64,000 nt of DNA from Paludibacter sp. Lineage in GTDB: Bacteria > Bacteroidota > Bacteroidia > Bacteroidales > Paludibacteraceae. The stretch spans positions 1 to 64,000 of the forward strand of contig JAQVAV010000012.1 of assembly GCA_028690665.1 (NCBI GenBank), in the 5' to 3' direction. Position numbers and translations under genes: made by a program. This document shows, one piece after another, positions 1 through 64,000 of this stretch. The notes under the pieces were generated by a model, which saw only the letters and a program-made list of their open reading frames with translations, did no database searches and had not been told where the DNA came from. Every line of letters starts with the position of its first letter. The first letter of the stretch is position 1.

Positions 1-494
1 GATTTTTAATCTTGTCGTATTGCATTATTCATATCAGTTAAAAATATGAATAGTCAACGAAAAATACAAATAAATATTGTTGATAAACAATCATATAACA
101 AATTAATTCAAATAATCTCTATTATTTACAAACAAATTTTGAATTCATTTTTCCAAGGTTGCAACTTTAATATAAATTTTATTATACGAATAACCTATTT
201 GTAAAAAATCATATAAAAACATTTATTAGGATTAAGAATGGCACTTAATTTACGATTTGTACAACTAAAATTTATCTTTTGGAACAACATTTTTTCTTGT
301 TACAACTATTTTTGTACAGTTACTTCTATAAAATTAGAAGTAGCTGACTATAAAAAATTTATGCGAGAACCAAAAACTATGATACGGACTATGAATGGCC
401 CAGAAAATGGCAAACATGTCGGATTACTATAAAAAATTAATCTGTTTTGAACGAAATTATTCTTGACGATTGCTTGATGTTTGTTTGCCATACT

Positions 495-524
495 AAGGCT
501 GCTTCTTCGGGAGTAGCCTTTTTT
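495..524 (+). terminator. rho-independent terminator
   Basis: AAGGCTGCT at 495-503 pairs with AGTAGCCTT at 512-520 (nine pairs including one G-U), the loop is TCTTCGGG, and a T run follows. There is no obvious protein gene directly upstream on the plus strand, so it may end a small RNA or a transcript that enters from outside the window. Confidence 0.8.
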
Positions 525-740
525 ATTGATCATACACCTCAAATAATTTTATAGTTAGTATAAAATTTTCAAAGTACAATCTTACTTATATCGATGGGCA
601 AAGAACTGTCTATGTTTTTAAATTTTTGGTTATCAATAACATTTTTTCAAGAATCTCCTGTCGACATGGTAAAGTCCGTGCAAACATATTCAATTGCAGT
701 AACAGATTTGAATTTACGAAACATATTTATTTCATAATAA

Positions 741-906
741 ATGAGGGTGTCCAAAAAGAGAATTTTGAACGCAAATTCCGTAAATTTTCACAAATAAAAC
801 AGATTAATAAATTTAATATATTATTGAAATAGAAATAATTATGATTTGTAAAAATTTGCGTTTATTTGCGAAATTTGTGTTCTTCTTTCTTTTGAGACAC
901 CCTCAT
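741..906. repeat. MITE-like element with inverted ends
   Basis: ATGAGGGTGTC at 741-751 is repeated in inverted orientation as GACACCCTCAT at 896-906. The similarity continues imperfectly inward into A-rich (left) and T-rich (right) sequence, over about 25 bp. The interior holds only AT-rich text with several TTTGCG/CGCAAA words and no transposase. Ends of the form GAGGNTGTCTCAAAA are common on Bacteroidota insertion sequences and their miniature derivatives. No clear target duplication is visible. The element lies just downstream of the leftward gene ending at 946. Confidence 0.5.
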
Positions 907-945
907 ATTTATATTCAAATAAAAGCTATTTAGTTCTGAAATAAG

Positions 946-2829
946 CTATTTTATAAATTTATAAGCTTTAACACCATTGATTTTTACAATATATATTCCG
1001 GGAATAAAAACACTGGTATCAATTAATTTTTCTTTCGAATTCATCAAACAAATGCCGGACATATTATAAATTTCAAGTTGATTTTGATCATCGTTGTAAA
1101 TAACATCTTTATTATAATAAACAGGCATTTTATTACTCAAATCATTCAAGGATGTTACATTATAATTATATTGTGCTGTGGGATCTAACAAATACTCGGC
1201 TGTATTTTTCAATATATTAATGGTGTTGCTATTAAAGTACGTATAATTGTCATTCTCAATACTTAAAGCTATCAATAAATATTTAGCAGCCAAATTATTC
1301 TGGATTTCATGAATCTGAATTCCGGTAGAATTAAATGTTGCGATAGTATGAGAAGTCATGTCTGCTAGGCCATCAACATCATTAGCATATTGAACCGCAT
1401 TAGTGTTCGTTGCAGGCAAGTTATCATAATAATTAAGAGTTGTACCATCAAAACTAACATTCTGGAAAATCGGATGATTTTGCAATAAAGTTTCAACATC
1501 GGCACTGCCAACACCTGCAGTAGAATTTCCCGGATTTACACTTGACCAGCTCCATCGTCCTGAGCTATAAAAGAAGGCTTTCAGGTTTAGTATTGGTTTT
1601 ACTCCAACCAACTGCTTTGCTGCCACTCCTGTTGCATTTGTTCCACTTACATTGGCATGCAATACCAGCATATCATAATTTGAATAAAAGTCAGCAATGT
1701 CCGAAGGGGTTGTTGATTCGGCTTTAATAAAAGTCACAAAATAGTTACTGAAAGCAGAAACCAAAAGATCATCATAGGATTCGGCGGCTCCGTTTAAAGA
1801 AAGAATTCCAATGTTCTTTTTGGTCGAAACAGAAGCCGTAACAGTATAAACTTTTGTACTGTTATCCTGAGCTGTAACAGTTATAGTCAATGAACTGTTA
1901 GCCCCAAAATCGTGGTTGCTTCCGGAAGTAAAATCGGCATTTGCAGTTTCCGAATTCAACGTAAACTCTACAGACCAATCAGCCAAAGGACCTTCAAAAC
2001 TGGGAAATTCGCAAGTGATTTCACCGGTTTCTTCATTAATAGTTGCTGTACGTCCATTTATGCTTAATGCTGTGATCGCTTTTTCGGTATCAGGAGTGGT
2101 TTTTACTGTAATATTTACATCATAGTTAGTTGACTCACTACCATCTGTAGCTGTATAAACGATTGTTCCAGTAGTAAAATTCTGGGCTCCAACGGGGCTA
2201 TAACTGGTAGCAGTACCTCCAATAGTAACTTCAGGAGTCACATTTGTAATATCTGTACCATAAGGCATTTCTTGTGTTATGGTCTTGTTCTCATCATTTA
2301 TTGCAGCAGAAATATTGTTTATCTTAAACAATGTAATTTTAGGATATTTCTCGGCATAATAAAAATTAAACAACGAAGTCCAAGCACTTTTACTGGTTAA
2401 ACCTTGCACTGAAATCTTAACATTAGATTCTTTATTGACAGCAACAACATAATCTTTACAAGCTCCTGTACCATTTAATTGAATATTAGCGCCATCATCA
2501 ATATTCACAACAAGTCCACGGCCTTCTGCTATATTGGCATTGATTACCATTGAATCACATTTTGCAAGATAAAAATCAATAATTCGTCCTGATTTAATAT
2601 CAAATGTTTTAGAAACGCCACTACACAAACCAGCCGTTCCGCTGCCACCAAAATTAGTAACTGAAATCCAACGTTCATCTTGGGCTTTTAAACGTTCTGT
2701 ACTCACATCGTCATATCCAAGAGTTATTGCACCAGAGACTGCTGTAAGGTCAAAATAAATTTCTGCTTTAGAAACAAAACTTAACAGGGATAAAAACAAA
2801 ACCATCCCCAAAGAGGTAATTTTTCTCAT
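946..2829 (-). CDS. secreted T9SS protein with cadherin-like/Ig modules and a GATase-like domain
   Basis: A 627-residue exported protein of unknown function. Residues 1-22 form a signal peptide (MRKITSLGMVLFLSLLSFVSKA). After an N-terminal region of about 150 residues come two or three beta-sandwich repeats with the pattern ITxLSINGRTATINEETGEITCEFP, typical of cadherin-like or Ig-like modules in Bacteroidota surface proteins. Residues around 345-550 begin with a strand IGILSLNGAAESYDDLL and contain DMLVLHAN, a layout that resembles the ThuA/glutamine-amidotransferase-like flavodoxin fold. The last 70 residues end in LIDTSVFIPGIYIVKINGVKAYKFIK, a type A T9SS sorting domain. No catalytic triad could be assigned, so no enzymatic role is claimed. 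It is separated from the next gene by its own promoter. Confidence 0.7.
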   Translation of the reverse strand: MRKITSLGMVLFLSLLSFVSKAEIYFDLTAVSGAITLGYDDVSTERLKAQDERWISVTNFGGSGTAGLCSGVSKTFDIKSGRIIDFYLAKCDSMVINANIAEGRGLVVNIDDGANIQLNGTGACKDYVVAVNKESNVKISVQGLTSKSAWTSLFNFYYAEKYPKITLFKINNISAAINDENKTITQEMPYGTDITNVTPEVTIGGTATSYSPVGAQNFTTGTIVYTATDGSESTNYDVNITVKTTPDTEKAITALSINGRTATINEETGEITCEFPSFEGPLADWSVEFTLNSETANADFTSGSNHDFGANSSLTITVTAQDNSTKVYTVTASVSTKKNIGILSLNGAAESYDDLLVSAFSNYFVTFIKAESTTPSDIADFYSNYDMLVLHANVSGTNATGVAAKQLVGVKPILNLKAFFYSSGRWSWSSVNPGNSTAGVGSADVETLLQNHPIFQNVSFDGTTLNYYDNLPATNTNAVQYANDVDGLADMTSHTIATFNSTGIQIHEIQNNLAAKYLLIALSIENDNYTYFNSNTINILKNTAEYLLDPTAQYNYNVTSLNDLSNKMPVYYNKDVIYNDDQNQLEIYNMSGICLMNSKEKLIDTSVFIPGIYIVKINGVKAYKFIK

Positions 2830-2893
2830 GTGATCTAAATTTTAGTTGATTAGAGAATATGGTTAATTAGTTGATTATTAAAATCATTCTTGA

Positions 2894-2901
2894 CAAAAGT
2901 A
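2894..2901 (-). promoter_or_regulatory. -7 box of leftward T9SS gene
   Basis: CAAAAGTA on the plus strand reads TACTTTTG on the minus strand, a perfect match to the Bacteroidota -7 consensus TAnnTTTG, about 65 bases before the start codon at 2829. No clear -33 TTTG is seen. Confidence 0.5.
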
Positions 2902-3043
2902 TAAAGAATGATTATTCACTGCCCTTTCGATTTTGATTGTATTTGTTAGTTTTTTGATAAAAAACACACTGCTTAACTTTACATGATTTTAAATATCGGG
3001 TATAACCACGCTATATTTTATGTTTACACATTGGACTTTTAAA

Positions 3044-3075
3044 TTTGTATCTGCGTAAATTTTTATATTACTTTG
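3044..3075 (+). promoter_or_regulatory. promoter of terC-like gene
   Basis: TTTG at 3044-3047 (-33 type) and TTACTTTG at 3068-3075 (one mismatch to TAnnTTTG) are 20 bp apart, the normal spacing for Bacteroidota promoters. Transcription would begin near 3082, so the start codon at 3099 is usable whereas the upstream in-frame codon at 3045 is not. Confidence 0.55.
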
Positions 3076-3098
3076 CACGCAGATTCGAACGTTGCAAA

Positions 3099-4070
3099 AT
3101 GCAGATTAAGATAGAATTTTGGCTGATATTTATTCTGTTCGTAGCCACTTTACTTGGCCTTGATCTTTTTATGTTTCATAAAAAAGATAAGGCAATCTCG
3201 ATTAAAAGTGCTTTATGGTGGAGTCTTTTTTGGATTGGTCTCGCTGCCGTTTTTAATATTGGAATTTACTTTACAGCAGGTGCTATTTACGGAGAAGCTA
3301 TAGGACAACAAAAAGCTTTAGAATTTCTGACAGGATATCTTATTGAAGAATCACTAAGCGTAGATAATCTTTTCGTCTTTATTCTGATATTCGGTTTCTT
3401 TAAAATCGATCCTAAATTTCAGCACAAAATTCTTTTTTGGGGAGTTATCGGGGCTATTGTAATGCGCGCAATATTTATATTTGCCGGAGTTGCTCTTTTA
3501 AACCGCTTCGACTGGATCATGTATATTTTCGGAGCCATTCTCGTATATTCCGGAATTCATCTTTTGCTTGAGAAAAAGGACCAAGATGATTTCGATCCGG
3601 GTAAAAACATTGTTATCCGTTGGTTTAAAAAAATATTTCCGGTTACCGAAGATTTGACCAGTTCGTTTTTTATTCGCAAAAATCACATTATATACGCGAC
3701 TCCACTTTTCATTACACTGTTGCTGATAGAAGTTTCCGATTTGATTTTTGCGGTAGATTCAATTCCGGCTGTATTATCTGTTTCGAAAGATGTATTTATT
3801 GTATACACTTCCAATATATTTGCTATTCTGGGTTTGCGCTCGTTGTATTTTGCCCTTAACGGGATTGTTGACTACTTCCATTATTTGAGATATGCTTTGG
3901 CGGGCATCTTAACTTTTATCGGGCTAAAAATGGCTATAAATGAACTATCCATGGAACTTGGCTATACTTTCCACATCTCTAATATATTCTCTTTACTGAC
4001 TATTGTGACTCTTCTTATGGTTTCAGTTTTATTCTCAGTAATTTATAAATCACACCATAGTAAACAATAA
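3099..4070 (+). CDS. TerC/Alx family integral membrane protein
   Basis: A 323-residue polytopic membrane protein of the TerC family (Alx-like), a family linked to metal ion, especially manganese, efflux and tellurite resistance. Visible family features are about nine hydrophobic segments, the acidic motif EESLSVDNLFVFILIFGFF in an early segment, and the second acidic motif EVSDLIFAVDSIPAVL, which carries the conserved Asp and Glu residues thought to bind the metal. An in-frame codon at 3045 would add 18 residues, but it lies at the predicted promoter, so I take the ATG at 3099 (MQIKIEFWLIF). It is a single gene, divergent from the T9SS gene on the left. The specific ion cannot be told from sequence. 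Confidence 0.9.
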   Translation: MQIKIEFWLIFILFVATLLGLDLFMFHKKDKAISIKSALWWSLFWIGLAAVFNIGIYFTAGAIYGEAIGQQKALEFLTGYLIEESLSVDNLFVFILIFGFFKIDPKFQHKILFWGVIGAIVMRAIFIFAGVALLNRFDWIMYIFGAILVYSGIHLLLEKKDQDDFDPGKNIVIRWFKKIFPVTEDLTSSFFIRKNHIIYATPLFITLLLIEVSDLIFAVDSIPAVLSVSKDVFIVYTSNIFAILGLRSLYFALNGIVDYFHYLRYALAGILTFIGLKMAINELSMELGYTFHISNIFSLLTIVTLLMVSVLFSVIYKSHHSKQ

Positions 4071-4223
4071 AATATGGCAGCAAATCATTAGCGATAATTA
4101 TGTCAACTTTTTCTTATTCATAAAACCAAAGTCATAAAAGTTTTAAATATCTGACTCTTCATAAAACAACATTAACTAAATATAAAAAGAAAAATAACAC
4201 TGGTCAAGTTTATATTTTTTATT

Positions 4224-4231
4224 TACATTTG
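4224..4231 (+). promoter_or_regulatory. -7 box of secreted protein gene
   Basis: TACATTTG is a perfect TAnnTTTG box, 23 bases before the ATG at 4255. The -33 element is not obvious. Confidence 0.45.
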
Positions 4232-4254
4232 CAAAGTTCCAAAGCTGTAAAGAA

Positions 4255-4983
4255 ATGAAAATCAAGATTATTTTTCTATTATCATTTTTTATTATAATCC
4301 ATGTTTCGGCACAAGAACATGACAGCCTCTACACTTCTCCGGTCCATGAGCAACGGATTATAAAATCAAGCTCATTTTCAACTTATAATGATTCCATTAC
4401 ATCCCAAAATGTATCCGACCTAAATCTGTTCATTCCAGATAATTCAATTTTGGATAAAAATAAATACAATGTGGTCAATTTTCGCATGCAACCAATACCT
4501 CACTACTACAACTATAATCAAAATATTTATACCAATTTCCGTCTGGATTCTGAAAGTTGGCTATCAACTGCACGTATCAACGAAAATTATATTGGTTTAG
4601 GAGGCATGTCGTCAGCAGAAATTCAATATAACCATTATCTGAACGACCGAATTACTATGAGTAGCGGCCTTACATTTTCAAAATATAATGTTTACAACAA
4701 CTTTTACAATGATATCAACGTCAATTCCAACCTTCGTTTCGAACTTTCAGACCGTTTTTATTTTAATATGTTCGGTAGTTATTCTCCTGTCCTAAACGGA
4801 AAGAATGATCTGTTGAAATCGCTGAATTCGCCCCTCTATCCTAATACCAATTTTGGAGGAGCTTTTGAATTTAAAGTCACGGATAAATGGGGAATTATGA
4901 CCGGAGCTAAACGAGAATATGATGTTTTTCGCCGTAAATGGGTAACTGAACCATTTATTATGCCTGTATTCTATTCAAAATAA
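4255..4983 (+). CDS. secreted beta-rich (probable outer-membrane) hypothetical protein
   Basis: A 242-residue protein with a clear signal peptide (about residues 1-19, ending HVSAQ). The mature part consists of alternating aromatic and polar strands such as QIQYNHYLND-type stretches, ITMSSGLTFSKYNVYNNF and RFYFNMFGSYSPVL, as in small outer-membrane beta-barrel or periplasmic beta-sheet proteins common in Bacteroidota. No named family is recognised with confidence and no function is offered. It is monocistronic, with its own promoter and a terminator shared with the convergent PUL operon. Confidence 0.75.
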   Translation: MKIKIIFLLSFFIIIHVSAQEHDSLYTSPVHEQRIIKSSSFSTYNDSITSQNVSDLNLFIPDNSILDKNKYNVVNFRMQPIPHYYNYNQNIYTNFRLDSESWLSTARINENYIGLGGMSSAEIQYNHYLNDRITMSSGLTFSKYNVYNNFYNDINVNSNLRFELSDRFYFNMFGSYSPVLNGKNDLLKSLNSPLYPNTNFGGAFEFKVTDKWGIMTGAKREYDVFRRKWVTEPFIMPVFYSK

Positions 4984-5048
4984 AAAGTGCTAAACATTTT
5001 GCATCCGATTTTAAGAAGAGCAGAAAGCATTATATTCTTTTTGTAAAA

Positions 5049-5090
5049 ATTCCTCAAAAACTAATAGAAATTAGCTTCTGAGGAATTTTT
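5049..5090. terminator. bidirectional terminator
   Basis: ATTCCTCA at 5049-5056 pairs with TGAGGAAT at 5079-5086, with an inner CTAAT/ATTAG stem. T runs are found on both sides (plus: ATTTTT; minus: ATTTTTAC). It separates the rightward gene at 4255-4983 from the end of the leftward susC-unit at 5111. Confidence 0.8.
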
Positions 5091-5110
5091 AATGATTAAC
5101 AACAAAATAT

Positions 5111-6331
5111 CTATTTTTTAGAAAATATATGCGATTCGGATTTACCATCTGCGGTTACAATACTAGCTATATAATTTCCGGAGGAAAGTTCTGATATATT
5201 GAGTTCAGAGGTGTTTCTGGCCACAAGCAATTGTACTCCCTGCATGCTATAAATACGAATAAAAGCCGGCACATAACCTCCGGAGACTTTCAGATAATCT
5301 GTGGCCGGCACTGGATATAGCGAAAAGTTGCTTTCATCTTTCGCTGTTTTCACACTGCTTTCTAACAGGCCATTAAATTCCTCGGAATCATCCCCTTTCT
5401 GATACACCCGGACAAAATCAACGTACATATTGGCCGTATAGTTATTATTCGAATTTAACGCAGTAACTTTTCCTATTTCCCATATCTGGGTAAAATTTCC
5501 TCCGATCGCCAGGTTTAGTATAACAAAAAACTGCTTATGAAAATAATGAGCCGCTTCGCCCTCCACATCTACACCATTTATAGCCATTTGCATATAAGGA
5601 GAATTGTTCGGATATTTATCCAAGTCAAGATACATTTTGACGTATTCATCATCCCAAATAAGGGTAAATAAATGAAAATCATCCTGCAAGCTATAAGCGG
5701 CATTACGAGCTTGTCCCCAATTAGGGTACGCTCCATTATTCCAGCTTTCTCCCCAATGGCACCAACCACTGAAATAACGCTCCTGCATACTATTGTTAAA
5801 CGCAGAAGAATTTCCCATTTCAACGATATCTATTTCTCCACATTTAGGCCAGCTATAAGTTGCTATATCAGTTCCAAGCATCCAAAATGCCGGCCAAAGG
5901 CCATTAGCAGTTTTAGGGAATTTAATGCGAGCTTCGACTTTTCCATGTTTGAATGACATTTTGTTTTGAGAAGTAAGGCGTCCTGATGTACATGTTTTCC
6001 CAAGATAATTTTGTTTTTTAGCCGTAATAATCAGGCAACCCAAGCCGGATTGAGGCTCTACTCCAACCCGAATATTTTGACGGGTATAATATTGCAGCTC
6101 ACTATTACCACCCCCATCTCCATTCACTTCAACAGTCCAACGATTTGTTTCATCCAAGGTACTGTCATTAAAATTATCCTCCCAAACTATTTTATATCCA
6201 TTAGTTTCCCCTGATCCTGACATCTCCGAAATAGTATTTTCATTTTCAGCAATATTTAAATCACTTACTTCATAAAAAGCAAATAAATTGAACGAGAAAA
6301 ATAGTGCACAAAAAAATAATATCTTTTTCAT
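5111..6331 (-). CDS. GH16 endo-beta-1,3-glucanase (laminarinase) with T9SS sorting domain
   Basis: A 406-residue secreted GH16 enzyme predicted to cut internal beta-1,3-glucosidic bonds. A signal peptide of about 18 residues is followed by the GH16 domain (about 45-315). The catalytic signature is EIDIVE, with nucleophile E166, D168 and acid/base E171; WPAFWMLG just before it is typical of laminarinase-type GH16. Residues 335-406 (FSLYPVPATDYLKVSGG to the C-terminus) form a type A T9SS sorting domain, so the enzyme is exported through the outer membrane. It is the last gene of the unit starting at susC. The catalytic domain closely resembles the GH16 at 19611-20507, which lacks the sorting domain. 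Confidence 0.92.
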   Translation of the reverse strand: MKKILFFCALFFSFNLFAFYEVSDLNIAENENTISEMSGSGETNGYKIVWEDNFNDSTLDETNRWTVEVNGDGGGNSELQYYTRQNIRVGVEPQSGLGCLIITAKKQNYLGKTCTSGRLTSQNKMSFKHGKVEARIKFPKTANGLWPAFWMLGTDIATYSWPKCGEIDIVEMGNSSAFNNSMQERYFSGWCHWGESWNNGAYPNWGQARNAAYSLQDDFHLFTLIWDDEYVKMYLDLDKYPNNSPYMQMAINGVDVEGEAAHYFHKQFFVILNLAIGGNFTQIWEIGKVTALNSNNNYTANMYVDFVRVYQKGDDSEEFNGLLESSVKTAKDESNFSLYPVPATDYLKVSGGYVPAFIRIYSMQGVQLLVARNTSELNISELSSGNYIASIVTADGKSESHIFSKK

Positions 6332-6364
6332 AAAATAATATCTTTTAATTGAATATTAGAATTT

Positions 6365-7672
6365 TTATTTAATGTTTATGGAAAACCAATTGATAATAGT
6401 ATTTCCACTCGTAACTTCATATCTAATCGTATGTTTTCCAAAAGATAAACTATACGATAGGCTCTTGTAGGTCATCCAAGTGTCAGATTCTGGAACTGTT
6501 ATAAAATCAACAATATTACTATCAAGATATATTGTAATATCTGTATCTAAAAGAGAATAATTACGTATTTGCAAATAATAATCACCTTTCCTTGCTAATT
6601 CAACTTGGTATTCAACCCATTTATTTTCAGTAAAATCATAAATATCGAGCTCCCCATCAGCATCGGTTGTCGGTCGAAAATGAACAGAATTTGAGAATCC
6701 AGCATTGTCAATAGATTCAGTTAAATTACAATTGGTAAAATGTTCAGCTTGTATGCTGTCGCCAGCCAAAGCATATACACTTTTATCAAAGGAAGACATA
6801 TTAACATAAACTTTTCCACAATCGGTAAGATTTATGGGGACCTCTTTATTTAACAAATACATATATGGAAAAGAATTAACATAATTTCCTCCTTTAGGAA
6901 TAAACCATGCATAACGTTGGATATCCGGATCAAGCTCCAGATAAGAAACAGCGTCACTCATGAATTTCATTTGCATCTCGGAGGATGATATAAATTGTTC
7001 ATAAGCACAAAATTCTGTGACCCAAATTGGTTTATTATACTTTTTAAATCTCTCAACATAAGATTTAAGTGCACTGGCATTGCCCATATAGCAATGAATC
7101 GCTATTGCACTTATATCATCTGGATTAATAAGAGTAAAAAATTCATCTAACCATACAATAGGATCACCATAATTTTCCAGGGTACCATAATTCATCGCAG
7201 GCGAAACTATTTTCATATTTAATTCTTTGGCCAACCCCAATAGTTTAGGCCATTTTTCTGCAGCCTGAATTGGCGTCATATTGGCTTGATCTTTAAGATT
7301 TGGTTCATTATAAGCCAATAGGTAATCGCATTCAGGATGTGCTGTTTTATACCTTCTTAATGCATTTGCATTAACATCATTCCATGCCATTGGGAAAAAA
7401 GTAAAGTCATAAAATTCTGCAGAGTGATCAATCCCATCAGTTAGGCTAGATCCCCAATTGTAAAACCACGTCACTCCAGGAGACAACAGCTTCATTTCTT
7501 CATCAGTATATCCTTGAAAACTGTAAGATACACCTCGTTTTATACTTTTCGACTGCGTTCGGTTTGCATTCGATAGTTTGTAGCTTGGTTCATATGTACT
7601 ACACGAGAAAAGAAAAGAAAGAAAAGAAAGAAAAGAAAAGAGAAAAACTATTTTTATTTTAATATTAATCAT
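6365..7672 (-). CDS. GH128 beta-1,3-glucanase lipoprotein with CBM6-like domain
   Basis: A 435-residue lipoprotein with lipobox LFSC (Cys24). Residues about 45-300 match the GH128/Asl1 family: YNWGSS near 71, LLAYNEPN with the proposed acid/base E123, and IWVTEFC with the proposed nucleophile E220. GH128 enzymes act on beta-1,3-glucans. Residues about 305-435 (DSIQAEHFTNCN, HFRPTTDADGELDIYDF, WVEYQVELARKGDYYLQIRNYS) look like a CBM6-type glycan-binding module. It sits between two GH16 genes, 26-33 bp apart, in the susC unit. An oddity is the purine-rich AAAGA-type tract at 7605-7646, which encodes part of the signal peptide and could slip in replication. Family assignment is from motifs only. 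Confidence 0.85.
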   Translation of the reverse strand: MINIKIKIVFLFSFLSFLSFLFSCSTYEPSYKLSNANRTQSKSIKRGVSYSFQGYTDEEMKLLSPGVTWFYNWGSSLTDGIDHSAEFYDFTFFPMAWNDVNANALRRYKTAHPECDYLLAYNEPNLKDQANMTPIQAAEKWPKLLGLAKELNMKIVSPAMNYGTLENYGDPIVWLDEFFTLINPDDISAIAIHCYMGNASALKSYVERFKKYNKPIWVTEFCAYEQFISSSEMQMKFMSDAVSYLELDPDIQRYAWFIPKGGNYVNSFPYMYLLNKEVPINLTDCGKVYVNMSSFDKSVYALAGDSIQAEHFTNCNLTESIDNAGFSNSVHFRPTTDADGELDIYDFTENKWVEYQVELARKGDYYLQIRNYSLLDTDITIYLDSNIVDFITVPESDTWMTYKSLSYSLSFGKHTIRYEVTSGNTIINWFSINIK

Positions 7673-7698
7673 ACTATATAATTTCTTTAAAGAAAATT

Positions 7699-8757
7699 TT
7701 ATTCCCTTTGATAAAATTTAATCCAGTCAATTCTCATTTCTACAGAATCATCAAAAATATCATCGTCTATTGTCCCTCCCCAGCTGCCACCCAAAGCTAA
7801 ATTTAAGATAATATAAAAATTCTTATCAAAAGGCCAATCTTCCCATGTTGCATTTTCAGGTTCCACTTTAAATCCAGTTTGCACGCTGTCAACATAAAAA
7901 ACAAAAGCATCACGTCCATTCAAATAGTCATTCTCCCATTCCAATGTATAAGTATGAAAATTGCCCTCTACTCCATCTTTGGACGTTCTCATACTCCAAT
8001 TTGTTCCAGTATTAGTATTGTTATTTTTTGTATGATATGCATGAGATATCATTTTGGGATCAGAGCCGACATGTTCCATAATGTCAATTTCTCCACTTCT
8101 TGGCCATCCACCATAAACATCATCGTTTGGCATCAACCAAAATGCAGGCCACGTACCATTGCCTGAAGGAAGGCTTATACGAGCTTCAATCTTTCCATAG
8201 GTAAACTTTATTTTGTTTTTGGTATTGATACGGGCAGAAGTATAGTTATATATTATTCCAGTAATTGAAGATGTGTAATCTTCTTTTTTCGCTTTTAATA
8301 TTAACTGACCATCTTCTAAACTAATATTAGTTCCATCGGTATAGTACTGTTGTTCTCCATTACCACCACCACCGCCTTTTTCGTTAGTCCAATATTCTGT
8401 ACTTAGTACATTTCCATCAAAATTATCTTCCCAGATCAGTTGGTACTGGGGAATCCGTACTGTGACTTTGCATACAACAGAAATTCCATCAACTGAAGCT
8501 GTGATTATCGTTACACCCTCTTTTTTAGATGTTACTATTCCCATAAACACGGTAGCCACAGACTCATCACTTGAAGTCCAGACGACTACACTATCCGAAG
8601 GTGGCGTTACTATCGCTTTTAATGTATATGTTCGCTCAGGTTTCATTGTTAGAACAGTATCATTCAACGTAATTGTAGTTTGCATCCTGGGTTCTTGCTC
8701 AGGAGTACATCCCCAGAAAATCGCAGTTATCAGAATTAAAAAAAAATTTCTCGTCAT
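7699..8757 (-). CDS. Big2-GH16 beta-glucanase lipoprotein
   Basis: A 352-residue lipoprotein (lipobox FWGC, Cys17) with a bacterial Ig-like Big2 domain at about 28-102 (VVWTSSDESVATVFMGIVTS is typical) and a GH16 catalytic domain at about 105-352. The active-site signature EIDIME places nucleophile E223, D225 and acid/base E228. The QQYYTDGTN and WPAFWLMP motifs also fit laminarinase-like GH16. It is probably anchored at the cell surface and makes the first cuts for SusC/SusD uptake. It is more distant from the other two GH16 proteins here than they are from each other. Fourth-position gene in the susC unit. Confidence 0.92.
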   Translation of the reverse strand: MTRNFFLILITAIFWGCTPEQEPRMQTTITLNDTVLTMKPERTYTLKAIVTPPSDSVVVWTSSDESVATVFMGIVTSKKEGVTIITASVDGISVVCKVTVRIPQYQLIWEDNFDGNVLSTEYWTNEKGGGGGNGEQQYYTDGTNISLEDGQLILKAKKEDYTSSITGIIYNYTSARINTKNKIKFTYGKIEARISLPSGNGTWPAFWLMPNDDVYGGWPRSGEIDIMEHVGSDPKMISHAYHTKNNNTNTGTNWSMRTSKDGVEGNFHTYTLEWENDYLNGRDAFVFYVDSVQTGFKVEPENATWEDWPFDKNFYIILNLALGGSWGGTIDDDIFDDSVEMRIDWIKFYQRE

Positions 8758-8822
8758 ATAATATTTTTTTTATTTGTAGTCAAGCGGACAACCAAGCCCG
8801 CTTAACCTAATGAAGAAATGTA

Positions 8823-9797
8823 TTACTGAGCAGCCGGTTTATAGATAAATACAGCATCTACATCCAACTGATTACCAACTCCATTAATCAGCAGTCCGAT
8901 AGTATAAAATGCCTTCAAAGACCCATCTGTTTTTGTAGTTGTTCCATCGATAAAAGCAGCATTCCAGCTTAGCCCTTCTGTAAACAAATCTTTCATCGAT
9001 TTTTCTACTTTCACCCATTCTCCCTGAGTATTTGCTGAAACCTCAATCGGTATTTCAACATCGGAGTTTGTACTATAAAGAGTAAATTTCACTTTTTCAG
9101 CGGCGACAGAAGAATTAGCTTTATAGGTAATTACCAAAACATGATCATTTGTAACTCCAGTTAAATCAATTGTTGTATTACGTTGGCGAATACCTCCGCA
9201 ACCTAATCCCCAACCCTCGCCTTCTTGTGAAAGTAAAGAAATCCAACTTTCTTGTAGTCCTAAAGAATTGGGGCCGGAGATAGTTCCCTCTCCAAAACTA
9301 TTTCCCCAAACTTCTAAAACAGATGTTGCGGCTTCATCTGCATAATCACCATTAATACGGTAATCTTTTTTTACTTTATCTTTTATTTTATCAAAAGTAG
9401 TTTCATCCATGGAGAAAACATAATAGTCAGATCCTCCCAATAATTTCTGGGAATCAATCGATGAAGCTTCTGTAACGGTTATTTCGCATGAAGCTGTGAG
9501 GGAACCACATGTAGCCACTACGGTGGTTGAACCCGCTTTAACTCCTGTAACAATCCCATTTTCAACGGTTGCAATTGTTTTATCTTCCGAAGTCCAAGTA
9601 ACATCCCCCGTAGCATCGGTTGGGGTAAATTTCACAGCCAGATTAGCTGTTTTTCCCTCTTCAACCTGTATTTCGGTTTTACTTAACTCGATAGCTGTTG
9701 GTTTGTTAGTGTCATCAGGTTCATTATCTTTACATGAAAGAAAAACAGTAGTCAAAGAAACTACTAATCCAAATGTCAAAAGAATGTGCTTTTTCAT
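8823..9797 (-). CDS. surface glycan-binding lipoprotein (SusE/F position)
   Basis: A 324-residue lipoprotein placed directly after susD, the usual place of SusE/F-type or SGBP glycan-binding proteins. The lipobox is VFLSC (Cys22 from the ATG at 9797; the in-frame codon at 9809 is TTG). A Big2 Ig-like domain follows (about 35-108: VTWTSEDKTIATVENGIVTG), then a C-terminal beta-sandwich (about 115-324) with aromatic residues that may bind sugar. There are no catalytic motifs. By position and architecture it should bind beta-1,3-glucan at the cell surface; this is inference, as the C-terminal module belongs to no family I can name. Confidence 0.8.
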   Translation of the reverse strand: MKKHILLTFGLVVSLTTVFLSCKDNEPDDTNKPTAIELSKTEIQVEEGKTANLAVKFTPTDATGDVTWTSEDKTIATVENGIVTGVKAGSTTVVATCGSLTASCEITVTEASSIDSQKLLGGSDYYVFSMDETTFDKIKDKVKKDYRINGDYADEAATSVLEVWGNSFGEGTISGPNSLGLQESWISLLSQEGEGWGLGCGGIRQRNTTIDLTGVTNDHVLVITYKANSSVAAEKVKFTLYSTNSDVEIPIEVSANTQGEWVKVEKSMKDLFTEGLSWNAAFIDGTTTKTDGSLKAFYTIGLLINGVGNQLDVDAVFIYKPAAQ

Positions 9798-9840
9798 AAA
9801 TCTAAACAATTAATTGTGTTAATAATAATTTATTATATAG

Positions 9841-11409
9841 TTAATAATATCCAGGATTTTGTTCCATTGGATTCAAATCAATTTCTTTACTGGGAATAGG
9901 GAAAAGCTCATGTGTACCTTTCACAAAGGTCGCCATTTCTGCTTGCACTTCAGGTGTTTCTGTTGCTTTGTAAGCATCCATTGTCTCCTTTACAATTCCC
10001 CAACGGCACAAATCAAACCAGCGATGACCTTCCATGGCTAATTCAACCCGACGCTCATGTCTGATTGCCTGTTCCAAAGTTGGGGTTATTTCCACTCCAT
10101 TTATTTTAAATTTATAATTGGGATATTCCAGCATATTTACCCTTTTACGAACTTTATTCAGATAAAATATCGCATTTGGTTCATCATCTGTGCCTAAACA
10201 AGCCTCTGCATACATAAGCAAAACATCTGAATACCGGATTTGACGGTTGTTTAATGGACCTCTGGAATCATGATCCAGACTAGTGAAAGTACTATCTGCA
10301 TTTATCCACATTAGTTTTCGATTCAAATACCGACTTCCTAGGTATATTTCCTCGGTTCGAGTGGTCATCTGATCGTCCGATGGGGTCAAAATAGACACAT
10401 CTCTGCGTAAATCTCCCGATTCAAATTCATCATACAGATTTTGCGTAGGATGATCAAAACCCCAACCTCCACCTAATTTGGGAGACCGGGAACGGGTTAA
10501 TACCTGTGTAAATGATCCACGGGTGAAACCTTCACCTTCACCATAATCACTAGTCTGTTCTGCAGCATATTGTATTTCAAATACTGATTCGACACCGTTT
10601 TCTCCTGCTAAAGTAAAATTGTCGTTATAGTTTTGACATAAATCATATTCGTGGGAATTTATAATGGAATCGCCCCATGCCTTAGCATCAGCGTAATTCT
10701 TCATATAAAGATTAACTTTCAGAAGCATTGCCTGGGCAGCTCCTTTAGTAACTCTACCGAGGTCATCCAGATCATACTGGCTTTTTTTCCATAACAATGC
10801 CTGAGCTTTTTCTAAGTCCTGCAAAATAAAATCATATATATCACTCGAAGTCGCGCGAGGTTGCCGCCATTTATCGGACGAACTAATCACGAAATCAACT
10901 TTCGGAACTCCTCCAAACACACGCAACAAACGGAAATAATAATAAGCTCTTAAAAAATAAGCTTCTCCCAACAAACGACTTTGTAAATTAATTCCGTTTT
11001 TCGTTTGCGACAAAACGCTGTCTATAGCAATTTCGGGGACAATACTCAAAGCTAAGTTACAACGACCGACACCCTGAAATTGGGCACGGTAGAAATCCAA
11101 TAAGAACCCATTGTTTGTATTGGTTTTCCAATTTTCCATATCGTAAACATCGGACATATCGCCAATATTTTGTCCTCCTTTCAAAGCATCATCGCTAACA
11201 ACATCTCCAATAAACCATTCAGGAAAATATGTGGAATTATACTCCCACATTAATGGGACATAGCAAGCAGTGACACATTGTTCGGCCGAGGCTCCACTCG
11301 TAAAATAATCTTCGAGTTTACTAATACCTGGGGAAGGTTCCAATAACCAATCATTACAGGAGCTTAATACAAGCAGTAAAACCATTAATATAAATATATG
11401 CCTTTTCAT
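9841..11409 (-). CDS. susD: SusD/RagB family outer-membrane lipoprotein
   Basis: A 522-residue SusD homolog, the lipoprotein lid that holds glycan over its SusC partner. Lipobox LSSC (Cys18 from the ATG at 11409; a TTG at 11418 is the alternative). Family hallmarks are the N-terminal TPR-like helices (GEAYFLRAYYYFRLLRVFGGVP), NRQIRYSDVLLMYAEACLG, and near the C-terminus RHERRVELAMEGHRWFDLCRWG followed by LFPIPSKEIDLNPMEQNPGY. It starts about 20 bp after susC in the same unit. Ligand specificity is inferred from the neighbouring beta-1,3-glucanases. Confidence 0.95.
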   Translation of the reverse strand: MKRHIFILMVLLLVLSSCNDWLLEPSPGISKLEDYFTSGASAEQCVTACYVPLMWEYNSTYFPEWFIGDVVSDDALKGGQNIGDMSDVYDMENWKTNTNNGFLLDFYRAQFQGVGRCNLALSIVPEIAIDSVLSQTKNGINLQSRLLGEAYFLRAYYYFRLLRVFGGVPKVDFVISSSDKWRQPRATSSDIYDFILQDLEKAQALLWKKSQYDLDDLGRVTKGAAQAMLLKVNLYMKNYADAKAWGDSIINSHEYDLCQNYNDNFTLAGENGVESVFEIQYAAEQTSDYGEGEGFTRGSFTQVLTRSRSPKLGGGWGFDHPTQNLYDEFESGDLRRDVSILTPSDDQMTTRTEEIYLGSRYLNRKLMWINADSTFTSLDHDSRGPLNNRQIRYSDVLLMYAEACLGTDDEPNAIFYLNKVRKRVNMLEYPNYKFKINGVEITPTLEQAIRHERRVELAMEGHRWFDLCRWGIVKETMDAYKATETPEVQAEMATFVKGTHELFPIPSKEIDLNPMEQNPGYY

Positions 11410-11428
11410 ACTATTCAATATTTTTTAT

Positions 11429-14400
11429 TTAAAAATCAAGATTCACTCCAAACATAAAAGTCCTGCTCTGAGGATAATTTCCATAATCTACACCTCCTCC
11501 AACTTCCGGATCATATCCGGTGTATTTAGTGAATGTCAGCAAGTTATTAGCCGTAACATACAGACGACATCTGCTAATAGTTACCTTTTCAGTGAAAGTT
11601 TTGGGAAGGGTGTATCCAAACTGTATATTTTTTAACCTTATATAAGACCCGTCTTCAACAAAACGGCTACTGGTAGCGTAGTTATTAGAATTTCCATAAG
11701 GATTAGGTATCGTTCCATTTTGATTGTTGAGGCTCCATACGTTGCGCATTTGAGTTCCCAAAGTAGCTTCTGTCCCCTTGCCTTCCGTTCGTACACGCAC
11801 CTGATTATATATCTCATTTCCATAGACTCCCTGAAAAAACATTTGCAAATCAACACCTTTATAATCTACGCTCATATTCAAACCATAAGTAAGCCATGGA
11901 AAGGGATTCCCAATATTTACCTTGTCGGCATCATCTATTTTTCCATCTTTATTCTGATCTTTAAATTTTGCATCGCCAGCATGATACGGAAGTTTATCTA
12001 TATCATCGTAAAAAAACAAATGAGCCCATGCTTCAGTGTCACTTTGGTAAATTCCTTCATATTCGTACCCCCAAAATGTATAAAGCGGTAAACCTTCATT
12101 AGAAATAGTTACATCTCCGTAAGCGGGAGAGCCTCCGTTTAATGCAGTTAACTTATTTTTTACGAAAGACAAATTTCCACCCACGCTATAGTTCAGTTTT
12201 CCTATTTTATTATTGTGGTCAATTGATAATTCAATACCCTGGTTGCGAACAGTACCTACATTTTTCATGGCCGCATATCTGTTCCCTACTTGAGCAGGTG
12301 CTGTAACGCCCAGAAGCATTTCTTTTGTGTCTCGCTGATATAGATCAAGGCTACCTCCAAGTAATCCATTCCAGAAACCGAAATCAATTCCGGCGTTCAG
12401 CTGTTCGGTAGTTTCCCATTTTCCTCCGGAATTAACCCATGTAAGGACAGTAGCTCCGGTTTGCAACTCCTGATTTACCCCTAAAGGATAATCAACAAAA
12501 GTAGGTCCTGCATTAAAAACTTTCAGAATAAAACTATCACTTCCAATTTTATCGTTACCAATTTGCCCCCATCCCAAACGAAGCTTCATATTAGTTAATT
12601 GGGAAAAGTCCTTCATAAAGGATTCCTCGTTTATACGCCATGCAAGGGCAGTAGAAGGGAAGTATCCCCACAGATTTTCGGGGAACATGCTGGATGCATC
12701 TGCTCTGAAATTGAGAGTAATTATATAACGACTTGCGTATGAATAATGTAAACGACTCAAAAGAGAGAATCTTCTGGTGCGGGAGACATTATCTCCTGCT
12801 TCGGTTCTGTCTTTAGTTGTCTGATTCAAATACCAGTTACTTTCCACCGGATTCAAAATACTCGCTCCGGAACCTCCTATTGAATAATAATTATATTCTT
12901 CCGAGGTCTGTCCAATCATAGCAGAAAAACTATTTTTACCAATATCGTTTGAATAAGTCAATGTATTTTCAAGCATTAAAGTAGAATAACGACTCATAGT
13001 GCTGGAAAAATAATTTTTTATTGATTTATCATAGCTTGAATATTCGTAAGCTTCTTTAAATAATTTATCCCTATTATTCGACAAATCCATACTTAAATCG
13101 GAACGAAGCAAGAAATGTTTTGCAGGCGTTATCTCCAGATAGACATCTCCAACCCAACGTTCGATATTTGTTTGCGGATGAGATTTTTCAACCATTGTAA
13201 ACGGATTCGTCACATTTTTAAAATTCGAAGATGCCGCTATCCGGCCACTAAGGTCTGTTCCATCACTATTTACTGATCCCGATGGATAATGTGTCGGGTC
13301 CCAAGGGGCCATGGCTAAAGCGGCCGAAAGTACCGATGCGCCAGGACTGGAATTATTATTCATTGCATTGCGTCCGCTCGAAGACATAAACGAAAGATTT
13401 TCTCCGATTTTCAACCAACTGCGAACTTTATACGAACTATTAAAACGCAATGTGAAACGTTCGTAATCAGAGCCAATTATAGTTCCATCCTGATTAAAAT
13501 AATTCGTACTGAAAGCATAATTGTTTTTATCGTTGCCTCCATTAATTGACACATTGTAATTTTGAATTACAGCATTAGCGTTGAACACTTCATCCTGCCA
13601 ATCGGTTTCCTGAGATGAATAATCAAAATTCACAGGATAATAAGTAGAACCAAGTCTGTATAAATTTAACCATGATTCAAAACCTTGTTCCTGATAAATT
13701 TGTTTTTCTGTACGATTATTTGCTAGGTTTACAATGGTAGATGCAAATTCATCCCTTTTCATTAAATCTAATTTGCGCCAACGGTTTTGAACTCCCCAAT
13801 ATGCGTTGAAAGAGATAACCGACTTTCCTTCCTTTCCCTTTTTTGTTGTTATCAAAATAACTCCATTTGCCCCACGTGAACCATAAATAGCCGTAGCAGA
13901 AGCATCTTTCAGAATTTCAGTAGATTCAATATCATTAGGGCTCAAAAAGGTAATATCACTAACCATCACTCCATCAACAACATATATTGGAGCACTATTA
14001 TTTAATGTTCCAATACCTCGGATGCGTATTTCAGCTGCCGCTCCTGGCTGGCCGCTATTGGCATTTACCGTAACGCCCGCAGCACGTCCCTGCAATGCCT
14101 GGTCAAGCCCGGCAGCAGGTGTTTTTTGCAGAGCATCGGACTTTACAGAAACAACAGCTCCGGTCAAATCGCTCTTTTTCATGGTTCCATAGCCAATAGC
14201 AACTACTTCTTCGAGCATTTTGCTATCCGTTTGGAGTACGACATTTATTGTACCGCCTTGTTTTACGGCAACCACCTGATCTTTATATCCTACATATTTA
14301 AATATAAGGCTTTTGCCGGAAGTAACATTGATCGTATATTTACCATCTAAATCGGTAATAGTTCCCTGACCAGCAACTCCTTGTATAACCACATTGACCC

Positions 14401-14527
14401 CTGGTAACGGATATCCATCATCCGCAGCCTTAACCACACCACTCACTTTCAGTGTTTGCGCACCGATGAATTGTGCTGCAATCAAAAATAGAATGAATGA
14501 CAAAGTTTTTCGTAAGTAATTATTCAT
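11429..14527 (-). CDS. susC: SusC/RagA family TonB-dependent transporter
   Basis: A 1032-residue outer-membrane transporter for oligosaccharides. Signal peptide (about residues 1-23, ending IGAQ), then a carboxypeptidase-regulatory-like domain (LKVSGVVKAADDGYPLPGVNVVIQG), the plug domain (EEVVAIGYGTMKKSDLTGAVVSV, IRIRGIGTLNNSAPIYVVDG, GSRGANGVILITTKKG) and a C-terminal beta-barrel ending in the aromatic residue F. It is the first gene of the unit susC-susD-SGBP-GH16-GH128-GH16. The 5' leader is short, and upstream lies one of the three shared promoter modules. It powers import together with TonB-ExbBD, which are not in this window. Confidence 0.96.
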   Translation of the reverse strand: MNNYLRKTLSFILFLIAAQFIGAQTLKVSGVVKAADDGYPLPGVNVVIQGVAGQGTITDLDGKYTINVTSGKSLIFKYVGYKDQVVAVKQGGTINVVLQTDSKMLEEVVAIGYGTMKKSDLTGAVVSVKSDALQKTPAAGLDQALQGRAAGVTVNANSGQPGAAAEIRIRGIGTLNNSAPIYVVDGVMVSDITFLSPNDIESTEILKDASATAIYGSRGANGVILITTKKGKEGKSVISFNAYWGVQNRWRKLDLMKRDEFASTIVNLANNRTEKQIYQEQGFESWLNLYRLGSTYYPVNFDYSSQETDWQDEVFNANAVIQNYNVSINGGNDKNNYAFSTNYFNQDGTIIGSDYERFTLRFNSSYKVRSWLKIGENLSFMSSSGRNAMNNNSSPGASVLSAALAMAPWDPTHYPSGSVNSDGTDLSGRIAASSNFKNVTNPFTMVEKSHPQTNIERWVGDVYLEITPAKHFLLRSDLSMDLSNNRDKLFKEAYEYSSYDKSIKNYFSSTMSRYSTLMLENTLTYSNDIGKNSFSAMIGQTSEEYNYYSIGGSGASILNPVESNWYLNQTTKDRTEAGDNVSRTRRFSLLSRLHYSYASRYIITLNFRADASSMFPENLWGYFPSTALAWRINEESFMKDFSQLTNMKLRLGWGQIGNDKIGSDSFILKVFNAGPTFVDYPLGVNQELQTGATVLTWVNSGGKWETTEQLNAGIDFGFWNGLLGGSLDLYQRDTKEMLLGVTAPAQVGNRYAAMKNVGTVRNQGIELSIDHNNKIGKLNYSVGGNLSFVKNKLTALNGGSPAYGDVTISNEGLPLYTFWGYEYEGIYQSDTEAWAHLFFYDDIDKLPYHAGDAKFKDQNKDGKIDDADKVNIGNPFPWLTYGLNMSVDYKGVDLQMFFQGVYGNEIYNQVRVRTEGKGTEATLGTQMRNVWSLNNQNGTIPNPYGNSNNYATSSRFVEDGSYIRLKNIQFGYTLPKTFTEKVTISRCRLYVTANNLLTFTKYTGYDPEVGGGVDYGNYPQSRTFMFGVNLDF

Positions 14528-14594
14528 TGTACTAAATTTAAAATTATTTAATTGTCTTTTCAGAATTCTCTATTTTGCCACAATTTCAACTTTA

Positions 14595-14750
14595 CAAATA
14601 TAGAGTTGCATGCTCTGACATCGAAATTTTTCACCTCACAAAAACTCAATTTTCATCTCTTTTATATTCATAATAACACTACAAATAAAGGTTATATAGT
14701 ATTAATTATCAATATATTAATATTTTCTGTGTTGTAAAACATATTTCAAC
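14595..14750 (-). promoter_or_regulatory. PUL promoter module 1 (susC)
   Basis: Leftward promoter of the susC unit. CAAATATA at 14595-14602 reads TATATTTG on the minus strand (perfect TAnnTTTG), 68 bases before the susC start. TTTTTCACCTCACA lies at 14627-14640 and a 50-bp box at 14701-14750 starts ATTAATTA and contains TAAAACATATTTCA. The two upstream blocks recur with nearly identical spacing at 22276-22430 and 39405-39560, so they are probably activator sites for the SusR-like regulators of this PUL. Confidence 0.7.
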
Positions 14751-14819
14751 ATCCTATTTTACATCCCTATCGTTGAAAATAAAGTCGAAATAACTATTGA
14801 AATCGAATTTATTTTTAAT

Positions 14820-17800
14820 TCAAAAAATACCTTTCTTAAAGATTACCGTAATATTTTTTATCCGGTTACTTCGGTTGAAAACCAATAGACTCTCCTGCTC
14901 CGATAATCTTAATTCCGGTCGGCAGAGCATTTCTCCATTATTAAAATGTACTTGAAGTTCTGTTTCAGAGCCAATCTCATAAATAAAGGTTGCCCCACAA
15001 TAGCTAAACAAAAGCTTTTTATTAGATCCGCGATCAACGATGAATTCATTTCTTTGCAATAAATCCGGACGAATTTTTATACATCCCTTGTCAACAATAA
15101 TTCCCAACTCATAAAAACGACTGAGAATATCTTCTTTCACCTGACCGGTCATACCGGGCTGCTGCACTCCGGCCATAGTCGGAGTATGAGAATATGGATC
15201 AAAAGGAAAAGAGCCGTATACATCGGGTGATTTATGTGCCCCTATACCGGATTTCACATTCATATAATGCTTTTTGAGGGATTCAACGATCTCGACAGTT
15301 TCTTTTCGATCGATAGTCCAACGGATATTTTCACCAATGGCTAACAATAGTTTAGAAACCATGTGCCAATAAATACAGCCTAATCCTTCATATTTATAGA
15401 ATGTACCTGAACGGCCTGTAAACGACTGATGATCAAAAATTTTCTCATAAATACTTTCAACATGAGTAATATCATCATCCCGAACATCAAATTTTGCTTC
15501 TGTCCGGATTTTGAGCAAGGCTTCCCGTAAAAAATCGGCATTATGAAATGAAGCATTGAAATGGTACTGTCCACGGTTATCAACCGTTACAATTCTTCGA
15601 TCTCCGGCATCTGCCAGAGCTTTAAGAAGCTGATTTTGCAGGATATCTGTCAGTTCAATATTATTCTTATCAATGAGGGCCGGAAGTTTTTTATCCGGAT
15701 AAAGCATGTAACTATTTTGATCCTGACGATACAAAGCACTTTTTCTCATTGCATCGAGCAAGGCTACGGCTTCTTGGCCATGAAGCTTTCCTGAACTCAA
15801 GACAGCCACCTGACCTTCGAGCATTTCATAGAGAAAACGAACTTCAATTCCATCGTCAGTAAATTTCACAAGATTATAGGCATGATACATGCCATCTTCC
15901 CGCTTGTTTATTTCTATCGAATGATCTGTATAACTTAACGCTAAATTTAAAAAGTTAAGTAGATCGATTGTAGCCAATGAATGTTTTTGTCCGCTAAAAC
16001 CGGAGTAAACCCTTGCCCGAAAATTTTCTCCTGCTTTGCCCAATTCGTCTGTAAGTTTTCTCCGGGCTCTATCATCAAAACGTTTATCAAGGTAATGATC
16101 GTAATCTATCAAAATACTAAAAACAGATTCAAAAAACGAGAATATTTCGTCCGATACAATCAAAAATTCCGGGACTGATTTCGCAGCATAAAGCTGTGTC
16201 ACAAAAACAATAAACCGGCGTATATAATACAGTGTGACCATAGAAGCTCCCGTTCCCACCAAGGCATTATTGGCATCGTTCCATTCCGGACGTAAAGTAT
16301 TCATCCAAATGCCTGCTTCTGGAATAAAATTGCTGAACTTAGCCAATAATGTCGTCAGAAGTTTTTCAGTAAATGTAGCCAAGACTACCTCTCCATTTAC
16401 ATTTAGCATAAGTTTGGCATCAGCACCATATTGGGGAATAAGCTTTTCAATTTTTGTATGTAGTTCAGCGTCAAAACGAATCGAATTCTTCGGATCGGCA
16501 ACGATTTCTGCATAATTTTTCAGTCGGTAGGGAACATTTGCAAAAGCAAACATCTCACGGTTGACCCAAGATTGAAGTTTTTCAGGGAAATAATGATCTG
16601 AAAGCTCCATTAACTTAAGCAAATAAATAATCTGATGATCTCCCCAATAACCAATATTCGACCATGGATTCTCAGGTTCAATCACTTCCCATTCGATACC
16701 GTCATTAGTTACCTTATACGGATTATAACCATCGGCAGTAGTTGCATTTAAAAATTTAGCAATGATTCCGCTGATATAAACTGGATAAGAGAGAGACAAA
16801 GCTTCCCAATTCTGAAAAATATCCCGCCAGTTTCCCTGATATGCAAGCCGTTTATTTCCGTTTTCATCTTTAATATTGATATCGAAAAGATTCCATGGAC
16901 GACTCGGATCACCATGCCGGCGACTAAAAGTGAGTGGCAAATATTCCAGATACAAACGATTTAGTTGTTCATCATTCTGCTTTTCAATCAATTTGCCTAA
17001 TTCTATATAACCAATTTTATACGGTAAAGCCACTAAAAATATTTTATGATTTTCAAAACATTTTTGGTTGAAATGCCGGACATGTTTACTAAAAGAAGCA
17101 GATTCTATCCAATAACCTTCACTATAAATACCACCTCTCATAGTATTGAAAAGTACATTGGCAAAATGACGCGCCATATCAGCTTCATCAGCTGTTTCTT
17201 GAATTCCATCTGCTTTGGAAACAATCTGTTTAAGAGCTTTTGAACCCTTTTCAACACTTTGTTCAAGTTGTTCAGTAAGACGATCTTTCGTAAGAATAAA
17301 ATCCGAAAGATTATTTACTGCAACTACATCCTGAGCCAATTCAGCTATGAAATACCATTTTTTTACAGAGTTCGGCTCCAAATGCAAATCCTTAGCCACA
17401 AAATAGGCTCCCCGGACTCCTTTAGCTTCTGTTTCCGGAATGGCTCTTTCTCCCAAACGGATAGAACCCAACTGTTTTGAACTCAAAAAAATATCCGGAT
17501 TATCGATACCGCAACTCCAAACAGTATTGGCCCGAAGCGACTCACTTGGTTCGGCTCTGTCAACTAAAATTGACTCCATACGGAAGAGAGCAAGTCCCGA
17601 TGCCGGAATCAATTCTGTTTTTTTATAACCATCCACCAAAGTCGAAAAAGTATTTTGCGTCAAACGGTCAATACCTGCCGGGAGTAAATTCTGCAATCCA
17701 TCTACCAGATATACAGTCACCGGACTATTTTCATGATTGGTAAGGGTACTTTTCTTAATCCAACCAAAACTGTCTGCATTCATCCAGCTATAACTGAAAG

Positions 17801-18230
17801 TCAAACCTAAATCGAAATTCTTTTCAGTAAAAACGAGTTTATTTCCAATGGTACTTTTAGCTATACTACGCTCAATCTTATAGATACCTTTATTTCTGTC
17901 CGAAAATGGTTCCCAAAGGTAAGTAATTCCATTTTTCGTTATATGAAAAACCGTTTTACTCCCCGTAGTTTCAGCACTATCGGTAATTTTATCGTCGGTG
18001 TAATAAGGAAAAAGCGCAGTATCAGGATTTTTACGTCCGGCAGTCAATCCACCAGTCGACGAAATGTACATCCAAAGATCCGAGTCACTGGCTAAACTAA
18101 TAAAAAAAGGCTGCATGAAATCGTAATTCACAATTTCATAAAACTTTTCTCCATCGATTTCAACAAATCGACCTGAAACTTTCTTTTCTTCGGTTTTCAC
18201 CGGGTTATTTCCAAGGAACAAATTACTCAT
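14820..18230 (-). CDS. GH94-clan glucan phosphorylase, probable beta-1,3-glucan phosphorylase (GH149/GH161-like)
   Basis: An 1136-residue protein without signal peptide, so cytoplasmic. It has an N-terminal beta-sandwich (about 20-320) and an (alpha/alpha)-type helical region (about 345-1060), the layout of GH94-related phosphorylases. The RPEWNDANNALVG motif matches the WND general-acid motif of that clan, with D652 as candidate acid; YQGNWRDIFQNWEAL (464-478) is also typical. It is much longer than GH94 cellobiose phosphorylases (about 800) and fits the roughly 1100-residue GH149/GH161 beta-1,3-glucan phosphorylases. The expected reaction is phosphorolysis of beta-1,3-gluco-oligosaccharide to glucose 1-phosphate. 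It starts 6 bp after the symporter gene, which supports coupled import and phosphorolysis. Phosphorylase clan is fairly sure; the exact family is not. Confidence 0.7.
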   Translation of the reverse strand: MSNLFLGNNPVKTEEKKVSGRFVEIDGEKFYEIVNYDFMQPFFISLASDSDLWMYISSTGGLTAGRKNPDTALFPYYTDDKITDSAETTGSKTVFHITKNGITYLWEPFSDRNKGIYKIERSIAKSTIGNKLVFTEKNFDLGLTFSYSWMNADSFGWIKKSTLTNHENSPVTVYLVDGLQNLLPAGIDRLTQNTFSTLVDGYKKTELIPASGLALFRMESILVDRAEPSESLRANTVWSCGIDNPDIFLSSKQLGSIRLGERAIPETEAKGVRGAYFVAKDLHLEPNSVKKWYFIAELAQDVVAVNNLSDFILTKDRLTEQLEQSVEKGSKALKQIVSKADGIQETADEADMARHFANVLFNTMRGGIYSEGYWIESASFSKHVRHFNQKCFENHKIFLVALPYKIGYIELGKLIEKQNDEQLNRLYLEYLPLTFSRRHGDPSRPWNLFDINIKDENGNKRLAYQGNWRDIFQNWEALSLSYPVYISGIIAKFLNATTADGYNPYKVTNDGIEWEVIEPENPWSNIGYWGDHQIIYLLKLMELSDHYFPEKLQSWVNREMFAFANVPYRLKNYAEIVADPKNSIRFDAELHTKIEKLIPQYGADAKLMLNVNGEVVLATFTEKLLTTLLAKFSNFIPEAGIWMNTLRPEWNDANNALVGTGASMVTLYYIRRFIVFVTQLYAAKSVPEFLIVSDEIFSFFESVFSILIDYDHYLDKRFDDRARRKLTDELGKAGENFRARVYSGFSGQKHSLATIDLLNFLNLALSYTDHSIEINKREDGMYHAYNLVKFTDDGIEVRFLYEMLEGQVAVLSSGKLHGQEAVALLDAMRKSALYRQDQNSYMLYPDKKLPALIDKNNIELTDILQNQLLKALADAGDRRIVTVDNRGQYHFNASFHNADFLREALLKIRTEAKFDVRDDDITHVESIYEKIFDHQSFTGRSGTFYKYEGLGCIYWHMVSKLLLAIGENIRWTIDRKETVEIVESLKKHYMNVKSGIGAHKSPDVYGSFPFDPYSHTPTMAGVQQPGMTGQVKEDILSRFYELGIIVDKGCIKIRPDLLQRNEFIVDRGSNKKLLFSYCGATFIYEIGSETELQVHFNNGEMLCRPELRLSEQESLLVFNRSNRIKNITVIFKKGIF

Positions 18231-18236
18231 TATCCA

Positions 18237-19598
18237 TTAATCGTTATTTTCAAGAGCCCGTTTGGCTTCAAGTTCGGTTTTCATCAATTCCGTAGTTTTC
18301 GAATCGATGTTATAGAATATCATAAACACGGCACAAGACATATACAAAATACCCGGAATGACCGAAACCAAAAGTTTAATTCCGGTTATAGCTTCATTGG
18401 TTTGCACGGCATTCGGAATAAAGTTCGAAACGGAAAGAATCCAGCCAGCAATAGCAGCTCCGACGCCCCAACCGGCTTTTTGAGCAAAAACTGCTGCTGA
18501 AAAATACAAACCTGTCGAGCGACGCCCGGTTTTCCATTCTCCATAATCGGCTGCATCGGCAATCATTGTCCAAAGCAAAGGAACTGCGGGAGCGTAAGCC
18601 ATTTTAGCAATAATATTGAAAATATAAATCGTTGTCAAATTATTCACTCCCGGCAAATAAATAAGTATAAAAAACAAACCGGATATAAGGGAACTCCCGA
18701 TGAATACGTTTTTATTTCCAAAACGTTTTGCCAAGGGCTTGGATAAAGGAAGCGCCACAATCAATGCCACCGTACCAATCACGTTAAAAAGCTGTACATT
18801 TTCTTCTTTACCAAGATAATATTTGAAATAATAGGCAATAGCTGCATTTTGCATGGCAAACATGATGAACGAAACAATGCCGACAATGGCTAAAATTATC
18901 CAGGCACGATTGCGAAACAAATTGCGAAAATCAGCTTTTAATGAATTTGATTGTTCTTTAGGAGGATGAACACGTTCTTTGGTAGTTTTAAATGTAATGA
19001 AGAAAAACACTAAACTCAAACCAGCAAAAAGCAGTACAGTATATTGAAATCCCTGGGCTTTATCTCCTTTTCCAAAAAAGTTGGCTAATGTCAGAGCCAG
19101 ACCGGTAACTATAAACTGTCCGACAAATCCGGCAATGAAACGGTAAGTATTCAAACCGGCACGTTCGTAAGTATCGGACGACATAACAGCTCCCAAGGCC
19201 GAATACGGAAGATTTATCAGAGCATAAGCAGTCATAAGCAATATGTAAGTAGCTCCTGCATAAATGATTTTCCCGGTTTCACCCAGATTAGGTGTGGTAA
19301 AAGTAAGATATGCCAATACAGCATAAGGAATTGCCCCGAAAAGAATATAAGGCCTGAATTTGCCCCAACGGGTATTTGTTCTGTCCGAAATTATACCTAT
19401 CACCGGATCAATGCCCATATCCCAAAAACGGGCAATCATCATAATCGTTCCTGCGGCAGCGGCTGAAATGCCGTATACATCCGTATAAAAAAACAGTAGC
19501 CAGAAACCTACCATATCCCATACAAAATGGGAAGCTGTATCACCCAGACTGTATCCGAGTTTCTCGGCAAAGGACAATTTCATGGTTGATTTTTCCAT
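18237..19598 (-). CDS. GPH/MFS-type sugar:cation symporter (MelB-like)
   Basis: A 453-residue inner-membrane transporter with about 12 hydrophobic segments. The N-terminal signature EKLGYSLGDTASHFVWDMVGFWLLFFYTDVYG and the loop DRTNTRWGKFRPYILFGAIPYAVL are diagnostic of the glycoside-pentoside-hexuronide symporters. DYGEWKTGRRSTGLYFSA in the second half is equally typical. It should import a disaccharide or short oligosaccharide from the periplasm with Na+ or H+. It overlaps nothing but lies 12 bp after a GH16 gene and 6 bp before the phosphorylase gene, so the three are co-transcribed. The substrate (laminaribiose or longer beta-1,3-gluco-oligosaccharides) is inferred from context. Confidence 0.93.
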   Translation of the reverse strand: MEKSTMKLSFAEKLGYSLGDTASHFVWDMVGFWLLFFYTDVYGISAAAAGTIMMIARFWDMGIDPVIGIISDRTNTRWGKFRPYILFGAIPYAVLAYLTFTTPNLGETGKIIYAGATYILLMTAYALINLPYSALGAVMSSDTYERAGLNTYRFIAGFVGQFIVTGLALTLANFFGKGDKAQGFQYTVLLFAGLSLVFFFITFKTTKERVHPPKEQSNSLKADFRNLFRNRAWIILAIVGIVSFIMFAMQNAAIAYYFKYYLGKEENVQLFNVIGTVALIVALPLSKPLAKRFGNKNVFIGSSLISGLFFILIYLPGVNNLTTIYIFNIIAKMAYAPAVPLLWTMIADAADYGEWKTGRRSTGLYFSAAVFAQKAGWGVGAAIAGWILSVSNFIPNAVQTNEAITGIKLLVSVIPGILYMSCAVFMIFYNIDSKTTELMKTELEAKRALENND

Positions 19599-19610
19599 AT
19601 ATTTTTTATT

Positions 19611-20507
19611 TTATTTTTCCTGATTATTTACTGACAAAAGATCCTTTTCTCCGGATTTTTGGTAAAGCCGTACATAATCGACATACATTTTGGCTTCTCC
19701 TGATTCAAGTGCGGTAATGTCTTTTATTTTTCTGGTTTCCGGAAAGTTACCTCCTACAGCCAGATTTAGTATTAAGAAAAATGGTTTATGAAAATATCTT
19801 GCCGGGTCGTTGAGTTCATTTTTCCCTTGAATCGGCATTTCGAAATAGGGTTTATTTTCAGGATATTTATCTAAATCAAGATACATTTTAATGTATTGAT
19901 CGTCCCAAACCATTGTAAACAAATGAAATCCGTCCTGCAGGGAGTAACTATTTACAGATGCTTTGCTATAGTTCGGATATTTCCCATGATTAAATGCTTC
20001 ACCCCAATGACAAGCTCCGTTGAAAAACCGGTCCTGTATGTTTTCCTTGATACCGTTTACATTTCCCATTTCAAGAATGTCAACCTCTCCACACTTCGGC
20101 CATCCCACTTTTTTATGGTCACTTCCCAACATCCAAAACGCCGGCCAAAGGCCATTGGCTGTCTTTGGTAATTTAATTTTTGCTTCTACTTTTCCATAGC
20201 GAAAATCTAATTTGCCATTTGTATTCAAGCGACCGGAAGTAGCTTTCTTAAAACGGAATCTTTCTTTTTTCGCAGTGATAACCAGACAACTTTCTCCCGA
20301 CACAGGTTCCCGATCTATATTTATATTTCTTCTCAGATAGTATTGTAACTCACGGTTTCCTCCACCTTTCCCGTTTTCAACGACATTCCATTTAGAGTCA
20401 TCCAGAGCGGGTCCATCAAAGTTATCCTCCCACACAAGCTTATAGTCCTGTGTATAAATTACCAGCGACACTGTCAGGCAACACAACAAAACGATTTTAC
20501 GTATCAT
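19611..20507 (-). CDS. GH16 endo-beta-1,3-glucanase, periplasmic type
   Basis: A 298-residue GH16 enzyme. The N-terminal hydrophobic stretch IVLLCCLTVSLVIYT is a signal peptide, and no lipobox in the right place or T9SS domain is present, so a periplasmic location is likely. The catalytic signature EVDILE gives nucleophile E141, D143 and acid/base E146. WPAFWMLGSD, CHWGE, and SLQDGFHLFTMVWDD closely match the GH16 with a sorting domain at 5111-6331, which suggests a duplication followed by different targeting. It would shorten imported beta-1,3-glucan fragments before uptake by the symporter gene that follows 12 bp later. Confidence 0.9.
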   Translation of the reverse strand: MIRKIVLLCCLTVSLVIYTQDYKLVWEDNFDGPALDDSKWNVVENGKGGGNRELQYYLRRNINIDREPVSGESCLVITAKKERFRFKKATSGRLNTNGKLDFRYGKVEAKIKLPKTANGLWPAFWMLGSDHKKVGWPKCGEVDILEMGNVNGIKENIQDRFFNGACHWGEAFNHGKYPNYSKASVNSYSLQDGFHLFTMVWDDQYIKMYLDLDKYPENKPYFEMPIQGKNELNDPARYFHKPFFLILNLAVGGNFPETRKIKDITALESGEAKMYVDYVRLYQKSGEKDLLSVNNQEK

Positions 20508-20562
20508 TAATTCTTAATTTTATTTATTTCACCAATACCAGTTATACACACGAAGGGCTTAG

Positions 20563-20635
20563 AGAAGATTGCAGAACCATTAAATTCCACAATCTTCTTT
20601 ATATTTATTTCATTGAAAAACAATTATTTCAATGA
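20563..20635 (-). terminator. two hairpins between CBM-like gene and GH16
   Basis: TCATTGAAA at 20610-20618 pairs perfectly with TTTCAATGA at 20627-20635, and AGAAGATTG at 20563-20571 pairs with CAATCTTCT at 20590-20598. Both lie in the 141-bp gap after the CBM-like gene. Neither has a strong T run on the minus strand, so they more likely attenuate or protect the upstream mRNA than stop transcription fully. Confidence 0.45.
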
Positions 20636-20648
20636 TCTTGAAATCAAA

Positions 20649-22205
20649 CTAAAGCTTTACAACTTTGCGGGTAATTGTCAACCCATCAATATTCTCAAAA
20701 GTAACCAGATAATGGCCACTTGTTATATTTCCAAGGTTGAGCATTAACTCAGAACTGTTTGTTTTTACCGATTTCAACGATTGTCCCAAAAGATTCCGAA
20801 TAACGACAGAGGTAATTTTAGCAGAAGAATTAATAACAAGTTGTCCTGCATTATTTATATAACATTTTACATTTTGATCTTCGGAAACGTCTTTCACACT
20901 GGTAGCTGTGTCATTAAAGAAATAAAGATTATCCATATAAAATGTGTTGCCAGTTCCGCCATCAAGTTTAAATTGAAAAATATCAGACATAACAACGTTT
21001 GTATATGTTGAAAGCGGAATATCAAAACTATTCCATTGGTCGGCTATTAAAGTTCCAAGAGAAGTCGGAAGTTCCTGTGTTGTTGGGGTCTGACTAATCG
21101 GAGTTAATCGAACTGACGTTTCGGTTGTCGGATAAATATCAATATGCACCTTAGTCATACCACTTGCGTCAACATGACTTCCCAACTCAATTCCCTGATA
21201 ATTGAAATTAGAATATTTCATAGCGTTATTTCCACTTAAAGCAACTTCAGAAGCAACCGTTGTTTGCCCCCAACCTGGATAAAAATTTGTTCCACTTACA
21301 TTTGTATAAGCATCGCTGTAAATAGAAATTACTTTATCTTCTGATAAAGCCGGAGTTGGAGCAGCCGGAAGTGCAGCCAGAGTAGTTGCATTAACCGTTA
21401 GAGGAGAATTAGAAGCTTCATTTCCTGTTGGATCTTTGGCCGTAATAGAAAATGTGTAAGCTGTTCCTGACTGAAGACCTGATACTGTATAAGACTTTTG
21501 GGTTCCGGAAACACCTCCAACAGTAACTGTCGTCGGCTCCGTACCGTATGAAATGGTATAATTCACAGCTCCGGAATTATCGGTTGCATTCAACAAAAGT
21601 TCAATACCATCAGAGGCAATAGTGCCCGCACTCGCTGTAAATGCTGTAGGAGCCTCATTATCAACGGTTGTTGAACTATCGTAAAAATACAAGTTATCAA
21701 TATAAACAGTGCCATTACCAACAGCCTTAAACTGAAAAACATCTGACATATCAACTCCTGAAAATTGGGAAAGATCGATATCATAGCTGTTCCATTCATT
21801 TTGATTCAACGGTGTCAATGTAACAAGATATTCTTTAGGCCCTGTACTAATCGGGGTAATTTGAAAAGTTGTTCCATCTGAGGTCCAGACATCAATATGA
21901 AGCTTATCCATTGGTAAGGCATTTACACTTCCCGACAACTGAGTCCCCTGATAGTTCAAATTAGCATATTTTAAAATATTATCTGCTCCAATCTGGATGG
22001 TTGAAACTACGGTACTTTGTCCCCAATTTGGATTAAAATCAGTACCGGTTACACTGTTATATGCATCACTAAAAATAGAAATAACTTTAGCAGCAGAACG
22101 TGCCGGAGGAGTCGGTGCCGAAGTAGTTGGTTGAGCATTCATTGTAAAAGGTGCCGATATAAACATCAAACCGGCAACGAATAAATTTCTTGTAATTTTT
22201 TTCAT
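20649..22205 (-). CDS. secreted protein with two CBM-like repeats, FN3 domain and T9SS sorting domain
   Basis: A 518-residue exported protein, probably a non-catalytic glycan binder. After a signal peptide (ending TMNAQ) it has a first beta-sandwich repeat at about 38-175 (VISIFSDAYNSVTGTDFNPNWGQ to VYIDNLYFYD), a fibronectin type III domain at about 185-275, then a second repeat at about 290-430 (VISIYSDAYTNVSGTNFYPGWGQ to FYMDNLYFFND). The last 75 residues form a type A T9SS sorting domain. The repeats carry conserved Trp and Tyr residues, and similar modules are seen attached to GH16 enzymes of Bacteroidota. It heads the unit that continues with GH16, symporter and phosphorylase and has one of the shared promoter modules upstream. 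No formal CBM number is claimed. Confidence 0.75.
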   Translation of the reverse strand: MKKITRNLFVAGLMFISAPFTMNAQPTTSAPTPPARSAAKVISIFSDAYNSVTGTDFNPNWGQSTVVSTIQIGADNILKYANLNYQGTQLSGSVNALPMDKLHIDVWTSDGTTFQITPISTGPKEYLVTLTPLNQNEWNSYDIDLSQFSGVDMSDVFQFKAVGNGTVYIDNLYFYDSSTTVDNEAPTAFTASAGTIASDGIELLLNATDNSGAVNYTISYGTEPTTVTVGGVSGTQKSYTVSGLQSGTAYTFSITAKDPTGNEASNSPLTVNATTLAALPAAPTPALSEDKVISIYSDAYTNVSGTNFYPGWGQTTVASEVALSGNNAMKYSNFNYQGIELGSHVDASGMTKVHIDIYPTTETSVRLTPISQTPTTQELPTSLGTLIADQWNSFDIPLSTYTNVVMSDIFQFKLDGGTGNTFYMDNLYFFNDTATSVKDVSEDQNVKCYINNAGQLVINSSAKITSVVIRNLLGQSLKSVKTNSSELMLNLGNITSGHYLVTFENIDGLTITRKVVKL

Positions 22206-22509
22206 GATAGAAAATCTTTTGGTTAGTAAATAGAATTATTTTAAAAGAGCCAGAATTTGCTAATTCCGAACATTACAAATGTAAATACCTCAAGTTTCAA
22301 ATGAAAATTTTTCACCACACATTAATACATAATTAACTTCTAAAAATTACGCAAAAACTCACATATTTAATTCATAATATATTGATTACAAATAATATAT
22401 ATTTTTATATGCTATAAAACATATTTCATATTACTATTCAACCATTATAAAAGTGCTAATATTGAATAGGTTTAAAACTCCAATACTTCAAAATTCATAT
22501 ACTTTCAAG
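22206..22509. other. divergent promoter region
   Basis: The gap between the leftward CBM-like gene and the rightward regulator. It holds the leftward promoter module listed at 22276-22430 and, between 22431 and 22509, the leader of the regulator gene. No convincing TAnnTTTG box is seen for the regulator. Confidence 0.6.
22276..22430 (-). promoter_or_regulatory. PUL promoter module 2 (CBM protein unit)
   Basis: CAAATGTA at 22276-22283 reads TACATTTG on the minus strand (perfect -7 box), 71 bases before the start of the CBM-like gene. TTTTTCACCACACA is at 22308-22321 and the 50-bp box at 22381-22430 begins ATTGATTA and holds TAAAACATATTTCA. Spacing between blocks equals module 1 to within 1 bp. 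Confidence 0.7.
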
Positions 22510-25395
22510 ATGAGACAATACTACCTTATTCTATTTTTGGCATTACATACAATAATTTTGTATGCCAATCATCCATTGGTACGAAACTTCACACGTAAAG
22601 AATATAAATCAGGTACACAAAACTGGGCTATCACACAGGATCAAAACAATTTTATGTATTTTGCAAACAACAATGGAATGCTCTTTTTTAATGGAAGAAC
22701 ATGGGACTGCATTCCGATTGTTAACGGCACCATGGTACGTTCGGTTGTTTTCGATGGTAAAAACCGGTTTTATGCATCTACTTTCAATGACTTCGGCTAT
22801 TATCAAAAAGGAAACAACGGCAAATTCGACTATTATACTCTTACAAAAGATCCACACTTTAATTCTTCGAGTGTTTCCAATGAACTCTTTGATATTCACA
22901 TTGGAGAAAATATAGTTTATTTTCAGGGAGAGAAATCTATATATAAATACGATGGCAAAAAATTAAAAAGGATAACTTTCGAATACCGAATCGACTGTTC
23001 CGCCATTGTACACAACATATTCTGGGTAGCCAGCCAACAAGCAGGTTTATTTATGCTCAATGGTTCTATGTTCGTAAGAATTACAGGATCTGAACAGCTT
23101 ATCAATAAAAAAATATCGGCTATATTACCCTACAAAGCCAAAGCAATGCTGATTGTCACTGCTTTTGATGGCGTATATTTATTCGATGGATTCTCCATCA
23201 CCCCTTTTAGCACAGGAATTGACAATTTTCTGAAAACGAATCAGGTATTCTGTGCTACTACCAACGGTCACAAAATTGTATATGGTACAGTACAACGTGG
23301 TATTGCTATTCAAAACCTTGACGATCAGTCGTTAATGTTTGTAAATTCCTATTCCGGTCTGCAAAACAACACAGTACTGAGTGCAGCTTTCGACAATCAA
23401 CAAAATCTCTGGCTCGGACTTGATAAGGGAATTGATTATGTGCAACTCAACACACCAATTTTAAATCTTTTCGGCACAAACAATTTATACGGAGCAGGCT
23501 ACACCTCTTACCTGAAAAGCAATACACTCTATTTCGGAACCAACCAGGGATTATATAAAACGGCTTATCCTCTACCGAACTCACCCATGCCTTTACAACT
23601 TAGTATGATAAAAGGAATGGAAGGCCAGGTCTGGTGCCTTTCTGAAATAGACAACACTCTATTCTGTGGAGATGATCAAGGTGCTTTCATAATACAACCC
23701 AACCAAATTTCACGCATCGCGGGACTTACGGGAACATGGAATTTTCATCAACTGAGAAGTCATCCTGATTTAATTCTGGGCTGTTCGTATCAAGGCCTTT
23801 TCATCCTCAAAAAATCGGCAGAGGAATGGAAATTTTCACACTTTCTAAAAGGAAATTTCAAAGAATCGAGTCCCATGTTTGAAGAAGATTCAGATGGTTC
23901 AATTTGGTTTAGTCATTGGCAAAAGGGTCTCTTCCGTTTATACCTGAATACAGCAAAAGATAGCATTATAAAAATAGTTTTATACAATGAAAAGAAAGGG
24001 TTTCCAAGCAATAGAAACAATACCGTTTTCCGGATAGGAAACGACATTGTTTTTTCTTCTGAATTCGGATTTTACCGGTATAATAAGCAAACAGACAAAA
24101 TGGAACCTAACAGACAATGGAATCAGCTTTTTGGCAACCCTCCAAGCTATATGCGTCTACATAAAAGTAAAAATGGCGATGTATGGTGTGTTTCGGGAAA
24201 ATTCATAGGAGTTGCACGGAAACAAAAAGACGACAGCTATATCATGGACTCATTGTCATACCGAATGCTCCAAACAAAAATACTTATCGGATTTGAACAC
24301 TTCAATTTTATAGACGATAATAATTTGATACTAAGCACAGAAGATGGTTTTAGTTGGGTTGATACCCGAAAGAGACCTTCCGGCAAGAGCACATTCAAAG
24401 TGATACTGAATAGTGTGATAACTACCAACAACACATCGAAACAGGAACGTCACACTTTAGCGAATATTAACACAGAAGAGGACTTTCCTCACACCAACAA
24501 TTCTCTACGATTTGAATTTATTGCACCAGAATATCGCAACGATGGATTAGTACAATACAGTTATAAGCTTGAAAATTATGATAACGATTGGTCCGATTTC
24601 AACTCCGACAATGTAAAAGAGTACAACCATTTACCCCGGGGAAACTACGTTTTCAAAGTAAAGGCTAAAGATATGTTAGAAGCCAACGAAGCAAGCTTAA
24701 GTTATCCATTTAGCATTTTACCTGCCTGGTACGAAACAAACATTGCATTTACAATTTATGCCATCATTTTCGTATTGATAGTGATAGGACTCGGAATTTT
24801 TATCAATCACCGCTCCCGCAAAGGGGCTGTAGAAATGAAAAAAATCAAAGAAATAGAAATTCAGGAACAAAAGAAAAAATTCGATGAAGAGAACCAGGCA
24901 AAAAAACGTGAAATAAAAGAATTAAAGAATCAACAACTACAACATGAACTCCGTCATAAATCGCAGGAATTAGCGAGTTCAACTATGAATCTCATCCGAA
25001 AAAATGAGATTTTGCTCGAAATCATCGAAAACATTGAAAAAACATCTTATGACATTCGAAAGAATAATGATTCGAATGCAATACTGACACGTCTCAACCG
25101 GATGGAAAAAAATATCAGACAAAATATTCAAAATGATAATAACTGGAAACGTTTCGAAGAAAATTTCGATTTAGTGTACGAAAATTACCTGAAACGCTTG
25201 GGAGAGACTTATCCTGATCTGAATGTAACAGATAAAAAATTATGCGCTTACATAAAAATGAACCTGTCATCAAAAGATATGGCACCATTACTCAACATGT
25301 CAGTTCGAAGCATCGAGACAAACCGCTATAGAATACGTAAAAAATTAGAACTCGGCCGGGAAGTTAATCTTGCAGATTTCTTACAAAAATTTTAA
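22510..25395 (+). CDS. SusR-like membrane one-component regulator (propeller, Y_Y_Y, LuxR-type HTH)
   Basis: A 961-residue regulator counted from the ATG at 22510, which gives a clean signal peptide (MRQYYLILFLALHTIILYA); an in-frame codon lies at 22453. The periplasmic part holds beta-propeller repeats (NWAITQDQNNFMYFANNNG, QNNTVLSAAFDNQQNLWLGL) and a triple-tyrosine Y_Y_Y domain (VQYSYKLENYDNDWSDF). One membrane segment follows (IAFTIYAIIFVLIVIGLGIFI), then a Lys/Glu-rich coiled coil and a C-terminal LuxR/GerE-like helix-turn-helix (SSKDMAPLLNMSVRSIETNR, YRIRKKL). There is no histidine kinase or receiver domain. It probably senses imported oligosaccharide and activates the PUL. A close paralog is at 39647-42568. 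It diverges from promoter module 2 and converges on the GH2 gene 16 bp away. Confidence 0.9.
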   Translation: MRQYYLILFLALHTIILYANHPLVRNFTRKEYKSGTQNWAITQDQNNFMYFANNNGMLFFNGRTWDCIPIVNGTMVRSVVFDGKNRFYASTFNDFGYYQKGNNGKFDYYTLTKDPHFNSSSVSNELFDIHIGENIVYFQGEKSIYKYDGKKLKRITFEYRIDCSAIVHNIFWVASQQAGLFMLNGSMFVRITGSEQLINKKISAILPYKAKAMLIVTAFDGVYLFDGFSITPFSTGIDNFLKTNQVFCATTNGHKIVYGTVQRGIAIQNLDDQSLMFVNSYSGLQNNTVLSAAFDNQQNLWLGLDKGIDYVQLNTPILNLFGTNNLYGAGYTSYLKSNTLYFGTNQGLYKTAYPLPNSPMPLQLSMIKGMEGQVWCLSEIDNTLFCGDDQGAFIIQPNQISRIAGLTGTWNFHQLRSHPDLILGCSYQGLFILKKSAEEWKFSHFLKGNFKESSPMFEEDSDGSIWFSHWQKGLFRLYLNTAKDSIIKIVLYNEKKGFPSNRNNTVFRIGNDIVFSSEFGFYRYNKQTDKMEPNRQWNQLFGNPPSYMRLHKSKNGDVWCVSGKFIGVARKQKDDSYIMDSLSYRMLQTKILIGFEHFNFIDDNNLILSTEDGFSWVDTRKRPSGKSTFKVILNSVITTNNTSKQERHTLANINTEEDFPHTNNSLRFEFIAPEYRNDGLVQYSYKLENYDNDWSDFNSDNVKEYNHLPRGNYVFKVKAKDMLEANEASLSYPFSILPAWYETNIAFTIYAIIFVLIVIGLGIFINHRSRKGAVEMKKIKEIEIQEQKKKFDEENQAKKREIKELKNQQLQHELRHKSQELASSTMNLIRKNEILLEIIENIEKTSYDIRKNNDSNAILTRLNRMEKNIRQNIQNDNNWKRFEENFDLVYENYLKRLGETYPDLNVTDKKLCAYIKMNLSSKDMAPLLNMSVRSIETNRYRIRKKLELGREVNLADFLQKF

Positions 25396-25411
25396 AACCG
25401 TTATCCCCTTT

Positions 25412-27256
25412 TTATTGATTATTATACTCTATTTCTTTCTGATCATAAAAGTTTTTCAGAACGAAAAAAGCTTTCTTTTTGACACCATTCTGACCTATGA
25501 GCCCTTTGCGGTTCCACCCATCCTGTATAAAAGGAAGAACACGTTTTGGAGAACGGAAATCATATAAAATCCAAGGAGATAGCCCACGCAACTGCGGGAT
25601 TTTCGAAATCATTCTCAGTGTTCTATTGTATAAATCTTCCTGATATTCTTCGGTGAAACGGGTCAGACTGTCGCCGTGATATCCTTGCAGAGCTCCAGCC
25701 CCAAATTCACTGATCATAACCGGCTTGTTATATTTGATAGTCCACTCTACTCGATCGCATTTATCAGGCAAACCGTCGTACCAACCGACATATTCATTGA
25801 AATTAACAACATCTACATAGTCGGCAAAAAAATCTTCTACAATTTTTTCATTCGGATTTTTACTACCATGTACTTCAAGTGCGGCCGAAATAAGCCGGGT
25901 ATTATCATGTTTGCGGGTGTATTCGGCCAAACGACACAAAAAATTGTTACGGGCATCGCTCACAGGAGTTTCGTTAGCCATTGACCAGATAATGACACAT
26001 GCCCGATTTTTGTCCCGATCCATAACTTCTGAAAGTTGCTGGCGGGCATTGTCAAAAGTTTGTTCGTTTTCCCATTGAATCGTCCAGTAAACAGGATTTT
26101 CCTCCCAAACAAGTATACCCATTTCATCCGCTTTATGCAACATGTTTTCGGCATGTGGATAATGTGCCAGACGGACATAGTTACAATTCAGTTCCCGTGC
26201 CGAATTAAGTAACATTGCTGCATCCGATTCGGAATAAGCCCGGCCACCACGTAAAGCATTTTCGCCGTGAATAGAAATACCACGCAAAAACACCGGTTTT
26301 CCATTCAAAAAAATATCTGCTCCCCGGGTCTCAATGGTACGAAATCCGATTTTATCACTAACAGTATCGGCTGACATTGTGATTCTAACATTATATAGTT
26401 TGGGATTTTCAGGACACCAACGAATCAACTTTTTAGCTTTCAGACTAAAAATAGCTTTACCCGTTTTATCTGTTTCGGTTTCTACCGACAGTTTTAATTC
26501 TGGAATAGTTACCTGAACTGTTTTCTCCTTGTCTGAGCCATTGAGCTGTATATAACCTGATATTACATGCTCGTTTTCTTTTGTAATTTGTACCAGATAA
26601 TCATTGATAAAAGTTGGAGCCACTTCCACAACTGTAACACTCCGGGTAATTCCACCATAATTCCACCAGTCGGTATTCAGGGTCGGAACTCCATCCCGAC
26701 GCCGTTTGTTATCAACCTTAACTACCAAAGAATTTCCGGTTTCTTTCAACAACGAAGTTATCTCGTAATTAAACGGAGTGAATCCGCCGATGTGTTTACC
26801 TAATTTTTTCCCATTAAGATACACATCTGATTCATAATTCGCAGCTCCAAAATAAACAAATACCCGGTTAGCAGCATCTTTCTTCTGATAATCAAATGTA
26901 CGACGATACCAGATAGTTCCTTCGTAGTAAAGCAACCGATCATCCTGGGAATTCCAGTCACCCGGAACCATCAAAGTTTCCGATTTATCAAAAGAGTATT
27001 CAATTAATTGGATACCATCCTTAGGCTTTTTATCGAGAAAAAAGGCCCCGTCTCCGGGATTTTTCATTCCATCAAAAGGTTTATAACGATAATCGTAATA
27101 GCCCGTTTCGTAAGGGTCTATAATGTAATTCCATTTTCCGTCAAGCGAAAAAGTTTTTCTTGAAGCAATATTTTGAATCAGATTATCGGCCTGAATGGCA
27201 GAAGAAAATAGGAGTACCAGTATTAAAAGTGGAATTAATCTAAATTGTATTTTCAT
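25412..27256 (-). CDS. GH2 family glycoside hydrolase (beta-glucuronidase/beta-galactosidase type)
   Basis: A 614-residue secreted GH2 enzyme. The ATG at 27256 gives a good signal peptide (MKIQFRLIPLLILVLLFSSAIQA); the farther in-frame codon at 27304 is TTG. The jelly-roll N domain (SLDGKWNYIIDPYETGYYDYRY), the immunoglobulin-like middle domain and the TIM barrel are all visible. Catalytic residues in this numbering are acid/base E429 (WSMANETP) and nucleophile E517 (ISEFGAGA). The domain order and short length resemble bacterial beta-glucuronidases, though the substrate could be a beta-galactoside or beta-mannoside. Its role in a beta-1,3-glucan PUL is not obvious; it may remove side groups. 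It has its own promoter and is not clearly in the operons beside it. Confidence 0.88.
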   Translation of the reverse strand: MKIQFRLIPLLILVLLFSSAIQADNLIQNIASRKTFSLDGKWNYIIDPYETGYYDYRYKPFDGMKNPGDGAFFLDKKPKDGIQLIEYSFDKSETLMVPGDWNSQDDRLLYYEGTIWYRRTFDYQKKDAANRVFVYFGAANYESDVYLNGKKLGKHIGGFTPFNYEITSLLKETGNSLVVKVDNKRRRDGVPTLNTDWWNYGGITRSVTVVEVAPTFINDYLVQITKENEHVISGYIQLNGSDKEKTVQVTIPELKLSVETETDKTGKAIFSLKAKKLIRWCPENPKLYNVRITMSADTVSDKIGFRTIETRGADIFLNGKPVFLRGISIHGENALRGGRAYSESDAAMLLNSARELNCNYVRLAHYPHAENMLHKADEMGILVWEENPVYWTIQWENEQTFDNARQQLSEVMDRDKNRACVIIWSMANETPVSDARNNFLCRLAEYTRKHDNTRLISAALEVHGSKNPNEKIVEDFFADYVDVVNFNEYVGWYDGLPDKCDRVEWTIKYNKPVMISEFGAGALQGYHGDSLTRFTEEYQEDLYNRTLRMISKIPQLRGLSPWILYDFRSPKRVLPFIQDGWNRKGLIGQNGVKKKAFFVLKNFYDQKEIEYNNQ

Positions 27257-27383
27257 CAGTCTGAATTTATATATATATGAAGCCTGAAAACATTTTTCAA
27301 ACAATTATTTCAGGGACTTAAGGTATTCTTTGTAAATCAATAATTTTGTGGCTATAGGTTAACATATAAACTTTCAGTTTATA

Positions 27384-27391
27384 CAAAAATA
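27384..27391 (-). promoter_or_regulatory. -7 box of GH2 gene
   Basis: CAAAAATA on the plus strand reads TATTTTTG on the minus strand, a perfect TAnnTTTG. It lies 128 bases before the ATG at 27256. Confidence 0.45.
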
Positions 27392-27539
27392 TAAAATTCA
27401 GTCCCCTCTAACAGTAAAAAATATATCAAAACGGTGGAAAAAAAGCCTATTCGACAATAAATTGAAAAAAACATCACATAATCTCCTAAAAAAAATAAAT
27501 GCACAGCATCAAAAGGTGATGATTATCATTAAAATAAAA

Positions 27540-27578
27540 ACAGAAACCAGCCTCATATAGACAGGCTCCTGTTTTTTA
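27540..27578. terminator. terminator after multidomain GH3 gene
   Basis: ACAG/CTGT and AGCCT/AGGCT pair within 27540-27572, with T runs on both strands (plus: GTTTTTTA; minus: CTGTTTTTA). The inner stem is asymmetric, so strength is moderate. Confidence 0.6.
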
Positions 27579-27617
27579 TATTGTAAAATCTCAAAAGTAT
27601 ATTCAATAAAACAACAA

Positions 27618-30600
27618 CTAATATTTAATAATTTTGGCAGCCCGGCTTCCAGATTCAGAAGTCACGATTACTGTATAAAAGCCATTGGGTCGATCTGAAA
27701 TATTTATTTTCTGTTCTTCTTTTGAAATTAACTGATTATAAATGCATTTACCGGTAATATCATAAACATAAAGCACTCCGTTTTGATCAGAATCTTCCAC
27801 TGTAAATACATTTTTAAAAGGATTCGGATAGACTTTTAATCCGTTATTTTGAATTTGCTCCGAAAAAGCCGATAAATTATCAGAAAATCCCTGCAAGCCA
27901 AAACCGTATTGAAACAAAGGATCTCCAAAAACAGGAGGAACGGTTTGCTCCTCATCAATATAATTTCGAATTTGCAGTTTTTCAGCATTCGTAGCCCCCA
28001 AATCATAAGGAAGTTCCCATTTTTCAAGCATATTAGTCAAATCATCCGTACCAATTTGTTCGTCTGATTTAGGTAACTGAAAAGGCAGACGTCCAGTTGG
28101 CTGGTAATCTCCGAACAAACAAGCAGCCGTAGCTTGTCCAATACCTGTTCCACCGCGATACACAACTAAAATGGCATCAGAAATATCAACAAGAGGTGTC
28201 AGAACATAAGGTCTTGGCATAATAATAACAGTAATGGTTTTTATTCCTGCATCATGAAAGCTACGAATAACATCCAGTTGCTCATCCGGGATATTCGGAT
28301 TTTTATCATTCCATTCAGTTCCATGAGTATAAGCTTGTTCTCCAATAACAATTACCGCAACTTTAGGATCTTCAACATTATCCTGGTATACATTTATATT
28401 ATTCTGAGCAGCGCGTTCAGCTATCGCTTGTGTGTAAGTTTTAGCCTGATCGTCATCATAATAGATAGACTGCCATATTACATTCGGATCATCATTTTGA
28501 CTAGCCCAAGAAGAACGAGGTCCGGCAACAACAATCTGGTCTCCAGTATTCAATTGTAAAGGTAAAACTCCATCATTTTTAAGTAATGTAATTGATTTTT
28601 CCGCAGCATTCAGCACTATTGCATGGTGGTCTGCTTTATCGTACGTACAAGTAGGATCAGCATAAGGATTTTCAAACATTCCCAAACTAATTTTAACATC
28701 TAAAACACGCCTGCATGCCTCATTAATTCTATCTATACCAATATTCGCCACCAACTCATCAATATCAGTATTACTAGATGGAGCGCCACCCATAACATCT
28801 ATGCCAGCACCAAGGCTTTCTGTCGATTGAGCAGTATTAGCAGCCAGCCAGTCCGTTACAACAAGACCTTTAAATTTTATCCCATTTCTAAGATAATCAA
28901 TCACTTTTTTACTGGAATTAGCTCCATTCAAAGGATCCAGATAAGGGCAAGTATTATAACCAGGCATAACGGACGCAGCATTAGCATCTACAACCGCATG
29001 CCAGGGTTTCATGTGATATTTTACAGTAACAGAATCATATTGAAGAACACTTTCGCCTCCAGCTCCCTGACTAGGCCAATGCTTCACAGTAATAAGCAGA
29101 GAATGAGGGTTTAATTCCGGTCCACCCTGCATGCCACAAACCAAGGCACGAATAATAGATGCGGCATCATCCGCATTTTCTCCCGAACCTTCCTGAAAAC
29201 GAGGATAAAGCACCTTCGTATCAACCTCGGCTAATGGAGAAAGTATCCCGGTGAAACCGAAAGCTTTCTGCTCCACACGATGCATATTTCCGCATTGATA
29301 TACAATATCCATATTCCTTGTTGCGGCAAGTCCTAATTGTGTTGGATAGATTGTTTTCCAACCATGAACTTTATCTCCTAAATAAGCAATAGGAATACCC
29401 ATATTCGTCTTAGAAGCTGCATATTGAGTTTCTCGCATACCACTCTCAACCCCATAAGAGAATGCAAAACCATCCAATGGATTATCATTTCCACCATAAA
29501 AAAGTTGACAAACCTTTTCATTCGTAGTAAGTCGTTCCATGATATCATTCAAACGTGTTTCCGGACTTAAATGCCAATCTTCAAAAGGTTCAATAGTTCC
29601 GTTTTTATTCATATCACGGCATCCATTAATAATATCAATTCCATCGGTTTCCTGTTCCATATAAGGAATATATAAACCAAACTGTTTCTTGTCAGAAAAT
29701 TTTGTGCCATCCGCTGTCTCTGCAATAACATACCACTTATAAGTCCATCTATCAACTAAATCTGTTGGTACTGAAAATGATGTAGAGGTGGTTTCTCCTA
29801 TTTTAGTATAACGATCAAGTAAATTTCCTGAAGCCGACCATTCGTAATCATCACGTGTTATGTTTAAATATATTTTATAGTTTAATGCTCCATGACAGGC
29901 ATCCCATGAAAGAACTGGAATTCTGGTATCAGTTACCATGCTACTATCTGCCGGACTAATCAATAAAAAGTCAACTTGCTCTGGAGTAAGAACAGACACA
30001 ACGACATCATCATGCCCAGTAGCAAGAGAATCATCCGTCAATGTCAACCTGAATTTATAATCACCTAAATTTAAATTACTTACAGTCAATTTAGGAGTAT
30101 TGGCCCCAGATAAAGTAGCAGCCGTTGGGCCACTCATCTGGATCCATTGATAAGAGGTAATACTTCCATCAGAATCTGAACTGTTGGAACCATCAATAAT
30201 AAGAGAATTAACCGGCCAATATATGGTCTGATCAAGTCCCGCATCCGCTACGGGAGGAACATTTCCATTTGTTGGTTGCGCTGTTAATTTCACATGAATA
30301 ACCAAATTATCATAAACCGTTATACTTAAAGGAATTCCCTGTACAGTATCTGTTTCAGAACCATCTTTAAGTGCCCAAAATGTGACATCATAATTACCCC
30401 TAAAATCAAGCATACTCAAATTAAGTTGTGAGCCCACATAGCAATTCATTTGTATTTGACGACCGGTATTCTGTATAATAAATTGTGAGTTTCCATCATT
30501 ATCTTTAGGACTCACGCCTAATTTAAGGAACTGAACATAAGGCACATCAATAGTTACTGTTGCTGAAACAAGTTCTGTTGTCCCATAAACTTTAAATTCC

Positions 30601-31046
30601 CAAAATGAGTAACCATAACCGGTCGAACGAGTTATTCCCTGAAATCGAACATACCGTCCCTTGACAAGATTACTCGTGGAAACAAAATCTTCACCTCCAT
30701 CTCCAGCGGTTATATGAGCAATATCAGTGTATGAACCAAAATTCACATCATCCGATATTTGAATTTTATATTCACTGGCAAATGCATTCTCCCACTGTAT
30801 ATTGACAGAGGAGACATAGTACTCAGCTCCCAAATCAACTTGCCACCAAGCATTATCAGGATTTTCATCGGTAGCAAAATTACTACTCCAACGGGTATCT
30901 AAATTTCCGTCTACGGCATTATTAGCAACATTACCACCTTCAGTCGACGAAGCCAAACATGATTTTCCTTGGCTTAATAAATCTTGACTATAAGTCGCAA
31001 AAGAGACTAAAAAAAGAACTAAAATTAAAAAAATATACTTTTTCAT
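27618..31046 (-). CDS. multidomain secreted GH3 beta-glucosidase/exo-beta-glucanase with F5/8, PKD and T9SS domains
   Basis: An 1142-residue secreted enzyme. Signal peptide (about 1-20), discoidin/F5-8 type C domain (about 25-157, GYSFWEFKVYG at its end), a beta-rich linker (160-255), a PKD-like domain (about 263-352), a fibronectin III-like domain (about 357-458), then GH3 (about 470-1045) and a type A T9SS sorting domain (last 70 residues). In the GH3 part, VKHWPSQGAGG is the KH motif and GLVVTDWLAAN carries the proposed nucleophile D732. It probably releases glucose or short sugars from glucan ends outside the cell. It begins 10 bp after the GH81 gene, so the two form one unit. The attached modules are more than most GH3 enzymes carry. 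Confidence 0.88.
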   Translation of the reverse strand: MKKYIFLILVLFLVSFATYSQDLLSQGKSCLASSTEGGNVANNAVDGNLDTRWSSNFATDENPDNAWWQVDLGAEYYVSSVNIQWENAFASEYKIQISDDVNFGSYTDIAHITAGDGGEDFVSTSNLVKGRYVRFQGITRSTGYGYSFWEFKVYGTTELVSATVTIDVPYVQFLKLGVSPKDNDGNSQFIIQNTGRQIQMNCYVGSQLNLSMLDFRGNYDVTFWALKDGSETDTVQGIPLSITVYDNLVIHVKLTAQPTNGNVPPVADAGLDQTIYWPVNSLIIDGSNSSDSDGSITSYQWIQMSGPTAATLSGANTPKLTVSNLNLGDYKFRLTLTDDSLATGHDDVVVSVLTPEQVDFLLISPADSSMVTDTRIPVLSWDACHGALNYKIYLNITRDDYEWSASGNLLDRYTKIGETTSTSFSVPTDLVDRWTYKWYVIAETADGTKFSDKKQFGLYIPYMEQETDGIDIINGCRDMNKNGTIEPFEDWHLSPETRLNDIMERLTTNEKVCQLFYGGNDNPLDGFAFSYGVESGMRETQYAASKTNMGIPIAYLGDKVHGWKTIYPTQLGLAATRNMDIVYQCGNMHRVEQKAFGFTGILSPLAEVDTKVLYPRFQEGSGENADDAASIIRALVCGMQGGPELNPHSLLITVKHWPSQGAGGESVLQYDSVTVKYHMKPWHAVVDANAASVMPGYNTCPYLDPLNGANSSKKVIDYLRNGIKFKGLVVTDWLAANTAQSTESLGAGIDVMGGAPSSNTDIDELVANIGIDRINEACRRVLDVKISLGMFENPYADPTCTYDKADHHAIVLNAAEKSITLLKNDGVLPLQLNTGDQIVVAGPRSSWASQNDDPNVIWQSIYYDDDQAKTYTQAIAERAAQNNINVYQDNVEDPKVAVIVIGEQAYTHGTEWNDKNPNIPDEQLDVIRSFHDAGIKTITVIIMPRPYVLTPLVDISDAILVVYRGGTGIGQATAACLFGDYQPTGRLPFQLPKSDEQIGTDDLTNMLEKWELPYDLGATNAEKLQIRNYIDEEQTVPPVFGDPLFQYGFGLQGFSDNLSAFSEQIQNNGLKVYPNPFKNVFTVEDSDQNGVLYVYDITGKCIYNQLISKEEQKINISDRPNGFYTVIVTSESGSRAAKIIKY

Positions 31047-31056
31047 GTATTTGATT

Positions 31057-34000
31057 TTATTTAATAATTTTCTTTGAAAGGACTTGTTGATCAGAGATTA
31101 AAGTAAGAATGTAGCATCCGGAAGAGAGTGCACTCGTATTCAATATTACATCGTTTTTACCGGCTAAACTTCTCTCAACACATACACTTCCCGTCAAAGA
31201 CGTTACTCTCAAAATTTTAAATGTATCGTTAGGGAGCTTTATTCTTAGTTGATTATCAAAAGGATTCGGATAAACTTCCCAATTATTTAATTCGGACAAA
31301 TTCAATCCTGTTGATGGATCTTCTACAATAATTCTCACATTAGTAAAAGAACTAAGGCCTAAATTATCTGTCACTGTTAACTGAAGAATATAAAAATGAC
31401 CAGATAAAAATCCGGAAACTTTTAAAATTGGAGAATCCGAAGAAGATTGTTGGAGAGCAAGCGATGCATTTTGATCAATCTGAGTCCATTCATATTTAAC
31501 GATAGTTCCATCAGGATCGGTTGATCCACTTGCATCGAAAGTCAGTTCAGTAATATCCGATGAAATGGTACGATCAGTTCCCGGATTAGCTACCGGAGGA
31601 TAATTAGCCGGTTTCACAAGAACAACAACATCATCTGTTGCTGAAAGTCCATGACTATCAGTCACTGTCAATCTAAACTGGTAAGTTCCAAGCTCCAAAC
31701 CTGAGATTTCAGTATTGAGACTATTTTTATTGGAGAAAATGACTGCCGAATTACTATCGATTTGTGTCCATTCATATTCAGTAATGCTAGAACCGGAATA
31801 AGCTCTAGCAACTCCCTGTAGTGAAACTGTTTGAGCCAAAGTAATCACCTGATCTGAACCGGCATCAACAGTTGGACTGACATTTTGATCGGTAATGGCA
31901 AATTTGTAAGAACTCAAATTCATCCCTGTTTTATCTATAAAGATTCTCATGACATGTTCGCCTTCCATCAAAGGGACATAAGCAACAGTCGTGTCTTTAT
32001 AATTTCCCCATGAACCAGTTGCATTCAGATTAATTTGTCCAGTCTTATCAACTCCATCAAACTCTAGATGTAGAGCTCCACCTCCAGCCGAAGATATTTT
32101 CAGGCTAAAAGCGTAAACAGCTGTGGTTTCAACATTCACGGTATATTCATACCACTCTTCTGCATTTGTGTAACCTATATTTCCATCACCGTCGTTACTA
32201 TCTTCTGTTTCAACCCCTGTTCCAGAGCGCAAATTATTTCCTCCTAACATATTAATTTCATTATCATGGCAGGCAATTTCAGCACCTCCATTATCAAACT
32301 CGACAGCCAGAATTTTATCCGTAGGTATATTCCATGGACGATTAATATAGGATGTCTGTTCCTGAGACAGAACCTCAATAGCGACTACGGCTGTATCACT
32401 TTTATTGCCGTCGTTATCTGTTGCTACAGCTTTAATTTGAGTATTACCTGCAATCAAAGGTTGACATGTCACCGAATATGGAGCAATGTAATCAACGCCG
32501 ACCGATTTATTTCCAAGGAAAAATTCGACCGACTGGACTGAGTCATCTTTATCATTAGCTGTAGCCGACAAAACGACATGATCATTTAAAGCCAATTTAT
32601 CATTTTCTTTATGAGAAGTGATAGTGACAGTTGGTTTCTGAACTCCAATCATTCGGGAATTGAAATACTTCCCTGCTCCTACTTTTATCGTCTCAATCAA
32701 CTGATTATTTTTATAAACACCCACATTGACATCTTTATCTGTCGGGTTATAAAGCAAATAGGTAATCTCACCCTGAGAGTTTTTATAAACTGCACCTGAG
32801 GCAATACTGGTGTGATATTCAGGATCTGGAGCTCCATAAGTAAGTATCGCATTAGCAACATAATATTCAGTTGCCATATTCACATCCGCACTCCACTCAC
32901 CCCCTTTTGCATACAATGAATCGGTAAAAAGAGCTGCTTGTTGAGGATCGAAAGTATTCATGAGATTCAAATGATAGCCACCTAAATAAGATCCCATTCC
33001 AAGGATATTTTCAAAAGCATCTGTATTTTCAGCAAAAGGAGTTTGACCTAAAGGACCATCACCGTCTGGATCGTATGTATTTTCAGTTCGCTCTTTTATC
33101 ATCGACTTCCAGATCGATTTCATTTTTTGAGGATCTTTTCCCAGATATGAATTGTAAAAGAAATCGCAGGGAACTCCCTGAATTCCTAATACCCAACCCG
33201 GATCACCACTGAAATAGGTTGCCCACGAAACATTGTCGGTTCTTACAATACCGGCATATTCGTGGTCGTATGTATCAGGAAAATTATCATCATACATATC
33301 CATCCAATACTCATTGGCGGCAGTTGTTTCAAGTAAATAACCCATTGCACCAAGCTTAATGATTTCCGGATCGTTAAGAACTACTCCAAGTTGGTAAATT
33401 CCAAACCAGGAATGAACAGCTTCAGATGTCGACTCCTGATTATTTCCGCCACCATCTCCGGTTCCGCCAGCAAAAGAATGTCCAAAATAAGGATCGAAAG
33501 TTCTCATAAATGGTAAGTAGTCGTTTCCATCAGGATAATGTTTCCAATTACAGAAAGATTTTACGACTAGTTTAACCATATCAGCATAATCTTTCTTGAA
33601 TTCATCATCCACCATCATCAAACGAGCTGCTCCAGTAGCAAAATAGCCGTAATGAAAATGCAAATCATTAAATCCCTGAGAACCATATCCCGGAGGGAAT
33701 CCGATAAGTGCACCGTAATTAGGATATTTTGCAAAGAAATATTGTTTTGCCGAAGCTTCGGATGGGTCATAAGTCAACCAATCTTCAAGTTCTGTTTTCA
33801 AATTATTCTTCAAAGTAACGAAATTCGGATTATCAGTGGCCTTTGCCATAAGCATAACATTGGATTCTTCTCCCAGACCTTTGGCATAAGTATTTCCGTT
33901 GTAACCAGTAGAAACATCAGCTCTGGCTTGAATCAAATTACTCAAGCGAGTTTTTTGCTGATCGGACAAATTCAATGGTTCAGGTAAATATGGTGGAAGT

Positions 34001-35529
34001 CCCGTAAAATTATACTGAATAGAGAATGAGTTTCCCACAGCGGTGTGCATAAGTCCCATCACAACACGATAATCTGCTCCCGCGACAAATTCAAAACTTT
34101 TATTTGTATCACGGTAGTGATGTGGTAAAAAGCTCATTAAAGTATTTCCACCAGTTGCATCAGTATCTAAATTTTTTGTACTAAGATTGAAAGTCGTCGT
34201 AATTTTACCGTTTTCAGGCACATAATCCCACGTGTAAGTTGTATTTACTGGTCGATTTCGAGCGTATTTATCGTAAGTTTTTAGTAGACTAACCGATGGT
34301 AAATCAGATACAACAATGTATTTATTAGCAGAAGCCGGAATTTCAATTTGAAAATCTTCTCCTTTCGATTTATATATTTTACTTCCGGCAGGTAAATGTA
34401 TTCCATAAATTCGACCTGCAAATTCAAAAGCACAATCATCTATTTGTACCGGAAAATTGCTGATTACATTTCCGTTTTCATCATATACAGTTGCTGTTTC
34501 GGTAAGCTTAATAATGGGAATAATATTATTTAATTGAATCCATGTAAACGGAACGCCATGAACCAAATCGACATTCATATAACGTCCGTTGGCATCTTCA
34601 GTTCTGAATGTAAAGCCTAAATCAGTCCAATCATAAACATTCGAATTCAACGGAGCAAAATCTGTTGGGTATCCTGTTCCGGCAAATGTACTGTTAGAGA
34701 AAACAATTTCATCGCACATAATAAAACCCCAGCCCGCTATTGAATTATCAACAATTCTGATTTCGGCAGTTTGACCGACATAGTCAGAAACATCCCATGT
34801 TCTTTGTGTTAGCGTTCCACTATTTTCTCCAGTTTCAGCCAAAACACGATTTCCATTGATGTACAAACCGACGTAAGTGTCATCAATATAATTTCCTCCT
34901 CCAACACGCAATCTAATATATTTTTTATTGATGACAAATGCAGGCGAAGTCAAAGAAAGTTTTGCTTCATTTCCTTTAAACGAATTCACAAATCTCGCTC
35001 CTGTAAAACCATTTGGAGTGGGACTTTGATCAATTTCATCGAGAGAAACGGGTCCTGAGAAAGCCGGGTTTTGACCAACCGTCCAACCTTCGGGATAAAA
35101 TTCTGATTCAAAATCAGCAAAGACAACCGCCTCGTCTTCAGTTTGCAAAGTCGAAGCTCCTTTAATTTGTAGATAATCAGAGGTTAGCATACTTCCACCC
35201 TGAAAACCATTAGGAATTTCAATATTTAAACCTTCGTTGTTTGCAGACACTGCATGAGGATAAGCCCATGCGTCGCCCCCATATTGAGAGAAAACATAGT
35301 TTGTCCACCATTTATTAGTCGGTAAAGGCTTCTCGCGAGCATGCTCATCCAAATATAAATTATCCCAATTATCGTGAAACCAACGGTATGATTTAGCAAA
35401 ATACCCATCTTCGTCCCATACAGATTCTGGAGGATATTCAGCATAACTACCAGATCCAACTTGTATAGCTTGCTGGGCAAAAGGACACAAATAAAAGAGT
35501 GACAAAAAGAATGTTATAGATTTTTTCAT
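31057..35529 (-). CDS. GH81 endo-beta-1,3-glucanase, multimodular, T9SS secreted
   Basis: A 1490-residue secreted enzyme, the largest of the PUL. Signal peptide (about 1-19); GH81 starts near 65 (PLPTNKWWTNYVFSQ). At about 135-280 a jelly-roll module (FADFESEFYPEGWTVG, LRVGGGNYIDDTYVGLYING, WGFIMCDEIVFSN) of the kind attached to GH32 levanases interrupts the GH81 beta-sandwich, which resumes near 298. The active-site motifs are NDLHFHYGY (621-629, D622) and NNQESTSEAVHSW with E699 and E703. After the catalytic region come a Big_9-like Ig domain (about 1000-1085), a CBM6-like domain (about 1090-1225), two PKD domains and a type A T9SS sorting domain. It should attack long or insoluble beta-1,3-glucan. 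GH3 follows 10 bp later. Confidence 0.92.
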   Translation of the reverse strand: MKKSITFFLSLFYLCPFAQQAIQVGSGSYAEYPPESVWDEDGYFAKSYRWFHDNWDNLYLDEHAREKPLPTNKWWTNYVFSQYGGDAWAYPHAVSANNEGLNIEIPNGFQGGSMLTSDYLQIKGASTLQTEDEAVVFADFESEFYPEGWTVGQNPAFSGPVSLDEIDQSPTPNGFTGARFVNSFKGNEAKLSLTSPAFVINKKYIRLRVGGGNYIDDTYVGLYINGNRVLAETGENSGTLTQRTWDVSDYVGQTAEIRIVDNSIAGWGFIMCDEIVFSNSTFAGTGYPTDFAPLNSNVYDWTDLGFTFRTEDANGRYMNVDLVHGVPFTWIQLNNIIPIIKLTETATVYDENGNVISNFPVQIDDCAFEFAGRIYGIHLPAGSKIYKSKGEDFQIEIPASANKYIVVSDLPSVSLLKTYDKYARNRPVNTTYTWDYVPENGKITTTFNLSTKNLDTDATGGNTLMSFLPHHYRDTNKSFEFVAGADYRVVMGLMHTAVGNSFSIQYNFTGLPPYLPEPLNLSDQQKTRLSNLIQARADVSTGYNGNTYAKGLGEESNVMLMAKATDNPNFVTLKNNLKTELEDWLTYDPSEASAKQYFFAKYPNYGALIGFPPGYGSQGFNDLHFHYGYFATGAARLMMVDDEFKKDYADMVKLVVKSFCNWKHYPDGNDYLPFMRTFDPYFGHSFAGGTGDGGGNNQESTSEAVHSWFGIYQLGVVLNDPEIIKLGAMGYLLETTAANEYWMDMYDDNFPDTYDHEYAGIVRTDNVSWATYFSGDPGWVLGIQGVPCDFFYNSYLGKDPQKMKSIWKSMIKERTENTYDPDGDGPLGQTPFAENTDAFENILGMGSYLGGYHLNLMNTFDPQQAALFTDSLYAKGGEWSADVNMATEYYVANAILTYGAPDPEYHTSIASGAVYKNSQGEITYLLYNPTDKDVNVGVYKNNQLIETIKVGAGKYFNSRMIGVQKPTVTITSHKENDKLALNDHVVLSATANDKDDSVQSVEFFLGNKSVGVDYIAPYSVTCQPLIAGNTQIKAVATDNDGNKSDTAVVAIEVLSQEQTSYINRPWNIPTDKILAVEFDNGGAEIACHDNEINMLGGNNLRSGTGVETEDSNDGDGNIGYTNAEEWYEYTVNVETTAVYAFSLKISSAGGGALHLEFDGVDKTGQINLNATGSWGNYKDTTVAYVPLMEGEHVMRIFIDKTGMNLSSYKFAITDQNVSPTVDAGSDQVITLAQTVSLQGVARAYSGSSITEYEWTQIDSNSAVIFSNKNSLNTEISGLELGTYQFRLTVTDSHGLSATDDVVVLVKPANYPPVANPGTDRTISSDITELTFDASGSTDPDGTIVKYEWTQIDQNASLALQQSSSDSPILKVSGFLSGHFYILQLTVTDNLGLSSFTNVRIIVEDPSTGLNLSELNNWEVYPNPFDNQLRIKLPNDTFKILRVTSLTGSVCVERSLAGKNDVILNTSALSSGCYILTLISDQQVLSKKIIK

Positions 35530-35684
35530 TGAAAATAAATTATCTGGTTAATTTAGTATTTAAACCTATAAAGTGATTGAGAAATGAAAATATTAGACAA
35601 CACAATGGCTTGCATGATAAAAAACCATACACAAACAATCATTATTCTAATAACCGTAAAAATTTCTCTTTTCAGAAAAACCAA

Positions 35685-35715
35685 ACCTTTTCAGAACAAT
35701 AGGTTCTGAAAAGGT
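35685..35715 (-). terminator. strong terminator after discoidin gene
   Basis: A 13-bp perfect stem (ACCTTTTCAGAAC at 35685-35697 with its complement at 35703-35715) around the loop AATAG. On the minus strand it is followed by TTGGTTTTT. It ends the GH3-discoidin unit and implies that the GH81 gene has its own promoter in 35530-35684, where I see no clear TAnnTTTG box. Confidence 0.8.
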
Positions 35716-35738
35716 CGATTTAAAAAGCTAAAATTCAA

Positions 35739-37082
35739 TTATTTTATTTCAAGCTTTGAAGTCTTTTGATTTCCTTTATTATCAGTCAACCGAACAAGAT
35801 ACAACCCTTGTGAAAATGAAGTAATTTCAATATTTTTCTGATTGCTGACAGAGCGGATAAATTGTCCTTGTAAAGAGTAAAAATCAGTTTTTACAACATT
35901 ATCGGAAACAGTCAATATCTTACTTGCTGGATTTGGAAAGATTCTGAATTCAGGATAATTTGTATCTACTTGTGAAGTAGAAAGCGCAACAGTACCGAAA
36001 ATCTTAAATTCCCAAATTGAATATCCGTATGTCAAATTTCGGGATGTTCCTGTAAGTTTCACAAAACGTGCATTAACATCCAAATCATAATAACGATCAA
36101 CACGGGCTCCTTCCGGCATGTCTGTTTTATCTTCCAAAGTAGTCCAGCTATTTCCATCTATAGAAGTTTCAATCATATAATCCTTTGCATTGGCAGCCTC
36201 CCAGCTAATCAAAATATCGGTGATATGCTTCCTCTCCCCCAAGTCAATCATTATCCATTGAGGATCAACTCCTTGTTCGCTTTCCCAACGAGTACCGGCA
36301 GCATTATCAATGGCAGCATCAGCTGTTCCGGAAGATGCTGTTGCAGTACCGGTTATAGACAAATTATCATTTGTCGGCAGGACTTCTACCGTTGCTGTCG
36401 CCGAAAGTTCAGAATTAGTTGCTGTTACTGTAAACAACCCTTTTTGAGTAGAAGTAAAAAAGCCGTTTTCATCTATATTTGCACCCGTTTCATCCACGGT
36501 CCATTGAGTTTCATTTGTAAGCGTATAGTCATTGCCCAACTGGTCATAGCCCGCTACCGAGAATTGCTGTGATTCCCCCAATTGAATATTGGCAGTAGCC
36601 GGAGTAACTGCAATCCTTGTAAGTACAGGAGTAACTGCCGGATAAACTTCAAATTCCCAAATTGAATAACCGTAAGTTAAATTTCTGGCAGTGCCATTCA
36701 TTTTAATATACCGACAGTCAACATCAAGGTTTTCAATTACATCTGTACGAGTCCCTTCAGATTTATCGGTATATGAAAGCTCATTCCCATAAATTTCTCC
36801 ATCTGCCGAAAAGCTCAAAGTATAATCTTTTGCATTGGCAGCTTCCCAATAAATTTTGATTGCATTCACATTTTTGACTTCACCCAAGTCTACAACTATC
36901 CATTGCGGATCCTCAAAACCACTTTCCCAACGGGTTCCCATGTTGTTATCAACTGCAGCAGAAGCATCTCCCGAAGAGGCTGTCGCTGTCAAACCGGAAT
37001 ATTTCTGTCCATAAGTAATAACAGAAACTAAAGAAAGAGCCAATGCAAAAAGCAGGTTTCTAAAATTTGTAAAGTGTTTCAT
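35739..37082 (-). CDS. secreted protein with two discoidin (F5/8 C) domains and T9SS sorting domain
   Basis: A 447-residue non-catalytic exported protein. Signal peptide (ending VITYGQ), first F5/8 type C domain (about 27-150, ending NLTYGSIWEFEVYP-like sequence), a Big2-like domain (about 155-240: AVTPATANIQLGESQQFSVAGYDQLGNDY), second F5/8 domain (about 242-368, closely similar to the first, both with GTRWESG/E and DPQWI) and a type A T9SS sorting domain. F5/8 domains of this kind (CBM32-like) bind sugars, so it may bind glucan or anchor enzymes. It follows the GH3 gene by 38 bp in one unit, closed by a strong terminator. Confidence 0.85.
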   Translation of the reverse strand: MKHFTNFRNLLFALALSLVSVITYGQKYSGLTATASSGDASAAVDNNMGTRWESGFEDPQWIVVDLGEVKNVNAIKIYWEAANAKDYTLSFSADGEIYGNELSYTDKSEGTRTDVIENLDVDCRYIKMNGTARNLTYGYSIWEFEVYPAVTPVLTRIAVTPATANIQLGESQQFSVAGYDQLGNDYTLTNETQWTVDETGANIDENGFFTSTQKGLFTVTATNSELSATATVEVLPTNDNLSITGTATASSGTADAAIDNAAGTRWESEQGVDPQWIMIDLGERKHITDILISWEAANAKDYMIETSIDGNSWTTLEDKTDMPEGARVDRYYDLDVNARFVKLTGTSRNLTYGYSIWEFKIFGTVALSTSQVDTNYPEFRIFPNPASKILTVSDNVVKTDFYSLQGQFIRSVSNQKNIEITSFSQGLYLVRLTDNKGNQKTSKLEIK

Positions 37083-37120
37083 AATAGTATTTAATTAAAT
37101 GGTTTTATAATAATTGTCAT

Positions 37121-39349
37121 CTACTTTAAATAAAAACTTACAGGCTCACCGCTTTGGCTGTCTTTCGAAATCCATACCTGAAATTCTCCCGGTTCAACGC
37201 TGTATGTGTTATCTTGATGCCAAAATCCAAGTTCACAGGCATTAATTTCGAAACTAATGGTTTGCGATTCTCCTGCCTTTAGCATAATTTTCTTGAATCC
37301 TTTCAGTTCACGAACTGGTTGTGCCAAGGTTGCCACTTTGTCGCGAATGTAAAGTTGAATAACTTCACGAGCATCATATTTTCCTGTATTTGTCACCTTA
37401 CATTCTGCCATAATTTTGCCGTTTTGATCCATTGAAGTTGCAGATAAGTGAACAGGAGAATAACTGAAAGTCGTATATGAAAGCCCATAACCGAAAGGAA
37501 ACAACGGAGAATCTCCGGCATCAAGATGATAACTTGTATTTCCGAGCGATGTCTGAAATGCGCCCACAGGAATGTCATTAATCATAACGATATTGCTTGC
37601 CGGACGACCTGTCATTTTATGGGCATAATAAACCGGAACCTGCCCCACCATACGTGGAATGGTAACAGGGAGTTTGCCGGATGGAACCGCATTGCCAAAT
37701 AACAAATCCGCAAGAGCCGGACCAGCCATAGTGCCTCCCTGGAAAGCATAAATAAAAGCATCTGATTTCTCAACTTCTTCTGAAATTGTGTTTGGTCGTC
37801 CTGTCATAAGAACAGTTACAACAGGCTTTCCTGTTTTTTTAAGCTCGCGTAGCATTTCTGTCTGAGCTCCTGGCAAACTTATGTCTGCACGGCAATGAGC
37901 TTCACCCGACAAGATGGCTTCTTCACCCGCAAAAAACAAAACGATGTCTGCTTTTTCCGCTACTTGTACAGCACGAGCGATTCCCTTAGAATTCGTATCA
38001 CGACTATAAAGCAGACCCTTTTCAGCAAGTATATTGAATTTTGAACCATAATCTTGTCTGATGGCCTGTAAAGGAGTAACACTGTGTGATGGCTCTGCAT
38101 CAAAAACCCATGTTCCTAATTGATCGGCAGGCGCATCGGACATTGGTCCAACAACAGCAATACTTTTCACTGTCTTTGTTGAAATAGGCAACACATTGTT
38201 ATTTTTCAAAAGAACAGCGCTTTCTTCAGCAGCCTGCCGTGCAGCATTCAAAGATCCGGAAGCATAAAAAGCAACTTTGGAAGTATCTTTTACATAGGGA
38301 TTTTCAAAAAGACCCAAACGGAATTTCAGCCGGAGTATATTCCGTACAGCATTGTCAATCAATTTTTCATCAACTTTTCCTTCCTTTACCAATTTCTCTA
38401 AATTTTTTATATAAACAAAACCCATCATATCTGCATCTACACCTGCATCAACAGCCATTATCGCGGCGTCCTCAGAATTCGCACATACACCATGAGAAAT
38501 CATCTGATCGATAGAACCCCAATCGCTGACAAGCACACCATCCCACTTCCATTCGTTACGCAATATATCTTTATTTAAATGTTTGTTCCCGGAAGAAGGA
38601 ATTCCGTTTATATCATTAAACGAACACATAAAAGTAGCTACTCCGGCATCGGCCACAGCATGAAAAGAGGGAAGATAAACATCCCGTAATTGAGTTTCGG
38701 GAATCCATGTTGTATTATAATCTTTACCTGATTCTGAAGCTCCATAGCCTGCAAAGTGTTTGGCACAAGCAGCTATTGAATTGGAATCTGCAAGATTATC
38801 TCCCTGAAAACCTTTGACCATAGCCACTCCCATAACAGAAGTGAGGTACGGATCCTCCCCACACGACTCGGCTATGCGTCCCCAACGTGGATCGCGAGAA
38901 ACATCCACCATAGGAGCAAATGTCCAGCGAATACCTACCGATGAAGCCTCCTGTGCTGCAATGCGTGCACCTTGTTCTGCCAACTCAGGGTTCCAAGTCG
39001 CCGCCTGGCCGAGCGGAATCGGGAATATAGTTTTGAAGCCATGAATAACATCCCGGGCAAAAATCAGAGGGATGCCAAGACGGGATTCTTCAACTGCTAC
39101 CCTTTGTAATTCATTAATTGTGTTCGCATCAACTTCGTTTAATATTGAACCGACAACACCGGCTCTGATCTGATCTTTCATGTTGGCCGAAGCTCCTTCA
39201 CCTGTCAATTGGTTCATTTGACCAATCTTTTCTGTCAGAGTCATTTTTGAAATCAACTCATCTATTTTGCTTTCTGTTGCATCTTGTTTTTTGCTACAAC
39301 TCACAAGCGATGCTCCAAGCATCAAAATAAACAATAGTTTTTTTGTCAT
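37121..39349 (-). CDS. bglX: GH3 beta-glucosidase lipoprotein (BglX-like)
   Basis: A 742-residue GH3 enzyme of the BglX type, releasing glucose from the non-reducing ends of beta-gluco-oligosaccharides. The start MTKKLLFILMLGASLVSC has a lipobox with Cys18. Visible motifs are RDPRWGRIAESCGEDPYL, the KHF motif (AACAKHFAGYG) and GVLVSDWGSI with nucleophile D276; the C-terminal fibronectin III-like domain (REVIQLYIRDKVA) completes the family layout. The full length matches E. coli BglX (about 765). It heads the leftward unit with the discoidin protein and has promoter module 3 upstream. The symbol is by family resemblance. Confidence 0.92.
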   Translation of the reverse strand: MTKKLLFILMLGASLVSCSKKQDATESKIDELISKMTLTEKIGQMNQLTGEGASANMKDQIRAGVVGSILNEVDANTINELQRVAVEESRLGIPLIFARDVIHGFKTIFPIPLGQAATWNPELAEQGARIAAQEASSVGIRWTFAPMVDVSRDPRWGRIAESCGEDPYLTSVMGVAMVKGFQGDNLADSNSIAACAKHFAGYGASESGKDYNTTWIPETQLRDVYLPSFHAVADAGVATFMCSFNDINGIPSSGNKHLNKDILRNEWKWDGVLVSDWGSIDQMISHGVCANSEDAAIMAVDAGVDADMMGFVYIKNLEKLVKEGKVDEKLIDNAVRNILRLKFRLGLFENPYVKDTSKVAFYASGSLNAARQAAEESAVLLKNNNVLPISTKTVKSIAVVGPMSDAPADQLGTWVFDAEPSHSVTPLQAIRQDYGSKFNILAEKGLLYSRDTNSKGIARAVQVAEKADIVLFFAGEEAILSGEAHCRADISLPGAQTEMLRELKKTGKPVVTVLMTGRPNTISEEVEKSDAFIYAFQGGTMAGPALADLLFGNAVPSGKLPVTIPRMVGQVPVYYAHKMTGRPASNIVMINDIPVGAFQTSLGNTSYHLDAGDSPLFPFGYGLSYTTFSYSPVHLSATSMDQNGKIMAECKVTNTGKYDAREVIQLYIRDKVATLAQPVRELKGFKKIMLKAGESQTISFEINACELGFWHQDNTYSVEPGEFQVWISKDSQSGEPVSFYLK

Positions 39350-39646
39350 CGTTTTATTTAAACTTTTAGTATTATCCTTCTAAAACGTATATTTTCGGTT
39401 GGAACAAAATTAGACAAAGAACTTTCCAGTAAAAAAAAATCACCCACACAAAAAATCAATTGAAGCATTAATTAACCTCAACATTAATACGACATCCATA
39501 TCTATATTTTATTGATTATAAATCGTTTATAATTTTAAATGTTGTAAAACATATTTCATAGGCATCTGCAACGAACGATTTATATTAAAATTGGCTTAAT
39601 TTCATCTTAACATTTAATTATACTCAGCAAGAAACACTGAAAAATT
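39350..39646. other. divergent promoter region of GH3 and second regulator
   Basis: Contains promoter module 3 (39405-39560) reading left toward bglX. The rest, up to 39646, is the AT-rich leader of the second regulator, with no clear -7 box. Confidence 0.6.
39405..39560 (-). promoter_or_regulatory. PUL promoter module 3 (bglX unit)
   Basis: CAAAATTA at 39405-39412 reads TAATTTTG on the minus strand (perfect -7 box), 56 bases before bglX. ATCACCCACACA starts at 39439, and the 50-bp box at 39511-39560 begins ATTGATTA and contains TAAAACATATTTCA. The proximal box is shifted by 1 bp relative to modules 1 and 2. Confidence 0.7.
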
Positions 39647-42568
39647 ATGATCTTAAAAGCAAGCCAAAACAAATCGAAGATTTTCAAAGTCATTTTCATT
39701 TATTTTTTATTTTTCAATATTCTACCGACTCAGGCAACACATCCTTTTGTCCGGAATTTCAATAAAAAAGTAATGTCTGCCGGTTCCCAAAACTGGGCAA
39801 TGACACAAAGCTCCAACGACTGGATGTACTTTGCCAATAACAACGGGCTTTTGGAGTTTGATGGAAACCGCTGGTCAACATTTCCGATAAAAAACTATAC
39901 AAATGTTCGGTCAGTCTTGTATGATGCGAAGGATGAAAAAATTTATGCAGGCGCATATAATATGTTTGGTTATTACAGCCGAAATAAATCCGGACTTCTT
40001 ACTTTTCAGTCCATGAACGAGAAACTCGCAAAACAGGATAGGCAGTTCACTGAAATCTGGAATATCGACAAAACCGATAACTATATCTTTTTTCAGGCCG
40101 ACAATGATATTTTTAGGTTCAAAGGAGACGATTACAAACATTTTCATTTTGACGAGAAAATCAATAAATCGGCTGTCGTTCACAATTCACTTATTATCTC
40201 TCAACTTTCGGGAGGAGTCAGTTTTCTGAGCGGAGATATTTTTCTCCCATTCCCCAATTCTGATATTCTGAAAAACAAAAAAATCTGTGCTATCCTTCCT
40301 TATCAAAAAAATAAAATTCTTTTTATCACTGATTTTGATGGAATATACATTTTCAACGGAGAAAACATACAGGCTTTTCATACTGATATTGACGATTTCA
40401 TGAAACAAAATCAAGTATTCTGTGCGGCAATCTCCAAAGACCTGCTTGCTATAGGAACGGTACGCAATGGTCTCATTGTAAAAAATTTAAAGGACAATTC
40501 CAATATTTATTCAAACACACAAACCGGCATGCAAAATAATACGGTACTTAGTGCAGGATTCGACCGTATTGGAAATCTATGGCTCGGATTGGATAAAGGA
40601 ATTGACTATGTAATGATCAATTCTCCGATTTATGATTTATTTGGAAATTCAAATCTTTTCGGAACCGGATACGCTTCACAAATCCTCCACAATAAGCTTT
40701 ATTTAGGTACCAATCAAGGGCTGTACACAACAGACTTTCCTATAAAAAACAATTCCTTCACTCCGCATGTAAATCTTATAAATAATATCAGAGGCCAAGT
40801 ATGGACTCTCAGATTAATTGACAGTACCTTATTTTGCGGTTCCGATCATGGTGCATTCATACTGGAACAAAAAGGATTTAATCAGATTCCTAAAATTCCA
40901 GGAACATGGGAATTCAAACCTCTTTATACGAAGCCCGGATACATTTTAGGTTCGTCTTATTCAGGATTTTTTATTTTAAAAAAAATTGAGAAAAAATGGC
41001 TATTCTCAAATTTCGTAAAAGGATTTCATGAATCTGGCGGCATGTATGAAGAAGATAAAGACGGGAAAATATGGTTTAGCCACTGGCTGAAAGGAATTTT
41101 CCGACTCAGTTTAAACGAATCTCTCGACAGTGTCGTTCAAATCGAACATTTTGGAATAGAAAATGGGTTTCCTACAACCCAGAATAATACAATAAATCGG
41201 ATAAAAAACAGAATCGTATTTTCAACCGAAAGAGGATTCTATAATTATAATGAAGAAAGTAAACAAGTAGAACCAACTCTAAAATTTCAAAAATTATTTC
41301 ATACTCCGGCCCATTCTGTAAAAATATATAACTCAGCCCGAGATGATTTATGGGCAATTTCCGGTTCGGAAATCAAAGCAGCTTTTCTTCAACCAAACGG
41401 AGATTATAAAGTCGACTCGGCATCGTTTTTCTCTTTGCGGGATAAGCTTATTCCTGGATTTGAACAGGCAAGCTTTCTAAACGATTCCAACATTCTGATC
41501 TCGACAGAAGATGGTTTCGCTGTCATAAGCACCGATAGATTGTCGAATAAGCCGGAATTATTTAAAGTTGCCATACGCAACGTTTATATAACCAATCAAA
41601 AAGATTCAATTGTAACAGGTTATATGCCAAACCAAAATACAGCAAATATTCCTGAATTTGACTCAAAGCATAATTCCATACGTTTTGAATATATAGGAAG
41701 CGAATACAGAAATCCAACATCAATTCAATACAGTTATCTGCTCGAAAACTACGATACCCAATGGTCAGAATTTTCTCCGGTAAATACGAAAGAATATACC
41801 AAACTAGGAAAAGGCAGCTACACATTTAGGGTACGGGCACGAAATCTTTATAACTCACAAATTTCGGAGACTAATTTTCGTTTTATAATACTCCCTCCAT
41901 GGTATCAAAGTAATACTGCGTACATCGTATACGGTTTACTTATACTTATGCTGTTATTCGTTCTTATCTGGTACATTAAGTATCGTTCGGAAAAAGGTGC
42001 ACGCGAAATGAAAGTTCAGAAAGAATTCGAAATGAAGCAGCAGGAAGAAAAATTTCAGGCAGATGCACGCGAGAAAGAAAAGGAAATCATCGCATTAAAG
42101 AATCAAAAACTTCAATATGAACTTCGTCATAAGTCGCAGGATTTAGCAAGTTCCACCATGAATCTTATTCGAAAAAATGAAATTCTTCTTGAACTAAACG
42201 ATAAACTGGGGAAAATCAGCAACGATATTTCAGAAAATTCGGAGCCATCATCTTTAGTAAAACGAATTTCAAAAATCAGGGAAGAAATAAAAGTAAATAT
42301 TGAACACGACAACAACTGGAAAAAATTTCAGGAAAATTTTGATCTGGTTTACGAAAATTATCTGAAACGTTTAGGAAATCAGTTCCCTGTATTAACCGTT
42401 AGTGATAAAAAACTTTGTGCTTACCTCAAAATGGATCTCTCATCGAAGGACATTGCCCCGCTTTTAAACATGTCGTATAGAAGTGTGGAAATGAGCCGTT
42501 ATCGTCTTCGTAAAAAGCTAAACTTAGATCGAGATACCAATTTGACTGAATTTTTACAAAAATTTTAA
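39647..42568 (+). CDS. SusR-like membrane one-component regulator, second paralog
   Basis: A 973-residue regulator with the same plan as the one at 22510-25395: signal anchor or peptide (FKVIFIYFLFFNILPTQA), propeller repeats (NWAMTQSSNDWMYFANNNG, QNNTVLSAGFDRIGNLWLGL), Y_Y_Y domain (IQYSYLLENYDTQWSEF), membrane segment (TAYIVYGLLILMLLFVLIWYI), coiled coil and a LuxR-like HTH (SSKDIAPLLNMSYRSVEMSR, YRLRKKL). The two HTH regions are nearly identical around DKKLCAYxKMxLSSKDxAPLLNMS and share the end LxxFLQKF. There is no kinase. It is divergent from bglX, next to promoter module 3. Both probably read the same DNA element, with different or overlapping inducers. Confidence 0.9.
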   Translation: MILKASQNKSKIFKVIFIYFLFFNILPTQATHPFVRNFNKKVMSAGSQNWAMTQSSNDWMYFANNNGLLEFDGNRWSTFPIKNYTNVRSVLYDAKDEKIYAGAYNMFGYYSRNKSGLLTFQSMNEKLAKQDRQFTEIWNIDKTDNYIFFQADNDIFRFKGDDYKHFHFDEKINKSAVVHNSLIISQLSGGVSFLSGDIFLPFPNSDILKNKKICAILPYQKNKILFITDFDGIYIFNGENIQAFHTDIDDFMKQNQVFCAAISKDLLAIGTVRNGLIVKNLKDNSNIYSNTQTGMQNNTVLSAGFDRIGNLWLGLDKGIDYVMINSPIYDLFGNSNLFGTGYASQILHNKLYLGTNQGLYTTDFPIKNNSFTPHVNLINNIRGQVWTLRLIDSTLFCGSDHGAFILEQKGFNQIPKIPGTWEFKPLYTKPGYILGSSYSGFFILKKIEKKWLFSNFVKGFHESGGMYEEDKDGKIWFSHWLKGIFRLSLNESLDSVVQIEHFGIENGFPTTQNNTINRIKNRIVFSTERGFYNYNEESKQVEPTLKFQKLFHTPAHSVKIYNSARDDLWAISGSEIKAAFLQPNGDYKVDSASFFSLRDKLIPGFEQASFLNDSNILISTEDGFAVISTDRLSNKPELFKVAIRNVYITNQKDSIVTGYMPNQNTANIPEFDSKHNSIRFEYIGSEYRNPTSIQYSYLLENYDTQWSEFSPVNTKEYTKLGKGSYTFRVRARNLYNSQISETNFRFIILPPWYQSNTAYIVYGLLILMLLFVLIWYIKYRSEKGAREMKVQKEFEMKQQEEKFQADAREKEKEIIALKNQKLQYELRHKSQDLASSTMNLIRKNEILLELNDKLGKISNDISENSEPSSLVKRISKIREEIKVNIEHDNNWKKFQENFDLVYENYLKRLGNQFPVLTVSDKKLCAYLKMDLSSKDIAPLLNMSYRSVEMSRYRLRKKLNLDRDTNLTEFLQKF

Positions 42569-42695
42569 GTTGTAATACTAAATAATTACAGACATATTAT
42601 TAAAAAATGATGAATTGTTTTTTATTCCTTTGTATAAAGGTAAGAGACAATAATTCTTAGCAGATGTTATTTTTTGATTTACAATACGTTATAGA

Positions 42696-42728
42696 AAGTT
42701 TTGTAAAGCAGATTGCTTTACAAAACTT
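42696..42728. terminator. 14-bp perfect hairpin between convergent genes
   Basis: AAGTTTTGTAAAGC at 42696-42709 pairs fully with its complement at 42715-42728, loop AGATT. It has no classical T run on either strand but sits between the second regulator and the convergent membrane protein gene, so a terminator role is likely. Confidence 0.5.
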
Positions 42729-42795
42729 CTAAATTCTCGGGCACAGAGATACAATTTATAATTTTATTCTTTTTATAACTTTCTTTTTAAGAGAT

Positions 42796-43314
42796 CTAAT
42801 GAAGTATATTCTCTATTACTCCCTGATCCTCAATTTTTATTACACCAGTACAAGAGACATATTCGTAAGGAATATACGACAAAACCTGCACAAAGGCAAC
42901 GGTTTTATCGGAAAAGCAGGCAACTCTTAATTTTAATGACTCTACCTGTGATTTCTGTAATCCAGATAATAATTTAAAATTACCATCTTCCAACAATTTT
43001 ATAAGCTCGCTCTTTTCATTTAAGTTGTAAAAAACTTCTCTGAAAAGGAATCTCTTCCCACTATTTTTGTCAACATATATTGTTTTCTTCATAACAATCT
43101 GCAATAGTCCAATTATAGCAAATGCTATTGTAGCCATGATAAGAATCGCAGGGACTATACTTGTCGAAGTAAAAACAAGGATTTTATTAACGACGATACA
43201 CACAACACCACATAAAATAAAAATTATTCCGGTTAGCGGAGAATGATGTTTAACAGACACCATATCATTTGTAGAAGAGAGTAAATACTCTTCAATAGTT
43301 ATATTCTTTTCCAT
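42796..43314 (-). CDS. small membrane protein, hypothetical
   Basis: A 172-residue protein with two hydrophobic helices near residues 25-75 (GIIFILCGVVCIVV and ILIMATIAFAIIGLLQIVM) and a soluble C-terminal half (KLLSGLQKSQVESLKLRVACFSDKTVAFVQVLSYIPY). The ATG at 43314 is chosen because the farther in-frame codon at 43335 is GTG and gives no better N-terminus. No family is recognised. It is alone between the PUL and the trpS region. Confidence 0.65.
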   Translation of the reverse strand: MEKNITIEEYLLSSTNDMVSVKHHSPLTGIIFILCGVVCIVVNKILVFTSTSIVPAILIMATIAFAIIGLLQIVMKKTIYVDKNSGKRFLFREVFYNLNEKSELIKLLEDGNFKLLSGLQKSQVESLKLRVACFSDKTVAFVQVLSYIPYEYVSCTGVIKIEDQGVIENILH

Positions 43315-43385
43315 ATAAATTAAATATTCAGGCACAGAAAATGCCTGTAAAAGTTTTTAATAGTAATTTTTACTAGAAAATATCA

Positions 43386-43428
43386 GCTCCATATCTGTTT
43401 CATGGAGCAGGATACATGGAGCAGGATA
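43386..43428 (-). terminator. hairpin plus 14-bp tandem repeat
   Basis: GCTCCAT at 43386-43392 pairs with ATGGAGC at 43402-43408, and on the minus strand it is followed by TGATATTTTC. The same stretch holds CATGGAGCAGGATA twice in tandem (43401-43414 and 43415-43428). It probably ends the leftward transcript of the small secreted protein gene. Confidence 0.5.
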
Positions 43429-43444
43429 AAGAATATAATATATA

Positions 43445-43828
43445 CTAAATAAGAATTTTACAAAGTGTAAAAAGATAAAATCCATCACGTTGTAAAAGAG
43501 AGTGGTGTTTATGAAAAACACGGAAAGCAGATATAAATTTTTGTTGTATGAATCGGGAATGTCTCAGTAATTTGAGATCCGATGAAAAGGGAAGAGTTCT
43601 CGCAAAACCAATCTGTACTTGCGAAGAATTGTGCAACTCCGAACCGGGCGATTCGTCTAATGACTTTAGGATATAAACACAATCACTCGAAGTGGAATCT
43701 GTCAAGAAAGAAGTTTTTGAAGCGGAATTATGCTGAGATGCCCTCTCCCCCGTCACAAAAAACATCATTGCATGCCCCCCCGTAACAAGGGCACACACAA
43801 TGATCATATATTGCATATAACGCTTCAT
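43445..43828 (-). CDS. possible small secreted protein, hypothetical
   Basis: A 127-residue open frame starting 18 bp after the trpS stop codon in the same direction. The N-terminus MKRYMQYMIIVCALVTGGHAM is a plausible signal peptide. The rest is low in recognisable motifs and ends HSLLQRDGFYLFTLCKILI. Codon use is ordinary, and a hairpin follows at the right distance. Similar short proteins of unknown role occur in Bacteroidota, but I cannot name a family. It could be a chance frame, because an open frame on the opposite strand overlaps it. Confidence 0.45.
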   Translation of the reverse strand: MKRYMQYMIIVCALVTGGHAMMFFVTGERASQHNSASKTSFLTDSTSSDCVYILKSLDESPGSELHNSSQVQIGFARTLPFSSDLKLLRHSRFIQQKFISAFRVFHKHHSLLQRDGFYLFTLCKILI

Positions 43829-43846
43829 ATAAATAATTTCAGAATA

Positions 43847-44842
43847 TCAGAAATGCTTGAATCCAATAATTTCGCGCACCTCCTGGATAGTTTTAGCAGC
43901 ATTCTCCTGAGCTTTTTCCTTTCCCATTCGGGCTACTTTAGAAATATAAGCATCATCGCTTTTCAATGCCTTTATTTTTTCACGCAAAGGTTCTGTAAAT
44001 GCAATCATATCCTGTGCCAATTGCTTTTTCATGTCTCCATAACGAATTTGACAGGTATTGTACATTTCATCAAAGTACTTATACGTCTCTTCACTCGAAA
44101 CCACTTTCATCAACTGGAAGATATTTTGTATTACCTCAGGCTTCTCTTGGTTCATTTCTACTGGTCCGCTATCAGTCACGGCTTTCATCACCTTTTTACG
44201 AATTGCCTCGGGTTCATCGGCTAAAAATATAGCATTCCCTTCTCCTTCCGATTTTCCCATTTTACCACTACCATTCAAACCTGGTATTTTTACTAACTGC
44301 TGGCCAAAATTAAATGCCTGAGGTTCTGGAAAATAATCCACATTATACATACGGTTAAACCGGTTTCCAAAGGTACGGGTCATCTCAAGGTGTTGTTCCT
44401 GATCTTTTCCAACCGGGACTTTTGTTGCTCTGTGAATAAGAATATCGGCAGCCATTAAAGTCGGATAAGTGAGTAATCCTGAATTGACATTTTGAGGTTG
44501 CATTCGAATTTTGTCTTTAAAAGAGGTACAACGTTCGAGTTCTCCGATATAAGCATTCATATTCAAAAAAAGATAGAGTTCTACAACTTCAGGGACATCA
44601 CTTTGCACATAAAGTGTAGCCTTCTCAGGATCAAGGCCGGCAGCTAAATATTCAACAAGAATTTGTTTCACATTCCCGTGTAAATCGTGAGGGGTTGGAT
44701 GTGTAGTTAACGAGTGATAGTCTGCTATAAAGAAATAACAGTTATGTTCGTTTTGCATATTAATAAAATTACGCAAAGCGCCAAAATAATTTCCCAAATG
44801 TAGATTTCCTGTCGGGCGAATTCCGCTTACAACTGTTTCCAT
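43847..44842 (-). CDS. trpS: tryptophan--tRNA ligase
   Basis: A 331-residue class I aminoacyl-tRNA synthetase that charges tRNA-Trp. HLGN at 15-18 is the HIGH motif and KMGKS at 194-198 is the KMSKS motif. The IRPTGNLHLGNYFGAL start and GLLTYPTLMAADILIHRATKVPVGKDQEQHLEMTR core are characteristic. Length is normal for bacterial TrpRS. A 9-bp hairpin lies at 44852-44877, only 10 bases before the start codon. Confidence 0.97.
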   Translation of the reverse strand: METVVSGIRPTGNLHLGNYFGALRNFINMQNEHNCYFFIADYHSLTTHPTPHDLHGNVKQILVEYLAAGLDPEKATLYVQSDVPEVVELYLFLNMNAYIGELERCTSFKDKIRMQPQNVNSGLLTYPTLMAADILIHRATKVPVGKDQEQHLEMTRTFGNRFNRMYNVDYFPEPQAFNFGQQLVKIPGLNGSGKMGKSEGEGNAIFLADEPEAIRKKVMKAVTDSGPVEMNQEKPEVIQNIFQLMKVVSSEETYKYFDEMYNTCQIRYGDMKKQLAQDMIAFTEPLREKIKALKSDDAYISKVARMGKEKAQENAAKTIQEVREIIGFKHF

Positions 44843-44851
44843 AATAAAAGC

Positions 44852-44877
44852 CTAAAGTCCCTTTTCAAGGACTTTAG
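44852..44877 (-). terminator. hairpin just before trpS
   Basis: CTAAAGTCC at 44852-44860 pairs with GGACTTTAG at 44869-44877 (nine perfect pairs), and the minus strand continues GCTTTTATT into the trpS ATG. It probably ends the Lrp-type gene, but its closeness to the trpS start could also affect translation. Confidence 0.55.
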
Positions 44878-44937
44878 TTATGTGTATTTAAATTTAATTA
44901 TTTAGTTTTATTTTTTACTTATTGCTAGGTGCACCAC

Positions 44938-45393
44938 TTATTCAATCGGGATTGACCGCCGAATTCTTTGATCAAGGGAAGTCAGAGTTTCTGTTGAAGC
45001 AACTCCCGGAATTTCCTGAATACGACCATTAAGTAGTTTCATAAGATGTTCATCATTTTTAGCGTAGAGCTTAATTAAAATGGTATAATGCCCTAATGTA
45101 TACTGAGATTCTATAATCTCCGGGATTTTCTCAAGTTCATCAACCACTTCTTTATACAAAGAACCTTTTTCCAAAGTTATACCAATATAAACACACATTT
45201 GATAACCCAGCATTTTAGGATTTACAAAATATCCAGAGCCGGTTATAACATCAAGGTCAATTAAACGCTGAACACGCTGATGAATTGCCGCGCGGGAGAC
45301 TCCACATTCCTCAGCCACATCTTTAAATGGCATACGCGCATTTTGGGTAATGATACGTAGTATTTTACGATCAAGTTGATCTATTTTTTCCAT
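44938..45393 (-). CDS. Lrp/AsnC family transcription regulator
   Basis: A 151-residue DNA-binding regulator. The N-terminal winged HTH (MEKIDQLDRKILRIITQNARMPFKDVAEECGVSRAAIHQRVQRLIDLDVITGSG, shown here in parts) has the family pattern of AIHQRVQRL in the recognition helix, and the C-terminal RAM ligand-binding domain starts near residue 66. The ATG at 45393 is used; the in-frame codon at 45402 is TTG. Such proteins sense amino acids. It lies upstream of trpS in the same direction, with a hairpin between them. Its specific ligand is unknown. Confidence 0.9.
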   Translation of the reverse strand: MEKIDQLDRKILRIITQNARMPFKDVAEECGVSRAAIHQRVQRLIDLDVITGSGYFVNPKMLGYQMCVYIGITLEKGSLYKEVVDELEKIPEIIESQYTLGHYTILIKLYAKNDEHLMKLLNGRIQEIPGVASTETLTSLDQRIRRSIPIE

Positions 45394-45530
45394 TGTCAAC
45401 AATTATTTAGTTGTCATTTAGGCAGCAAAATTACGTAAAAGAAATGAAAAATGAAAGTTTAAGACTTTTTTTTTACAATATCACTAATAAATATTACGAA
45501 AACATGTATTTTAACTATCATTTTGAAAAA

Positions 45531-45568
45531 AAGAAGCCGGAAGAATTAAATCTCCGGCTTCTTCAAAT
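45531..45568 (-). terminator. strong terminator of FKBP operon
   Basis: AAGAAGCCGG at 45531-45540 pairs with CCGGCTTCTT at 45554-45563; the minus strand continues into a T-rich tract. It lies 20 bp after the last FKBP gene. Confidence 0.85.
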
Positions 45569-45583
45569 ATTCTTATCAAGTTT

Positions 45584-46465
45584 TTATTTTTCGATAGACA
45601 ACAACTCAACATCAAAAACCAAAACAGAGAATGGCTTAATAGAAGCCTGGTCCTGAGCACCGTAAGCGAGTTCCTGCGGAATGTATAATTTATACTTTGA
45701 ACCAACCGGCATAAGTTTCAATGCTTCTGTCCAGCCTTTAATTACCTGGTTTACGCCAAAGACAGCAGGCTCGTTTCTTTTGTACGAACTATCAAATACA
45801 GTCCCATCAAGAAGCTTTCCTTCATAATTTACTTTGACACGGCTTGTATCTGCCGGAACAGGACCATTCCCTTTTTTGATAACCTCATATTGCAAACCAC
45901 TTGCTGTTGTAATAACTCCCGGTTTCGCTTTATTCTCGGCAAGGAATTTTTCACCCTCTGCTTTATTGGCGGCATATTGTTTTTCTACCTGTTTTATACG
46001 ACGTCCCTGCATTGTAGTCTGGAGATACATATTTGCCTGCTGTGGAGTCATCTGAATTGCAGACCCTTTTAACCCGTTAACCAATCCTTGTTTGATAATT
46101 TCAAGGTCAACTGTAAGAGTTGAATCTCCCAGTAATCCTTTTTTACTTTGTTCCTTTAATGCACTTCCGATATTTTTGCCTAATTCAACGATTTCCGTAG
46201 AGGTATCATCCTCGGCACTTCCTTTCATCCCTTCTTTGATTCCGGCAAACAAAGATTTAAGTTTAGCCTCAATCGTATCTGCGTGAGCCGAATCTGCCTG
46301 AAGATAATATTGTCTGATTCCATTTCCGTTTGCAAGTCCGAATGCATAATTCAAACTATCAATCTGAGAATTCAAGGCTGGTAATTTAGCCTGATTTTTA
46401 TTACATGAAGTAAATACTAAAGCAGCCATAAAAATCACTGCCAAAACTATATTGAACTTTTTCAT
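45584..46465 (-). CDS. FKBP-type peptidyl-prolyl isomerase lipoprotein
   Basis: A 293-residue lipoprotein (lipobox FTSC, near residue 20). It has an FKBP-N alpha-helical dimerisation domain (about 30-170: SLNYAFGLANGNGIRQYYL, MTPQQANMYLQTTMQGR) and a C-terminal FKBP isomerase domain (about 185-293: [40 protein letters not shown], in parts). The residues YEGKLLDGTVFDSS and VIKGW are the active-site motifs of the family. It should speed proline isomerisation of proteins in the periplasm or at the outer membrane. It is the last of four tandem FKBP-type genes. Confidence 0.93.
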   Translation of the reverse strand: MKKFNIVLAVIFMAALVFTSCNKNQAKLPALNSQIDSLNYAFGLANGNGIRQYYLQADSAHADTIEAKLKSLFAGIKEGMKGSAEDDTSTEIVELGKNIGSALKEQSKKGLLGDSTLTVDLEIIKQGLVNGLKGSAIQMTPQQANMYLQTTMQGRRIKQVEKQYAANKAEGEKFLAENKAKPGVITTASGLQYEVIKKGNGPVPADTSRVKVNYEGKLLDGTVFDSSYKRNEPAVFGVNQVIKGWTEALKLMPVGSKYKLYIPQELAYGAQDQASIKPFSVLVFDVELLSIEK

Positions 46466-46497
46466 TTTTTGTAATTCTTTTAAGTGATTAGCATTAA

Positions 46498-47016
46498 TTA
46501 TTTTTTAGATTCATCTGCTTTCGGTTTATCTACTTTTGGAGCAACCGGAGCATGAGACTGCATGTTCTTTTGCTGGAGCTCAGACATAACTTTATGCAAG
46601 TATTTTTCGGCTTCATCCGGAGTCATTCCTTCTTTATAATTCCGGAGAGCATTGATCAAGCCTTGTTCCACAAGTCCCTGGTTAAATACCAAAGTACTAT
46701 CTCCCATTAGGCCAGATTTTTTCTGTTTTTTCAAAGAATTTCCTATTTGCATACCAAGCTTGTACATCTCATCTTCCTTCTTGTCAGAAGAGTATGCTTC
46801 ATCAATGGCTTTCAACAAAAGAACAATCGGCTTGTCGGTAGAGTCATTGTGCAAATAGTAATTCTTAATTCCATCACCATTTGCCAAACCAAGCGTATAG
46901 TTCAAGCTGTCATTTTCATTACTTAACTTAACTTCCTTAGCTTTATAGCTGTTACATGAAGACATAACAAAAGCCGCCACAAGAGCAATAATTGTAAAAA
47001 TGCTTTGTTTTTTCAT
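46498..47016 (-). CDS. FKBP N-terminal-domain lipoprotein lacking the isomerase domain
   Basis: A 172-residue lipoprotein (lipobox MSSC, Cys20) with only the FKBP-N helical domain (SLNYTLGLANGDGIKNYYL, MTPDEAEKYLHKVMSELQQ) and a short Pro/Lys tail (PVAPKVDKPKADESKK) where the isomerase domain would be. Its sequence is close to the N-terminal half of the protein encoded at 45584-46465. It is a natural short paralog, not a frame-shifted one, because the tail is followed by a normal stop and a normal intergenic gap. It may form mixed dimers with the neighbours. Confidence 0.85.
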   Translation of the reverse strand: MKKQSIFTIIALVAAFVMSSCNSYKAKEVKLSNENDSLNYTLGLANGDGIKNYYLHNDSTDKPIVLLLKAIDEAYSSDKKEDEMYKLGMQIGNSLKKQKKSGLMGDSTLVFNQGLVEQGLINALRNYKEGMTPDEAEKYLHKVMSELQQKNMQSHAPVAPKVDKPKADESKK

Positions 47017-47039
47017 TTTAGATTCTGTTTTTAATATTC

Positions 47040-47873
47040 TTACTTAGTTTTCTTTATATTTTGAGATGTTTTTGTAGTCTTACTGTCTTTTTTAGCCTTG
47101 CCAGAGACCGGAGCACTATCTGTTTTTTCTGTTGCAACCGGAGCCTCAATATAAGGTTTTACATCCAGAAGTTCAATTTCAAAAATTAATGTTGCATAAG
47201 GTGGAATTACTCCTCCTGCCCCTTTTTCGCCATAACCGAGATTATACGGAATAAAAAATTTATACTTAGAACCCACCGTCATCAATTGCACTCCCTCAGT
47301 CCAGCCTTTTATTACCTGATTTAAAGGGAATTCTATAGGTTCGCCACGATCAACAGAACTGTCGAATTTTGTGCCATCAATTAATGTTCCGGTGTAGTGT
47401 ACTTTTACCGTATCTTGTGAACCAGGTTTTACTCCCTCAGCATCAACAAGGACTTTATATTGAAGACCCGTAGGAGTTACATGTACCCCTTCTGCATTCA
47501 TGTTCTCTGCTAAAAAATGTTCGCCTTCTGCCTTCTTGGCATTAGTTTCCTCTGTTTGTGCTTTTGAAATATAATTCCGGAAAAACTCGTTTGCAACTTC
47601 AGAAGTCAACAACGTCGAATCACCTTTCATAGCAGTAGCAAATCCTTTAACAATAAGATCAAAGTTCGATTTACCCCCTGGAATTCCTTTCAAATTTTTC
47701 GCAAAATCAGTACCGACATTCATTCCTAAAGCATAGCTCATTGAATCAACATCGTTTGTAAGTACATTTTCAATAATAGGCTGATCTTTATCCTTCTTCT
47801 TTTTTTTGCTCTTTGCGTCAGTAGCTGTAACTACAAGACTAAGAGCTAAAAGAACCAAAATTGTTTTTTTCAT
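47040..47873 (-). CDS. FKBP-type peptidyl-prolyl isomerase, exported
   Basis: A 277-residue exported isomerase with signal peptide (about residues 1-20, [20 protein letters not shown]), an FKBP-N domain (about 40-145) and an FKBP catalytic domain (about 150-245, with [16 protein letters not shown] and [12 protein letters not shown]). A Lys/Ser-rich tail of about 30 residues follows. Spacing to neighbours is 23-25 bp, so one operon. Likely periplasmic chaperone and isomerase for exported proteins. Confidence 0.93.
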
Positions 47874-47898
47874 TTAATAAATGTATTTTAAATTAGTT

Positions 47899-48483
47899 TT
47901 AAACGATGTCAAGCAATTCAACTTCAAAAACCAACGTTGTGTGCGGACCAATAGCCTGACCTGCCCCCTGAGCTCCATACGCAAGATCAGACGGAATAAA
48001 GAGTTTCCATTTTGAACCTACTGGCATAAGTTGTAAAGCTTCAACCCAGCCACTTATTACCTGAGTAACCCCAAACGTAGCAGGTTCACCACGGCGAACA
48101 GAGCTGTCAAAAACAGTTCCATCAATCAATGTTCCATGGTAATGGACTTTTACTGTATCGGATGCTTTGGGCGTTACCCCTTTACCTGCTGAAAGAACTT
48201 CATATTGTAATCCACTCGGCAATGTAACCACTTCGGGACGTTTACCATTTACTTCAAGAAATTCCTGCCCCTGTTTTATGGCAGCTTCTCCTGCTTTTTG
48301 TTGTAAGGAAGTAAAAAACTCATTGATTACATTTTGAGCCTCCTGGGGATTCATCTCCAATGCATTTTTTTCCATTACATCCTGAATGCCTTTCGCAAGT
48401 TTGGCATAATCAAGTTTATCAATTCCACTTTTCAGCAAATTGTTTCCCAAACCAAGCCCTAAAGCATAACTTACTTTCTCCAT
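47899..48483 (-). CDS. FKBP-type peptidyl-prolyl isomerase, cytoplasmic FklB-like
   Basis: A 194-residue isomerase counted from the ATG at 48483 (MEKVSYALGLGLGNNLL), which gives the usual FklB N-terminus; the more distant in-frame codon at 48555 adds 24 unrelated residues. No signal peptide. FKBP-N domain at about 1-85, catalytic domain at about 90-194 (VHYHGTLIDGTVFDSS, VISGWVEALQLM, LAYGAQGAG). It is the first gene of the four-gene FKBP cluster and the only one likely to stay in the cytoplasm. Confidence 0.93.
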   Translation of the reverse strand: MEKVSYALGLGLGNNLLKSGIDKLDYAKLAKGIQDVMEKNALEMNPQEAQNVINEFFTSLQQKAGEAAIKQGQEFLEVNGKRPEVVTLPSGLQYEVLSAGKGVTPKASDTVKVHYHGTLIDGTVFDSSVRRGEPATFGVTQVISGWVEALQLMPVGSKWKLFIPSDLAYGAQGAGQAIGPHTTLVFEVELLDIV

Positions 48484-48664
48484 ATATATTTTTTTGTAGC
48501 CCCCTGTATTCTTACATTTAAGAATATCGATTAATAATTTAGTTCTAAAGATCAATTAAAACGGTGAAGCACCTCAGGGGAAAGGTTTTCAGCCAGTTAT
48601 TCTTTTGTAAAAACGTGTGCAAAGATAGTGATTTGTTGGATTGTACGACGTTAATAATTCAAAA

Positions 48665-50458
48665 TTATCTGTATGAAACTACAATAGGAAGCTTTTTGAT
48701 TAGTTTATTGCCTTTTTGAGCATTAAATGTTTCAAAATAAATAACATAAATGCCAGAATTAACCCGCTCATCCCGATCCGTTTTTCCATCCCAGCTAAAA
48801 TAGCCATTGCTTTGTAAGATTAATGAATTTCCAAAACTTTTTACAGGGACTCCGGATGGAGTTAAAATCAAAACTTTACCAACATATCCGGCCTCAGGCA
48901 AATTATATCGTATCAGGCAAACATCGTCATTGCCGTCATTATCCGGGCTAAATGTCTCTGGCTCTACGATAACATCTCCTGTAGATTCCGAAATTCGTTC
49001 TGAAATCTCCATGAATTGAGAATTTTTATATCCCGGTGTTCCATAATTCGATGCGGATGATGCAGAATGCCATGAACTCGCCAACTGAGTCGGTAAAATC
49101 GGATTTATTTTTTCAAGTGCAACTCCTTTGGGGTTTGTAATGAGCACGTGATGCCAGGCAGAATTATAGGTCAGCTCATCATAAATTGTATCTGCAGCAA
49201 AATTTGTAAGTACTAATGTTGCAGATTCATTATTAAGAGCCGGCATATTTTCAATGCTCAATATATTACTTTCAAGCGAACAATTATGGTACAAACCGAC
49301 AACATCCGGATTTTCACAAAAAGCAATATACTCATGAGGAGCTAAGTAATAATTCTCCTCCGATAAACCGTTCAACGTATTAAGTTCCTGATTTGCTTTT
49401 CTTGTTGTAAAAGCAACTTTAGATAAATCGACCACCTTTTCTGAATTATTGAAAATTTCAACATATTCTTCGGATTCAGCAGGATTTTCAAACATAACTT
49501 CGTTCCATAGCAATTCTCCAGACAGAGGAAACTCCGTAATCCCAATATTTTTCAGCAAAATATCGGGTTTATTTCCGGCTTCATCAGTTATTCCATTAAT
49601 CCGCAATGAATAAATGATCCCTCGTTCAAAATCATGATCAAAAATTAATTTTATACCAGTTTTATCCTCCGATTTGAGAATTTCATAAGGCTCTCCCACT
49701 CCATTATTCACTTCAAAATATGCATTTTCAAAATTCATTTTTTCATCAAATCCCACAAATAGTGTATCCGGCAAAATCAACTGAAATCTATCCCATTCAG
49801 GAGCAATCGAATCAATTGCCTTATCACCCGTAACTAAAATATCATCAAAATAGTAATCTGAACCAGTTGTAGAAGTATTAGAATACAATAAACCGAAGTA
49901 ATTACCCTCACGGATCACATTATCACAGACTCTTCCTTCAAAATAATAGTCGGTTTCATCCGCTTTTTGGCTATAAAGAGAAAAATTACCCAAACGATCC
50001 CTCGTAACTTTTATTTTAAGTTCAACCGTTTTGTCATCTGTTCGTTTATTTTCCCCATCAATAATTTTTGTTCTTTTAGTTCCCTGTTGCAGAAATAACG
50101 AAACTTCGTCATTTGTTCCTCCAATCTGAACATAATACCCTTGGCAGCCGGCACTAATATCAATCTTGTCGCTGGTCAGATAAATAGCTACATAATTGGA
50201 CGAAGATGTTGTATAATCAATTTTCACCCAACACTCCCAACTTGCATTATCAAAAGATTCAGAAGTTGTAAATACGGATGAAACGGAAGTGCTGGTTGCT
50301 GTGGATTGAAGTTGTTTCTCCTCATTTACCCGGAATGCAGATAAGTCGCCTTTCCATACGGGATTTTCGGTAATATTTCCATCAGAAAAATCCTCAGAAA
50401 CTTGCGCATTTACAAATATTGGAACAAAAATCAAAAAAAACAGTTTTACTCTTTTCAT
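48665..50458 (-). CDS. secreted protein with lamin-tail domain and T9SS C-terminus
   Basis: A 597-residue exported protein. Signal peptide (ending FVNA), an N-terminal LamG-like beta-sandwich (about 20-210), an Ig-like stretch, a lamin-tail (LTD) domain (about 310-450: LLWNEVMFENPAESEEYVEIFNNSEKVVDLSKVAF) and a C-terminal FlgD/CHU_C-like domain (about 500-597: FSPDNDGNDDVCLIRYNLPEAGYVGKVLI, FSWDGKTDRDERVNSGIYVIYF), typical of T9SS type B substrates. Function unknown; it is exported to the surface or medium. It has no operon partner. Confidence 0.85.
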   Translation of the reverse strand: MKRVKLFFLIFVPIFVNAQVSEDFSDGNITENPVWKGDLSAFRVNEEKQLQSTATSTSVSSVFTTSESFDNASWECWVKIDYTTSSSNYVAIYLTSDKIDISAGCQGYYVQIGGTNDEVSLFLQQGTKRTKIIDGENKRTDDKTVELKIKVTRDRLGNFSLYSQKADETDYYFEGRVCDNVIREGNYFGLLYSNTSTTGSDYYFDDILVTGDKAIDSIAPEWDRFQLILPDTLFVGFDEKMNFENAYFEVNNGVGEPYEILKSEDKTGIKLIFDHDFERGIIYSLRINGITDEAGNKPDILLKNIGITEFPLSGELLWNEVMFENPAESEEYVEIFNNSEKVVDLSKVAFTTRKANQELNTLNGLSEENYYLAPHEYIAFCENPDVVGLYHNCSLESNILSIENMPALNNESATLVLTNFAADTIYDELTYNSAWHHVLITNPKGVALEKINPILPTQLASSWHSASSASNYGTPGYKNSQFMEISERISESTGDVIVEPETFSPDNDGNDDVCLIRYNLPEAGYVGKVLILTPSGVPVKSFGNSLILQSNGYFSWDGKTDRDERVNSGIYVIYFETFNAQKGNKLIKKLPIVVSYR

Positions 50459-50485
50459 AAGGTTGCTAAATATATAAAAATGAAT

Positions 50486-50493
50486 TACTTTTG
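50486..50493 (+). promoter_or_regulatory. -7 box upstream of asd
   Basis: TACTTTTG is a perfect TAnnTTTG. It would give asd a leader of about 190 bases, which carries the weak hairpin TTCTCC/GGAGAA at 50652-50669 followed by TGTTTTT. Confidence 0.45.
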
Positions 50494-50687
50494 CACTCCG
50501 GTTTGGTTTTTATAAAATGAATATTCTTTCAAAAAATCATATTTTTCAACAAGAATACTACAAATATATTAAAATATATTGCAACAAGGTTAAGAACACC
50601 AAAACGGAACAAACTAAAATTCATATAACAAACATTTTTTTCTAACGTTATTTCTCCTGTTAAGGAGAATGTTTTTAAAACAAGAAA

Positions 50688-51698
50688 ATGAGAGTAGCAA
50701 TTGTTGGCGCAAGTGGCGCCGTTGGCCAAGAATTTTTGCGTGTGTTGGCCGAACGCAATTTTCCATTGACAGAACTGACTCTTTTCGGTTCGTCGCGTAG
50801 TGCAGGTAGTGTTTACGAATTCAAAGGCAGTAAATATACTGTAAAAGAACTTAAACATGGCGACGATTTTAAAAACATGGACATCGTTTTCACCTCTGCA
50901 GGTGCTGGTATTTCAAAAGAATTTGCCGAAGATATAACCAAATACGGAGCTGTAATGATTGATAATTCATCTACTTTCCGCATGGACAAAGATATTCCAT
51001 TAGTTGTGCCGGAGGTAAACGCTGTTGATGCAAAAAATCGTCCACGTAACATAATTGCCAATCCAAACTGCACCACAATTCAAATGGTTGTGGCACTAAA
51101 AGCAATTGAAGATCTTTCGCATATCAAACGGGTACATGTTTCGACTTATCAGGCTGCATCTGGAGCAGGAGCTGCTGCCATGGATGAACTTGAACTCCAA
51201 TACCGCCAGGTACTTGCAGGAGAAAAACCGACTGTAAATAAATTTGCTTATCAACTTGCATTCAACCTGATTCCTCAAATCGACGTTTTCACCGACAATG
51301 GTTACACCAAAGAAGAAATGAAAATGTACAATGAAACCCGTAAAATCATGCACTCGGATATAGAAGTAAGTGCAATGTGCGTTCGTGTGCCGTCCTTACG
51401 AGCTCACTCAGAAAGCGTCTGGGCAGAAACGGAACACCCACTTACAGTTAAAGAAGTTCGAGACACTTTTGAAAAAGCTGAAGGAGTAGTTGTGATGGAT
51501 AATCCGGCAGAAAAAATCTACCCGATGCCTTTATTTCTGTCAGGAAAAGATCCGGTACATGTAGGACGTATTCGTAAAGATTTATCCAATCCGAACGGCA
51601 TTACTTTTTGGTGTGTTAGCGACCAAATTAAAAAAGGCGCTGCTCTAAATGCTGTACAAATTGCCGAATACTTAATTGGTGAGGGAGATATAAAATAA
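50688..51698 (+). CDS. asd: aspartate-semialdehyde dehydrogenase
   Basis: A 336-residue enzyme that reduces aspartyl phosphate to aspartate semialdehyde with NADPH, in lysine, threonine, methionine and diaminopimelate synthesis. The N-terminal nucleotide-binding motif is [14 protein letters not shown]. The catalytic Cys128 lies in NPNCTTIQ, and SLRAHSES contains the active-site His. Length matches the family. A terminator follows 20 bp after the stop codon. Confidence 0.97.
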
Positions 51699-51718
51699 AA
51701 CAAATATCTTAAAATAAA

Positions 51719-51754
51719 TAAGCGAGGCCTTTCCCAAGGTCTCGCTTATTTTTT
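51719..51754 (+). terminator. terminator after asd
   Basis: TAAGCGAG at 51719-51726 pairs with CTCGCTTA at 51741-51748, with an inner CCTT/AAGG stem, followed by a T run. Confidence 0.85.
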
Positions 51755-51823
51755 CTAAAAACACCCGTTAATATCGCATCAATAGGTGCTCAAATAAAGA
51801 ATCATTAAACAATTTATCAAAAT

Positions 51824-52150
51824 CTATTTTTTGTCATTGGTTAGGTATTTATAAACCAATTTCTTTTGTTCTACATTCAGCTTCGCTTTAGGAGCCATTT
51901 TATCCACCCACTTAGTCCACTGTTTGGCTTTATATTTTTCTGGTTCAAAAAGTTTATGGCATTTACCACATTTGTTTTCGTAAATCTCTTTCCCTTTTTG
52001 TAGATCATTGGACACAACTTTTATTTCTGTATTTTGAGGGGCTTGCTGCATAGCATAAATTGTAAACCCCATCAGAATAAGCGCAATAAGAAATGCCCCT
52101 TTTGCTGTTGGGAACAATTGCTTATTTATTTTTAAAAACCTGTTTCCCAT
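51824..52150 (-). CDS. small membrane-anchored cytochrome c-like protein
   Basis: A 108-residue protein with one N-terminal membrane segment (FLIALILMGFTIYAM, about 20-34) and a single heme-binding CGKCH (Cys61, Cys64, His65). M85 in WVDKMAPKAK is a candidate sixth heme ligand. It should be anchored in the inner membrane with the heme domain in the periplasm. Electron partner unknown. It stands alone between asd and mnmG. Confidence 0.85.
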   Translation of the reverse strand: MGNRFLKINKQLFPTAKGAFLIALILMGFTIYAMQQAPQNTEIKVVSNDLQKGKEIYENKCGKCHKLFEPEKYKAKQWTKWVDKMAPKAKLNVEQKKLVYKYLTNDKK

Positions 52151-52488
52151 AAAGTTATTTGTATTTTTTGTAACTATTACAACATTAGTTATTCAATATT
52201 GTTCAGATAAAAATAATTTTAATTTGATTTTGAGAAGATTTAAATTTTAAGGCTTAAACAGAAAAGCATCTGACAGATAAAACAAAGCTGATTTTTAAAG
52301 CGTTATACTAATCAATTTTCAATTTAATGTAAAGCAAATGACACCGTAGGCAACTTGTAAAAATCAATAATTTACTCAGTCTCAATATTTAACCTCTGAA
52401 AAATATATCCATAACAAAAATCAAGAAAAACGCTAATAATTTATGTGTCAACACATTAATCAAGATAGCTACAAATAAATTTACAGTT

Positions 52489-52527
52489 AACTCATTGGAT
52501 GTGAGGAAAGAGGCCTCAAAATGAGTT
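52489..52527. other. nested palindrome at the mnmG promoter
   Basis: AACTCATT at 52489-52496 pairs with AATGAGTT at 52520-52527, and inside it TGAGG (52502-52506) pairs with CCTCA (52514-52518). It ends 8 bp before the -7 box, so it overlaps the -33 region and could be an operator or a terminator of read-through transcription. Confidence 0.5.
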
Positions 52528-52535
52528 TTGTTTTA

Positions 52536-52543
52536 TAACTTTG
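52536..52543 (+). promoter_or_regulatory. -7 box of mnmG
   Basis: TAACTTTG is a perfect TAnnTTTG, 33 bases before the mnmG ATG at 52577. The in-frame TTG at 52541 overlaps this box and so cannot be the start. Confidence 0.65.
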
Positions 52544-52576
52544 CAGGCCGAATATAAAAAGAAACTTATCAATAAA

Positions 52577-54451
52577 ATGGATTTTAAATACGATGTAATT
52601 GTTATAGGAGCCGGACATGCAGGCAACGAAGCAGCCTGTGCTGCCGCCAATATGGGCTCAAAAACATTACTTATAACAATGGATATGAACAAAATCGGGC
52701 AAATGAGCTGCAATCCTGCTGTAGGAGGAATTGCCAAAGGCCAGATTGTTCGGGAAATAGATGCACTCGGAGGGCAAATGGGAATTGTAACCGATCGTTC
52801 AGCCATACAATTCAGAATGCTAAACCGTTCAAAAGGACCAGCCATGTGGAGCCCTCGTTCACAAAGCGACAGACATCAATTTATTCAGGAATGGATTAGA
52901 ACAGTAACAAATACTCCAAATTTAAACATCTGGCAAGATACCGTCAAACAACTTATTATCGAAGAAAACGAAGTAAAAGGAGTCATTACTTCCCTTGGAA
53001 TTGAAATGCATGCACAATGTGTCATCCTTACAGCAGGAACATTTTTAAGCGGATTACTCCATATAGGCAGAAATAAAATTATAGGAGGACGTATTTCAGA
53101 ACCGGCTTCGTTTGGAATCACAGAGCAGCTAAGATCCTTAGGCTTTACTACCGACAGAATGAAAACTGGAACTCCGGCACGTCTTGACGGACGCACTATT
53201 GATTTCAGTAAAATGACTGAGCAAATCGGAGAAAACGATTATCATAAGTTCTCTTTTATGCCTGATATAAAAAGAGAATTAAAGCAAATGAGTTGTTGGA
53301 TAACATACACTAACGAAAAAACACACGAAGAACTGCGCAAAGGGCTACCCGAGTCTCCTCTTTACAACGGACAGATTCAAAGTATCGGGCCAAGATATTG
53401 CCCAAGTATAGAGACAAAGATTATAACATTTGCAGGCAAACCAGCTCACCAACTTTTTCTTGAACCGGAAGGAGTCGATTCCCAGGAATATTACATTAAT
53501 GGATTTTCGTCTTCACTTCCCATCGATGTTCAAATTAAAGCTATTCATACCATAACCGGATTAGAGAATGTACAACTTTACAGGCCTGGTTATGCCATTG
53601 AATACGATTATTTCGACCCGACACAGCTAAGCCATACCCTTGAAACAAAAAAGATAAAAAACTTATTTTTTGCAGGGCAGGTAAACGGAACTACCGGATA
53701 CGAAGAGGCTGCAGGACAAGGTTTGATAGCCGGTATAAACGCACATATAAATTGTCATGGTGGTGAGCCTTTTGTTCTGGGAAGAGACGAAGCATATATT
53801 GGAGTTTTAATAGACGATTTAGTAACAAAAGGAGTAGATGAACCTTACAGAATGTTCACCTCAAGAGCAGAATATCGGTTGATATTAAGGCAGGATGACG
53901 CAGACATCAGACTGACCGAAAAAGGATACCAAATAGGATTAGCAACAGAAGAACGATACCAGAACCTGATTTCAAAGCAAAAAATTCAAAATCAGCTAAT
54001 CGATTTCATCAAGACTTATTCTGTAAAACCAACGTTTGTAAACGACTTTCTAAAATCTGTAAATTCTGCTCCACTTAAATTTGGATGCAAACTCCACGAT
54101 CTCATTGCTCGTCCCCAATTCGGCATCAACGAACTGGCAACGGCAGTACCTGCTTTCCAAAAAAGATTGGATGCAATATCAGACAGACGGGAAGAAATTA
54201 TTGAATCGGTTGAAGTAATATTGAAGTACGAAGGCTATATTGAACGGGAAAAACAAATCGCAGAGAAGCTACAAAGGCTCGAACACATTCCGCTAAGAAA
54301 CCGCGTTGACTATTCAAAAATACTATCGTTATCGACAGAAGCCAGGCAAAAACTAATAAAGATAAATCCTGAAAACATTGGGCAAGCAAGCCGGATTCCG
54401 GGAATTTCACCCAGCGATGTAAACGTATTATTAGTACTTTTGGGAAGATAA
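52577..54451 (+). CDS. mnmG: tRNA uridine 5-carboxymethylaminomethyl modification enzyme MnmG (GidA)
   Basis: A 624-residue FAD enzyme that works with MnmE to modify the wobble uridine of certain tRNAs. The FAD-binding GAGHAG motif is at 11-16, and the family motifs CNPAVGGIAKG, MLNRSKGPAMWSPRSQSD, DRMKTGTPARLDGR and FFAGQVNGTTGYEEAAGQGL are all present. Length is typical. The start at 52577 fits the promoter. Just after the stop codon lies a pair of parS-like sites. Confidence 0.97.
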   Translation: MDFKYDVIVIGAGHAGNEAACAAANMGSKTLLITMDMNKIGQMSCNPAVGGIAKGQIVREIDALGGQMGIVTDRSAIQFRMLNRSKGPAMWSPRSQSDRHQFIQEWIRTVTNTPNLNIWQDTVKQLIIEENEVKGVITSLGIEMHAQCVILTAGTFLSGLLHIGRNKIIGGRISEPASFGITEQLRSLGFTTDRMKTGTPARLDGRTIDFSKMTEQIGENDYHKFSFMPDIKRELKQMSCWITYTNEKTHEELRKGLPESPLYNGQIQSIGPRYCPSIETKIITFAGKPAHQLFLEPEGVDSQEYYINGFSSSLPIDVQIKAIHTITGLENVQLYRPGYAIEYDYFDPTQLSHTLETKKIKNLFFAGQVNGTTGYEEAAGQGLIAGINAHINCHGGEPFVLGRDEAYIGVLIDDLVTKGVDEPYRMFTSRAEYRLILRQDDADIRLTEKGYQIGLATEERYQNLISKQKIQNQLIDFIKTYSVKPTFVNDFLKSVNSAPLKFGCKLHDLIARPQFGINELATAVPAFQKRLDAISDRREEIIESVEVILKYEGYIEREKQIAEKLQRLEHIPLRNRVDYSKILSLSTEARQKLIKINPENIGQASRIPGISPSDVNVLLVLLGR

Positions 54452-54460
54452 AAAAAACAT

Positions 54461-54518
54461 AGAAGTGTTTCACGTGAAACACTTCTATCACACAAAACAA
54501 AATGTTCCACGTGAAACC
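54461..54518. other. parS: pair of parS-like sites between mnmG and uvrC
   Basis: TGTTTCACGTGAAACA at 54466-54481 is the exact consensus of bacterial parS, the ParB-binding centromere, and lies inside a longer perfect palindrome of 26 bp (54461-54486). TGTTCCACGTGAAACC at 54503-54518 differs from it at two positions and matches the relaxed consensus TGTTNCACGTGAAACM. Centres are 37 bp apart. The second site is followed at once by the uvrC ATG. The window has no parA or parB gene, so function is inferred from the site only. Confidence 0.85.
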
Positions 54519-56342
54519 ATGAACAAAACAGACAAATTAAAGATACAAATTGAAAGCTTACCAGATAAGCCTGGGATCTATCAATACTTTAATTTAAAGG
54601 AAGAGGTTATATATGTCGGCAAAGCTAAAAATCTAAAAAAACGGGTATCTTCTTACTTCAACAAGAAACATGATTCAAGCAAAACGAATATCCTTGTAAA
54701 AAACATTTCATACCTAAAATATATTACTGTAGAAAGCGAGGAGGATGCTCTCCTACTTGAAAACAACCTAATTAAAAAATACCAACCCAGATACAATGTT
54801 TTACTTAAAGATGGTAAGACCTACCCAAGCATTTGCATCACTAATGAATCATTTCCCCGCATTTTTAAAACAAGAAATATTATAAAAAACGGGTCTAAAT
54901 ACTATGGGCCATACAGTTCAAACTACACTATAAATTCTTTGTTAGATATAATACATCAACTTTATCCTATCCGAACATGTAGACTTCCATTGAATATAGA
55001 TTCCATTAAAAATAAAAAATTTAAAGTTTGCCTCCAATATCATATTCACAAATGTAACGGGCCTTGTGAAGGCAAAGAAAATATTGAAGAATATAGAGAA
55101 CACATAGAAAATGTAAAGAAAATCATTGAAGGTGATGCCAATGAAATCAGCAAAATTCTTCATCAGAATATGTTGCAATACTCATCAGAATATGATTTCG
55201 AAAAAGCATACGAACTAAAACAAAAGCTTGAACTTATAGAAAACTATAAATCCAAATCTATTGTTTCAAATACCATTTTGGATGAAACGGATGTTTTTGC
55301 TTATGATGAAGATGATGCAAGTGCCTATATCAATATTCTCAGGATTCACAAAGGTTGCATTGTTCAGGGATATACCATAGAATACAAAAAAAGGCTCAAT
55401 GAATCTAAAGAAGATATTTTAAGTTTGGCAATCATTGAACTCAGGGAAAAGTTACAAAGTACATCAAAAGAAATCGTTCTTCCGTTCAAAATAGAAACAG
55501 CTCTAAACGGAATTAAAACATTTATACCGATCAAAGGTGACAGGAAAAAACTTCTTGATTTGGCAACTCAAAACGTCAAACAATTTAAACTCGACAAATT
55601 AAAACAGGCAGAAAAGCTAAATCCGGATCAAAAAGCCATACAACTTCTTGAGAAAATAAAAGATATTCTGAAGTTAGAAAAACTACCCATGCATATTGAA
55701 TGCTTTGACAATTCCAACATTCAGGGAAGTGATGCAGTAGCCGCTTGTGTTGTATATAAAAAAGGAAAACCTTCAAAAAAAGATTACAGAAAATATTCTA
55801 TTAAAACAGTGAGCGGACCAGATGATTATGCCTCTATGAAAGAAGTTACTTTCAGAAGATACAAAAGAATAATCTCAGAAGGATCCGAACTTCCAGACCT
55901 CATAATTGCAGATGGAGGTATTGGCCAAATGGAAATGATACGCCAGGTGGTAGAGGACGAACTCAATTTGCATATTCCAATTGCCGGACTTGCCAAAAAC
56001 GACAAACACAGAACAAATGAAATTATAATCGGATTTCCCCCTCAAATAATAGGCATGAAAGTTAACGATCAAATTTTTAAATTCTTTGCCGGAATACAGG
56101 AAGAAGTTCATAGATTTGCAATAAAGTTTCATAGAGAAAAAAGAAGTGCCCATCAGACAGAATCTGAATTAGACAAAATCTCTGGCATCGGGAGTAAAAC
56201 AAAAGAACTATTATTCAATCATTTTAAAAGCACAAAAAGAGTTAAAAAAGCATCATTAAATGATATCGAAAAAATCATAGGAAAATCAAGAGCAACAATT
56301 ATTTACAATTATTTTAACCCAAATTCAAACTCTGAGAATTGA
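54519..56342 (+). CDS. uvrC: excinuclease ABC subunit UvrC
   Basis: A 607-residue DNA repair nuclease of the UvrABC system, which makes the two incisions around bulky lesions. The GIY-YIG nuclease domain is at the N-terminus (GIY at 19-21, YVG at 32-34), a UVR motif is near 230 (EKAYELKQKLELIEN), the RNase H-like endonuclease domain follows (HIECFDNSNIQGSDAVAACVVY, DLIIADGGIGQ), and a C-terminal HhH region ends it (ISGIGSKTKELLFNHF). The frame is open back to a GTG at 54465, but that stretch is the parS pair, so the ATG at 54519 is taken. Confidence 0.96.
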   Translation: MNKTDKLKIQIESLPDKPGIYQYFNLKEEVIYVGKAKNLKKRVSSYFNKKHDSSKTNILVKNISYLKYITVESEEDALLLENNLIKKYQPRYNVLLKDGKTYPSICITNESFPRIFKTRNIIKNGSKYYGPYSSNYTINSLLDIIHQLYPIRTCRLPLNIDSIKNKKFKVCLQYHIHKCNGPCEGKENIEEYREHIENVKKIIEGDANEISKILHQNMLQYSSEYDFEKAYELKQKLELIENYKSKSIVSNTILDETDVFAYDEDDASAYINILRIHKGCIVQGYTIEYKKRLNESKEDILSLAIIELREKLQSTSKEIVLPFKIETALNGIKTFIPIKGDRKKLLDLATQNVKQFKLDKLKQAEKLNPDQKAIQLLEKIKDILKLEKLPMHIECFDNSNIQGSDAVAACVVYKKGKPSKKDYRKYSIKTVSGPDDYASMKEVTFRRYKRIISEGSELPDLIIADGGIGQMEMIRQVVEDELNLHIPIAGLAKNDKHRTNEIIIGFPPQIIGMKVNDQIFKFFAGIQEEVHRFAIKFHREKRSAHQTESELDKISGIGSKTKELLFNHFKSTKRVKKASLNDIEKIIGKSRATIIYNYFNPNSNSEN

Positions 56343-56406
56343 ATAAAATAATTTTTCTACATATTTGTTCGGAAATATCCAAGAGAAACAGCATATAATT
56401 AACAAA

Positions 56407-56829
56407 ATGATTGAAACAAGCTTAAACAGTATTGACGAGATAAAAATTTTCATGAGAGACAAATTAAACCTTTTTGAAAAATATAAAATTATTTGTGTCA
56501 ACGGAGAGATGGGTGTAGGGAAAACAACATTCATAAAATCGGTATGCGAAATGCTCTCTGTCGAAGATGAAATAAATTCACCAACATTTTCAATCGTTAA
56601 CGAATATGAAACTCAAATGGGAGAAAAAATTTTTCATTTTGATTGTTACAGATTAAATTCAATTGACGAAGCATATAATATAGGGTTTGAAGATTATCTG
56701 TTAAGCGGCAATATTTGTTTTATTGAATGGATGGAAGTGATTAAACCTCTCCTACCCCAACACTATCTAAATATTGACATTGAAGAAACTAATATGAATC
56801 ATCGCAAATTAAAAATCTATGAAAGCTAA
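56407..56829 (+). CDS. tsaE: tRNA threonylcarbamoyladenosine biosynthesis ATPase TsaE
   Basis: A 140-residue P-loop ATPase needed, with TsaB and TsaD, for t6A37 formation on ANN-decoding tRNAs. Walker A GEMGVGKTT is at 33-41; SPTFSIVNEYE and HFDCYRL are the other conserved blocks, and FIEWME near the end is typical. The ATG at 56407 is used; an in-frame TTG lies at 56365. It ends 11 bases into the next small gene, which implies translational coupling. Confidence 0.93.
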   Translation: MIETSLNSIDEIKIFMRDKLNLFEKYKIICVNGEMGVGKTTFIKSVCEMLSVEDEINSPTFSIVNEYETQMGEKIFHFDCYRLNSIDEAYNIGFEDYLLSGNICFIEWMEVIKPLLPQHYLNIDIEETNMNHRKLKIYES

Positions 56830-57007
56830 AAAGAAAAACAAGGAACTTGCAATGATGAAAATTGTAAGAGCTGCAAACAGAAAAGACGAAATTAAAACTT
56901 TCGGAAAACCGATAAATTACAATAAAGTAGTTATTTCGAAAAAAGTTTATAACAGAAAAAAGAGAAAGACAGACCATTCCGACGATCTGTCTTTTTCGCT
57001 TTCATAG
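56819..57007 (+). CDS. small basic protein, hypothetical
   Basis: A 62-residue Lys/Arg-rich protein (MKAKKKNKELAMMKIVRAAN, then KKVYNRKKRKTD). It overlaps tsaE by 11 bases. Its composition suggests nucleic-acid or ribosome contact, but no family can be named with certainty. The last 15 codons coincide with a hairpin, so the end of the frame may double as a terminator. It could be a conserved small protein or the remains of a longer one. Confidence 0.55.
   Translation: MKAKKKNKELAMMKIVRAANRKDEIKTFGKPINYNKVVISKKVYNRKKRKTDHSDDLSFSLS
56963..57000 (+). terminator. terminator inside the end of the small basic gene
   Basis: AGAAAGACAGA at 56963-56973 pairs with TCTGTCTTTTT at 56986-56996 around a 12-base loop; T-rich sequence follows. 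It overlaps the 3' end of the small coding frame. Confidence 0.65.
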
Positions 57008-57148
57008 CATAAAATATCATCCATAAAACCCTCCTGATTATCCAATCACTACAAGCCAATAAATTCAAATAATTATAAATTCTCCAAAAAACGAGAAATT
57101 CATTATCAGTCAAGAAAATAATGAGTTGATAAAACAATGTTTTTTTTG

Positions 57149-57156
57149 TAGTTTTG
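57149..57156 (+). promoter_or_regulatory. -7 box of purH
   Basis: TAGTTTTG is a perfect TAnnTTTG, with GTTG about 20 bp upstream as a weak -33 element, and the purH ATG is 29 bp downstream. Confidence 0.55.
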
Positions 57157-57184
57157 CACACCATAAAAACAAGCAAAACGGAAT

Positions 57185-58705
57185 ATGGAACGTAAACAAA
57201 TTAAAAAAGCTTTAGTTTCAGTTTATCACAAAGATAATCTGGATGTTATTATCAAAAAACTTTACGAAGATGGCGTTGAATTTCTTTCAACCGGAGGAAC
57301 AAAATCATTCATTGAATCATTAAATATTCCTTGTAATGCAGTTGAAGATTTAACAGGTTATCCTTCCATTCTAGGAGGACGCGTAAAGACACTTCATCCC
57401 AAAATTTTCGGTGGTATACTCTCCCGTCGTGACTTAGAACAGGACAACGCTCAATTAAATGAATTCGAAATTCCGGAAATTGATCTTGTAATTGTTGATT
57501 TATATCCATTCGAAGCTACTGTTGCAGCAGGAGCAGATGAACCTACAACAATAGAAAAAATTGATATCGGTGGTATCTCTCTTATCCGGGCAGCTGCCAA
57601 AAACTATAAAGACGTAGTAATAGTTGCATCTCAGGCACAGTACAATCCCTTGCTCGAAATTATAAATTCCAACGGAGCCAACACAACTTTAGAAGAACGT
57701 AAATGGTTTGCTAAAGAGGCATTTGGGGTTTCATCCCATTACGATGCAGCTATTTTCAATTATTTTGATGGAGATGACAAATCGGCTTTCCGCCTAACCG
57801 AGGACAATGCAAAAATGCTTCGATACGGAGAGAACCCTCACCAAAAAGGGATTTTCTACGGAAAATTCGACGACATGTTTGAACAAATTCATGGTAAAGA
57901 AATATCGTACAACAATTTGCTTGACATTGATGCCGCAGTAAACCTGATTAATGATTTTGACGACATAACATTTGCTATTCTGAAACACAACAATGCTTGT
58001 GGAATTGCGTCCAGACCAGTATTAGTTGATGCATGGAAAGATGCTTTGGCCGGAGACCCTGTTTCTGCATTTGGAGGCGTACTGATAACAAATGCAATCG
58101 TTGATAAAGTTACTGCAGAAGAAATAAATAAAATTTTCTTTGAAGTGATAATCGCCCCCGATTATGATTTGGAAGCCATTGAAGTTCTTAGTCAGAAAAA
58201 AAATAGAATTATTCTCGTCCTGAAAAATGCAAAACTTCGTCCGCAGCAAGTCCGGACATTATTGAACGGAGTTCTGGTACAAGACAAAGATACCCACACC
58301 GAAACAGCGGATGATTTGAAAGTAGTCACGACAAAAGTACCTACAGAGCAGGAAATAGGGGATTTATTGTTTGCAAATAAGATTGTAAAACACAGTAAAT
58401 CCAATGCAATTGTACTAGCCAAAAACAAACAGTTGTATGCAAATGGCGTAGGACAAACATCAAGAGTTGATGCCCTTCGTCAGGCCGTTGAGAAAGCCGA
58501 AACTTTCAATTTTGACCTAAAAGGTGCAGTCATGGCATCCGATGCTTTCTTCCCATTCCCTGACTGTGTACAAATTGCTTCGCAGGCAGGTGTAACTGCT
58601 ATAATTCAGCCTGGAGGATCAATCAACGACAATAAATCAGTTGATACCTGTAACGAAAACGAAATGTCGATGGTAACCACTGGATATCGCCATTTTAAAC
58701 ATTGA
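57185..58705 (+). CDS. purH: bifunctional AICAR formyltransferase/IMP cyclohydrolase
   Basis: A 506-residue enzyme for the last two steps of IMP synthesis. The N-terminal methylglyoxal-synthase-like IMP cyclohydrolase domain (about 1-150: ALVSVYHKDNLD, FLSTGGTKSFIE, GGRVKTLHPKI) is followed by the formyltransferase domain, with the catalytic K267-H268 pair in LKHNNACG, and MLRYGENPHQ, and ends in the family-typical ATGYRHFKH-like TTGYRHFKH. It has its own promoter, and mreB follows 88 bp later. Confidence 0.97.
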   Translation: MERKQIKKALVSVYHKDNLDVIIKKLYEDGVEFLSTGGTKSFIESLNIPCNAVEDLTGYPSILGGRVKTLHPKIFGGILSRRDLEQDNAQLNEFEIPEIDLVIVDLYPFEATVAAGADEPTTIEKIDIGGISLIRAAAKNYKDVVIVASQAQYNPLLEIINSNGANTTLEERKWFAKEAFGVSSHYDAAIFNYFDGDDKSAFRLTEDNAKMLRYGENPHQKGIFYGKFDDMFEQIHGKEISYNNLLDIDAAVNLINDFDDITFAILKHNNACGIASRPVLVDAWKDALAGDPVSAFGGVLITNAIVDKVTAEEINKIFFEVIIAPDYDLEAIEVLSQKKNRIILVLKNAKLRPQQVRTLLNGVLVQDKDTHTETADDLKVVTTKVPTEQEIGDLLFANKIVKHSKSNAIVLAKNKQLYANGVGQTSRVDALRQAVEKAETFNFDLKGAVMASDAFFPFPDCVQIASQAGVTAIIQPGGSINDNKSVDTCNENEMSMVTTGYRHFKH

Positions 58706-58793
58706 TGAAAATGTTCAGTTTTCTAAATCGACTTGATGTTTATTTCAAAAAAATGTAATAATTTTGAATTTAAGATAAATTACAAAAAACAAT

Positions 58794-59813
58794 ATGGGAT
58801 TATTTTCATTCACACAGGAAATCGCTATTGACCTTGGAACAGCCAATACCATAATTATTCACAACGATAAAATTGTTGTTGATGAACCATCTGTAGTTGC
58901 ACTCGACAAACGCTCCGACAGACTTATTGCTATTGGCGAACGAGCACGCCAAATGCAGGGCAAAGAAAATGAAGGAATCCGAACCGTCAGACCTTTAAGG
59001 GATGGCGTGATTGCCGACTTCTACGCTGCAGAATTAATGATTCGTGGCATGATTAAAATGATCCCCACGAAAAGTAAACTCTTCTCCCCTTCTCTGAAAA
59101 TGGTTGTTTGTATTCCGTCAGGAAGTACTGAGGTTGAGATTCGTGCTGTCCGTGACTCCTCTGAACATGCCGGAGGACGTGAAGTTTACATGATTTACGA
59201 GCCTATGGCAGCTGCTATAGGGATCGGTATTGATGTTGAAGCTCCTACGGGTTGTATGATTGTTGATATTGGGGGAGGAACTACCGAAATCGCGGTCATT
59301 TCTCTCGGAGGAATTGTATCCAACAAATCTATTCGTATCGCCGGAGACGACCTTACAACTGATATTGTTGAATATATGGGGCGTATGCACAACATCAAAG
59401 TAGGTGAACGAACTGCTGAACTTATTAAAATTAATGTTGGTGCAGCTCTTACTGACCTGGAAGATGCTCCGGAAGACTATATTGTTCACGGACCAAACCG
59501 CATGACTGCGCTTCCGATGGAAGTTCCTGTTTCATATCAGGAAATTGCCCATTGTTTAGAAAAATCAATTTCTAAAATTGAAGCAGCAATCCTCAGTGCA
59601 CTTGAACAAACTCCACCAGAACTTTATGCCGATATTGTTCAAAAAGGTATTTATTTAGCAGGTGGTGGAGCATTACTTCGCGGTTTGGATAAACGTTTGA
59701 CCGATAAAATCAATATCCCGTTTCATATTGCAGATGATCCGTTGAGAGCAGTTGCACGTGGAACAGGCATTGCACTTAAAAATGTAGATAAATTCTCGTT
59801 CTTAATCCGATAA
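58794..59813 (+). CDS. mreB: rod shape-determining actin-like protein MreB
   Basis: A 339-residue actin-fold ATPase that guides cell-wall elongation. The phosphate-1 motif IDLGTANTIIIH, the phosphate-2 motif IVDIGGGTTEIAVISLGGIV and the adenosine motif GIYLAGGGALLRGLD are all present. It starts with the short amphipathic FSFTQEIAI segment that binds membrane. It leads the mreB-mreC-mreD-mrdA-rodA cluster, with a hairpin before mreC. Confidence 0.98.
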   Translation: MGLFSFTQEIAIDLGTANTIIIHNDKIVVDEPSVVALDKRSDRLIAIGERARQMQGKENEGIRTVRPLRDGVIADFYAAELMIRGMIKMIPTKSKLFSPSLKMVVCIPSGSTEVEIRAVRDSSEHAGGREVYMIYEPMAAAIGIGIDVEAPTGCMIVDIGGGTTEIAVISLGGIVSNKSIRIAGDDLTTDIVEYMGRMHNIKVGERTAELIKINVGAALTDLEDAPEDYIVHGPNRMTALPMEVPVSYQEIAHCLEKSISKIEAAILSALEQTPPELYADIVQKGIYLAGGGALLRGLDKRLTDKINIPFHIADDPLRAVARGTGIALKNVDKFSFLIR

Positions 59814-59828
59814 TTTTACGAAGCTATG

Positions 59829-59878
59829 ACGGTAGGTGTAAGAACTAAAATATTATAATTCTTACACTTACCGTTTTC
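59829..59878 (+). terminator. hairpin between mreB and mreC
   Basis: ACGGTA at 59829-59834 pairs with TACCGT at 59869-59874 and GTGTAAGAA at 59836-59844 pairs with TTCTTACAC at 59859-59867 (15 pairs around a 14-base loop), followed by TTTC. It probably lowers transcription of mreC and later genes relative to mreB. Confidence 0.65.
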
Positions 59879-59894
59879 TGCACATAAACAGTTC

Positions 59895-60743
59895 ATGAGA
59901 AATCTCATAAATTTTCTGATACAATATAGTGTTTTGTTTTTATTTCTGCTATTAGAAATAATTTCATTCTCTTTGATTGTGAACTATCAAGATTATCAGA
60001 AAAGCGTCTTCCTCACTTCAAGTAATTCTGTTGTATCAGGACTTTATAAAGTGAGTAATTCTGTTGTAGAATTTTTTAATCTCAGAACTGCCAACGACAA
60101 CCTCTCGGAGGAAAATACGGCTTTAAAAAATCAGATCATTGATTTACAAAATCAAATGGCAGCCCTCCAACCAAAAGTTAAAGATGATAGTCTTAACTTT
60201 AAGGTTCCTCCTCAGGCTGAATATCAACTTATATCGGCAAAGGTTATAAATAATTCCACCAATAAACTGTTAAATTACATTACAATAAACAAGGGTTCAA
60301 GGGATGGAATCAGGGTTGATATGGGTGTAATCAATGATGAAGGTGCTGTGGGCATAGTCAAAAACGTCTCTGATAAATATGCAGTAATAATTCCCGTCCT
60401 GAATCAAAAAACTGAACTCAGTTGCAAATTCAAAAAGAGCAACTATACCGGACCATTGAGCTGGGACGGCTTCGACTACAGATTTGCTCAGCTAAATGAC
60501 ATTGCGAGACATGTCGAATTTTCTCTAGGAGATACCTTAGTCACAACCGGTTTCGCCGGATCATTTCCAGAGGGCGTTCCCGTTGGAACAATTGAGAATT
60601 TTAAAATGCGTGAAGGTGAACAATATTACGATATAAAAGTAAAATTAGCTGTAAATTTCAGAACATTATCTCATGTAAAAATTATTAATTACCTGAATTT
60701 TGAAGAGTTACGAGATCTCGAAAAGAAAGCTGAAGAACAATGA
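59895..60743 (+). CDS. mreC: rod shape-determining protein MreC
   Basis: A 282-residue periplasmic scaffold anchored by one N-terminal membrane helix (about 10-28). A coiled coil (about 62-95: RTANDNLSEENTALKNQIID) is followed by the beta-barrel core (SAKVINNSTNKLLNYITINKG, GVINDEGAVGIVKNVSDKYA). It organises PBP2 and RodA in the elongasome. The end overlaps mreD by 4 bases (ATGA). Confidence 0.96.
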   Translation: MRNLINFLIQYSVLFLFLLLEIISFSLIVNYQDYQKSVFLTSSNSVVSGLYKVSNSVVEFFNLRTANDNLSEENTALKNQIIDLQNQMAALQPKVKDDSLNFKVPPQAEYQLISAKVINNSTNKLLNYITINKGSRDGIRVDMGVINDEGAVGIVKNVSDKYAVIIPVLNQKTELSCKFKKSNYTGPLSWDGFDYRFAQLNDIARHVEFSLGDTLVTTGFAGSFPEGVPVGTIENFKMREGEQYYDIKVKLAVNFRTLSHVKIINYLNFEELRDLEKKAEEQ

Positions 60744-61237
60744 TTTTATTTCTCCAAAACATATTATCCTTCATTATTCTGGTGCTTACTCAGGTACTGG
60801 TACTTAACAACATACAATTTCTGGGATTTATCAATCCCTATATTTATATGTTGTTTATACTATCGTTGCCTGTAAAGCTCCAGCGTTGGATCACTTTATT
60901 GCTTGGCTTTGCACTTGGAATAACAATAGATATTTTTAGCAATACTCTTGGCTTGCATGCATTTTCTACGGTTTTTATCTCTTTTTTCAGAAATGATGTG
61001 ATAAAACTTTTCACTACAATAGAAGAAGGGAGTAACCCAATTCCTTCATTTCATAGTTTTGGAGTAGGTAACTATATAAAATATGTGGTAGCACTTGTAT
61101 TAATGCATCACACAATTCTGTTCTTTCTAGAAGCATTTTCATTTACACATATATGGTTAATAATTTTTAAAATATTATTAAGTTCAACTGTATCAATTTT
61201 AATTATTTTTGCCATTCGCTCATTCAGTAAAAAGTAA
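60740..61237 (+). CDS. mreD: rod shape-determining protein MreD
   Basis: A 165-residue polytopic membrane protein with about five hydrophobic helices, the normal size for MreD. It overlaps mreC by 4 bases and is followed by mrdA 20 bp later. The early stretch VLTQVLVLNNIQFLGFINPYIYMLFI and the loop GFALGITIDIFSNTLGLHAF fit the family. Identity rests partly on position. Confidence 0.93.
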   Translation: MILFLQNILSFIILVLTQVLVLNNIQFLGFINPYIYMLFILSLPVKLQRWITLLLGFALGITIDIFSNTLGLHAFSTVFISFFRNDVIKLFTTIEEGSNPIPSFHSFGVGNYIKYVVALVLMHHTILFFLEAFSFTHIWLIIFKILLSSTVSILIIFAIRSFSKK

Positions 61238-61257
61238 CACAATAAAGGAGAATTGAT

Positions 61258-63093
61258 ATGATTAACGATGAGCTTCAAAACAGAAGAACTGTAATCGCCA
61301 TTATCATGTCGGTTATTATCGTTATATACATACTCCGGCTTTTCACTATTCAAATCATTGAAACAAAATACAAGGAAGGCGCTGATAGTAATGCATTCCT
61401 AAAAAAAACACAATATCCTCCCCGTGGATTAATTTACGATCGGAAGCATAATTTACTTGTGTATAATAAACCTGCTTATGATATTACGTTTATAACCAGA
61501 GAAGTACATGATTTAGATACTATGTCTCTATGTCGTGCACTAAACATTGACAAAGCATATTTTATCAAAAGAATGTCGGAAATCAAAGATCGCCGAAGAA
61601 ATCCGGGATATTCTTCATATACTCCACAATTGTTTATGAACCAGCTGAGTAGTGCCGATATAGCTCCTATCCAGCAGTCACTTTATAAATTTCCCGGATT
61701 TTATATTCAGATTCGTACTCTCCGGGAGTACACCTATCCTATTGCTGCCCATGTTTTGGGAAGCATTGGTGAGGTATCGCAACGAAGGATCGAAAAAGAT
61801 CCATATTATACCATGGGTGACTATTGCGGAAGAGACGGCATAGAATATACCTACGAAAAACAATTGAGAGGAGAAAAAGGAGTAGAAATTCTTTTGCGTG
61901 ACGCCAAGGGCCGCATCAAAGGAAAATACGAAAACGGCAAAGATGATATTTCTCCTAAAGCCGGAGAAAATCTCACTTTGACTTTAGATATAAATCTTCA
62001 GCGTCTTGCAGAAACTTTGTTGCGGGGAAAAGTTGGAAGTGTAGTCGCGATTGAACCCAAAACAGGAGAAATCTTGGCTATGGCTACAAGTCCCACGTTT
62101 GATCCAAATTTACTTGTCGGAAGGCAGCGTTCAAAAAACTATTATGAACTTCTGAAAGACCCTACAAAACCGCTGATGAACCGTGCAACACAGGGACAGT
62201 ATTCTCCGGGATCTTCGTTCAAAACCTTGCAGGCATTGGTTTGCCAGCAAATGGGAGGAATTACAGAACATACCATGTATGCCTGCAATGGTCCTCAGTC
62301 TTCACCGGTTAAATGTACCCACCATCATGGTTCTCCCGTAAGTCTGGTAAACGCGATCGAACAAAGCTGTAATCCTTATTTTTGGAATGCCTTCAAAGCA
62401 ACTATCGAAAAAGACGGATACGGCACAAAAAATGCTATTTTCAGAAAAAATTATGATGAATGGGTGGAAAGAATCAAAAGTTTTGGATTAGGGGAAAAAT
62501 TTACGGATAGTGATATCTATGAACAAGCCAGAGGATATATACCAACTCAAAAATTTTATAACAAGGTTTACAAAAGCGTAACAGGCTGGAGGGCTCTGAC
62601 TATCCGTTCAAATTCAATTGGGCAGGGAGAAATTATGGCAACTCCTTTACAGCTTGCCAATGCCATGTGTGTTATAGCCAATACCGGATATTATATCACC
62701 CCCCACCTCCTCAAAAATGACACGATGCTACAAAAGGTACATCGATGTGAAGTGGAAAAAAAATACTTTCCAATTGTTTACGAAGGAATGTGGAAAGTAT
62801 TTGAATCAGGAACCGCACGTGCCTCTAAGCTTGAAGGTATTGAGATGTGCGGTAAAACAGGTACAGTTCAAACACACGGAAAAGACCATGCTTTCTTTGT
62901 TGGTTTTGCACCAAAAGATAATCCTAAAATAGCAATAGCCGTTATTGTAGAAAATGCTGGATTTGGATCAACATACGCTGCTCCGATATTCAGTTTATTG
63001 GCAGAGCAATATCTAAAAGGAAAAGTTGAACGTAACGAACTTCAGGAAAAAGTTTCTAATACAGTAACAAATAGTAATGTCAAGAAACGTTAG
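61258..63093 (+). CDS. mrdA: penicillin-binding protein 2 (peptidoglycan transpeptidase)
   Basis: A 611-residue class B penicillin-binding protein of the elongasome. One N-terminal membrane helix (about 12-30), a dimerisation/pedestal domain starting YPPRGLIYDRKHNLL, then the transpeptidase domain with SSFK (nucleophile S319, K322), SCN (370-372) and KTG (533-535). It cross-links new peptidoglycan with RodA, whose gene overlaps the end of this one by 17 bases. Confidence 0.97.
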   Translation: MINDELQNRRTVIAIIMSVIIVIYILRLFTIQIIETKYKEGADSNAFLKKTQYPPRGLIYDRKHNLLVYNKPAYDITFITREVHDLDTMSLCRALNIDKAYFIKRMSEIKDRRRNPGYSSYTPQLFMNQLSSADIAPIQQSLYKFPGFYIQIRTLREYTYPIAAHVLGSIGEVSQRRIEKDPYYTMGDYCGRDGIEYTYEKQLRGEKGVEILLRDAKGRIKGKYENGKDDISPKAGENLTLTLDINLQRLAETLLRGKVGSVVAIEPKTGEILAMATSPTFDPNLLVGRQRSKNYYELLKDPTKPLMNRATQGQYSPGSSFKTLQALVCQQMGGITEHTMYACNGPQSSPVKCTHHHGSPVSLVNAIEQSCNPYFWNAFKATIEKDGYGTKNAIFRKNYDEWVERIKSFGLGEKFTDSDIYEQARGYIPTQKFYNKVYKSVTGWRALTIRSNSIGQGEIMATPLQLANAMCVIANTGYYITPHLLKNDTMLQKVHRCEVEKKYFPIVYEGMWKVFESGTARASKLEGIEMCGKTGTVQTHGKDHAFFVGFAPKDNPKIAIAVIVENAGFGSTYAAPIFSLLAEQYLKGKVERNELQEKVSNTVTNSNVKKR

Positions 63094-64000
63094 TATAAAA
63101 TATTCATTAGACAGGACTACCATTATATTCTACGTTTTATTAGTAGTAATGGGTTGGTTGAGTATTTACGGTGCAAGCTATGACTTTGACCAACCCGGTA
63201 TTTTTAGCTGGGATCAGCGCGCAGGCAAGCAGTTTGTGTGGATTTTGACGGCATTCGGACTTGGGGGAATGCTTCTGTTAGTCGATTACAGAGTATACAA
63301 TTTTTTTGCTTATGTCATATATGGAATCACGTTACTTTTGCTGGCATTCACAATTGTTGCACCATCTTCTATAGCTCCTGATATAAAAGGATCACATTCA
63401 TGGCTTGTATTTGGTCCCATAAGTTTCCAACCGGCTGAATTGGCTAAAATATCAACAGCTTTAGCCCTCTCTAAATTCATGAGTGCCTACAATTACCGGA
63501 TTAGAACATGGAAAGATCTGATTCCCATCGGACTGTTTGTTTTTGTTCCGTTCTCTCTGATCGTATTGCAAAAGGAAACCGGTTCAGCATTAGTATTCAT
63601 ATCTTTTCTTCTAATGTTCTACCGGGAAGGAATGAACGGCATTATTTTACTTCTAATGGTATTTGCAATTATACTATTTGTATTGGTTATCAGATTCAGT
63701 ATTGTTCCCATTCTTGACAATCAGGGAACTCTCGGAATTCTGCTTGCTATGGGAATTATTCTGGCAATACAATTTTTTTACGCCTATTTTATTTGTAAAA
63801 ATAAAAAAGAAGCCCTTTATCTGCTTGGGGGGATTGTATTTATTGGGGGAGCTTCATTACTAACCAATATATGGTATAAAATAAATTTCAACTATGTAGC
63901 TTTGGGGATAGTTCTGCTTTCGGCAATTTACTGGACAATAACAGAATTATTCTTCAGACTCAAAAATTATTGGCTGATTGTTTTAATTACAATTGGTTCC
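63077..64000 (+). CDS. rodA: rod shape-determining protein RodA (partial)
   Basis: The first 308 codons of RodA, the SEDS-family peptidoglycan glycosyltransferase that pairs with PBP2. The frame is open to the last base of the window and no stop is seen, so the gene continues beyond it. The start MSRNVSIKYSLDRTTIIFYV lies 17 bases inside mrdA. The family motif HSWLVFGPISFQPAELAKIS and the conserved stretch VLQKETGSALVFISF are present, along with about eight hydrophobic helices. Confidence 0.95.
   Translation, partial: MSRNVSIKYSLDRTTIIFYVLLVVMGWLSIYGASYDFDQPGIFSWDQRAGKQFVWILTAFGLGGMLLLVDYRVYNFFAYVIYGITLLLLAFTIVAPSSIAPDIKGSHSWLVFGPISFQPAELAKISTALALSKFMSAYNYRIRTWKDLIPIGLFVFVPFSLIVLQKETGSALVFISFLLMFYREGMNGIILLLMVFAIILFVLVIRFSIVPILDNQGTLGILLAMGIILAIQFFYAYFICKNKKEALYLLGGIVFIGGASLLTNIWYKINFNYVALGIVLLSAIYWTITELFFRLKNYWLIVLITIGS

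Follow-up and report, generated by a model that had tools for sequence, protein, structure and literature searches.

Between mnmG and uvrC in a Paludibacter genome lie two closely spaced sites, very probably the chromosomal parS (centromere) of a ParABS system, to which ParB is predicted to bind. The pair is ordinary in kind; what makes it interesting is its conserved address next to mnmG. The window (the whole 64,000-nucleotide stretch analysed) comprises bases 1–64000 of contig C18 (136,978 bases), which belongs to a 4.05 Mb draft assembly in 29 contigs. Both sites fall between the mnmG stop codon (54449–54451) and the uvrC ATG (54519–54521), and the features concerned are listed below.

54466..54481, no strand assigned: parS site A, the exact 16-bp consensus TGTTTCACGTGAAACA; sole exact match in the assembly
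54503..54518, no strand assigned: parS site B, TGTTCCACGTGAAACC; 14-bp core intact, abuts the uvrC ATG
54459..54488, no strand assigned: perfect 30-bp palindrome centred on site A; its 7-bp extension at either end is not conserved among relatives
52577..54451, + strand: mnmG (gidA), TIGR00136, 825.7 bits; parS is tied in position to this gene
54519..56342, + strand: uvrC, TIGR00194, 527.7 bits; downstream neighbour
59750..59765, no strand assigned: weak parS-like match with 2 mismatches, within mreB (codons AVARGTG); the coding sequence probably explains the likeness

Judged by eye from the ORF translations, positions 1–40000 of the window hold glycan-degradation gene clusters (SusC/SusD-like proteins and glycoside hydrolases).

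Sequence and rarity of the two sites

The 16-bp palindrome of chromosomal parS, TGTTNCACGTGAAACA, is present at site A, and site B departs from this degenerate consensus at one position. Relative to site A, site B carries two substitutions, with the 14-bp core GTTYCACGTGRAAC unchanged, and the centres of the two sites are 37 bp apart. A first-pass annotation of this DNA had described the exact consensus, the second site and their spacing in these same terms, and all three descriptions hold. It had also placed site A within a 26-bp palindrome; the palindrome is real, and its perfect length is 30 bp.

A search of the whole 4.05 Mb draft for other parS sites returned site A as the only exact copy, where approximately 0.0015 exact copies would be expected per genome (base-composition estimate). 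Within the window, eight matches with three or fewer mismatches were found (both strands counted, five places), against a mean of 2.48 in shuffled sequence, and none of 100 shuffles reached eight. Two-mismatch matches elsewhere in the assembly were near background (all matches, 9 forward/8 reverse versus 1/6 for the reversed control). Over the length of contig C18, the 14-bp core with up to two mismatches matched only once beyond sites A and B, within mreB; this candidate third site was set aside, as its AVARGTG codons probably account for the likeness. Nothing was found in favour of chance palindromes in AT-rich intergenic DNA, and it is extremely improbable that the pair represents them, given both the expected number of copies and the conservation beside the same gene in relatives (below). 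The parS pair at the mnmG–uvrC junction is not a product of chance.

ParABS proteins and the position of the origin

A parA–parB pair, which the first-pass annotation had proposed looking for, was found in the same genome on contig C4, so a ParB homologue is present. The ParB passes the TIGR00180 model (188.1 bits, cut-off 58.45); a second TIGR00180 match on this contig (8891–9085) was weak and under the cut-off. All NCBIfam matches of ParA were under their curated cut-offs, and its probable identity rests on similarity and on its position beside parB. In alignment with solved structures of ParB, the protein retains the Arg of a GKxR motif and the Gly of a GHAR motif. Matched by eye, these would be the equivalents of R173 and G201, two residues described in the available text of PMC7383237 as invariant in ParB but different in Noc. 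Against the Noc model TIGR04285 the protein scored 233.3 bits, under the cut-off of 315, and it has Arg/Gly instead of the Gln/Arg of Noc; judged on this protein and the weak second match, the sites do not qualify as Noc sites.

Across the order, ParB was found in 139 of 149 genomes. The motif could be read in 28 of 35 related ParB loci, using a pattern that itself demanded Arg and Gly or Ala and is therefore no gauge of how conserved these residues are. In the one-contig relative G133, the ParB (L293) has Ala in place of the GHAR Gly, and the two parS sites of that genome, 22 bp apart, both end in C. The ParB of G115 has GNH where most other ParBs read have ANY, SNY or TNY, a possible co-change with the parS variant of that genome.

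An SMC_N profile search saw no full-length SMC in the genome. The matches over the cut-off were ORFs of 559 and 364 aa, read as RecN-like/RecF-like, and a 480-aa open frame. Because full-length SMC was not seen, the usual SMC-loading role of parS may be absent.

In the available text of PMC7333895 and PMC7022226, parS is an established marker of the origin region for most bacteria, and the first-pass annotation had expected the locus to be origin-proximal and suggested GC skew as a check. Neither dnaA (contig C16) nor parB (contig C4) lies on C18 with parS; an origin beside dnaA or parAB was rejected, as this assembly shows no such link. GC skew along C18 is negative over the first ~50 kb, then close to zero or mixed until ~98 kb and mostly positive beyond, with the stretch between 50 and 98 kb noisy and strongly negative at 83–88 kb. 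Three TTATCAACA boxes and one variant occur at C18 95303–95623, in AT-rich intergenic DNA adjoining nadA, close to where the skew turns; a DnaA-box cluster this dense arose in 0 of 200 simulated contigs, the box having been chosen after the region was seen. Skew and DnaA boxes on this one contig of a 29-contig draft place the likely origin at C18:95.2–95.7 kb (L012 15200–15700), beside nadA and not dnaA, approximately 41 kb from parS. As the first-pass annotation had anticipated, the locus thus looks origin-proximal, although dnaA is elsewhere.

Two relatives were compared. G133 supports an origin-proximal location, with six copies of TTATCAACA at 1,652,489–1,652,881, a local skew turn there and parS 20 kb away; skew samples farther off in that genome varied in sign. 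In Parabacteroides gordonii, where skew is too noisy for a firm placement of the origin, a likely turn falls at ~2.34 Mb and parS at 2.25 Mb, ~90 kb from this putative origin.

Several of these features are shared with the chromosomal parS of Bacillus subtilis Spo0J, Caulobacter and Pseudomonas: the 16-bp consensus, an origin-proximal location, ParB with the specificity Arg and Gly, and parA and parB in the genome. Unlike in those systems, parAB and dnaA are not adjacent to parS here, two closely spaced sites occur at one gene, and full-length SMC was not seen. Also close are the parS sites predicted in Bacteroides caecimuris and Muribaculum intestinale (PMC10197239), whose available text likewise reports sites near a skew-defined origin, an origin not always at dnaA, and no condensin homologue found in these two Bacteroidetes. 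That work differs in allowing two mismatches and in using Hi-C, and mnmG is unmentioned in the available text.

Conservation beside mnmG

We sampled 149 genomes of the order, taken to be Bacteroidales from the named UvrC relatives (below), including the source genome, and located mnmG in 136. An exact parS was present in 95 of the 149, while the reversed control pattern occurred in none. In 90 of those 95 genomes mnmG had an exact site no more than 600 bp away, only 3' of the gene in 73, only 5' of it in 7 and on both sides in 10. The five exceptions were G071 (site on another contig), G063, G104 and G086 (0.6–3.4 kb away) and G130 (mnmG not found). Exact sites sat close to the gene, with 57 of 100 on the 3' side at 0–14 bp past the mnmG stop and 13 of 22 on the 5' side at 8–21 bp before the first aligned mnmG residue.

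The 54 genomes with no exact site frequently carried a diverged one. A one-mismatch site was found in 36 (control match in 3/54), and in 29 of these it was within 600 bp of mnmG, that of G111 lying apparently inside a partly matched mnmG. Sites with altered outer bases or altered palindromes were still by mnmG in G115, G001, G125, G121 and G144; where the sequence has drifted to TGCTCCACGTGGAGCA (G115) or GTTTTCACGTGAAAAG (G001), the variant remains by the gene. Both variants are palindromic and occur twice near mnmG, at L288 3403–3418 and 3445–3460 in G115, and at L286 2162–2177 and 2762–2777 in G001. Five ParB-positive genomes (G017, G079, G087, G120 and G131) had no good site by mnmG within the sequence searched.

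A site with at most one mismatch within 600 bp of mnmG was, among genomes with mnmG, more frequent in ParB-positive than in ParB-negative ones (115/128 v 4/8; Fisher P = 0.009). The four ParB-negative genomes with such a site (G011, G033, G034 and G061) speak against the parS reading but perhaps reflect assembly gaps. G144, also ParB-negative, carries a pair of perfect 14-bp cores beside mnmG, and only G057, G077 and G091 are ParB-negative with no core there. Joint loss of ParB and parS is therefore a weak proposition, since G144 keeps two cores and some of the ParB-negative calls may be due to assembly gaps. Among the 128 order genomes with both genes located, mnmG and parB shared a contig only in G133 (~53 kb apart) and G143 (~233 kb apart), a count limited by draft contigs. 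In 41 hand-collected tandem pairs, that of the window among them, considered with no control, spacings of 35–40 bp (14 pairs) and 43–49 bp (8 pairs) were suggestive of a preferred tandem distance.

Beyond the order, a phylum sample had the exact site in 72 of 99 genomes, with a control match in one. Places were available for at least 44 genomes listed outside one over-represented family; among those 44, the site was within 600 bp of mnmG in 41, and G212, G220 and G173 were without it.

We also examined named mnmG–uvrC junctions, using the best 80 of 238 loci matched by the UvrC query, all of them named. Paludibacter and other Bacteroidales were the closest named relatives. Seven loci had no mnmG upstream in the stretch examined, leaving 73 mutually non-independent loci, of which 71 had a junction site with two or fewer mismatches. 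These 73 loci held 99 sites in 40 kb of junction DNA versus 14 in the 501 kb outside it. Of these 14 off-junction matches, twelve were at ~+964 to +982 of uvrC (L198, L195, L193, L203, L202, L205 and L191), and the codons spelled PFHVE in seven of eight read; this could be a coincidence of the coding sequence or a further parS inside the gene.

The two genes were more than 500 bp apart in 45 of the 73 loci, and in 40 of these 45 the first site was no more than 80 bp from the mnmG stop. As first sites mostly stay by the mnmG stop where the genes are far apart, the tie is mainly to mnmG. A second site nearer uvrC was found in seven loci (L185, L187, L190, L196, L197, L199 and L209), and L161 had a single junction site, on the uvrC side. 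The first-pass annotation had assigned site B to the start region of uvrC, ending at its ATG. That is so in this genome, where the last base of the site (54518) directly precedes the ATG, but not as a conserved trait: among the 15 close relatives whose junction is short and holds a second or uvrC-side site, that site ends 9–47 bp before uvrC (hand-worked). We therefore rejected site B as a conserved element of the uvrC start.

Competing readings and the proposed role

The first-pass annotation had suggested that the palindrome could also fold as a terminator of mnmG, and a stronger form of this idea would make it an intrinsic terminator with its parS likeness secondary. The site A hairpin, with 13 pairs and −16.6 kcal/mol (z −5.7 against shuffles), fits such a role, but a T-tract is present only on the minus strand and none follows the hairpin on the mnmG strand, so the arrangement of hairpin then U-tract on the transcribed strand is absent. 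Among 133 related 3' sites, a T-rich stretch lies just downstream at 26 (with no control), and a few relatives have long arms, e.g. L018 and L113 (15-bp extensions); against this, the arms past the 16-mer are absent at 98, and the conserved part is the parS core. With the T-tract on the opposite strand and the hairpin extension not conserved, the suggestion does not stand here, and we regard terminator function as the primary identity of the palindrome as very unlikely. The few long arms and the T-rich downstream stretches indicate that terminators around parS may have formed in single lineages. One candidate for such a terminator follows mnmG at ~1501 of L113, with parS at the centre of a 46-bp palindrome that has a T-rich tail.

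The tight placement against mnmG on both its sides would also suit a local ParB operator for mnmG or uvrC, with segregation secondary, and in the available text of PMC7022226 genes beside two intergenic parS sites are repressed in Pseudomonas aeruginosa. The same text reports B. subtilis genes beside parS sites as unchanged, and the site lies 5' of mnmG in some genomes and 3' of it in others, which argues against an operator. Regulation could, moreover, coexist with segregation. We consider a mainly regulatory role improbable, though less so than a terminator.

The identity of the sites as chromosomal parS, as the first-pass annotation had proposed, is supported by the exact consensus, the parA–parB pair and the conservation beside mnmG. 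By analogy with established ParABS biology, the C4-encoded ParB would bind both sites as a dimer at their GTTYCACGTGRAAC core, load as a CTP clamp and slide onto neighbouring DNA. ParA would then move the ParB–DNA complex, together with the newly copied origin region ~40 kb off, to the daughter cell.

The genes gidA (mnmG), gidB, parA and parB are among those of a possible ancestral origin cluster in the available text of PMC2099444; in contrast to that arrangement, here mnmG keeps parS and parAB is on another contig. We infer that in Bacteroidota parS stayed with mnmG and parAB moved elsewhere. No report of a parS–mnmG link was found in the literature searched, of which coverage was partial. 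The survey of Livny et al. 2007 is reportedly the standard one for parS.

A broader proposal, which we put forward tentatively and with less than even confidence, is of a Bacteroidota centromere tied to mnmG, with parS mostly tens to a few hundred bases away and parAB and dnaA elsewhere, at an address that may be selected and not merely inherited. A fixed address may arise if the ParB clamp must spare neighbouring essential genes, or if it tunes mnmG and uvrC. For a large phylum where ParABS is little studied in the literature searched and no canonical SMC is evident, the finding supplies a centromere address that is precise and testable. A parS by mnmG could mark the origin in draft Bacteroidota genomes, where dnaA is an unreliable guide.
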